Below, piece by piece: positions 1-40,862 of a DNA stretch of 40,862 bases. The stretch is from NCBI GenBank assembly GCA_012514175.1, contig JAAZAU010000006.1:1-40862 (forward strand), in the 5' to 3' direction. The position numbers and the translations under genes were made by a program. The number at the start of each line of letters is the position of its first letter. The stretch's first letter is position 1. The notes under the pieces were generated by a model. The model was given only the letters and a program-made list of their open reading frames with translations, did no database searches and had not been told where the DNA came from. The stretch is from Parcubacteria group bacterium. Lineage in GTDB: Bacteria; Patescibacteriota; Minisyncoccia; Phycocordibacterales; WO2-35-19.

Positions 1-11
1 CAAAAATTGTT

Positions 12-311
12 TTATTGAATATAGCCCATATCCTTTTCATATTGCCTGTACTTTTCTGTCTTTCTTTTGTAGATGTAGACAACACCATCTCTACGCTCCA
101 ATTCATTTTGACCCTGAACTAAAACAGGTTCCCAAAAACCATCAGCTTTTATTTTTTCTACCCGATCGCAAGCATCATTCCATTGCTCAGTAAATCTTGA
201 ATGAAAAGACCAAACATATTCCCAGCCTTCTTTTTCTAATTCCGCAATCGGTCTTTCTATAGATTCACAGGGCATAGATTTTAATGTCTCTTGTTTTGGT
301 TCTTTTTCCAT
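12..311 (-). CDS. hypothetical protein (99 aa)
   Basis: ORF track; acidic/basic soluble-looking protein; no family recognised. Confidence 0.6.
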   Translation of the reverse strand: MEKEPKQETLKSMPCESIERPIAELEKEGWEYVWSFHSRFTEQWNDACDRVEKIKADGFWEPVLVQGQNELERRDGVVYIYKRKTEKYRQYEKDMGYIQ

Positions 312-480
312 AGTAGTTATGTTTGTTTATTAAATTTCCCCCATTGTATCAAAAAAATTAAAAAGAAAAAATGGGTGATGGTTATAAATTAAAAAATAAC
401 ACCGTTTCGTAAGAGGCTACTTTATGCGTTCTTGACAAGGCAATTTTCTTTTTTGAAAATATGCAACATTAATTTTGCTA

Positions 481-509
481 TTGACAAAAAATTGTAAATT
501 TGCTATACT
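481..509 (+). promoter_or_regulatory. sigma70-type promoter of the structured RNA: TTGACA (481-486), 17-nt spacer, TATACT (504-509)
   Basis: read directly; perfect -35, near-perfect -10, optimal spacing. Confidence 0.85.
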
Positions 510-515
510 ATAAGG

Positions 516-710
516 TAGGAGAAGGGTGGTTCGTTGGTCTGTGGACGTTGTGGTCTCGCTCAAACGTAAGCTCCAACAGCGAGACCGCCCATAGAGCAAC
601 GAAGACAGCTCAGTTGAATCTCCTTTTTAGGAGTCCTCGGGTTAGTCCGAGGTAAGACAGAGAGGAAGCATCCTTCTCCCCCACTAACCTAATCGGTAGT
701 GGGGTTTTTT
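516..710 (+). ncRNA. stand-alone structured RNA of unassigned class
   Basis: Strong promoter upstream, intrinsic terminator at the end. Closing helix 518-528/669-679 (GGAGAAGGGUG/CAUCCUUCUCC); long hairpin 530-536/597-603 (UUCGUUG/CAACGAA), 539-544/589-594 (CUGUGG/CCAUAG), 552-560/578-586 (GGUCUCGCU/AGCGAGACC); hairpins 620-623/630-633 and 635-640/647-652. Confidence 0.8.
679..710 (+). terminator. intrinsic terminator CCCCACTA...TAGTGGGG-TTTTTT
   Basis: 8-bp perfect stem 679-686/697-704 followed by T6. Confidence 0.9.
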
Positions 711-750
711 ATTGGTTTTAAAACATCAATCAAAAAGTTATAATTAAAGT

Positions 751-1488
751 ATGAATAAAAAAATTATTTGGAGCGTGGTGGTTGCGGCAATAATCATCTT
801 TGGGTTTTTTGTTTTTAAAGATAAAATAACAATGTTTGAAAGTGAAAAAACAAATCCAGAAAAAATTTTAAATAGTAGTTTTCCCAACGAACATATTGAA
901 AAAAGTATTGTTAATTATTTTCTTGACCAAAAACAATTTAGTTGGAAAACTGAAGTTGGGAGCCATCGTTTTTGCACGATAGAAAATCTAGATCCAGAAA
1001 ATGAATTATTTCCTTTTTATATTTGGATTTATTGCGGTGAATACGCAATGGAAAATGGGGAACTGAAACTACTCAGTGGCTCTTCTGGTCCAGTAAAAAT
1101 AAATTACCCAAACGAATTATCTTTTTATTATTATATGAATAAGTTTTCTCACGAAAAACCAGGTGATGGTTCTCGTTATTCTGAAGACGTAAAAAGAATA
1201 TTCCCCAAACATTTACAACAGAAAATATTAACTTTTGACGCCAATGCAATAGCGCAGAAGAATAAACAATTTAGTCTTGCCGAGATAACTATTTGGGAAT
1301 CAATTAAAGACGCGATCAGAAACTGTGAAGTGAAAAAAGTTTTTCAAAGTCACGATAGAACAGTTCAAGTCAAATTAAAAAACGGTAAAGAGATAGTCGG
1401 AACAGAACCTCAAATTGATGATGTTATGACTCTAATATCGTCCGCAAAAACATATTGTAATAACGATATTATGATTGCAATTGAATAA
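751..1488 (+). CDS. hypothetical protein with N-terminal membrane anchor
   Basis: ORF; N-terminal hydrophobic helix (IIWSVVVAAIIIFGFFVF); own TATAAT (739-744) 6 nt before ATG. Confidence 0.8.
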   Translation: MNKKIIWSVVVAAIIIFGFFVFKDKITMFESEKTNPEKILNSSFPNEHIEKSIVNYFLDQKQFSWKTEVGSHRFCTIENLDPENELFPFYIWIYCGEYAMENGELKLLSGSSGPVKINYPNELSFYYYMNKFSHEKPGDGSRYSEDVKRIFPKHLQQKILTFDANAIAQKNKQFSLAEITIWESIKDAIRNCEVKKVFQSHDRTVQVKLKNGKEIVGTEPQIDDVMTLISSAKTYCNNDIMIAIE

Positions 1489-1505
1489 CAATTTATAAAA
1501 ATAAA

Positions 1506-2342
1506 ATGCATTTATTTAAAAAAACTAAAAGAAAAATTCTTGCGATCCTTGTAATTGTCCTAATAATTTTTATAACTTGGTGGTGTTTTGACAAACCTCC
1601 GACAGAGGGAGATTGGCAAGAACAGTTGGCAATACCTTCAATAGCCGAATTCAACGATAATTTGGTAACTATAAAAAACGTGCGCAATTTTCGCTATTAC
1701 CCCACTGAATCGGATATGCATGCAGATTATTACGATCGCACTTATGATTTAGACCAAATCAAACAAGTTTGGTACGTAAGCGAACCTTTTAATGAAAACA
1801 GGGTGGCTGGTCACACTTTCGTATCTTTTGAATTTAATAACGGAGATTTTTTGGCGATCAGCGTAGAAGCGCGCAAAACTAAAGATCAGAGTTATAGCAC
1901 CTGGAAAGGTCTACTTCATACTTACCCACTCATTTATGTAGCGGCAGATGAGCGCGACGTCGTGCTTGTTAGAGCTAATTTACGCAAAGACAAAGTTTAT
2001 GTTTATCCAGTAAAATTGGAAAAACCAGAAAATGCAAAAATACTTTTGACCGATATGTTAGAAAAAATGAATAAACTTATAGAAGATCCCGAATGGTATA
2101 ACACCTTGTTTGCAAATTGCACTTCTGTGATTGCTAAACACGTAAACAATATTACACCTGGGCGCATATCTAAATTTTCTTGGCAATTGTGGTTGACTGC
2201 TTCAGCAGACGAATTAGCAATGAAGCATGGTCTTTTAGACACTGAGCTCTCAATTGAAGAAGCTAGAAAAAAATTTAATATAAACGAAGCATCAGAACGA
2301 GTTGGAGATGTCCCAAGTTATTCAACTGAAATAAGAAAATAA
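1506..2342 (+). CDS. DUF4105 (Lnb N-terminal periplasmic-like) domain protein with N-terminal membrane anchor
   Basis: motifs HTFVSFEFNNGDFLAISVEARK, YPLIYVAADERDVVLVRANLR, YNTLFANCTSVIAKHVN. Confidence 0.8.
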   Translation: MHLFKKTKRKILAILVIVLIIFITWWCFDKPPTEGDWQEQLAIPSIAEFNDNLVTIKNVRNFRYYPTESDMHADYYDRTYDLDQIKQVWYVSEPFNENRVAGHTFVSFEFNNGDFLAISVEARKTKDQSYSTWKGLLHTYPLIYVAADERDVVLVRANLRKDKVYVYPVKLEKPENAKILLTDMLEKMNKLIEDPEWYNTLFANCTSVIAKHVNNITPGRISKFSWQLWLTASADELAMKHGLLDTELSIEEARKKFNINEASERVGDVPSYSTEIRK

Positions 2343-2355
2343 TTTTAAATAAAAC

Positions 2356-2390
2356 TTGACTTTAAATAGTTATGGGTATATACTCATAAC
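2356..2390 (+). promoter_or_regulatory. promoter TTGACT-N17-TATACT with near-perfect 22-bp palindrome GTTATGGGTATATACTCATAAC (2369-2390) over the -10
   Basis: read directly; 20 of 22 positions symmetric; -10 at 2379-2384. Confidence 0.75.
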
Positions 2391-2446
2391 AACTATAGCA
2401 ATCAGGTTGAATTGCTATTTATTACCAAAATAATTTAACAAAATAT

Positions 2447-2686
2447 ATGCCTAAATTAGACAAAACAGGCCCAATGGGTCAAGGACCTATGACCGGCCGA
2501 GGAATGGGACCTTGTGGAGGTGGCCTTGGTAGAGGTAGAGGTTTTAGAGCCAGAAGCTTTGGTTGCCGAAGATTTATCTCCCCTAAAAACGAGCTAGCCT
2601 CGTTAGAAGAAGAGGAAAAAATGCTAGAAGAAGAATTAGCATTTATTCGTGAGGAGAAAAAGGTTCTACAAGACCAAATTAAGTAA
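2447..2686 (+). CDS. DUF5320-family protein
   Basis: MPxxDxTGPMGQGPMTGRGMGPC signature plus C-terminal coiled coil. Confidence 0.85.
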   Translation: MPKLDKTGPMGQGPMTGRGMGPCGGGLGRGRGFRARSFGCRRFISPKNELASLEEEEKMLEEELAFIREEKKVLQDQIK

Positions 2687-2693
2687 AAAAGTC

Positions 2694-2718
2694 CAAGCTC
2701 TCTGTAATAGAGAGCTTG
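2694..2718 (+). terminator. hairpin CAAGCTCTC-TGTAATA-GAGAGCTTG (attenuator or processing hairpin)
   Basis: perfect 9-bp stem in the intergenic region; no strong U tract. Confidence 0.5.
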
Positions 2719-2804
2719 TGATCTTATTCCACTTTATTAAGAGACTAAAAATAAAAATTAGTTTAAAATTGTTAATGGTGATTATTAACAATAATTCAAA
2801 TCAT

Positions 2805-3542
2805 ATGAGATTAGAAAACAAAGTAGCTATTATTACCGGTTCAGCTGTCGGTATCGGCAAGGCAATCGCTAAAAAATTTATAACTGAAGGTGCTAAAGTA
2901 GTCTTTTCTGACATAAACGGTGATGAATCTTTAGTTACAGATTTTGGAGACAAAGCCCTTTTTGTTAAGTGCGATGTGTCTAAGTCAGAAGAAGTGGAAA
3001 ACTTGGTAAATAAAACTGTGGAGCATTTTGGTAAATTAGACATTTTAGTAAACAACGCAGGTATTGGCGGTTTAGGTGGGATTTTGGAAGTAACTGACGA
3101 AAGTTGGAACAAGACTTTAAACATAAATCTTTCGGGCACAATGTTTGGTATGCGCGCTGCCGCTAAAGTTATGAAAGAAAAAGGTATAAAAGGTTCAATT
3201 ATCAATTTGAGTTCCATTTTGGGGAAAGTAGGTTTTAGTGGCTCTATCGCCTATTGCGCCACCAAAGGTGGTGTTGTGCAACTCACTCACGCTGGCGCGC
3301 TAGATTTAGCGCCACACCAAATTAGAGTCAATGCTATTGCACCTGGTTTTATTGAAACAGAAATGACTAAAGATGTTTTAGCGCAAAAAGAGTTTAATGA
3401 TTTAATAATTTCAAGCACACCTTTTGGATACGTTGGCAAAACTGAAGATATCGCTAACGCAGCTCTTTATTTAGCTTCTGACGAATCAAGTTATGTAACT
3501 GGTAGTGTAATTTATGTAGATGGTGGCTGGACCGCAAAATAA
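2805..3542 (+). CDS. SDR-family NAD(P)-dependent oxidoreductase (FabG-like)
   Basis: MRLENKVAIITGSAVGIGKAIAKKF, LVNNAG, YCATKGG. Start moved to ATG 2805 because the upstream ORF extension crosses the 2694-2718 hairpin. Confidence 0.92.
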   Translation: MRLENKVAIITGSAVGIGKAIAKKFITEGAKVVFSDINGDESLVTDFGDKALFVKCDVSKSEEVENLVNKTVEHFGKLDILVNNAGIGGLGGILEVTDESWNKTLNINLSGTMFGMRAAAKVMKEKGIKGSIINLSSILGKVGFSGSIAYCATKGGVVQLTHAGALDLAPHQIRVNAIAPGFIETEMTKDVLAQKEFNDLIISSTPFGYVGKTEDIANAALYLASDESSYVTGSVIYVDGGWTAK

Positions 3543-3545
3543 AAT

Positions 3546-3824
3546 ATGCCAAGACCAAGACTTTACAGAAAAATAGATTTTAATCCAAACGTAACATACT
3601 TTAAGCCTCGTGGTGTCTCAATGAAAGATTTGGAAGTTGTAGAATTAACAACAGAAGAAATGGAGGCTTACCGACTCCGACACATAAATAACCTTGACCA
3701 AAAAGAAGGAGCCAGCGCGATGCACACTTCTCAAAGCACCTATCAGAGAATACTTTATTCCGCCTACGAAAAAATTGCTGATGCTTTAGTAAACGGGAAA
3801 GCCATTAAAATTATTAAGGTCTAA
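3546..3824 (+). CDS. DUF134/UPF0251-family DNA-binding protein
   Basis: MPRPRLYRKI..., EMEAYRLRHINNLDQKEGASAMHTSQSTYQRIL. Confidence 0.88.
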   Translation: MPRPRLYRKIDFNPNVTYFKPRGVSMKDLEVVELTTEEMEAYRLRHINNLDQKEGASAMHTSQSTYQRILYSAYEKIADALVNGKAIKIIKV

Positions 3825-3851
3825 TCAATAATTATTATTAAGTAAAATATT

Positions 3852-4121
3852 ATGAAAGTATTAAAATTTGGTGCGGTTTGGTGTCCGGGCTGTTTGGTGA
3901 TGAAGCCTAGATGGAAAGAAATAGAAACAGAAAATCCTTGGTTAAAAAACGAATATTATGACTTTGATCTTGACAAGGAAATGGTTGGAAAGTATAAAAT
4001 TGATAAAAATCTACCAACATTTGTGTTTCTAGACAAAGAAGGCAATGAATTTATGCGTTTAAACGGAGAAGTAGAAAAGAAAAAACTTATAGAAATAATC
4101 AATCAAAATAAAGAAAAATAA
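3852..4121 (+). CDS. thioredoxin-family protein (CPGC active site)
   Basis: FGAVWCPGCLVMKPRW; thioredoxin-like LPTFVFLDKEG. Confidence 0.88.
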   Translation: MKVLKFGAVWCPGCLVMKPRWKEIETENPWLKNEYYDFDLDKEMVGKYKIDKNLPTFVFLDKEGNEFMRLNGEVEKKKLIEIINQNKEK

Positions 4122-4124
4122 AAA

Positions 4125-5408
4125 ATGTTTAAAAAAATCACCACCACTTTAATTTTTTCTTTTATTCTCCTTGTGCCTTCAGTCAAAGCAGAAGGTTCGG
4201 TAAATGCTCACCTATTTTACGGTGAGAGCTGTCCGCATTGCGCAAAAGAAAGTCAATTTTTATTTAATGTTTTAAAAAATAAATATCCAGAATTAGAAAT
4301 CCACGAATATGAAGTTTACTATAACGAAGACAATTCCAAATTTTTAAAAAAAGTTGGAGAAGTTTTAAACACCAAAATTAATGGTGTGCCTTTCTTGGTT
4401 ATTGGAGATAAATATTTTATCGGATATGCTGATGGTCTGACATCAATACAAATTGAAGATAAAGTTAAAGAATGTCTTGAAAAAGATTGTGTAGATATTG
4501 TAGGAAATCTTTTAAAAACTGAAACAGAAACAAAAAATCCTATAAAAGAGCCTTCGCCAACAGAGGCAAATTTAGTGACCAAGGAAGATAATCCTCTAAC
4601 AACTCCCCCAACAGGTTTGGAAAAAGAACCAATTGAAAACAATGTCCCAACCGAAAATTCAGAAACTAAAATAAACTCAATTTTCGGAGAAATTAATATC
4701 AGCAAATTCTCTTTACCGGTTTTAACTATCGTTATGGGTATTTTGGATGGTTTTAATCCTTGTGCAATGTGGGTTCTGTTGTTTTTGATAAGTCTGCTTT
4801 TGGGAATGGAGAACAGAAAGAGAATGTGGACTTTAGGTATAGTTTTTATTGTGACTTCGGCTTCTGTTTATTTTCTTTTTATGTCTGCCTGGCTTAATTT
4901 AATTTTATTCTTGGGTTTTGTTATCTGGGTTAGAATATTGATTGGAATTTTAGCTTTGTTTGGCGGTAGCTATAATATAAAAAAGTTTTTCTTAAACAAA
5001 GACAGTGGTTGCGAAATCGTTGGTGAGGAAAAACGTCAAAAAGTATTCCAAAGATTAAAAACTGTTGTCAATCAAAATAGTTTAGGGTTGGCAATCAATG
5101 GCATTATTGTTTTGGCTTTTATGGTTAACTTGGTTGAGCTCGTTTGTTCGGCTGGTTTGCCCGCTATTTACACTCAAGTCTTGGCTTTAAGTAATTTAGC
5201 TAAATGGCAATATTATCTTTATATTCTGCTTTATATTTTCTTCTTTATGTTAGATGATCTATTTATCTTTTTCGTGGCTATGGTCACTTTGCAAATGATT
5301 GGAATCACCACAAAATACAAACAGTGGTCACAATTAATAGGCGGAATTCTAATGTTAATTGTTGGTGTATTGCTTATATTTAAACCAGAGTGGTTAATGT
5401 TTGGTTAG
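4125..5408 (+). CDS. thioredoxin/glutaredoxin-like domain (CPHC) fused to CcdA-like multi-TM domain
   Basis: signal sequence, YGESCPHCAKES, P/T/E-rich linker, TM region with GFNPCAMW and ELVCSAGLPAIY cysteines. Confidence 0.82.
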   Translation: MFKKITTTLIFSFILLVPSVKAEGSVNAHLFYGESCPHCAKESQFLFNVLKNKYPELEIHEYEVYYNEDNSKFLKKVGEVLNTKINGVPFLVIGDKYFIGYADGLTSIQIEDKVKECLEKDCVDIVGNLLKTETETKNPIKEPSPTEANLVTKEDNPLTTPPTGLEKEPIENNVPTENSETKINSIFGEINISKFSLPVLTIVMGILDGFNPCAMWVLLFLISLLLGMENRKRMWTLGIVFIVTSASVYFLFMSAWLNLILFLGFVIWVRILIGILALFGGSYNIKKFFLNKDSGCEIVGEEKRQKVFQRLKTVVNQNSLGLAINGIIVLAFMVNLVELVCSAGLPAIYTQVLALSNLAKWQYYLYILLYIFFFMLDDLFIFFVAMVTLQMIGITTKYKQWSQLIGGILMLIVGVLLIFKPEWLMFG

Positions 5409-5863
5409 CGAATATTCCGATTTTGAAAAGTGCCTTTCATAACTCCTCGCATCAAACCCTTACGAACAAGTAAATCATTGAAACCCAACACATCAACGAG
5501 CCAACCAGAAACTATAACAGTCAAAATTGTTAGAACGATTGCTTTTTTGAAATCTATCTTGTAAGAAAAATCATATTTTCTAATTAATAATATCCCCAAC
5601 ACTAAACCTAAGACAGCAAGCACAAGCACCCACCAAGGAAAAACAGAAATTAAACGACTAAACTTGTGACTAAAAATTCCATTGGATCTTGAAAGAAATC
5701 TAATAAGTCCAATAGCAAAAACAGAGGTGGCGATAGACGCCACAAGTCCGACGAAAGTAAGAATTGAGCCAGCTATAAAATAAATTCTCGGACGCATTTT
5801 TAATTTACCTTTGTGGATTTGATCCATCACATTATCACTTATATTTTTTAGTTCTTTTGACAT
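5405..5863 (-). CDS. membrane protein encoded immediately downstream of ECF-type sigma factor (possible regulator)
   Basis: three to four hydrophobic segments; overlaps the sigma gene by 16 nt. Confidence 0.65.
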   Translation of the reverse strand: MSKELKNISDNVMDQIHKGKLKMRPRIYFIAGSILTFVGLVASIATSVFAIGLIRFLSRSNGIFSHKFSRLISVFPWWVLVLAVLGLVLGILLIRKYDFSYKIDFKKAIVLTILTVIVSGWLVDVLGFNDLLVRKGLMRGVMKGTFQNRNIR

Positions 5864-6390
5864 ATATTTTTCATTAATTTTTTAGCCCTATTTATACGAA
5901 CAGCAACAGTGCCCATTGGAATTCTTAAAATATCACTTATTTCTTCATAAGATTTATTATCCAAGTAATAAAGACTTAAAGGTTCGGAATATATAAGTGG
6001 TATAGAATTTAGGCATTTTTCAACACGTGCTGTTATTTCTTTTTGTTCAAAATCTTTTAACACATCTTCTTCACTTTCAAAATCAAAATCATCTAAAATT
6101 GGCACTTCTTGTTGGTGTTTTTTCACCACATTCATAGCTTCATTGTGAACAATACGGTATATCCAGCTTGAAAATTTCTTTTTGGTATCAAAACCATTAA
6201 GGTTCACATAACCTTTTATAAAAGCATCTTGAACAACGTGACTAGCTTTATCTTTATCACGCACCAAATTGGTAGCATAACGCAACAATTTGTCTTTATA
6301 TCTATCAATCACAATAGCATAAATATTTGGGTTTTCTGAACGCACCTTTTCTATAATTTCTTCGTCTGTTAATTTTGAATTATCGCTCAT
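5848..6390 (-). CDS. RNA polymerase sigma factor, sigma-70 family (ECF-like)
   Basis: region 2 (ATNLVRDKDKASHVVQDAFIKGYVNLNGFDTKKKFSSWIYRIVHNEAMN) and region 4 (YEEISDILRIPMGTVAVRINRAKK). Confidence 0.92.
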   Translation of the reverse strand: MSDNSKLTDEEIIEKVRSENPNIYAIVIDRYKDKLLRYATNLVRDKDKASHVVQDAFIKGYVNLNGFDTKKKFSSWIYRIVHNEAMNVVKKHQQEVPILDDFDFESEEDVLKDFEQKEITARVEKCLNSIPLIYSEPLSLYYLDNKSYEEISDILRIPMGTVAVRINRAKKLMKNICQKN

Positions 6391-6421
6391 ATGAATTATA
6401 TTATCCCATCTCTTTTATTTA

Positions 6422-6456
6422 TACACCAAACTCCGATAACACCGAAGTTTGGTGTA
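6422..6456 (-). terminator. perfect 11-bp inverted repeat TACACCAAACT/AGTTTGGTGTA downstream of the 6475-6861 gene
   Basis: read directly; weak U tail. Confidence 0.6.
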
Positions 6457-6474
6457 AATAAAACTTACTCAATA

Positions 6475-6861
6475 TTAACGATTAAAACCTCTTTGAGTGC
6501 CCGATCTTATACCTCCCCCGTTTTTTCCAGAACCGTTTTGTAAACCTAAACCAAGTTCGGTTCTGATCTTTTGAGCTTCAGCAGTTTTGCCCTGCAAAGC
6601 AAGATTGTGCGCCTCTGCAAATTTTGCAAAATTTGTCTCATTTACAACTTGCGTTACTCTACCTTTACCCTGCATAAGGTTTTTCCAAGCAACGTAGTCT
6701 TTGTTTGCAAAAGCTTTTTGCATTGCCTCATGGCGCTCTGGAGAGCAATTTGAACCTTTTACAGTAGGATCTCCCCTGTAAGCTAACGTAGTGTTTGCAG
6801 ATAAAGCCAACACCCCTAAAACAGAAGCCAATATCCCCAATTTTAATGTTTTTTTGTTCAT
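6475..6861 (-). CDS. small secreted protein
   Basis: signal peptide (MNKKTLKLGILASVLGVLALSANTTLAYRG); G/N/R-rich C-terminus. Confidence 0.7.
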   Translation of the reverse strand: MNKKTLKLGILASVLGVLALSANTTLAYRGDPTVKGSNCSPERHEAMQKAFANKDYVAWKNLMQGKGRVTQVVNETNFAKFAEAHNLALQGKTAEAQKIRTELGLGLQNGSGKNGGGIRSGTQRGFNR

Positions 6862-6972
6862 ATTATTTTATTAACTTATAAAGAAAGATAAATTAGATAT
6901 CTTTTTTGGTCTTTCTATCTTTAATACAATACATCAGTTCTTTTTCTTTCATTTTTTTGCTAGAGTAGATTT

Positions 6973-8169
6973 ATGAAAAATATGCGATATTTTGATTATG
7001 CCGCCACTGCCCCAACAGACAAAAGAGTGTTGCAAGCTATGCTTCCTTATTTTGAAAAAAATTTTGGTAATCCAGGAAGTATATATACATTGGGCAGAAA
7101 ATCCGCCCAAGCCATAACCCAAGCTTCAACAACTATTTCTAAAATATTGAATTGTAAACCTGATGAATTTGTTTTTACAGGCTCAGCTACTGAAGCTGAT
7201 AATCTGGCGATACTTGGAGCCGCCCGTATTAATAAAAAAGGTAAAATTATTATATCGCCACTTGAACATAAAGCTGTTTTAAATTCTTGTGAAATTTTGG
7301 AGAAAGAAGGTTTTGAAATTGTTAAATTGCCTGTTTTTAAAAATGGCTTGGTAGATTTAAAAACACTTGAAAAAGAATTAGACGAAAAAACTATTTTAGT
7401 TTCTGTGGTTATGGCTGATAGCGAAACGGGCACCATTCAACCTATTGCCGAGATTTCAAAAATCATAAAAGATTTTAGAGCCTCCAAAAAGATTAAAGAA
7501 AAAACTAACTTCCCTTATTTTCATACAGACGCCTCACAAGCAGCTAAATATTTGAATATAGACGTAGAAAAACTTAAGGTTGATATGATGACTATTTCTG
7601 CACACAAACTTTATGGACCAAAAGGCATCGGCGGACTTTATATTCGTAAAGGAGTTAAAATCTCACCAATTATTTATGGTGGCGGTCAACAACTAGGCTT
7701 ACGGAGCGGCACCGAAAATATCCCAGCTATTGTGGGTTTTGCAAAAGCTTTAGAATTAAACGCAAAAAATAAAAAAACACAGTATCTTAAAATCAAAAAA
7801 CTGCGCGACACACTAGAAAAAGGTATTTTAAAATCTATTCCAAAAGTTATTCTCAATGGCCATCCAACTCAACGTTTACCTAATTTTTTAAACATTTCTA
7901 TCCTAGATATTGAGGGCGAAGCGATGCTTTTGTATTTAGACGAACTCGGTATAATGGTTTCCACAGGTAGCGCTTGCAATTCCCAGAGTTTAGAACCTTC
8001 TTACATTTTGCAAGCACTCGGTTCTACCCACGAATATATTCACGGCAGTCTACGTTTTACTTTAGGTCATCAAAATACTATATTGGATATAAAATATGTT
8101 TTAAAACATCTACCAAACGTTGTTGAAAAATTAAGAAAAATCTCTCCACTTAAGCTAAAAATAAAATGA
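6973..8169 (+). CDS. cysteine desulfurase, NifS/IscS family
   Basis: HTDASQAAKY, SAHKLYGPKGIGGLYIRKG, STGSACNSQSLEPSYILQALG. Confidence 0.95.
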   Translation: MKNMRYFDYAATAPTDKRVLQAMLPYFEKNFGNPGSIYTLGRKSAQAITQASTTISKILNCKPDEFVFTGSATEADNLAILGAARINKKGKIIISPLEHKAVLNSCEILEKEGFEIVKLPVFKNGLVDLKTLEKELDEKTILVSVVMADSETGTIQPIAEISKIIKDFRASKKIKEKTNFPYFHTDASQAAKYLNIDVEKLKVDMMTISAHKLYGPKGIGGLYIRKGVKISPIIYGGGQQLGLRSGTENIPAIVGFAKALELNAKNKKTQYLKIKKLRDTLEKGILKSIPKVILNGHPTQRLPNFLNISILDIEGEAMLLYLDELGIMVSTGSACNSQSLEPSYILQALGSTHEYIHGSLRFTLGHQNTILDIKYVLKHLPNVVEKLRKISPLKLKIK

Positions 8170-8846
8170 AAAAAACAAAACCAGATATAACCAATAAAAA
8201 TACTGGAGATACTTGGATTTACACTCAAGCAGTAAAGGAGCATTTTTTCCAACCTAAAAATTTACTGTTAGAAGACCCTGAAGAGACCGAGTATGATGCT
8301 CAAGGTATGGTTGGTTCACCCGCTTGCGGTGATGTAATGCGTGTTTGGTTAAAAATTGATAAAAAAAATGACACCATCAAAGAATTTAAATGGCGCACTT
8401 TTGGTTGCGCTTCAGCAATCGCTACCACTTCTATGCTTTCAGTTATGATCACCGAGCCCAACAATCAAAAAAGCGAAGAAGGAATGAAGATTGACGAAGC
8501 GCTGAAGATTCGCCCTCAAGATATTATGAAAAGACTCGGTGGTCTGCCAGATAGAAAAATCCATTGTTCAGTTCTTGGTGATAAAGCGCTACGTGCCGCA
8601 CTCAACAATTGGTTTAGAAAAACCAAACAGTTTGATAGAATAACAACCGCGAGTCAGCAAATCATTGATCCAAATACTAAAACTACCGACGCCGATATTG
8701 AAGAAGCGGTGCTTGAAGGCGCTCTTACCTTGGAAGCTGTTCAAGAACGAACTAAAGTGGCAATTGGCCGTCCCGATCTTATTCCAAAAGTTGAAGAGCT
8801 TATTCGTTTTTATCGTGAAAAATATTTTGACCCCAATAGCAAATAA
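8166..8846 (+). CDS. Fe-S scaffold NifU/IscU-like protein with C-terminal BFD-like extension lacking cysteines
   Basis: GSPACGDVMRVWLKI, RTFGCASAIATTSM, KIHCSVLGDKALRAAL; tail EEAVLEGALTLEAVQERTKVAIGRPDLIPKVEELI; ATGA overlap with the desulfurase. Confidence 0.9.
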   Translation: MKKTKPDITNKNTGDTWIYTQAVKEHFFQPKNLLLEDPEETEYDAQGMVGSPACGDVMRVWLKIDKKNDTIKEFKWRTFGCASAIATTSMLSVMITEPNNQKSEEGMKIDEALKIRPQDIMKRLGGLPDRKIHCSVLGDKALRAALNNWFRKTKQFDRITTASQQIIDPNTKTTDADIEEAVLEGALTLEAVQERTKVAIGRPDLIPKVEELIRFYREKYFDPNSK

Positions 8847-8933
8847 ATTTTTACGAAAAGCCTCACATTTTTCTCCTCTTTTTAGAGCAAAAAAGTTGAA
8901 GGGGGTGTTACGAATTTTTGATATAATTGCTAT

Positions 8934-9155
8934 ATGCAAGAAAAAGTAGAAAAAATCATAGAAAAAATACGACCCCACATACAAACACACGGAGGAGATG
9001 TTGCTCTCTTGGAGATTTCTGATGGAGTTGTTAAACTTAAAGTAAGCGGAGCTTGTGTGGGTTGTCCGATGCGCGACAAAACTTTTAACGGCATCCTTGG
9101 CGGAATGATTCAAGAAGAAATACCAGAGATTAAAGAGATTGTGATTGAAAATTAA
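8934..9155 (+). CDS. NifU C-terminal (Nfu)-like Fe-S protein
   Basis: IRPHIQTHGGDVALLEISDGVVKLKVSGACVGCPM. Confidence 0.93.
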   Translation: MQEKVEKIIEKIRPHIQTHGGDVALLEISDGVVKLKVSGACVGCPMRDKTFNGILGGMIQEEIPEIKEIVIEN

Positions 9156-9160
9156 AATTA

Positions 9161-10396
9161 ATGAATAACAAGTATAAATATTTAATTATTGGCGGAGGCG
9201 CAGCCGGCACCACAGCCGCTGAAACTTTGCGTCAAAATGATCAAGAAGGTGGCATCGCTATTATTTCTGACGAGCCACGTTTTTATTCACGTATTATGCT
9301 TTCCAAACCAAACTTCTTTTTGGGTAAAATTCCTTTTGATAACGTCTGGCTCAAACAAAAAGAATGGTATGAAGAAAACAAAATAACTTTCATTGAAAAT
9401 GTTTTGGCTACCAAACTTGACGCTAATTCAAAAACCGTCACCCTTTCTAATGGTCAAACTTTACAATATGAAAAACTTCTCTTAGCCACTGGTGGCGAAG
9501 CTAAGACCTGGCCCATCCAAGGGTCTGATAAAAAAGGCATCTGTTATGTGCGTGACCTCAGTCAAGTTAACGAACTGATAGAAAATATCAAAACTTCAAA
9601 ACAGACTATTGTGGTGGGTTCGGGATTTGTTGGATTTGAAGTATGCGAAATGGCAAAGTTGGCCGGACTTGAGGTAACGGTGGTGATGCGTGAACCTTAT
9701 TTTTGGTATCCACTTTTAGATGCAGAATCCGCCAAAATGATTGAGGAAGCTATGCAGAAAGAAGGTATCAAAATTTTGAAAGAAACCGAAGTATCAAAAA
9801 TTTTAGGCGACGAAAGAATTGAAGGTGTTATTCTTAAAGATGGCACTCAATTAGAATGCCAACTGGCTATAATTGGCATCGGCCTTGTTTATCACATAGA
9901 TTGGCTTAAAGAAGCAGGAGTTAAAATCAATAGAGGAATTTTGGCTAACGAATATTTAGAAACTAATGTTCCAGATATTTATACCGCGGGTGATGTTACT
10001 GAGTTTAACGATCTCATACTTGGTAAAAGAGTCCAATTTAGTAATTGGGCTAATGCTCAAATGCAAGGCCGAACAGCCGCCAACAATATGCTCGGAAAAC
10101 GCGATCCATTTAAAATGGTCTCTTTTTGTTCCACAATTGGTTTTGGTTTAAACATTGCAATGTCCGGAGATGTTCGGGTTGAACCTGAATACAAAATTAT
10201 CAAACGTGGCTCACCAGAAATAAATAGTTTCGCTCGTATCATTGTAGACACAAATGACGAAATAGTTGGTGGCACTTTCATAAACCGCTTAAAAGATATG
10301 GCTCCCATTAATAAACTGATTGAAACCGACTTCAAAGTTTCTGGACACGAATCTTCTCTCTCTGATCCAGATTTTGATCTTAAACAATTGATTTGA
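9161..10396 (+). CDS. NAD(P)/FAD-dependent oxidoreductase (rubredoxin/ferredoxin reductase-like)
   Basis: IIGGGAAGTTAAETLR, LLATGGEAKTWP, VVGSGFVGFEVCEMAKLAGLEVTVV, NVPDIYTAGDVTEF. Confidence 0.92.
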   Translation: MNNKYKYLIIGGGAAGTTAAETLRQNDQEGGIAIISDEPRFYSRIMLSKPNFFLGKIPFDNVWLKQKEWYEENKITFIENVLATKLDANSKTVTLSNGQTLQYEKLLLATGGEAKTWPIQGSDKKGICYVRDLSQVNELIENIKTSKQTIVVGSGFVGFEVCEMAKLAGLEVTVVMREPYFWYPLLDAESAKMIEEAMQKEGIKILKETEVSKILGDERIEGVILKDGTQLECQLAIIGIGLVYHIDWLKEAGVKINRGILANEYLETNVPDIYTAGDVTEFNDLILGKRVQFSNWANAQMQGRTAANNMLGKRDPFKMVSFCSTIGFGLNIAMSGDVRVEPEYKIIKRGSPEINSFARIIVDTNDEIVGGTFINRLKDMAPINKLIETDFKVSGHESSLSDPDFDLKQLI

Positions 10397-10405
10397 TTAA
10401 ATTGC

Positions 10406-10435
10406 GGGCGCTGAAATCGTAAGATTTCAGCGCCC
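10406..10435. terminator. bidirectional terminator GGGCGCTGAAATC-GTAA-GATTTCAGCGCCC
   Basis: perfect 13-bp stem between convergent genes. Confidence 0.85.
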
Positions 10436-10440
10436 TTTAT

Positions 10441-12486
10441 TTAGATCATTACTCTTGCGTCAATAATAGTTGCAGAATTTTCAGTTGCCATCACTGGATT
10501 TAAATCAATTTCTTTTATTTCTGGATGCTCTAGTGCTAAACGAGAAAGGTTAACAATAATCTGAGAAAGCATTTCAAAATTGACGGGTGGTTCACCACGA
10601 AAATCTTGTAGAATTTTAATTCCTTTAATATCTTTCATCATTTTCAGAGCTTCTTCTTTTCCAAAAGGAGCGACACGTATAGTGGTATCTTTAATAGCTT
10701 CTGTAAAAATACCTCCTAAACCAAAAATAATAGCTGAACCAAAAGTATTATCTTTTTTCATACCAATAATAACTTCCCTGCCTTTCTTTTCCATTTTCTG
10801 AATCAAAACACCTTCAACTGCCGGAATAGTAGTCCAAAATTCTTCCCATACCCGATTAGCCTCTTCCAAATTTGCGATATTTAATCTTACAGCTCCAGAT
10901 TCTGTTTTATGAACAGCTTGCTTGGAAATAGCTTTCATAGCATACGACCCCTCACCTAATTCTTGAAGAGTGTTTTCTAGATCTTCTTTTTTGGTTAAAA
11001 ATTTACCACTTATAAAAATATCATACTCTGAAAGCAAATTTTTCATACAAACGAAATCCATCATTTCACCATCTTGACGTTTAAAATCTTTTGAACGGTG
11101 GAGTGGAGATTTATTTTTTGGTGCATTTTTTGCTAAATAATCCAAACTCTCTACCACATCTCTGGGGAAATCAAAACAAGAAAGACCAGATTTAATAAGT
11201 TCTTTTCGGCCATCTTCCATAAATTCACCCCCAATAAACACCGGAAATATATTAATCTTGTCCTTAAATTTTAATAAAACATCTGCTGTCTTTTTTGTTT
11301 CGGTCATCATTTGCGGAGTTAAAATAACCAAAATAGCGTCGGTATCTTCAGCTTCAGAAAGGATTTGTAAAGACTTTTCATATCTATCAGCCAAAGCGTC
11401 CCCCATCACATCAATCGGATTACCGATAGCAGCCATCGGCGGTAAAACTTCTCGCAAAGCTTCTTTAGTATCATTGCTTAGGGTTACTAAAGAAAGAGAC
11501 TTAGATCTATCAATAAGGTCAGCAGCAATAACAGAAGGACCACCGCCGTTAGTTAAAACAATAACGCGTTGGATTGGTGTGGCTGTTTGAGTGGTTTGAG
11601 ATAAAACTTTTACCACATTAAAAAAACCTCTAACCGAAGAAACTGTCACTGCTCCAGCTTGTTTACAAGCAGCAATAAAAACATCAGATTGAGGCGCTAA
11701 AGCTCCTGTATGAGACAAAGCAGCTAGATTACCATGGGTTCCCATTCCAGCTTTTATAATAACCACAGGTTTTTTGGTAGTAACCCTAGAAAGAACTTCC
11801 ATAAATCTTGGCCCATCATTTAAGGTCTCTAGATACATAAGGATAGCCGATGTGTCAGAATCATTTTCTAAATATTCCAAGAAATCTGTTTCTGTAAGTT
11901 GAGCCTCGTTGCCAAGACTTACAATCTTTGAAAAACCCACCCCTTCTTGAAAAGACCAATCCACAAGCGCTGTGCCAAGAGCGCCAGATTGTGATAGAAA
12001 AGCGATTTTGCCAGGCAAAGGCTTTCGACCAGCAAAGGAAGCATTGAGATCATCTTTTGCGCTGATCACACCAAGACAATTTGGACCCAAAAGAGCTATA
12101 TTATATTTTTTAGCAATTTCACCAATCTGACTTTCAAGCTCCGCGCCCTCAAAACCTGTTTCTTTAAAACCTGAAGAAATCACGATGACGTTTTTGATAT
12201 TTTTTTGTCCACAATCAGTTAAAATTTTTGGAACAATTTGAGCTCGCACCGCTATAATCGCAAGATCAATTTCATCTGGTATATCTAAAACACTATTAAA
12301 AACCGGCAAACCTAAAACACTTTCCTCATTTAAGGTTACGGGATAAATTTTTCTATTTGCAACATTTTCAGATCCAGAATTTTTCTGAAGCAAATTAGAC
12401 ATAAAAGCGTATCCCACTTTGTTTTTGTCACTAGTAGCTCCTATAACAGCAATTGATTTTGGGTTAAAAAAATTTTCTAAACTCAT
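10441..12486 (-). CDS. ADP-forming acetyl/acyl-CoA synthetase, fused alpha-beta
   Basis: MSLENFFNPKSIAVIGATSDKNKVGYA..., LLGPNCLGVI, SQSGALGTALVDW, SHTGALAP, VLIQKMEKKGREVIIGMKKDNTFGSAIIFGLGG; start taken at 12486 rather than 12525. Confidence 0.92.
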   Translation of the reverse strand: MSLENFFNPKSIAVIGATSDKNKVGYAFMSNLLQKNSGSENVANRKIYPVTLNEESVLGLPVFNSVLDIPDEIDLAIIAVRAQIVPKILTDCGQKNIKNVIVISSGFKETGFEGAELESQIGEIAKKYNIALLGPNCLGVISAKDDLNASFAGRKPLPGKIAFLSQSGALGTALVDWSFQEGVGFSKIVSLGNEAQLTETDFLEYLENDSDTSAILMYLETLNDGPRFMEVLSRVTTKKPVVIIKAGMGTHGNLAALSHTGALAPQSDVFIAACKQAGAVTVSSVRGFFNVVKVLSQTTQTATPIQRVIVLTNGGGPSVIAADLIDRSKSLSLVTLSNDTKEALREVLPPMAAIGNPIDVMGDALADRYEKSLQILSEAEDTDAILVILTPQMMTETKKTADVLLKFKDKINIFPVFIGGEFMEDGRKELIKSGLSCFDFPRDVVESLDYLAKNAPKNKSPLHRSKDFKRQDGEMMDFVCMKNLLSEYDIFISGKFLTKKEDLENTLQELGEGSYAMKAISKQAVHKTESGAVRLNIANLEEANRVWEEFWTTIPAVEGVLIQKMEKKGREVIIGMKKDNTFGSAIIFGLGGIFTEAIKDTTIRVAPFGKEEALKMMKDIKGIKILQDFRGEPPVNFEMLSQIIVNLSRLALEHPEIKEIDLNPVMATENSATIIDARVMI

Positions 12487-12487
12487 A

Positions 12488-13276
12488 TTATTTGTGTAAT
12501 TCTCCTTCAAAAGTCGGCTTTTCAACTTGATAAAATATTCCTAGTGGAACTTTTTCTTCTATATTTTCAGAAACTTTTTCCATTGCTAATTTCAAATCAT
12601 TTTTTGGCAAGTTTTCATCTATCCAATAAGCACGCGAATTGAAATGATCACGAGTATCAAAAAATGTAATGCAAGGTTGAACAATATCCACAAACGCAAA
12701 TCCTTTATGTTTTATAGCGTCTTGCATTATTTTTTTAGTCCCGGCAATATCTCCAGCAAAGGTTCTCGCCACAAAGGTGGCGCCACTAGCCAGCATTAAA
12801 AGTAAAGGATTTAACGGTTCTTCAATACTGCCAAACGGGGTAGATTTACTTTTAAAACCTTTGGGGCTGACTGCATTTGCTTGACCTGTGGTCAAAGCAA
12901 AAAGACGATTATTGTGAACAAAAAGAGTTATATCAGCATTTACCTTAGCGGCATAAACTAAGTGTTCTAAACCCTCAGAATATGAATCACCATCACCAGA
13001 AAAACCTATGACTGTGAGAGCTGGGTTAGCACATTTAGCACCAATCATTGCTGGCACTAATCGGCCGTGAAGTGAGGTAAAAGAATTTATATTTATATAA
13101 TCAGAAATCTTGCCATGACAACCAATACCAGCAAAAGCCGTCAGGTCCTCAATTTTGAAAAAACCAGTTTCCACTAATTCAGTCACAGCCTGCTTCACCG
13201 CAACTAAAATCTGCGAATTGGGGCAACCTGGACACCAAGTTATTTTTGCTTTTGTAGATAAATTTAATTCTGACAT
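12488..13276 (-). CDS. 2-oxoacid:ferredoxin oxidoreductase beta subunit (TPP-binding)
   Basis: WCPGCPNSQILVAV, GIGCHGKISDY, GFSGDGDSYSEGLEHLVYAAKVNADITLFVHNN, ALTTGQ. Confidence 0.93.
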   Translation of the reverse strand: MSELNLSTKAKITWCPGCPNSQILVAVKQAVTELVETGFFKIEDLTAFAGIGCHGKISDYININSFTSLHGRLVPAMIGAKCANPALTVIGFSGDGDSYSEGLEHLVYAAKVNADITLFVHNNRLFALTTGQANAVSPKGFKSKSTPFGSIEEPLNPLLLMLASGATFVARTFAGDIAGTKKIMQDAIKHKGFAFVDIVQPCITFFDTRDHFNSRAYWIDENLPKNDLKLAMEKVSENIEEKVPLGIFYQVEKPTFEGELHK

Positions 13277-13277
13277 T

Positions 13278-14726
13278 TTATTTTAAAATTGAGTTAATTT
13301 GATTAGCAAGTTCTTCCGGATCAAATGGCAAAGAATCGTATCTCAAAATTTTATGAGCCACCTCAATACCCGTCCTCTCTCTTATTAAACTAGCTAATTG
13401 ACCATTATAATTAGCTTCAACACAAATAATTTTTTTACCTTCAAGTTCTCTTTTTACTTTTTCTATATCAAAAGGCTCCAACCAAACAATCTGCACCAAC
13501 TTTACAGATTTTTCAAAATGTTTTGAAGCTTCAAGTATCGGACTTTTGGTAGAACCAAAAAAGACAATTGCATTTTCACTAGATGTATCCCCGTATACCT
13601 TTACCGTTTCCCTTTTTAGCATCTCTTTTTTTATTTCCTCACCCTTAGCAAATCTTTTATCCATCGCCATTTTAACATCCGAGGCTGTATCAATAGTTAA
13701 ACCCCCTTCATCGTGTTCATAACTCGTCACCTTTACCACTCTTCCAGGAGTACCGGGGAAAATTATGTCTTTATTTTTTTCTACTGAAATATTTTTATCA
13801 AAATTACTAGTCATCATATGTTCAGACAAAATTTTATCAAGCAAAACAATAACTGGAATTTTAAATTTCCATGCTAAATTTAGCGCTTCTGCTCCAGCTT
13901 TAAAACTTTCTTCACTATCGCCCGGCGCAATCACAATTCTTGGGAATTCTCCATGACCAGCATGAATCACAAAACGTAAATCCGATTGTGAAGAACGAGT
14001 CGGCACACCAGTTGCTGGCGCCTGTCTTTGCACCACCGCTATCGCGAGAGGTAGTTCTGCAATACCACTAAAACTGAAAGCTTCTTGCATTAAAGCAAAA
14101 CCTCCAGTTGCGGTACCAATAGCCACTCTTTTGCCAACATAAGAAACACCAAGTGCCATATTTATTACAGATATTTCATTTTCAGGTTGAACAACCTTTA
14201 AACCATCTCTGGTTTGTTTTTCGGCCAGGTAATGCAAAATAGAAGTAGCGGGTGTCATAGGATAAGAAATATAAAAATCCAAACCAGCCGTTTGAAGACC
14301 TTTAGCAAAAGCAGTGTTACCGTCAACCAGTTCACCTTTTGGCGCAATAGACCCTGAAGTAAAATCAACTAATCCTTTAGTGCTTAAAAACTCTTTAATT
14401 TTGTTTAAAATCTCTTCGTTGTTTAAACCGGACAGCACCCAAGCGCCTTCTTTCAATTCATTTTTGTGTATTTCTTTAGTTTCTTCATTCAAACAAACTA
14501 AAACATCAAGCTTGGCATAATCATTCCAAACTTTCTCTTTACTACAACTTATACGTATAAAATTATGCCCACCCCGAATAAGTGATGGATAATCTAAGGA
14601 TAAATAAACTTGCAAACCAGAATCACGAAGCAATGTTCCAATGTTAGTACCTGTATACTTAGCTCCCTCTCCAGCTGCTCCACCAATACCAATGGTAAAT
14701 ATTTCACGATGCGAATTTTCAGACAT
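13278..14726 (-). CDS. 2-oxoacid:ferredoxin oxidoreductase, fused gamma-alpha subunit
   Basis: IGGAAGEGAKYTGT, RGGHNFIRI, PMTPATSILHYLA, GVSYVGKRVAIGTATGGFALMQEAFSFSG. Confidence 0.93.
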   Translation of the reverse strand: MSENSHREIFTIGIGGAAGEGAKYTGTNIGTLLRDSGLQVYLSLDYPSLIRGGHNFIRISCSKEKVWNDYAKLDVLVCLNEETKEIHKNELKEGAWVLSGLNNEEILNKIKEFLSTKGLVDFTSGSIAPKGELVDGNTAFAKGLQTAGLDFYISYPMTPATSILHYLAEKQTRDGLKVVQPENEISVINMALGVSYVGKRVAIGTATGGFALMQEAFSFSGIAELPLAIAVVQRQAPATGVPTRSSQSDLRFVIHAGHGEFPRIVIAPGDSEESFKAGAEALNLAWKFKIPVIVLLDKILSEHMMTSNFDKNISVEKNKDIIFPGTPGRVVKVTSYEHDEGGLTIDTASDVKMAMDKRFAKGEEIKKEMLKRETVKVYGDTSSENAIVFFGSTKSPILEASKHFEKSVKLVQIVWLEPFDIEKVKRELEGKKIICVEANYNGQLASLIRERTGIEVAHKILRYDSLPFDPEELANQINSILK

Positions 14727-14777
14727 ACATTTATTATATCACGATATGATATTATGTGGCTATGGAAAAATAATATT

Positions 14778-15314
14778 ATGCATTTAGATCAAACAATTTT
14801 ACAATTCTTTGCGGAAAATAGAATTGGGTGGGTTTCTTTATTAATGCTTATTATCACCTACTCAGGTGGACTTTTAATGGTCGGAGCCATTACTTTTTTA
14901 TCTATTTTAGCTTTATATATTCGCAAATATAAAGTTTTCATATTACCCCTGTTTGTGTCTGTTTTTGGTAGCACCTTAACGGTTCTAGTATTTAAACAGA
15001 TTTTTTATCGCGCTAGACCACTTTCAGAAGCTTTTTATTTAGAAACCAGTCTTTCTTTTCCCAGCGCCCACACTGCCGTTGCAACAGCCCTTTACGGACT
15101 TTTAATCTATATACTTTATAAAAGCAAGCTTAAATCAAAATTTTTATTGATTGCAGGGCTTTGTCTGCTTATTTTCTTAATCGGTTTCAGTCGGCTGTAT
15201 TTAGGAGTGCATTATTTTTCAGATGTTTTAATGGGTTACTTGTTGGGATTAATTTGGATTTGGATAAGCATCAAACTTTCTAAAAATAAATCAATTGCCA
15301 AAATTAAAAATTAA
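14778..15314 (+). CDS. PAP2-superfamily phosphatase
   Basis: KQIFYRARP, SFPSAHTAVATALYG, GFSRLYLGVHYFSDVLMGYLLG; start ambiguous (14754 also in frame). Confidence 0.9.
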   Translation: MHLDQTILQFFAENRIGWVSLLMLIITYSGGLLMVGAITFLSILALYIRKYKVFILPLFVSVFGSTLTVLVFKQIFYRARPLSEAFYLETSLSFPSAHTAVATALYGLLIYILYKSKLKSKFLLIAGLCLLIFLIGFSRLYLGVHYFSDVLMGYLLGLIWIWISIKLSKNKSIAKIKN

Positions 15315-16268
15315 TTCTTCTACTTCTTTTGAATTTTTGGCGCGCATAAGTTTAAATCGTAAATCTCGCAACTCCGGACCTTTCAAATATTCACGAAAAT
15401 GTTTTTTCATAATATCAAAACTTTTGATTCCGCTAAATTTTTCTTCAAAAAGTTTAGTGTGCTCAACCAAAACTTCAAGTCTTTCTTTTAAAGTTGGCTC
15501 ATAATCTGCGAACAGCCAAGGGTTGCCAAAAATTGCTCGGCCCAGCATCACTCCATCAGCTCCAGTTTCAGCACACTTTTGTTTTGCATCAGCAATATCT
15601 TGCACGTCGCCATTCCCTATTATTAAAGTTTTTTGTTCAGTTTCATTTCGTATTTCCACAGCCTTTTTAATTCGCTCCCACTTTGCCGGCACTTTTGACA
15701 TTTCTTTTTTGGTGCGAGCGTGAATGATAACTGCTTCCGGATTTTCAACTAACAATTCTGGCAACCACGTCTCCAACTCATCTTTGCTGTAACCTAGTCT
15801 GGTTTTGATAGATACAGGAATTTTTCCTTTAACTCCACGTTTTGTTGCCAAAATGATTTCACGAGCTAATTTTGGATCTTTGATAAGAGCTGCGCCAGCG
15901 CCTTGTTTTTGAATATTTTTATCTGGACATCCCATATTGATGTCAATCCCGTCAAAACCGAGTTCCATCACAAACCTAGATGCTTTCTCCATCATTTCTG
16001 GTCTGCTAGTAAAAAGTTGAGCCACAATAGGTCTTTCAATTTCTGAATATTCTAAATTTTTTAAAAGTTTTTTACGACCTTCTTCAGGTGCTAAAACTAA
16101 TCCATCAGCTGAGACAAATTCTGTGTAAGTCACAAAATTTACAATTTTTGAAGACTTTGAATATTTAGAAATAATAAACCTAAAAGCCGAGTCGGTTACG
16201 TCGGCCATTGGCGCTAAGCAGATTATAGGCTTTTTTAAATTTACCCAAAAATTTGATAATTTATTCAC
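15291..16268 (-). CDS. dus: tRNA-dihydrouridine synthase (GTG start)
   Basis: ICLAPMADVTDSAFR, GFDGIDINMGCPDKNIQKQGAGAALI, IHARTKKEMSKVPA, GDVQDIADA. Confidence 0.93.
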   Translation of the reverse strand: MNKLSNFWVNLKKPIICLAPMADVTDSAFRFIISKYSKSSKIVNFVTYTEFVSADGLVLAPEEGRKKLLKNLEYSEIERPIVAQLFTSRPEMMEKASRFVMELGFDGIDINMGCPDKNIQKQGAGAALIKDPKLAREIILATKRGVKGKIPVSIKTRLGYSKDELETWLPELLVENPEAVIIHARTKKEMSKVPAKWERIKKAVEIRNETEQKTLIIGNGDVQDIADAKQKCAETGADGVMLGRAIFGNPWLFADYEPTLKERLEVLVEHTKLFEEKFSGIKSFDIMKKHFREYLKGPELRDLRFKLMRAKNSKEVEELIFNFGN

Positions 16269-16280
16269 TCAGCCATTCTA

Positions 16281-18707
16281 TCACAATAATTCTTCTTTTT
16301 TTATTTCAATCTTACTTCCTGGTTTTACTTCTTTTTTAGCGATTTTTTTAGCAATAAGCCGACCAATTTCATTTTGAATAATATGATTTATTGAATGTCC
16401 TCCAAATTGCATATTACCACTTTTCTCTACCAAAAAATCAATTAGTTCATCGTTTATCACCAATTCAAAATCTTGTTCTTTCAGTTTTCTGGCTAAATTC
16501 TGAAGCCCAAATCTGGCTATAACAGACATTTCTCTTTTATGTAAAGGGTGGAAAAGTATAATTTCATCAAAGCGATTTAAAAGCTCTGATCTAAAAACTT
16601 TATTTTTTATGATTACGTCAATAACCGAACTTTTAGATTTAGTTAAATCCACTTTTGATTTAATTAATTTCCAAATGAGTTCACTGCCAGCGTTAGAAGT
16701 GGCCACAATAATAAGATTACGACAATTAATTTGATTACCAAGAGCGTCAGTAAAAACACCTTCATCCAGAATCTGTAAAAATAAATCTAAAACATCGGGT
16801 GCCGCTTTTTCAAATTCATCTAATAAAAGCACACTGTATGGGTTCTCCACTATTTTAATTGCCAAAGGACCACTTTTGCCTACAAAAAAATCTCCTATTA
16901 AATGAGTCACGGCATCAGGACCGCTATACTCAGACATATCAAAACGAATTATTTTATTTTCATCACCAAAAAAACTTTCCGCTAAAACTTTTGAAACTTC
17001 AGTTTTACCAACCCCTGTGGGACCAATAAACAAAAAAGAAGCGAGAGGTCTATTAAGATTTGTTATATTAGTGCGTATTCTTTTTATAGTGTCAGTCACA
17101 GCTTTAACAGCTTCCTCCTGCCCAACAACTCTTTTGCGGAGTAATTTTTCAAGATTTTTTATTTTGTTTACTTCATCTGCTTTTATCGCTCCAGTATTTA
17201 TATTGGCTTTTCTTGAAATAAAAGCAGAAACATCACTCTCTTTTAAAACTTCTATGCCATTTTCTACAGCCCAAGGAGTTATTTCACTTAAAAGATTGAT
17301 GGCTTTACTTGGCATTTCGCCATAAGTTACATAACGATCAGCGCTTTTCACCAAAGAAAACACGCTTGGATAAGAAAAATAAATTTTATATTGCTTTTCA
17401 AAATGCGGTATTTGTTCTAAAAGCGCACAAACCACAGCAGGAACTCCAGATTGAGTGGGAACTATTCTCCCAAATTTCTCTAAAAGCGCTGGTGCAATTT
17501 CTACAAAAAAGTGGAAATCGGAATTAGTTACAGAAGCAATTATTGGTAATTCAGCCGAAGATAAATATGAAGATAAAAGAGAGGGCAAATTAACGCCAGA
17601 ATTTTTAGCACTAGACACAAACCCAAATAAATCTTTTATATAAAGAATAATGTTGCCAGTTGATATAGATTGGTCAAATATTTTTAAAATCTCCCCTTCA
17701 AGATCGTTTTTATTTTTATAAGTAGCTACCAGCGCTGACCAGTCCAACTCAATAATGTTCTTTCCTTCAATATAAGGTTGAACTATACCAAGTTTTATTT
17801 TCTTCAAAAACCTACCTATGATGTCTCTTACCACTTTCTCATCATCATCTATAATGATAGCGCTAGCTTTTTCTTGCCTCTCCATAATATCCTCAAGTAA
17901 AGAAACTTCTCTTTGTCTGTATCCATCTTCAATGTTAAGTGCAGAGATATTTATAGTTCGGTCAAACAAAATCCCAAATTTACTGAGACTATTTAATTCA
18001 CCATAAAACCAACTGGTTCCTAAAGATGGGATGGTTCCCAAATTTTCCCGACTCCAAAATCTTTCTTTTCGGCGTTTTTTATTTTTCATATCCATCACCC
18101 AAGAGGCTGAACTTATAAAATCTTCTCGCTTTACAGAATTGTGAGACAGAAAAGATTGAAAACTTTTATCAGTATCATAAACAATACCAGCGTAATCAGC
18201 CAAATCTACAGAATTTTCATCAAAATTTAAAGAAGAAGTTATAATCGAAGATCTGTCAGAATAAAGAAAATTTTTAAAAGCGGATTTAGAAACACCTGAC
18301 CTAATCAAAACCTCTGCGCCAATTTTAGTTTCAAAAAAAGCTTTCGTTACATCAATCTCATCGGTATCAAGCAAAATACTAGACAAAGCGTAATCAATAT
18401 TTTTGTTAGTTTTTAAAAGCTTGTCATCTGTCGTAATGTATAAACCTTCACTTTTCATAGAACGACAAAAAAACTCTAGAAACGACAAAAGCAGAAAGAC
18501 AAAAACACATAACAAAAACACGCCGTCGGCAAAACCAAAATACAAAGGTAAAGATTCAAAAGGTGAAATAAAAGAAGTTAAAGTCACAATAGCCAAAACC
18601 AACACACTACCTTGCAAAATTTTTCTTAAATTTCTTGGAAAAATCTTGTCCCAAAAAAGACAATAACTGTGTGAATTTGATATTTCTTTTAGTTCTTCAA
18701 AAGTCAT
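16281..18707 (-). CDS. membrane-anchored Clp-type AAA+ ATPase; degenerate D1, intact D2
   Basis: two N-terminal TM segments; D2 Walker A GPTGVGKTEVSK and Walker B VLLLDEFEKA; D1 P-loop position reads SAIIIDDDEKVVRDII. Confidence 0.88.
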   Translation of the reverse strand: MTFEELKEISNSHSYCLFWDKIFPRNLRKILQGSVLVLAIVTLTSFISPFESLPLYFGFADGVFLLCVFVFLLLSFLEFFCRSMKSEGLYITTDDKLLKTNKNIDYALSSILLDTDEIDVTKAFFETKIGAEVLIRSGVSKSAFKNFLYSDRSSIITSSLNFDENSVDLADYAGIVYDTDKSFQSFLSHNSVKREDFISSASWVMDMKNKKRRKERFWSRENLGTIPSLGTSWFYGELNSLSKFGILFDRTINISALNIEDGYRQREVSLLEDIMERQEKASAIIIDDDEKVVRDIIGRFLKKIKLGIVQPYIEGKNIIELDWSALVATYKNKNDLEGEILKIFDQSISTGNIILYIKDLFGFVSSAKNSGVNLPSLLSSYLSSAELPIIASVTNSDFHFFVEIAPALLEKFGRIVPTQSGVPAVVCALLEQIPHFEKQYKIYFSYPSVFSLVKSADRYVTYGEMPSKAINLLSEITPWAVENGIEVLKESDVSAFISRKANINTGAIKADEVNKIKNLEKLLRKRVVGQEEAVKAVTDTIKRIRTNITNLNRPLASFLFIGPTGVGKTEVSKVLAESFFGDENKIIRFDMSEYSGPDAVTHLIGDFFVGKSGPLAIKIVENPYSVLLLDEFEKAAPDVLDLFLQILDEGVFTDALGNQINCRNLIIVATSNAGSELIWKLIKSKVDLTKSKSSVIDVIIKNKVFRSELLNRFDEIILFHPLHKREMSVIARFGLQNLARKLKEQDFELVINDELIDFLVEKSGNMQFGGHSINHIIQNEIGRLIAKKIAKKEVKPGSKIEIKKEELL

Positions 18708-18710
18708 AAC

Positions 18711-19112
18711 TTATGCTACAAAAAAAGTAATCGCCAAAACAATACAGCCTAAAAGTATTACCGGCGCCAAAACCCAAATAATAAAAACAATAAAAGTAAG
18801 CACCGAAACTAAAACATAAGCTACAAATCCAACAGTCAAAACCGCAACCTTGACGATAAAACCCGCTGTTCTCGTTAGACCATTAATTATAAAACCAGAA
18901 GAAAAGGAGCCTGGATTAAGTTTCTTACCACAGTGTTCACTAAATTTTTTCCATGGCACAAATAAAGTTTTAAGTAAAAGTTTGAAAGAAAAAAAATGCG
19001 CAATGAACCATAAAAAATTATAGGCTACACCAAAAAGTTCTCTGAGCCCTTGAGTATAATGCCATTTTACATAAGCCCAAAAGAACGAGTCTCTTTCATA
19101 AACTTCAGACAT
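18711..19112 (-). CDS. hypothetical membrane protein, apparent operon partner of the Clp-like ATPase
   Basis: multiple TM segments; ends 4 nt before the Clp-like start; TGATATAAT-N6-ATG upstream. Confidence 0.75.
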   Translation of the reverse strand: MSEVYERDSFFWAYVKWHYTQGLRELFGVAYNFLWFIAHFFSFKLLLKTLFVPWKKFSEHCGKKLNPGSFSSGFIINGLTRTAGFIVKVAVLTVGFVAYVLVSVLTFIVFIIWVLAPVILLGCIVLAITFFVA

Positions 19113-19119
19113 AAATTTA

Positions 19120-19962
19120 TTATATCAACTTATAAAATATTTTGTTACCGAACCGAGTATCAATATAATTGAATTTAACATTTGAATTTTTGGCACGTTC
19201 TTCATTTATAAGAAGAACAGCATTTTTAACAGCTTCAGAAAAATCAGTTTCTTCAGGATTAAAAAATATATCACCCACATCTGACTGAGCTACAGCTTTA
19301 TCAAAAGATTTAATATCTATAGACATAATTTCTATGCCAGCATTTTTAAAAAGTTCAATAAATTTTTCATAAGCCTGCATTTTATCAGACGAAACAAAAC
19401 TTTTCATAACCGGATCACCTGTCAAAATACCTTTAAAAATAAAACGGTTTTTAGGCTCCAACCAATTACCAGAAGAAAGAAGATATTCTGATTCAGAAAA
19501 AGAAGCTTTTTCAAAAATCAAACCATTATTACTCATAAAAAAACATTCACCTGAAGCTGAACACCATAAATAATCCGCTCCTCTTTCTGTAACAGTAAGT
19601 TCTATACGATTATTAAAAAATTGTTTGTCAATACTAACCGTTTCAAGTCTTGGAAATTGATCCAAAAATAAATCAGAAAGTTCTTTTTTATTAATAAAAA
19701 AAATGTTTGATTTAGGAAACACAAAAAATCTGTAACCAGAAATAAAATTGGTAGCAGTATTTTTTAAATCATTTGAAGATAGAGCTTGCGCATTCAAAAC
19801 TTCAAAACTTTTAACTTGCAAAAAATCGGCTCTTGAAAGTAAAATCAAACCAACAACCAAAACAACAGGAAAACTAATTCCTAAAAATAACTTAAAATTT
19901 TTCCTAGTTTTATTCCTTTTGGCAATCCTAGAAGATGCTTTGTTGTATCTACTTTTATACAT
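19120..19962 (-). CDS. FtsQ/DivIB-like POTRA-domain protein
   Basis: short basic N-terminus, single TM, VKSFEVLNAQAL..., FPRLETVSIDKQFFNNRIELTVTERGADYLWC. Confidence 0.75.
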   Translation of the reverse strand: MYKSRYNKASSRIAKRNKTRKNFKLFLGISFPVVLVVGLILLSRADFLQVKSFEVLNAQALSSNDLKNTATNFISGYRFFVFPKSNIFFINKKELSDLFLDQFPRLETVSIDKQFFNNRIELTVTERGADYLWCSASGECFFMSNNGLIFEKASFSESEYLLSSGNWLEPKNRFIFKGILTGDPVMKSFVSSDKMQAYEKFIELFKNAGIEIMSIDIKSFDKAVAQSDVGDIFFNPEETDFSEAVKNAVLLINEERAKNSNVKFNYIDTRFGNKIFYKLI

Positions 19963-21249
19963 TTAGCCTACTTTTTCCTTTCCCCCCATATAAGGCCTCA
20001 AGACTTCAGGAATAACAATAGAACCATCAGCTTGTTGATTATTTTCTATAATAGCAAGCAACGGTCTACCAGAAAGAGCGGTGTTATTGAGAGAATGCAC
20101 AAACTTCAATTTGCCATCATCGTCACGGTATCTAATACCCAACCTTCGGGTTTGAAAATCATGAAAATAAGACGAGGAATGAGTTTCTCTGTATTTATTT
20201 TCGGAAGGCATCCAAGCTTCTATATCATACTTTTTGACTTGACCCAATCCAAGATCGCCACCACAATTGACGACAACACGATAAGGAATTTTCAAAGCTT
20301 GCATTATTTCTTCAGCATTATTTGTCAATTCTTCGTGGTATTTAACTGAAAGTTCGTGGCTAGCCTCACACAAAACCACTTGTTCCATTTTGTAAAATTC
20401 ATGAACTCGTAAAATACCTTTAGTGTCTCTACCATGACTACCAGCTTCGCGACGAAACGAATCAGCAAAAGAAATCATTTTTATTGGTAAATCTTTTTTA
20501 TCCAAAATTTCATCCATATAATAACCCATAGTCGCCACTTCAGCGGTCCCAGAGAGAAAATCACCGTCTTGTGTTTTATACAAATCTTCTTCACCTTGTG
20601 GAATATAACCAGTGCCTAAAAGAACTTCTCGTTTAACCAAGGATGGCACTATCATCGGAGTCCACTTTTCACCAATTTCACTTTTCTTACGGAAAAAATC
20701 TTGAACAAATTGCCACAGAGCAAACTGTAAAAGCGCAGCATCGTTTTTCAAAAAATAACCTCGGAAACCGGCGACTTTGGTGCCTCGCTCCGTATCAACC
20801 ATATCGTGAGCAAGCATCAGATCCATATTGTTTTTGGGAGTAAAATTAAATTTTGGAATGTTGCCCCAAGTTTTTAATTCTACATTACCAGATTCATCTT
20901 CTCCGTCAGGCACTGACATATCAGGAATATTTGGCACAGCAACCATAAGTTTCTGCCACTCAATCATTATTTCTTTCAATTCTGCCTCTAGTGCTTGCAT
21001 CTGTTCTTTTAAAGGTTGCATTTCTTCAATAAGTTTCCTTTTTTCAGCTATATTGCCAGCTTGTCCCAATTTCGCAACTTCAAGACTGACTTCATTTTGT
21101 TTGGCCCTTTTTTCTTCAAGCTTTTGACTGATTTCTTTTCTTTTGTCATCAACCTCTATAAGTTTCTTTACGTCAAAATCAATGCGCTTCTTTTGAGCGC
21201 CCATTGCAACCAATTCAGCATTTTCTCTTATAAATTTAATATCCAACAT
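19963..21249 (-). CDS. serS: serine--tRNA ligase
   Basis: MLDIKFIRENAELVAMGAQKK; class II motifs FRREAGSHGRDTKGILRVHEFYKMEQV, NNTALSGRPLLAIIENNQQ; start taken at 21249. Confidence 0.97.
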   Translation of the reverse strand: MLDIKFIRENAELVAMGAQKKRIDFDVKKLIEVDDKRKEISQKLEEKRAKQNEVSLEVAKLGQAGNIAEKRKLIEEMQPLKEQMQALEAELKEIMIEWQKLMVAVPNIPDMSVPDGEDESGNVELKTWGNIPKFNFTPKNNMDLMLAHDMVDTERGTKVAGFRGYFLKNDAALLQFALWQFVQDFFRKKSEIGEKWTPMIVPSLVKREVLLGTGYIPQGEEDLYKTQDGDFLSGTAEVATMGYYMDEILDKKDLPIKMISFADSFRREAGSHGRDTKGILRVHEFYKMEQVVLCEASHELSVKYHEELTNNAEEIMQALKIPYRVVVNCGGDLGLGQVKKYDIEAWMPSENKYRETHSSSYFHDFQTRRLGIRYRDDDGKLKFVHSLNNTALSGRPLLAIIENNQQADGSIVIPEVLRPYMGGKEKVG

Positions 21250-21296
21250 ACTCTTTATTCTATCATTTGTTAAAATAAATGTGAACAACAACAAAA

Positions 21297-22178
21297 ATGG
21301 ATTACAAAATTAAAAAACTTGAGCGAAAAAACTGGCCAACACTTCTAGAAGAAATCAATCAATTACCGAAACAACTTTTTTATGCTGGCACAATTCCTGA
21401 CTGGAAAAACAAATTACTTTGTGTGGTTGGTAGCCGTAAATACACAAATTATGGTAAAGATGCGGTAGAAACTTTGATTGAGGGTTTGCGTGGTTACCCC
21501 ATTATCATCGTTTCTGGCTTGGCTTTAGGTATTGATTCCATAGCCCACAGGGCGGCTCTTAAAAATAATCTGTTCACTATTGCCGTGCCAGGCTCAGGAC
21601 TTAATCCAAAAGTTTTACATCCACAATCACACATACATTTAGCAGAAGAAATTGTAAACAAAGGCGGAATGTTAATGAACGAATTTCAGCCAGAATTTAA
21701 GGCGACTCATTATAGTTTTCCTCAACGTAATCGTATTATGGCCGGTATGAGTCACGCTACTTTAGTGATAGAAGCTGAGAAAAAATCTGGCACTCTCATA
21801 ACTTCAAGACTAGCTACCGAATACAATAGAGACGTGCTTGCTTTGCCCGGCAGTATTTTTAACACAACAAGCCAAGGCCCTCATATGCTCATCCGTCTCG
21901 GAGCAACACCAATTCGTGATAGTGATGATATTTTAGAGGCTTTGCATCTAGAAAAAATGAAGAGTGAAGATGTAAATGATGAAGAAAAATATTTTGATTG
22001 TTCAGAAAAAGAGATGTTGATTATAAAAATTATTATAGAACCTTTACCTCGTGATGAAATTTTAAGACGAGCCCACCTGGAACACAAAATTGCAATTAGC
22101 GAAACCCAAACTCTTCTGTCTCTTTTAGAGCTCAAAGGCATTATTAAAGAAACCTTAGGTGAAATAAGACTTACTTAA
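21297..22178 (+). CDS. dprA: DNA processing protein DprA
   Basis: VVGSRKYTNYG, VSGLALGIDSIAHRAAL, FPQRNRIMAGMSHATLVIEAEKKSGTLITSRLA. Confidence 0.95.
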   Translation: MDYKIKKLERKNWPTLLEEINQLPKQLFYAGTIPDWKNKLLCVVGSRKYTNYGKDAVETLIEGLRGYPIIIVSGLALGIDSIAHRAALKNNLFTIAVPGSGLNPKVLHPQSHIHLAEEIVNKGGMLMNEFQPEFKATHYSFPQRNRIMAGMSHATLVIEAEKKSGTLITSRLATEYNRDVLALPGSIFNTTSQGPHMLIRLGATPIRDSDDILEALHLEKMKSEDVNDEEKYFDCSEKEMLIIKIIIEPLPRDEILRRAHLEHKIAISETQTLLSLLELKGIIKETLGEIRLT

Positions 22179-22237
22179 AATTATTTGAAAAATATTTCAT
22201 ATCAGTTATTATAAAAATAGATTAAAAAGGAGGAGTT

Positions 22238-22387
22238 ATGAAATATACAATGATCATAATTCTGTTGTTATTCACCTTTTTTTTGGTTTCCCTCGCAAAA
22301 AGCAGAAAAAAGCTCAACAAAGCCCTTGGTGGCAAAAGTGTTGGGCAAGTCGTGAAGGAAAACCGAAAAAAACTCTCAATGAGATAA
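22238..22387 (+). CDS. 49-aa single-pass membrane miniprotein (not in ORF track)
   Basis: AAGGAGG SD then ATG; MKYTMIIILLLFTFFLVSLAKSRKKLNKALGGKSVGQVVKENRKKLSMR*; promoter-like TTGAAA-N16-TATTAT (22185-22212); terminator downstream. Confidence 0.75.
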   Translation: MKYTMIIILLLFTFFLVSLAKSRKKLNKALGGKSVGQVVKENRKKLSMR

Positions 22388-22406
22388 TTATGAGGAGAGA
22401 CATTTG

Positions 22407-22452
22407 AAAGCGGGTTTGTAGATCGTTTTGTACCGAAACACAAACCCGCTTT
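22407..22452 (+). terminator. terminator AAAGCGGGTTTGT...ACAAACCCGCTTT-TTT
   Basis: perfect 13-bp stem with T-rich tail. Confidence 0.9.
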
Positions 22453-22493
22453 TTTGCTTTTTTTATTTTTATAATTTATCCTGTAGATATCAT

Positions 22494-24680
22494 ATGAAAT
22501 TATTAATAGTAGAATCACCAGCAAAAGCGAAAACGATTAGCAAATACATTGGCGATGAATATAAGGTTGTCGCCAGTGTTGGGCATGTGCGCGATTTACC
22601 AAAATCAAATAAAAAAGCTATTGATATAGAATCGGGTTTTGTTCCACATTACGAAATTTCTAAAGGTAAAGAACACGTTGTCTCTGACATTAAAAAATTA
22701 GCAGAAAAAGCTGATGAAATATTGCTTGCCACTGACCCCGATCGCGAAGGTGAAGCTATTGCTTGGCATTTAGCTGAACTGATTTCAAATGAGAAAAAGC
22801 AAAAAGAAAAAAACATTAAGAGAATTACTTACCATGAAATCACAAAGGAGGCTATTGAAGAAGCTTTGAAAAACCCTAAAGCAATAGATCAAAATTTAAG
22901 AAAAGCGCAAGAAGCTAGAAGAGTTTTAGATAGACTGGTCGGTTATGATTTGTCGGGTTTAATTTGGAAAAAAGTTAGATATGGTCTTTCCGCCGGCAGA
23001 GTTCAATCTCCCGCTCTTCGTATTATTATGGAAAAAGAAAGAGAGATAAGGGCTTTTGTGCCTGAAACTTATTTTGTAATTTCTGCAGAATTAGAAACAG
23101 AGAAAAAAGAAAAATTTGTGGCTTTTTGTGAAAAAGAACCCAAAACTCAAAAAGAAGCAGATGAGATTTATAAAATAGCTAAAAATGAAAAATGGTCAGT
23201 TAAGGACGTGGTAGAGACAGAAACAAAAAGAACGCCTTATGCCCCATTTACCACTTCTACTTTACAACAATCAGCATCCACCCGATTAGGTTTTTCACCT
23301 AAACGCACCATGATGACAGCTCAAAAACTTTATGAAGCTGGACATATTACTTATATGCGCACTGATAGCTCAAATATGGCGAAAGTAGCTTTAGGACAAA
23401 TAAAAGCTGTGGTTTCTAAAAAGTATGGCAGTGAATTACATCAGTCTCGCGCTTACAAAACTAAATCCAAAAATGCTCAAGAGGCTCACGAAGCGGTTCG
23501 CCCAACATATTTTGAAAAAGAAAATTGTGGCACCACTGATGATCAAAAAAAGCTATATCGGCTCATCTGGCAAAGAGCAGTAGCTAGCCAAATGAAAGAT
23601 GCTAAAATAATGCGAACCAAAATCATTACTACAACATCCAAAAACATACCAGATTTTTCTGCTAATGGTTCAAGAGTTATTGAAGACGGTTGGCTGTTGG
23701 CTGATCCCGGGGCTAAAGGTGAAGATGTTATTTTGCCTAAAGTTAAAACCGGAGATTTTCTTTCTCTCATAAACTTAAACAGCGAAGAAAAACAAACTTC
23801 GCCACCAAATCGTTATAGCGAAGCTGGACTTATTAAAGAATTAGAAAAAAGAGGTATCGGCAGACCTTCTACTTATGCTTCTATTATAGGCACAATTGTA
23901 GAGAGAGGTTATGTTGAAAAAGAAGGACGAACACTCAAACCCACCGATACTGGTGATGTAGTTTCTACTTTTTTGGAAGATAATTTTAAAGATTACATAA
24001 GCGACACTTTCACAGCGGAAATGGAAGACAAATTGGATCAAATTGCTGATGGTACTAGAGAATATGAACCCACTCTGCAAGAATTCTATAAACCTTTTTT
24101 GAAAGACATTAAAGAAAAAGAAAAAACTGCCAAACTTACCACCTTAGGAGAAGCTGATCCCAAACTTAAATGTCCAATTTGTAATTCAAATATGATTATA
24201 AAACTCGGTAGAGGGGGCAAATTTTTGAGTTGTGAAAAATTTCCAGATTGTAAAGGTATGAGAAACATTGACGGAAGTGAAATTAAAGAAGCTGAAGCTA
24301 TAGGAACCGATCCAGTTACTGGACTTCCGGTTTTTGTTATGGATGGCAGATTTGGTCCTTATGTCCAGCTTGGTGTAAAAGATGAGAAAAACAAAAAACC
24401 ACGCCGTTCAAGTATTCCCAAAGAAAAAAACCCCAACGAAGTTAGTTTAGATGATGCATTAAAATATTTAAGTTTACCAAGAGAACTCGGACCTCATCCC
24501 GAAACCGGAGAAATGGTAAGCGCCAATATCGGTCGTTTCGGACCTTATGTAGTCCATCAAAAAGACTTCCATTCCCTTAAAGAAGATGATGTTTACACCA
24601 TTGAACTCCCTCGCGCTCTAGAAATTTTAGCCGAAGAAAAAAAGAAAAGAGGCTTTGCCAGAAAGAAGAAAAAAAGGTAA
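22494..24680 (+). CDS. topA: DNA topoisomerase I
   Basis: MKLLIVESPAKAKTISKYIGDEYKVVASVGHVRDLP, LATDPDREGEAIAWHL, YMRTDSSNMA; C-terminal zinc-finger and further C-terminal repeats. Confidence 0.97.
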   Translation: MKLLIVESPAKAKTISKYIGDEYKVVASVGHVRDLPKSNKKAIDIESGFVPHYEISKGKEHVVSDIKKLAEKADEILLATDPDREGEAIAWHLAELISNEKKQKEKNIKRITYHEITKEAIEEALKNPKAIDQNLRKAQEARRVLDRLVGYDLSGLIWKKVRYGLSAGRVQSPALRIIMEKEREIRAFVPETYFVISAELETEKKEKFVAFCEKEPKTQKEADEIYKIAKNEKWSVKDVVETETKRTPYAPFTTSTLQQSASTRLGFSPKRTMMTAQKLYEAGHITYMRTDSSNMAKVALGQIKAVVSKKYGSELHQSRAYKTKSKNAQEAHEAVRPTYFEKENCGTTDDQKKLYRLIWQRAVASQMKDAKIMRTKIITTTSKNIPDFSANGSRVIEDGWLLADPGAKGEDVILPKVKTGDFLSLINLNSEEKQTSPPNRYSEAGLIKELEKRGIGRPSTYASIIGTIVERGYVEKEGRTLKPTDTGDVVSTFLEDNFKDYISDTFTAEMEDKLDQIADGTREYEPTLQEFYKPFLKDIKEKEKTAKLTTLGEADPKLKCPICNSNMIIKLGRGGKFLSCEKFPDCKGMRNIDGSEIKEAEAIGTDPVTGLPVFVMDGRFGPYVQLGVKDEKNKKPRRSSIPKEKNPNEVSLDDALKYLSLPRELGPHPETGEMVSANIGRFGPYVVHQKDFHSLKEDDVYTIELPRALEILAEEKKKRGFARKKKKR

Positions 24681-24689
24681 GGTTAAGAT

Positions 24690-26189
24690 ATGAAAAACAT
24701 CAAGGAAATAATTTCATTGATGCGAAACCCCACTCAAAAAGACATTGATTTAATACAAAAATCATACGATTTTGCTTTGAACGCTCACAAAGAACATAAA
24801 CGTTTCAGTGGCGAACCCTATTTTAATCACCTTTTTGCTACAGCTAAAAATATCGCTGAATTAGGTATGAGTGCCACAGCCATATCAGCTGGCTTTTTAC
24901 ATGATTCCATAGAAGATGTTGGAGTTGACCCAGAGGAAATAAGAAAAGAATTTGGTGAAGAAATACTTTTTTTAGTTCAGGGAGTCGCCAAACTCGGTCA
25001 AATAAAATATAAAGGCACCAATAGATACAATGAATCCTTAAGGAAATTTTTCGGAGCAATGTCTAAAGACATTAGAGTTCTTATAATCAAACTCTGCGAT
25101 CGTTTAAACAATATGCAAACTCTTGAACATGTGCCAAAAACAAAACAGCTACGTATAGCTAAAGAAACTTTAGAAATATTTGCTCCTTTAGCGCATCGGC
25201 TAGGTATTAAAAAATTACAAAGAGATTTAGAGGATTTAGCTTTTACTTATATTTATCCAGAAAAAGCGGAGAAAACTAAAAATCTTTTAGTAAAAAAGAA
25301 AGAGGAGCACGAAATTCACTTAGACAAATTTAGAGAATCCATAATCAAAAAACTTTACAAAAATGGAATAACTAATTTCAGGATTGATTATCGTGTAAAA
25401 GGCCTATATTCACTTTACAAAAAATTAGAAAGATACGAAAACAACATAGATAATATTTATGACATCTCGGCTTTACGTATCATAGTTCAAGATATAACCG
25501 ATTGTTATAGAATACTCGGCATAGTACACAATTCCTGGAAACCATTACTGGGGCGCATCAAAGATTATATCGCCTCACCCAAACCTAATGGTTACCGTTC
25601 TTTACACACAACCGTCTTCTCTGGAGATGGTAGTATTATTGAAGTCCAAATACGAACGGAAGAAATGGATAAAGAATCAGAATATGGTATTGCTTCTCAC
25701 CTTTCTTATAAAAGCAGTGCTAGTCACAACAAGAGCTTGTATTTAGTAAAAAATATTATCTCTCAAAAAAACATTGATGATATTAGAAACAAAAATAGTG
25801 AGGAGCTAATTGATATACCAATTTGGATAAAAGAATTAGTTAAATATCAAGAAGCTACTGGCAATAAATTTTTGGAAGAAATAAAAAAAGATATCTTAGA
25901 AGAAAGAATTTTCGTCTTCACCCCTAAAGGAGATGTTATAGATTTACCTTTAGGTTCTTCTGTTATAGATTTCGCTTATATGATCCACACCGATGTTGGT
26001 AATCATATATCAGGGGCAAAAGTGAACGGCAAATTTGTAGCTCTATACACCAAATTACAAAATGGAGACCGAGTAGAAATTGAAACCAAAAAAAGCGCCA
26101 AACCAAACAAAAAATGGATTGAGCATTGTAAAACGGCTTTAGCCAAACATCAGATTAAATCAGCTATAAGTAGAGAACTTAAACGCTAA
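24690..26189 (+). CDS. RelA/SpoT-family (p)ppGpp synthetase/hydrolase (HD + synthetase + TGS)
   Basis: GFLHDSIEDVGV, LLGRIKDYIASPKPNGYRSLHTTVF, C-terminal TGS region. Confidence 0.95.
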   Translation: MKNIKEIISLMRNPTQKDIDLIQKSYDFALNAHKEHKRFSGEPYFNHLFATAKNIAELGMSATAISAGFLHDSIEDVGVDPEEIRKEFGEEILFLVQGVAKLGQIKYKGTNRYNESLRKFFGAMSKDIRVLIIKLCDRLNNMQTLEHVPKTKQLRIAKETLEIFAPLAHRLGIKKLQRDLEDLAFTYIYPEKAEKTKNLLVKKKEEHEIHLDKFRESIIKKLYKNGITNFRIDYRVKGLYSLYKKLERYENNIDNIYDISALRIIVQDITDCYRILGIVHNSWKPLLGRIKDYIASPKPNGYRSLHTTVFSGDGSIIEVQIRTEEMDKESEYGIASHLSYKSSASHNKSLYLVKNIISQKNIDDIRNKNSEELIDIPIWIKELVKYQEATGNKFLEEIKKDILEERIFVFTPKGDVIDLPLGSSVIDFAYMIHTDVGNHISGAKVNGKFVALYTKLQNGDRVEIETKKSAKPNKKWIEHCKTALAKHQIKSAISRELKR

Positions 26190-27150
26190 AATTTTTTATT
26201 GAATATAAATCTTCTTCCTCTTTGGCTTCTGCTTCTAACTTATCAAGAATTGGGGTTTCTTCTGCTATTTTTGTTTCTTCTGGGGATCTGTCATCAACAA
26301 GAACAGAATCTCTGTTTAACATATTTAAAATATCATGTAAATCTTCATTGGAAAAAAATTCAATCATAAGTTTGCCTCCATTATCTTTCTTTTCTATTTT
26401 CACTCTAGTGCCCAAAGATTCTGTAAACTTCTCTTCTAAATCTGAAATTTCGGGGTCTAACGAAGCATCAAATTTTCTGACACGCTCTATAGCAATCCTC
26501 CTAGCAGCTAGTTCCGCATCACGCACACTCATTTTCTGCAATACAATATCTTGGAAAAGCACTTTCTGCTCTTCTGGCCTATCAGTAAGCATAAGTAACG
26601 GTCTAGTGTGCCCTTCATTGATTTTCCCCTCTGATAAAGAGGTAAGCATTTCCTCTGGCAAGTCCAAAATGCGCATCGTATTGGTCACATAAACACGACT
26701 TTTCCCTACCTTCTGTGCTATTTGATGATGTTTGAAACCGAACTCGTCGGCGAGTCTTTTAAAAGCTTTAGCCCTTTCTACTGGATTTAAATCTTCTCTT
26801 TGGACATTTTCAATAATGGCTAATTCAAGCTTCATTAAATCATCACGATTGTCTTCTCCTTCTCCCATACGAATAATCACTGGCACTTGTAAAAGTCCGG
26901 CTAACTTAGAAGCACGCAATCTGCGCTCCCCTGCAATAAGTTCGTATTCAACCACCAAGCCGTCATCTTTTATGATTTCTTTTCTGGTAACCACCAAAGC
27001 CTGCAAAACACCATACTGCTTGATAGAATCAGATAAAGCCCTTAAGGCTTCTTCATCAAATTCACGTCTCGGTTGAAAAGGATTGGGTTTTATTTTATCT
27101 ACTTCCACCCAAAAAATAGAATTCTGATAAAAATTTGAAGTATTAGACAT
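26179..27150 (-). CDS. parB: ParB/Spo0J-family partition protein
   Basis: IKPNPFQPRREFDEEALRALSDSIKQYGVLQALVV, ELIAGERRLRASKLAGL, VGKSRVYVTNTMRILDLP. Confidence 0.95.
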   Translation of the reverse strand: MSNTSNFYQNSIFWVEVDKIKPNPFQPRREFDEEALRALSDSIKQYGVLQALVVTRKEIIKDDGLVVEYELIAGERRLRASKLAGLLQVPVIIRMGEGEDNRDDLMKLELAIIENVQREDLNPVERAKAFKRLADEFGFKHHQIAQKVGKSRVYVTNTMRILDLPEEMLTSLSEGKINEGHTRPLLMLTDRPEEQKVLFQDIVLQKMSVRDAELAARRIAIERVRKFDASLDPEISDLEEKFTESLGTRVKIEKKDNGGKLMIEFFSNEDLHDILNMLNRDSVLVDDRSPEETKIAEETPILDKLEAEAKEEEDLYSIKNFSV

Positions 27151-27267
27151 AAATACATTTTACATCATAAAAGGCAAAAATAAAAGTTTAAAAATTTTGA
27201 TTTTAGTGGATATTTACTGTATATTATCTGGTATACTCGTCTTCGCATAAAACCATAGCGAAGTAAC

Positions 27268-27351
27268 GCCGGAGTGGCGGAATGGTAGACGCGCACGACT
27301 CAAAATCGTGTCTCGCAAGGGGTGAGAGTTCAAGTCTCTCCTCCGGCACCA
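27268..27351 (+). tRNA. tRNA-Leu (anticodon CAA), CCA encoded
   Basis: acceptor GCCGGAG/CTCCGGC, anticodon stem CACGA/TCGTG with loop CTCAAAA, long variable arm, T-arm GAGAG-TTCAAGT-CTCTC. Confidence 0.95.
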
Positions 27352-27393
27352 ACATAGAATAAAATAAACTGAAAGGTTTTAATTAGTGTTTTT

Positions 27394-28296
27394 ATGTCAA
27401 AAAAACCTAAAATTATAGTAATACTAGGACCAACAGCTAGTGGAAAAAGTGATTTGGCTGTAACTTTGGCAAAAAAGATAGACGGAGAAATTATTTCCGC
27501 TGACTCAAGACAAGTCTATAAAGGGCTTGATATTGGTACCGGTAAAATTACCAATAAAGAAATGCAGGGTATCGCCCACCACTTGCTTGATATTGTTTCT
27601 CCAAAGAAAAAATTTTCTGCTTCTGATTTTAAAAAACTCGCTGAGCAAAAAATCCAAAAAATTTTAGACAATAAAAAAACACCTATCATTTGTGGTGGTA
27701 CTGGATTTTATATTGATGCTTTGTTGGGAGACAAACCAATACCAGAGGTTCCACCAGATGAAAAATTGCGAAAACAATTAGAGAAAAAAACGAATGAAGA
27801 ATTATTTGCAATTTTAAAAAAACTAGACCCAGAAAGAGCTAAAAATATTGATGCTAAAAATTCTAGACGTCTGATTCGCGCTATAGAAATATGCAAAAAG
27901 ATAGGACAAGTGCCTAAATTTCCAATAATAAATTCTAAATACCAAACTTTAAAAATAGGAATTAGAACAGAAGACAAAGAATTAAAGACTAGAATAAATA
28001 AAAGGATAAATAAGTGGTTCAAACAAGGGTTTTTAAAGGAAGTAGAAAGTCTCCACAAAAAAGGTCTGTCTTGGAAACGGATGGCAGAAATTGGTTTGGA
28101 ATACAAAATTGTTTCTTTGTTTTTACAAAACAAAATCTCTAAAGAAGAAATGGTAAACCTGATGCAATCCCAAACTTGGCAGTATGCCAAACGTCAAATG
28201 ACATGGTTTAAACGCGATAAACAAATAAATTGGTTTAAACTAAAAGAATTTTCAAAAATTCATAGAAAGGTAGAAAACTTTTTAAAACTTGATTAA
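27394..28296 (+). CDS. miaA: tRNA dimethylallyltransferase
   Basis: VILGPTASGKSDLAV, ISADSRQVYKGLDIGTGK, IICGGTGFYIDALL. Confidence 0.96.
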   Translation: MSKKPKIIVILGPTASGKSDLAVTLAKKIDGEIISADSRQVYKGLDIGTGKITNKEMQGIAHHLLDIVSPKKKFSASDFKKLAEQKIQKILDNKKTPIICGGTGFYIDALLGDKPIPEVPPDEKLRKQLEKKTNEELFAILKKLDPERAKNIDAKNSRRLIRAIEICKKIGQVPKFPIINSKYQTLKIGIRTEDKELKTRINKRINKWFKQGFLKEVESLHKKGLSWKRMAEIGLEYKIVSLFLQNKISKEEMVNLMQSQTWQYAKRQMTWFKRDKQINWFKLKEFSKIHRKVENFLKLD

Positions 28297-28317
28297 AATC
28301 GTTTTTTAACATAATAT
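28289..28317 (+). promoter_or_regulatory. promoter TTGATT-N17-TAATAT of the 39-aa ORF
   Basis: read directly. Confidence 0.6.
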
Positions 28318-28333
28318 CCAGACGGAGGGTTGT

Positions 28334-28453
28334 ATGACACGAAAAAATTTTATAGATGTTGTCACCTTCCTACCATGCCTGATTATTTGCAGTTTTATTG
28401 TGGTATACCTTTACCACAAAGGGAAAGGTATCCGAATCGGGTATGTCCAGTAG
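28334..28453 (+). CDS. 39-aa single-pass membrane miniprotein (not in ORF track)
   Basis: GGAGGG SD; MTRKNFIDVVTFLPCLIICSFIVVYLYHKGKGIRIGYVQ*; own promoter and terminator. Confidence 0.7.
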   Translation: MTRKNFIDVVTFLPCLIICSFIVVYLYHKGKGIRIGYVQ

Positions 28454-28472
28454 GTAGGTGAGAGACCCAAAC

Positions 28473-28506
28473 AGAAGCTTCAAACCGTTGGTGGTTTGAA
28501 GCTTCT
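28473..28506 (+). terminator. terminator AGAAGCTTCAAACC...GGTTTGAAGCTTCT-CTTTTATT
   Basis: perfect 14-bp stem with T-rich tail. Confidence 0.9.
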
Positions 28507-28521
28507 CTTTTATTATTAGAG

Positions 28522-28592
28522 CGGGTTCACGAGGACTCGAACCTCGATCAATCGTTTTGGAGACGATTATTCTACCATTGAACTATGAACCC
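28522..28592 (-). tRNA. tRNA-Trp (anticodon CCA), 3' CCA not encoded
   Basis: reverse complement GGGTTCATAGTTCAATGGTAGAATAATCGTCTCCAAAACGATTGATCGAGGTTCGAGTCCTCGTGAACCCG. Confidence 0.95.
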
Positions 28593-28639
28593 AGTGGTAA
28601 AAATATAACAAAAATAAGAGATTTAGGCTAGTTACCAAC

Positions 28640-29044
28640 TCACATTTTTATTGAAACCAAAGCAGATTTTATATTTTCAACAATCTCGTTAACGGTTACT
28701 AGAGATTTGGGCAGATATCTAAAAGCTCCCAGTTTCATACCCATTTGAATTTCTATCACACTGTCCAAATTAGAAACAATTATAATAGGAATATTTTTAA
28801 AATTTTCGTCGGACTTTATTTTTTTCAATATAGCAAAACCATCCATTTCGCCCGGCAAAAGTAAGTCTAAAAGAATAACATCTGGTTTTTTCCTTTCTAA
28901 AGCTTCAAAAGCTTCTGTATGATTTTTGGCTAACACAAAATCATAACCCAAACTTTGAAGTTTAGCGGAAACTAAATTAGAAAACACCTCATCATCTTCT
29001 ATGAGCAGAATATTCCTATTTTGAGTAGCAAAATCCTCTGTCAT
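28640..29044 (-). CDS. stand-alone response regulator receiver protein
   Basis: ILLIEDDEVFSNLVSAKL, PDVILLDLLLPGEMDGFAIL, IPIIIVSNLD, K in YLPKSL. Confidence 0.93.
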   Translation of the reverse strand: MTEDFATQNRNILLIEDDEVFSNLVSAKLQSLGYDFVLAKNHTEAFEALERKKPDVILLDLLLPGEMDGFAILKKIKSDENFKNIPIIIVSNLDSVIEIQMGMKLGAFRYLPKSLVTVNEIVENIKSALVSIKM

Positions 29045-29097
29045 AATGTTAGCTCGCTAAACCTAATTATACCACAAAATGAAAATTAAATCATCTA

Positions 29098-32000
29098 TTA
29101 TATCCACACATCATCGTTCACCACCTTGTTTTTACCAACCTTAATTTCAGATTGAGCCAAAACAGCCTTAGTTTCTGGGTCTTTTACGCTTAAAACATAA
29201 CGGCCAGGTTCAGCTTTCAAGAAGAATTTACCATCAAGCGAAGCGCGAGTGCGACCAAGAATTACTTCTTTTAGATTTTCATGATTAAGTTCAAGATTGA
29301 GACCTGGCAATAAAGTGGAATCAGTTTTAGAAAAAACCCGACCCCAAAGACGACCTTTAGGGAGAAAGAAACGTATAAGAACAACAAAAATATAAACAAC
29401 TAAGAGGATTTTGTTGAGAATAACTGGATTAGTGAAGCAAGCCAGAATGGTAAAGAAAAACCCAAACCAGAAAAGAATAGCTGAAACCCAGTGAACGAGA
29501 AGGTCTCTAACAGGGTGGAATTTAACATACTTTTGTTTTGCTTCTTGGTTCCAGTCGTAACCCAAAGGATCCATCGGGATGTTAGGATTAACAATCTCTG
29601 AATCATTTTTAATTTCAATAATTTCACCGTGATAAAGATTATCAAAGATACCATCGCTGGAACCAGTCTCTTTAGTTGACGGAAATTGGTAATGAGTCTT
29701 ATTTGCGGTGAGATAGTATCGGCCAGGAGGAGCTATAAAGCCAAAACGGCCCCAAAGATCAGTAAAGCATTGTTCTATTGGTTTTCTGGTTTCTGCATCA
29801 ACAAGTTGAACCAAAGCAGGATCCAAAGGTTGTTTACTTTGACTGTCATAAACAGTGCCCCAATATCGTTTTTTCTTGCGCAAACCAAGAAAACTTAAAA
29901 GTTGGAGCCAGGAGCGAGAAATAACCATCCAAAAATCTGAAAAACTCTTAATACGAGAAATGGTTTCTAGAATAATTGGAAATTGAAGCACTAAAGTAAT
30001 AGGAGCAATTACCAACAAGCTAACCAGCGTAACTATATTAGTAATTGCAGGATACTTGGCAAACCAATCTAAAAATTGAGAGAAATCGAAACTAATTCCC
30101 TTACCATCAACTTCTTGAGATTGTGGAGATTGTGAGTCTGAGTCTGGGGTTTCAGTTTCTTTTGACACTTCTGGAATGATAACATCTTCTGTCTCTTCTG
30201 GTGTGGGAATATCGTCTGATTCAACACTCCCCTTTGCATTGTCTTCTGTATTAGAAACAACGTTATCGGTAGATTGAGGAGCATCAAAATCTTCCGGAAG
30301 TTGCGGAGGTGTAGGAGGTGTAGGAGGTGTAGGAGTTATTTTACAACCATCAAGAAAAGCTTCATAAGTAAGAGTGGAATTTGGATCATCTATAGTGAAA
30401 TATAAATGGGATTGAATTGTGTGACGTTCAGCAAAAAAAACTTGAATTAAATGGGTATCCGAAAGATGGATATTTGCAGTTTTAGTATGAGCCCCATGAA
30501 TGCCATGATTGTCTACAACAAGTTTGCCATCAAGATAAACCCAAGAATCATCATCGGAAGAAATTCGTAGAGCGTAATCACCAGGTTGGCTAGTTGAGAC
30601 TTTGGAGGAATACATAGCGCCAAAATAAAAACTATGACCTTGGGTGTATTCTTCTGGCGCATAATCAAATGGGAAATAACTAGAACCGAATTTAAGATTA
30701 GGATCTACTTTTCCAAATTTGAAATACTTGTCATCATACCAGTCCGCTTTCCAAGGTGTTGTTTGGGAGAGTGGATCGCCATACTCATAACTCCAAAACA
30801 AACTAGGAACTTCCATATCAGGATGACTGGCTGGATAATCAAAATACCGACCATACCAACCAGCTAAACCGCTGTAATCTCTACAGTCTTCTTCAAAGGT
30901 CCGATTGAGTAGTTCGGCATTTTTTTTGTAATCTGCTTTCCATTCAGGATCATTAGCGGCAATAGCATCTGGAGTGCTAGGATCGTTAGTAATGGTAAAA
31001 ACAGAAGTATTACGACTACCACTGCCTCCTCCAGATGAAGGAGTCGGGGTAGACCCGCCACCACTTTCACCAATAGTAAGAGTTAAACCATAGGATGAAT
31101 CTGCGTTTGAGTTATAGGTGCCATCGGTAGCATTAATAAGCACTGTTTCAGGAGTGTAAAAAATAGCATCACAAGAAGCCCGACCTTTAGCAAAAGTTAG
31201 AGTTGTGGGGTTACCAAAAGGCACCGCTACCCCATCTTTGTCAGTGCAAGTTGGAACACCTCCAGCAGTTGAGGGGCCAGAGAGGGTTAAAGTTTTGTCA
31301 TAATAATAACTACCTTCTAAGTTGTTAAACGAATCTTGAGCCTCAAACCAAATGGTGGTGGTTGCGCCAACTGAAGTAGTGGTGCTATTTACATATTCAG
31401 TAAATTTAACATCATCTATCCAAAAAGCGTCTTCACCGGAAGCGTCAGTGTAATTTTTGACATATTTCCACCTAAAGTCACGAAGGCCAGCAGAAACAGG
31501 AAAAGACAAATGGGTCCAACCATCTTTATATTCAAGACCACTGAAAAGAAAGTCTGCCTTAATAGAATTACAATTTACTTTGTTGTCTATACAAAACAGT
31601 CCCACGTCATACGGCGAACCCTCTGTGTCTATTTTTGAACGAAACTCAATATTGCCCGGTCTATCAAAAGTATATGAAGTGTCTAGATATGTTTCTTCGT
31701 TATCAGAAATTGGTCCGCTTTTAGCTGAATAATAAAGGTTGCCAGACGAATTAGCTAAAGGTAAACCGAAAATTGAATAATCTGAAACATATGTGCTATG
31801 TTCATTATAACTAGCGACAAAAGGATTGATGGCATTAATACCTCCTCTTATCGCGTAAGTTCTATCTGAACCATTGACAACAGATTGTTTAAAAGATTCA
31901 GCACTCCAAGTGGTTCCACCATCAGTAGAAACTTTGAAATATATGTCAAAGAACGCATTGAATAAATCCCAACCACTACCAGACGTGTTTCTTGCATAAA

Positions 32001-35000
32001 TCACATAAATATCACCACTGGCTTCATCTATTAAAGTAGTTGGCAATTTAACCCAATCATTATCGTTTACAACGTTTGTTCCTTGATTCCAAGCTCTATC
32101 AACATCACCAAAGGTCCAAAATTCAATATCGTTGGTGGCATTACCCACATTATTAACTAAAGATAAATATATATCTCCAGAGCTTTTTTTAACCGTTCCA
32201 CTAAACCACGAACCCGAACTGTTAGCATCAACTAACGGAGTTACTGTCACCCAAGAACCAGACCAGGCATCAGTAGTTTCGTCATAAATCTGATAATCTA
32301 AATCATTATTTACAGTATCAGCTCTAATAGCCAACACATCACCATTAGTCTTTAGAGGTAACAATTGGATCTGGTCCTTAACATTACCAGTCCAACCATC
32401 ATTGCGTGGAGTCCAAGTAGCGCCCGAGTCTTCAGATTTGGCGACAACGCCACTAGCTGAACCTGAATAATTAGAAAAAGAAGCGCTTATGAAAATATTC
32501 CCTTCACTGTTTTTTACAATACTCGGTTTAAAAACTGATGACCCCGCGTTACCTGACATAACAGAAACCATATCTCCTTTCAGAGAATCATTTTCTGTAT
32601 CAAGATACGTATAATAAGCAGTTGCATCATCAGAAGTTGCGACAATATGAACAAGAGTTCCATTTTCATTTTCGGGAGTCCAACCATCATACCAAATTGA
32701 TACCTGATCCCAACTTAAAAGAGAATCAATAACAATTGGTTTTGACCACGTCAATCCTCCGTCGCTAGTTTTTCTATAAGCCAAAACACCATCTCCCGTT
32801 CTAACAACAAAATGATACCCTTTATCTTTATCAACAAAAACAAGAATTGGAGACTGATTATCAGCTTCCATAACATTTTTAGAATCTTTGTCTATAATAA
32901 TTTCCGAATCATACACCGAACCTTCAGTAGACCAATTTGCATCTCCCCCTGTGGTAAAACCTGCTGGAAGAGAAGAGCTTGAATCATTAAAATTTTCAAA
33001 ATATAAAGTATTCTTACCTCTAACAACAAGATGGTTTATTCCGGCAGATAAATTATTATCTAACTTTGCTAAATACCCTTCTCCGTCTTGTGAAAACACT
33101 TTACTAAAAGCATTTTGAGTAATCGGTAAATATACATCCGGATAGTAGATAACATCAGACGCGACACCACCAAAAACTATATTATCGTCATTATCTAAAG
33201 TCATAGCTCCACCCTGATAATAAATCCCATCGTGATAAAGATTACCGGCAACTCCAGAAAATACTGTTGACGCTTTAAGCACCGAAAGATCAGACGAAAA
33301 CTTTGATATGGCTGGTCCAGAAACATTATATTCAACTGAACTTACTGGATAAGGAAAACGTTCCATAAAAGCCCCAGGAGTTGTCGGGTATTCAGTAGTC
33401 CATGTTGAATTGTAGGTAAATTCAGTGTAACTACACATTATGATAATGTCTCCGTTTGAATCAATCGCCAAATTATTAAAAGGTGTAACTTGAGTATAAA
33501 GTTCTTCTTCACCTTGACCACCTAAAAAAGTAGAAGCAATTAGTCCAGTCAAATCAGAGTTTAAAATAGAAATAAAAAGATCAGCATCCCCATCAGAAAT
33601 AGTGTCATAAGCACCTGGAGTAACTGGTAAATCACCATATGTTAAACCACTCACTATCACGTTGCCAGAACCATCTATAATTAAATCATAAGCACTATTA
33701 CCTGAATCTCCTCCAAAATAAGTTCCCGCCATATAGGTAGAGAGATCATTTGAAAATTTTGCAATAAACAAATCTTTTTGTTCTGTTTGGTAAGCGGTAG
33801 TGCTTGCAAGACCTGCACCATCCGAAATACCGTAAACATAAATCTCATCAGAATCGTTTATGGCCAAAGAGTAAAACTGATCACTACCCGCTCCCCCAAA
33901 CAAAGTAGACGCTTCAAGAGATGAAAGATCCGAACTGAATTTAGAAACAAAAGGATCTTCTCCTCCACCAAAAGTAGTATCGTATGAGCCCACCACAGTT
34001 GGGAAATCAGAACTTGGAGTATGACCAGTTACAAATATTTTTCCAGCACTGTCAACGTCTACTGTTTTGAGATAATCATACTCAGAACCTCCCAAAAAAG
34101 TTGAGTATAAAAGTTCTGTAAGATTACTATTTAAAATAGAAATAAATCCATCTTGACCCCCATTAAAAGTAGTATCATAAGCACCTGGAGTTGTGGGGAA
34201 ACTGGAATTATCTGTCGTTCCTGCCACGACAACATTTCCATCTTTGTCAAAAACTAGGTTATAAACATAAGATTGGCTTTCTCCCAAAAGAGTAGAAGCA
34301 ATAAGCGTTGACATATCGGGACTAAATTTTGAAACAAAAGCCAAATAATCCCCTTCAGCGCCAGTGGTGTCCCAAGCTCCAACAGTGGTTGGGAAAAAAA
34401 GATAATCAATGTATCCTGTTACATAAATGTTGTTCAAATTATCAACCTCCACATCCGCAACAGTCATATATTCTCCGTTAGGAATCACTGTTCCTGCTAA
34501 CAAAGGATCAATTACCAACTCAAGACCTAAATCATAATCACCAACTTCAAAAGTATAAGTGTTATCGTCTATGATTTTATAAGCAACAGAAACCTCATGC
34601 CTTTGACCTGAAGCGTCAATTTGATAAGCAACAGGAGCAGTCATAGAAACATTACTGATTGGAGTAACGATAGACAAATCGCCACTTGAAGTGATAGAAA
34701 GATTTTCAGGTCCCTCAAGTTTTAATTTTATATTTTCTGGATTGCCACCTGGTTGAATCTTAAAAATTTTTTCTAAACTGGAAGCATTGAGATGAAGCTC
34801 TAAGTTAATATCTTTCCATAAATTTTTATAATTTAAATACTCGTAAGAGTAATTGCCAACTTCAGCTTTAGCGTTATTTTTGAAATGTGTCAGAGTGGCT
34901 TCTGAAGGATTTTCAGCTACAATTTCTACTTCTGGATTAAAATCCACAAATTTTTCATTAAAAGCAAAACCTTTGCGTCCAGAACGATTAGATCTCTCTA

Positions 35001-35325
35001 AAGAATCAGCCAACCTCTCCACTTCTCTAATATTTTTTTTGTTATTTTTCTCTTCTATGGAATAGGTGAGGCCGTCTTTCAAAACAAAAACCGAAGCAAC
35101 AGGAGTGGAAGTGTAAAATTCAACCGTCTCACTCTTAATTTGCCCTTGATTTTTAATAAAAGAAAAACCAAAATCAGAAACTTTGGTTTTGATTTCTTCT
35201 ATATCTGAAACCTTGGCTTGATTATAAAAACCAAACTCTGTTTTTTGAAAAGTAAAAAATATGGCGACTAAAATTAACACCACCAAAAGAACAACAACTT
35301 TATTATCTTTCACAAACTTAAGCAT
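29098..35325 (-). CDS. 2075-aa multidomain surface protein (SBBP-type beta-propeller repeats, BNR/Asp-box segments, PA14/fibro-slime-like domain, Pro-rich stalk, C-terminal TM segments and two carboxypeptidase-regulatory-like beta domains)
   Basis: N-terminal TM; repeated FPTTPGAYDTTFNGGQDGFISILNSNLT...LYSTFLGGS units; SxDxGxTW boxes; GWYGRYF...SDDDSWVYLDGKLVVDNHGIHG; WGTVYDSQSKQPLDPALVQLVDAETRKPI. Confidence 0.85.
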   Translation of the reverse strand: MLKFVKDNKVVVLLVVLILVAIFFTFQKTEFGFYNQAKVSDIEEIKTKVSDFGFSFIKNQGQIKSETVEFYTSTPVASVFVLKDGLTYSIEEKNNKKNIREVERLADSLERSNRSGRKGFAFNEKFVDFNPEVEIVAENPSEATLTHFKNNAKAEVGNYSYEYLNYKNLWKDINLELHLNASSLEKIFKIQPGGNPENIKLKLEGPENLSITSSGDLSIVTPISNVSMTAPVAYQIDASGQRHEVSVAYKIIDDNTYTFEVGDYDLGLELVIDPLLAGTVIPNGEYMTVADVEVDNLNNIYVTGYIDYLFFPTTVGAWDTTGAEGDYLAFVSKFSPDMSTLIASTLLGESQSYVYNLVFDKDGNVVVAGTTDNSSFPTTPGAYDTTFNGGQDGFISILNSNLTELLYSTFLGGSEYDYLKTVDVDSAGKIFVTGHTPSSDFPTVVGSYDTTFGGGEDPFVSKFSSDLSSLEASTLFGGAGSDQFYSLAINDSDEIYVYGISDGAGLASTTAYQTEQKDLFIAKFSNDLSTYMAGTYFGGDSGNSAYDLIIDGSGNVIVSGLTYGDLPVTPGAYDTISDGDADLFISILNSDLTGLIASTFLGGQGEEELYTQVTPFNNLAIDSNGDIIIMCSYTEFTYNSTWTTEYPTTPGAFMERFPYPVSSVEYNVSGPAISKFSSDLSVLKASTVFSGVAGNLYHDGIYYQGGAMTLDNDDNIVFGGVASDVIYYPDVYLPITQNAFSKVFSQDGEGYLAKLDNNLSAGINHLVVRGKNTLYFENFNDSSSSLPAGFTTGGDANWSTEGSVYDSEIIIDKDSKNVMEADNQSPILVFVDKDKGYHFVVRTGDGVLAYRKTSDGGLTWSKPIVIDSLLSWDQVSIWYDGWTPENENGTLVHIVATSDDATAYYTYLDTENDSLKGDMVSVMSGNAGSSVFKPSIVKNSEGNIFISASFSNYSGSASGVVAKSEDSGATWTPRNDGWTGNVKDQIQLLPLKTNGDVLAIRADTVNNDLDYQIYDETTDAWSGSWVTVTPLVDANSSGSWFSGTVKKSSGDIYLSLVNNVGNATNDIEFWTFGDVDRAWNQGTNVVNDNDWVKLPTTLIDEASGDIYVIYARNTSGSGWDLFNAFFDIYFKVSTDGGTTWSAESFKQSVVNGSDRTYAIRGGINAINPFVASYNEHSTYVSDYSIFGLPLANSSGNLYYSAKSGPISDNEETYLDTSYTFDRPGNIEFRSKIDTEGSPYDVGLFCIDNKVNCNSIKADFLFSGLEYKDGWTHLSFPVSAGLRDFRWKYVKNYTDASGEDAFWIDDVKFTEYVNSTTTSVGATTTIWFEAQDSFNNLEGSYYYDKTLTLSGPSTAGGVPTCTDKDGVAVPFGNPTTLTFAKGRASCDAIFYTPETVLINATDGTYNSNADSSYGLTLTIGESGGGSTPTPSSGGGSGSRNTSVFTITNDPSTPDAIAANDPEWKADYKKNAELLNRTFEEDCRDYSGLAGWYGRYFDYPASHPDMEVPSLFWSYEYGDPLSQTTPWKADWYDDKYFKFGKVDPNLKFGSSYFPFDYAPEEYTQGHSFYFGAMYSSKVSTSQPGDYALRISSDDDSWVYLDGKLVVDNHGIHGAHTKTANIHLSDTHLIQVFFAERHTIQSHLYFTIDDPNSTLTYEAFLDGCKITPTPPTPPTPPQLPEDFDAPQSTDNVVSNTEDNAKGSVESDDIPTPEETEDVIIPEVSKETETPDSDSQSPQSQEVDGKGISFDFSQFLDWFAKYPAITNIVTLVSLLVIAPITLVLQFPIILETISRIKSFSDFWMVISRSWLQLLSFLGLRKKKRYWGTVYDSQSKQPLDPALVQLVDAETRKPIEQCFTDLWGRFGFIAPPGRYYLTANKTHYQFPSTKETGSSDGIFDNLYHGEIIEIKNDSEIVNPNIPMDPLGYDWNQEAKQKYVKFHPVRDLLVHWVSAILFWFGFFFTILACFTNPVILNKILLVVYIFVVLIRFFLPKGRLWGRVFSKTDSTLLPGLNLELNHENLKEVILGRTRASLDGKFFLKAEPGRYVLSVKDPETKAVLAQSEIKVGKNKVVNDDVWI

Positions 35326-35390
35326 TTAGATTTTATTGGATAATTAAGTCTAATATTTAATATAATAACACACATAAATGAACACAAAAA

Positions 35391-35412
35391 ACTCACAGTG
35401 GATACTGTGAGT
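35391..35412. terminator. bidirectional terminator ACTCACAG-TGGATA-CTGTGAGT flanked by A/T tracts
   Basis: perfect 8-bp stem with T tract on both strands. Confidence 0.85.
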
Positions 35413-35438
35413 TTTTTTATTTTGGATAATATTAAAAA

Positions 35439-35621
35439 CTACTTTTTATTTTTAACTTTCTTTAAAGGCAATTTAACTTCCTTAAAAACCACTCTTTTAC
35501 GGAGTTTTTTGGAATACTTTTTGAGCTCAATTTTACGTTCCACTTTACGCTTATTTTTGCGTGTAAAATAAACCTCTCCGGTCTCTTTATTGGCTATCGC
35601 TATAAGTTGATCTTGTGACAT
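35439..35621 (-). CDS. rpmG: 50S ribosomal protein L33-like
   Basis: GEVYFTRKNKRKVERKIELKKYSKKLRKRVVFKE matches the L33 pattern; no zinc-ribbon cysteines. Confidence 0.75.
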   Translation of the reverse strand: MSQDQLIAIANKETGEVYFTRKNKRKVERKIELKKYSKKLRKRVVFKEVKLPLKKVKNKK

Positions 35622-35631
35622 AAACCTTATC

Positions 35632-36471
35632 CTAACCCATATTTGTTACTTTTGCAAATGCTTGCATCAAGTCTTTAGTAATCGGTCCCACTTGACCATT
35701 GCCAACTTCAAAATCATCTATATTTACAACAGGCACAACATCTTTGAAAGAAGAAGTTATAAATATTTCATCGGCAGTTTTTAATTCATCTTCATACACT
35801 AAACGTTCTTCTATTTCATACTGACCACTGGCTTTAGCGAGTTCTAAGATCACTTTCCTAGTGATACCGCCAAGAATTCCGTCAGACGGAGTTATAAGTT
35901 TGCCATTTTTAACTAGAAAAATGTTTGAAGTAGCGCATTCCAAAATTTCTCCATCATAAACATAAAGTATCTCAACAGCTTTTTGTTCTTTGCGTAAATC
36001 CTGCAGACTTACTGCTTGAATATAATTAGTGGTTTTGTGGGTTGGCCATTCCCGAGCGTGTCTATAAGTTATAAGCTTAGTGCCGTTTTTATAATAATCT
36101 TCTGGCAACGGTTCCCATTTTTCAACTAATATATAAAAAGTTGGTTTGTTAAAATCATACTCAATTCCATTCAAAGTTTTACCTCCAGTAAGAATAAGTC
36201 GCACGTTGGCTCTTTGATCAAAGCCATTTTTAACAGCAAGTTCTTCTATCACCTCTTTGGTTTTTTCAGGAGTAATGGGAATATTTAGACTAAGAGCGTG
36301 CGCGCCAGAAATGAACCTGTTCCAATGATCCTCAAAACGAAACACTTTACCTTTAATGACTGCAAGTCCATCGTAAACACCATAACCTCGCAAAAGCCCA
36401 ATATCTTCAATGCCAATTTTTGCTTCTGTAAGCGGTATAATTTCCCCATTTAAAAAACAATATTTATCCAT
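35632..36471 (-). CDS. aminotransferase class IV (branched-chain or D-amino-acid type)
   Basis: GLLRGYGVYDGLAVIKGKVFRFEDHWNRF, EILECATSNIFLVKNGKLITPSDGILGGITRKVILELA. Confidence 0.92.
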   Translation of the reverse strand: MDKYCFLNGEIIPLTEAKIGIEDIGLLRGYGVYDGLAVIKGKVFRFEDHWNRFISGAHALSLNIPITPEKTKEVIEELAVKNGFDQRANVRLILTGGKTLNGIEYDFNKPTFYILVEKWEPLPEDYYKNGTKLITYRHAREWPTHKTTNYIQAVSLQDLRKEQKAVEILYVYDGEILECATSNIFLVKNGKLITPSDGILGGITRKVILELAKASGQYEIEERLVYEDELKTADEIFITSSFKDVVPVVNIDDFEVGNGQVGPITKDLMQAFAKVTNMG

Positions 36472-37810
36472 TTTTATTTAAATATTTTTTTATTAATAAA
36501 TTGAATTGTTCACCTCTATCAAATTCATTCTTAAACTTTTCAAAACTCTTAGCACCCGGAGAAAAAACAATATTGACTTTTCTTTTATTATCTACTAACG
36601 ACAATGCTTTCTGAAAACACTCTTCCAGAGTATCAAACTCTTTCATATTACTCCAATCAAGAGCTTTTTTCATTTTTTCAGTGGCGCTACCAGAAAGTAA
36701 AATTAAATCTTCAGAGCTAATTTTTGATTTTACAAAATCAGCCCATTTACTAAAATCTAAATCTCGATCTGTACCACCAGCAATAAAAATTGTTTTAGCA
36801 GAAGAAAAACGATTAATAGCAGCCATAGAAGCTTCTGGTGAGGTAGCTGTTGTATCATTATATACAGCTATATTTTCATTTTCAAAAATTTTCTCTTGCC
36901 TAAATCTAATCTGTGACAAACTTGGAACTTGATTTTTTATTATTTCAACCGAACAACCAGCAGATTTAGCCGTCATTGCGGCCGCAAATAAATTTTTGAG
37001 ATTATGCTTTCCCCATTCACTTATAAAACCGTTAATTTCTTTGTTCGAAAAAATATCTTGTCTATCATAAAAAATTAATTTTGATTTTGGCTCTAATTTT
37101 AAGAAAAATTCACTCCACTCATCTTCCCCGTCAATAATGAGATAATCTTCTTGGGTTTGACCTTTAAAGATATTGGCTTTAGTTAAAGCATAATTTTCCA
37201 TTGTTTTGTGTCTATTTAAATGGTCTCGGTAGAGACTAGTGATAACCGCAATATGTGGCTTAAAATTTTCTCCACCAGCTATTTCCAAATTAAAAGATGG
37301 CACTTCTAATACCACCAAACTACTCTCTTCAACTTTTTTAATTTCTTGAAGTAGAGGCTTATCTGGCGAATTACCAATAAGTAGAGTGTTGGGATTTAAA
37401 GATTTTAAAAAATGCGCCACCCAGTTAGCGGTAGTGGTCTTACCTCTGGTACCAGTAATAGCAATAATATTCTTTGATTTTGAAAATTTATAAAATAAAG
37501 TGAGTTCATTTTCTATTATTTTGCCTGTTTTTCGAGCTATTTCTACAAATTTATTATCAAAAGGAATATCTTGATTTAAAATAATTATATCGTTTTCTAA
37601 AAAATCTTTTTCTCTATGTTCACCTAAAACAAAATTAATTTTACCAGCAATATTTGCAAGTTTTTCTAAAGAAACTGCAAGTTCTGTCCGATTTTTTACA
37701 TCAGTTACGGTTAAAATAATACCTTGCTCTACAAGCCACCTAGTAGTAGCAACACCGCCACCCAGTATTCCAAGCCCCATAAGTAAAACTTTTTTATTTT
37801 TCAATTCCAT
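36464..37810 (-). CDS. murD: UDP-N-acetylmuramoylalanine--D-glutamate ligase
   Basis: VLLMGLGILGGGVATTRWL, IAITGTRGKTTTANWVAHFL, ITSLYRDHLNRHKTMENYALTKANIF; start taken at 37810 (TATCAT-N6-ATG). Confidence 0.92.
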   Translation of the reverse strand: MELKNKKVLLMGLGILGGGVATTRWLVEQGIILTVTDVKNRTELAVSLEKLANIAGKINFVLGEHREKDFLENDIIILNQDIPFDNKFVEIARKTGKIIENELTLFYKFSKSKNIIAITGTRGKTTTANWVAHFLKSLNPNTLLIGNSPDKPLLQEIKKVEESSLVVLEVPSFNLEIAGGENFKPHIAVITSLYRDHLNRHKTMENYALTKANIFKGQTQEDYLIIDGEDEWSEFFLKLEPKSKLIFYDRQDIFSNKEINGFISEWGKHNLKNLFAAAMTAKSAGCSVEIIKNQVPSLSQIRFRQEKIFENENIAVYNDTTATSPEASMAAINRFSSAKTIFIAGGTDRDLDFSKWADFVKSKISSEDLILLSGSATEKMKKALDWSNMKEFDTLEECFQKALSLVDNKRKVNIVFSPGAKSFEKFKNEFDRGEQFNLLIKKYLNKNG

Positions 37811-37837
37811 TTCTAAATGATACATCAAAAAAAGAAA

Positions 37838-37868
37838 ATCGCCACAGCCAAAAAACGACTGTGGCGAT
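37838..37868 (-). terminator. terminator ATCGCCACAG/CTGTGGCGAT, U-rich tail on minus strand
   Basis: perfect 10-bp stem, then TTTTCTTTTTTT on minus strand. Confidence 0.88.
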
Positions 37869-37873
37869 AAGCT

Positions 37874-38125
37874 CTAGGAGCGACGAAATTCCCGCACAAA
37901 ACCTTGATTGATACTCACGTGTCCGGCCGTATTCCGATATACAGCCTTTCTGGTCACTGGATCAATCAGAGTTATCTGCCTTCCTTCAGACTTTCTCCCA
38001 AGAAAAGGACCGGGACCACACTCCCTTTTGATCATTTCCAAGGTAATCTGGGAATCCTCCTCGTCCATCTTTTCTTTAAAGATATAAAGTGTATCGTCGT
38101 CGGGAATCAGTATTTGATTCGGCAC
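37874..38125 (-). CDS. 83-aa soluble protein of unknown function, GTG start
   Basis: AAAGGAGG SD 9 nt before GTG; (M)PNQILIPDDDTLYIFKEKMDEEDSQ...; promoter-like TTGATT-N17-TATTAT on minus strand (38190-38162). Confidence 0.75.
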   Translation of the reverse strand: MPNQILIPDDDTLYIFKEKMDEEDSQITLEMIKRECGPGPFLGRKSEGRQITLIDPVTRKAVYRNTAGHVSINQGFVREFRRS

Positions 38126-38186
38126 TTTTCTTTCCTCCTTTATAAAATTGGTTCCACTGAGATAATATAGCATATGCGCTATGCAA

Positions 38187-39704
38187 TCAAGCGCCAGTAA
38201 TTTTTTCTATAGAAGCGCCAATACTGTTGAGACGCTCAACCACTTCTTCATAACCACGATTGATAGAATAGACATTTCTCAAGATAGAAGTGCCGGGAGC
38301 GGCGAGCATCGCAATAAGAATTATCATAGCTGGACGAAGTGCGGGCGGACAAACTACTTGAGCGGGTTTCAGCTTGGTTGGACCGTTTATAAAAACCCTA
38401 TGCGGATCGGCTAAAGTTATATTAGCTCCTAAACGATTGAGTTCCGTAAAATAAATAGCACGATTTTCCCACATCCAATCGTGAATTAAAGTTGTGCCTT
38501 CAGCCACGGTAGAAATGGGAACAAAAAATGGCAAATTATCCGAGTTAATGCCAGGATAAGGTTGAGCGTGGATTTTATCTTTTAAAGCTTTAAGTTTTGA
38601 TGGGAAAATAGTTATATCAACAAGTTTAGTCTTACCATTTAGAGCCAAATATTTTTTAGAAATTGAAAACTTCAGACCCATCGCTTTAAGTTTAACCAAC
38701 TCAAGAGCTAAAAAGTCTATCGGGCATCTTTCTACTTTAAGCCTAGAACCGGTAGTAATAGCGGCACTTAAAAACATCATAGATTCTATCGGGTCTTCAC
38801 TATTATGGTATTCAATTTTTTTATTTATTTCTTTGACCCCATGAATTATTAAATTGGTCGTGCCTATACCCTCTATTTTTACACCAAGTTTTTCTAAGAA
38901 AAAACAAACTTCTTGCACTTGGTAATTTGGTGGCGCAAAACGTATGGAGGTTGTGCCAGGAATTAAAGCTGCCATCATTATGGCATTTTCAGTAGCAGTG
39001 TCGCTCGCCTCATACATCACAACATCAGCCGGCTTCAAAACTTTAGAAGATACAGAATATTTACTTTTTAAAGTTTTTATAGAAACACCAAAATTTTCAA
39101 GAGCAAAACGGTGGGCCGAAATAGTTCTTTCTCCCATTTTACAACCACCAGTATGGAGCAGTGAGAAATTCCTAAGATTATGCGCCACAGCTGGAATAAG
39201 CATTAAACTAGACCTGATATTGGTTACAGACGAATGCAACAATCCGCTTTTATTAAATTTTTTAGGAGGATTAATTTCTAAAGTTTGTTTTTCAAGCCAT
39301 TTATATTTGATTCCCAAAACTGTAAATATCTCAAGCATTCTATTTACTTCTTCAATCCTCGGTATACCATACAAGATCGTTACTCCTTTATTCAAAAGTG
39401 AAGCACACAAAAGCCCCATAGCGCCATTTTTAGAAGTATTAGTTTTAATAGAGCCTTTAAGTTTACGCCCACCAACAATTTTAAAATCCATAGAATCAGA
39501 AAGGGAAACTATTTTATGTTCAAGCGCGTCGCCTATTCTAAGAAGTTCTCTAGTTGTTAAATTTTGACCACCAGCTTCAAACCTGGCAACAGCACTTTGT
39601 GAAGTGCCTAGTCTTTCAGCTAATTCACCTTGAGTCATAGAACGTTTTTCTCGTAGCTTTCTTATAAAACGACCTATGGCTTTCTGGTTATTTACACTTT
39701 TCAT
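38187..39704 (-). CDS. murA: XRE-family HTH domain fused to UDP-N-acetylglucosamine 1-carboxyvinyltransferase (MurA)
   Basis: HTH: IGRFIRKLREKRSMTQGELAERLGTSQSAVARFEAGGQNLTTRELLRIGDAL; MurA: SKNGAMG, GGCKMGERT, YPGINSDN, LRPAMIIL; one continuous frame; start taken at 39704. Confidence 0.93.
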   Translation of the reverse strand: MKSVNNQKAIGRFIRKLREKRSMTQGELAERLGTSQSAVARFEAGGQNLTTRELLRIGDALEHKIVSLSDSMDFKIVGGRKLKGSIKTNTSKNGAMGLLCASLLNKGVTILYGIPRIEEVNRMLEIFTVLGIKYKWLEKQTLEINPPKKFNKSGLLHSSVTNIRSSLMLIPAVAHNLRNFSLLHTGGCKMGERTISAHRFALENFGVSIKTLKSKYSVSSKVLKPADVVMYEASDTATENAIMMAALIPGTTSIRFAPPNYQVQEVCFFLEKLGVKIEGIGTTNLIIHGVKEINKKIEYHNSEDPIESMMFLSAAITTGSRLKVERCPIDFLALELVKLKAMGLKFSISKKYLALNGKTKLVDITIFPSKLKALKDKIHAQPYPGINSDNLPFFVPISTVAEGTTLIHDWMWENRAIYFTELNRLGANITLADPHRVFINGPTKLKPAQVVCPPALRPAMIILIAMLAAPGTSILRNVYSINRGYEEVVERLNSIGASIEKITGA

Positions 39705-39710
39705 ATATTT

Positions 39711-39734
39711 ATTATATATCACATATGATATAAT
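39711..39734. promoter_or_regulatory. divergent promoter region with palindrome TATATCA-CATA-TGATATA (39715-39732); -10 hexamers on both strands
   Basis: minus -10 TATAAT at 39711-39716; plus TGA-TATAAT at 39726-39734. Confidence 0.7.
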
Positions 39735-39761
39735 ATATAAGTAATTATCCACAACAAACAA

Positions 39762-40214
39762 ATGATGAAAAAACTAAAAGTAAAACCTCTTTTAAAAGAA
39801 ACCTATTTGCAAATGATAAAAAATAGCCTTGGTTCAAAATCTTTTCGCAATGTTTACGCTATCGTTAACAACAAAAAGACCGATATTACTAAAAATGGTG
39901 ATTCTTCCTGTGCCCTCTTTGTTTCTTCCATATTGGTTATATTTAAACTCATAAAAGAAATGCACGTTACTGTAAATGGCACCATTAAAGATATGAGAGA
40001 AAATGGCTGGCAAGAAATAAAAAAACCTAAAGAAGGTTGCATATTGGTTTGGAAAGAAAAAGAAACAGGTGAAAAACATAAACACATAGGATTTTATATA
40101 GGTGACAATAAAGCAATCAGTAATAGTTCAAAACGTGGCTATCCAACCAAACATAATTGGGCTAAATATGACAATAGAGCCGTAGAATTTATATTTTGGA
40201 ATCCTAAACTATAA
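39762..40214 (+). CDS. predicted NlpC/P60- or CHAP-like cysteine peptidase
   Basis: candidate catalytic Cys (GDSSCALFVSSIL) and His (KHKHIGFYIGDNKAISNSS), KPKEGCILVWK. Confidence 0.65.
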   Translation: MMKKLKVKPLLKETYLQMIKNSLGSKSFRNVYAIVNNKKTDITKNGDSSCALFVSSILVIFKLIKEMHVTVNGTIKDMRENGWQEIKKPKEGCILVWKEKETGEKHKHIGFYIGDNKAISNSSKRGYPTKHNWAKYDNRAVEFIFWNPKL

Positions 40215-40216
40215 TC

Positions 40217-40244
40217 TTGACATTCATTTTAATTCTTGTAATAT
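40217..40244 (+). promoter_or_regulatory. promoter TTGACA-N16-TAATAT
   Basis: read directly, upstream of the SD-led 80-aa ORF. Confidence 0.7.
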
Positions 40245-40262
40245 AATTTTAGGAGGTGCAAA

Positions 40263-40505
40263 ATGGATAACGACAATGAAAAATTATCACTGCCGATAAT
40301 TTCGGCAGAAGCAGTTCAGTCCTTTCTGGCTAAATTGTTGGGTTTTATAACTTTAGCCATCGGGATCGGACTTTTTGTATACGGTCTCAAGTCTGGGACC
40401 GGCGACGCAAACATAGGCTTTGACGGTATAGCCAAAAGTTTTGCGTTTATGCTGTCAGGAATTGGAGTGTCTGTTTTAGCCTCAGCTTTCTTTTTAAAAA
40501 TTTAA
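40263..40505 (+). CDS. 80-aa two-TM membrane protein
   Basis: AGGAGG SD, two hydrophobic helices; terminator downstream. Confidence 0.8.
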   Translation: MDNDNEKLSLPIISAEAVQSFLAKLLGFITLAIGIGLFVYGLKSGTGDANIGFDGIAKSFAFMLSGIGVSVLASAFFLKI

Positions 40506-40522
40506 ATGCCGAGGCTAAAAAT

Positions 40523-40559
40523 AAGCTGGTTTGGGAATATGTATCTCTCAAACCAGCTT
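40523..40559 (+). terminator. terminator AAGCTGGTTTG...CAAACCAGCTT-TTG
   Basis: perfect 11-bp stem. Confidence 0.85.
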
Positions 40560-40629
40560 TTGTTATAAAATTTTACTTCAACACAAACAATTGAAAGAAA
40601 TCAAGAATATGATAAAATTCAGTGGTAAT

Positions 40630-40715
40630 GCGTCGGTGGTAGAGTGGTCAATTACAGCAGACTGTAAATCTGTCGGCTTCGGCCTACGCAGGTTCGAATC
40701 CTGCCCGGCGCACCA
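40630..40715 (+). tRNA. tRNA-Tyr (anticodon GTA), CCA encoded
   Basis: acceptor GCGTCGG/CCGGCGC, anticodon loop CTGTAAA, T-arm GCAGG-TTCGAAT-CCTGC. Confidence 0.95.
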
Positions 40716-40757
40716 AATCAAAAACAGATGGCAAAGCCATCTGTTTTTGATTTGGTG
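40711..40757. repeat. perfect 22-bp inverted repeat CACCAAATCAAAAACAGATGGC-AAA-GCCATCTGTTTTTGATTTGGTG
   Basis: read directly; inner 8-bp hairpin plus T5 can act as terminator; outer arm starts in the tRNA CACCA. Confidence 0.9.
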
Positions 40758-40832
40758 TGGCTTTACAACCACGTTAGAAACTATTTTACCAAAAATTCCT
40801 GAATAAATCCAATTCGCTCCGCCCCGCCGCCA

Positions 40833-40851
40833 GCCGCCGCAAAGCGGCGGC
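40833..40851. repeat. GC-rich palindrome GCCGCCGC-AAA-GCGGCGGC at the window edge
   Basis: perfect 8-bp arms in a sharply GC-rich tract. Confidence 0.7.
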
Positions 40852-40862
40852 CTGCCTCGCAG

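Follow-up and report, generated by a model that had tools for sequence, protein, structure and literature searches.

A candidate orphan small RNA gene with a strong promoter and a compact predicted fold in a Parcubacteria group genome

Near the left end of a 40,862-nt stretch of DNA from a Parcubacteria group bacterium (contig 6 of its assembly; hereafter the window, the genome itself being G000), a promoter, a densely paired stretch and a terminator follow one another on the forward strand. This arrangement raises the question of whether the locus encodes an RNA acting on its own, a leader of the gene that lies downstream, or a structure devoid of function. Judging from its sequence, we consider positions 516–710 to be an independent small RNA (sRNA) gene with a probability of about 0.65. 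The best reading of its origin is that of a recently acquired or fast-evolving orphan, confined to the species or to a narrow circle of relatives; thus the RNA is probably real but lineage-specific, and not a member of a widespread new class.

The signals that delimit the putative transcript are listed in Table 1. The promoter, described as optimal in the first-pass annotation, is indeed near-optimal, and reading of the sequence shows that its −10 element is preceded by TG. The structured stretch begins about 7 nt past this element and extends for about 190 nt. At the other end, the intrinsic terminator that had been placed at 679–710 was found both by direct reading and by folding. A motif scan overlooked it because its 10-nt loop exceeded the limit of that scan, while the folding computation recovered it. 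The helix that joins the two ends of the RNA directly abuts the terminator.

Table 1. Features of the candidate sRNA locus and of the neighbouring gene (P, pairing probability; MFE, minimum free energy).
Feature	Position	Strand	Basis
Promoter: TTGACA (481–486), 17-nt spacer, TATACT (504–509)	481–509	+	11/12 consensus positions
Predicted sRNA transcript, including terminator	516–710	+	Distance from −10, fold z-score, terminator at end
End-to-end closing helix 518–528/669–679, 11 bp	518–679	+	All pairs P ≥ 0.99
Possible 22-codon frame, GTG 526, stop TAG 592–594	526–594	+	Six-frame reading of the transcript
Long arm: helices 530–536/597–603, 538–544/589–595, 550–560/578–588	530–603	+	Pairs mostly P 0.9–1.0
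Weak small hairpin 606–609/613–616	606–616	+	P ~0.78
Second arm: 621–628/659–666 around hairpin 635–652	621–666	+	Outer helix P about 0.76–0.92
Intrinsic terminator: stem 680–686/697–703, TTTTTT 705–710	680–710	+	Direct reading; also folds in MFE computation
Promoter-like site of the 751 gene, TTTAAA-16-TATAAT	717–744	+	10/12 positions
Downstream gene, 245-aa protein, no Pfam family	751–1488	+	Open frame; neighbour, outside the RNA gene

The predicted fold is far more stable than that of shuffled sequence. Its minimum free energy is −89.3 kcal/mol, as compared to −59.7 ± 4.1 kcal/mol in 200 dinucleotide shuffles, none of which was as stable (z = −7.2). Among the 195 near-consensus promoters of the 635-kb genome, only that of tRNA-Tyr is followed by a sequence with a lower energy per base. 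The model suggests a well-defined, compact two-arm RNA closed by an end-to-end helix. The closing helix and the long hairpin of three helices, both drawn previously, are present in the ensemble, the latter being interrupted by a G537/G596 mismatch and by a 5-nt bulge (545–549), with the outermost pair 530/603 formed at P 0.49. The apical loop of this arm (561–577, 17 nt) is the only long unpaired stretch of the RNA. Likewise, the hairpin 635–652 was recovered with its outer six pairs at P = 1.0. On the other hand, a hairpin previously assigned to 620–633 is absent from the best fold, where nucleotides 621–628 pair instead with 659–666, and that helix was probably wrong as drawn. The pseudoknot proposed between ACGUU (545–549) and AACGU (563–567) does not fare better: the complementarity exists, but the 2-nt linker 561–562 would have to span an 11-bp helix, which A-form geometry renders sterically unlikely as long as this stem is intact. 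From the same geometry, the pairing would need a partial opening of the helix that it crosses.

Does this fold belong to a known class? At the gathering threshold, Rfam 15 reports nothing but three tRNAs in the whole window, in agreement with the earlier statement that the RNA is of no recognisable class. Relaxing the threshold to E ≤ 10 yields only weak partial matches which lean on the terminator, the best scoring below half of its cut-off. L10_leader (RF00557) reaches 21.6 bits against a cut-off of 44, and anti-hemB (RF02837) 20.9 bits against 49.5; their likeness to our RNA is limited to a terminator-like 3′ hairpin and scattered letters. The landmarks of tmRNA, RNase P RNA, SRP RNA and 6S RNA had been reported as missing, and a test of each class bears this out. 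6S RNA (RF00013 and relatives) resembles the window RNA in its length near 190 nt and in the helix that joins its 5′ end to its 3′ end, but the window RNA lacks the large two-sided central bubble, having 1 nt on the 5′ side against 65 nt on the 3′ side; an RNA of 6S architecture sits on contig 10 instead (see below). tmRNA (RF00023) is likewise a stand-alone, structured molecule; the window RNA has neither a tRNA-like end nor a CCA, ARAGORN finds no tmRNA here, and the tmRNA of the genome lies on contig 8. The sole match to RNase P RNA (RF00010) is on contig 4, and for SRP RNA neither an RF00169 match nor, by tblastn, an Ffh gene was detected in the genome. Since RNase P RNA, tmRNA and the 6S-like RNA are located elsewhere and SRP was not detected, the window RNA is none of the usual housekeeping RNAs. 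The closest likeness is to orphan intergenic bacterial sRNAs as a general kind, with which it shares its own promoter, a strong structure, an intrinsic terminator, a narrow distribution and the lack of a conserved protein frame. Typical base-pairing sRNAs have less elaborate folds than this closed-end, multi-branched one.

The first-pass annotation had counted on related genomes to supply a covarying family. Such relatives were not found by any of the searches performed. A covariance model built on the single sequence (R1) retrieved only the RNA itself in 40 relatives and in samples of 397 genomes of the order and 380 of the phylum. No homologue was found by blastn over the relatives, by local cmsearch on G006, G007 and parts of G001 and G002, or in phage and plasmid collections. 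Exact patterns searched in viral contigs gave one unrelated match for the loop and none for four other patterns. The 17-nt loop occurs 13 times in the genome collection, in unrelated phyla and flanks, where by our own arithmetic about 30 occurrences would be expected in random sequence. To judge the reach of blastn and nhmmer at genus distance, the 6S-like RNA of the same genome was used alone as a query, and its counterparts were recovered in G006, G007 and G002 (nhmmer E-values of 9e-18 to 5e-9); the same searches with the window RNA returned only itself below E = 4 (nhmmer) and 1.2 (blastn). The absence of relatives beyond the genus is less certain. Since other promoters of the genome also show the layout TTTGCTATA...GGTAGG, the likeness between the 5′ end of the RNA and other loci probably reflects the promoter and not RNA homology. 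The failure to recover any homologue counts against the reading as an independent gene.

Much of the window between 14.6 and 40 kb matches two loci of the congener G006 in long collinear runs. Because the first 14 kb (1–14 kb) have no such match, the RNA lies in an accessory block that is absent from G006. No convincing defence or phage genes adjoin it, and a simple repeat script found no CRISPR array in the genome. The contig itself starts inside a 99-aa gene (12–311, minus strand), the end of which is repeated on contig 13 (L027, 5.2 kb). Contigs 6 and 13 overlap by 51 bases at their ends, and the repeat together with this overlap probably caused the assembly break.

The main alternative to an independent gene is a cis-acting leader, whose transcription would start at about 516 and either stop at 680–710 or read through into the 751 gene, as in attenuator or riboswitch-like control. 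The two lie on the same strand, and only 40 nt separate the terminator from the start codon. However, the downstream gene has a promoter-like site of its own (717–744), and the fold ensemble shows no sign of an alternative antiterminator. Moreover, the 245-aa protein has clear homologues in G238, G118, G124 and G162, and no comparable RNA was found upstream of the homologues at these four best-matching loci, which disfavours a conserved leader. The strong structure found upstream of the G162 homologue was rejected as a counterpart of the window RNA, being made of unrelated tRNA-like repeats. That region (L118:2020–2450) carries clustered tRNA-like inverted repeats, GGAGGGATTCGAA...GAATCCCTCC, which are very strongly folded and have no Rfam match. 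With the separate promoter-like site and the homologues lacking such an RNA, the original preference for an sRNA over a leader riboswitch holds, and we regard a leader as unlikely.

Somewhat less probable still is membership of the RNA in a family of stand-alone RNAs that evolves very fast and occupies different sites within the genus, with a G006 RNA as its second member. In a structural scan, about 2.2 Mb from five congeneric genomes (G001 and G002 in part) were searched for a promoter, an end-to-end helix located at the start site and a T run further downstream. Only the window RNA and one RNA of G006 (L079, minus strand, about 83–234) united a perfect −35 element with an energy density below −0.45 and a closing helix of 11 bp or more. 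The G006 RNA has the same layout: its promoter is strong, its closing helix measures 13 bp and sits at the start site, and a terminator follows. The two can be aligned end to end, and their ends are similar. However, 15% of dinucleotide shuffles align equally well over the whole length, so that homology is not significant at this level; moreover, their branching differs, and a search of 41 genomes left the G006 RNA an orphan too. We give an equally low chance to the broader proposal that the two represent a new class of strongly promoted, end-closed RNAs whose sites vary by genome and whose divergence defeats sequence searches.

Other promoted and structured stretches were seen in the genus. 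In G006, two tandem RNA-like stretches, each strongly promoted (at 2196 and 1882, minus strand of L086), separate groL from the gene that follows it; in G000, these two genes are about 20 bases apart. G002 (L170:19632–19726, plus strand) and G007 (L145:10529–10616, plus strand) have in common a stand-alone structured element of about 90 nt, 79% identical, with a TTGACA promoter.

It is improbable that the locus is a chance or relic structure without function. No conservation of any kind can be demonstrated for it, and the block that carries it lies at a contig end and is missing from G006; nevertheless, promoter, start-site closing helix and terminator stand in the right order and at the right spacing, and the stability of the fold is that given above. 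Finally, it is very improbable that the transcript encodes a 22-codon peptide whose translation is controlled by the structure, for although AGGAG (517–521) stands 4 nt ahead of the GTG that opens this frame, the start codon is not ATG, the spacing is short, the GTG lies within the closing helix, there is no homologue on which coding could be tested, and frames of such length are common by chance. Thus, the earlier verdict that no credible open reading frame is carried broadly stands, with this frame as a caveat; it lies hidden within the most stable region of the fold and is probably incidental.

As an independent sRNA, the window RNA would be transcribed from its own strong promoter and ended by its own terminator, and, being compactly folded with sealed ends, would be long-lived. 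The 17-nt apical loop of the long arm might then contact a target RNA or protein. Such trans action through the loop is the likeliest mechanism in our view, held only tentatively. When the loop and two further open segments were scanned for duplexes with 610 start regions, no match exceeded those of shuffled queries, and a tblastn search of G000 with the E. coli proteins found no convincing match to Hfq or CsrA. If expressed, the RNA would represent a concrete sRNA gene from a group whose genomes are very small and on whose sRNA genes we found no study in the open literature, and it would indicate that accessory blocks of such genomes can carry highly structured RNA. As an orphan, it opens no general question to testing by itself.

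The comparison with housekeeping RNAs led to results of broader scope. In G000, tmRNA is missed both by ARAGORN and by the RF00023 cut-off, which is passed by 35 of 40 genomes. In relatives, the tmRNA gene adjoins smpB. Beside smpB on contig 8 we found a divergent tmRNA (L044:14421–14875, minus strand), which reads GGCGGGGATGAAAGG...CTCCACCA and is matched by G006 and G007 in blastn; the idea of a genome without tmRNA was therefore rejected. As for SRP, its RNA (RF00169) was not detected in 13 genomes (G000 and 12 relatives). In G000, neither tblastn with E. coli Ffh nor a GTPase-motif scan revealed an Ffh gene, while a GroEL control worked. The SRP may thus be absent from the lineage, the search for Ffh having covered G000 only.

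The RNA of about 150 nt on contig 10 (L024:7343–7490, plus strand) was exposed by the structural scan. It displays a closing stem and a two-sided central bubble, the 3′ side of which holds a hairpin, and the same architecture was found at three further loci (L082:8974–9122, minus strand; L187:11445–11591, minus strand; L173:8435–8561, plus strand). In an alignment of only four related sequences, both partners have changed in nine pairs. One of 500 shuffles attains this number, and the signal is lost once the pairing partners are slid. The derived model matches 29 of 40 genomes at one locus each (E-values of 2e-40 to 7e-3); in G000, this locus also gives a weak antisense match. No Rfam family passed its cut-off for this RNA in the four genomes checked, no relevant match appeared in G000 at E ≤ 5, and we found nothing on it in the open literature on 6S RNA in this group. 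The contig-10 RNA is probably the 6S RNA of the order. Its presence across the order may matter more than the window RNA, and both this RNA and the apparent lack of SRP pose testable questions.

Finally, contig 3 of the same genome carries a sequence resembling the hammerhead type III ribozyme (L041:16608–16693, plus strand; 34.2 bits, E = 4.6e-6, below the 48.5-bit cut-off). It has an intact CUGAUGAG...CGAAAC core and lies about 110 nt past the 5S rRNA.
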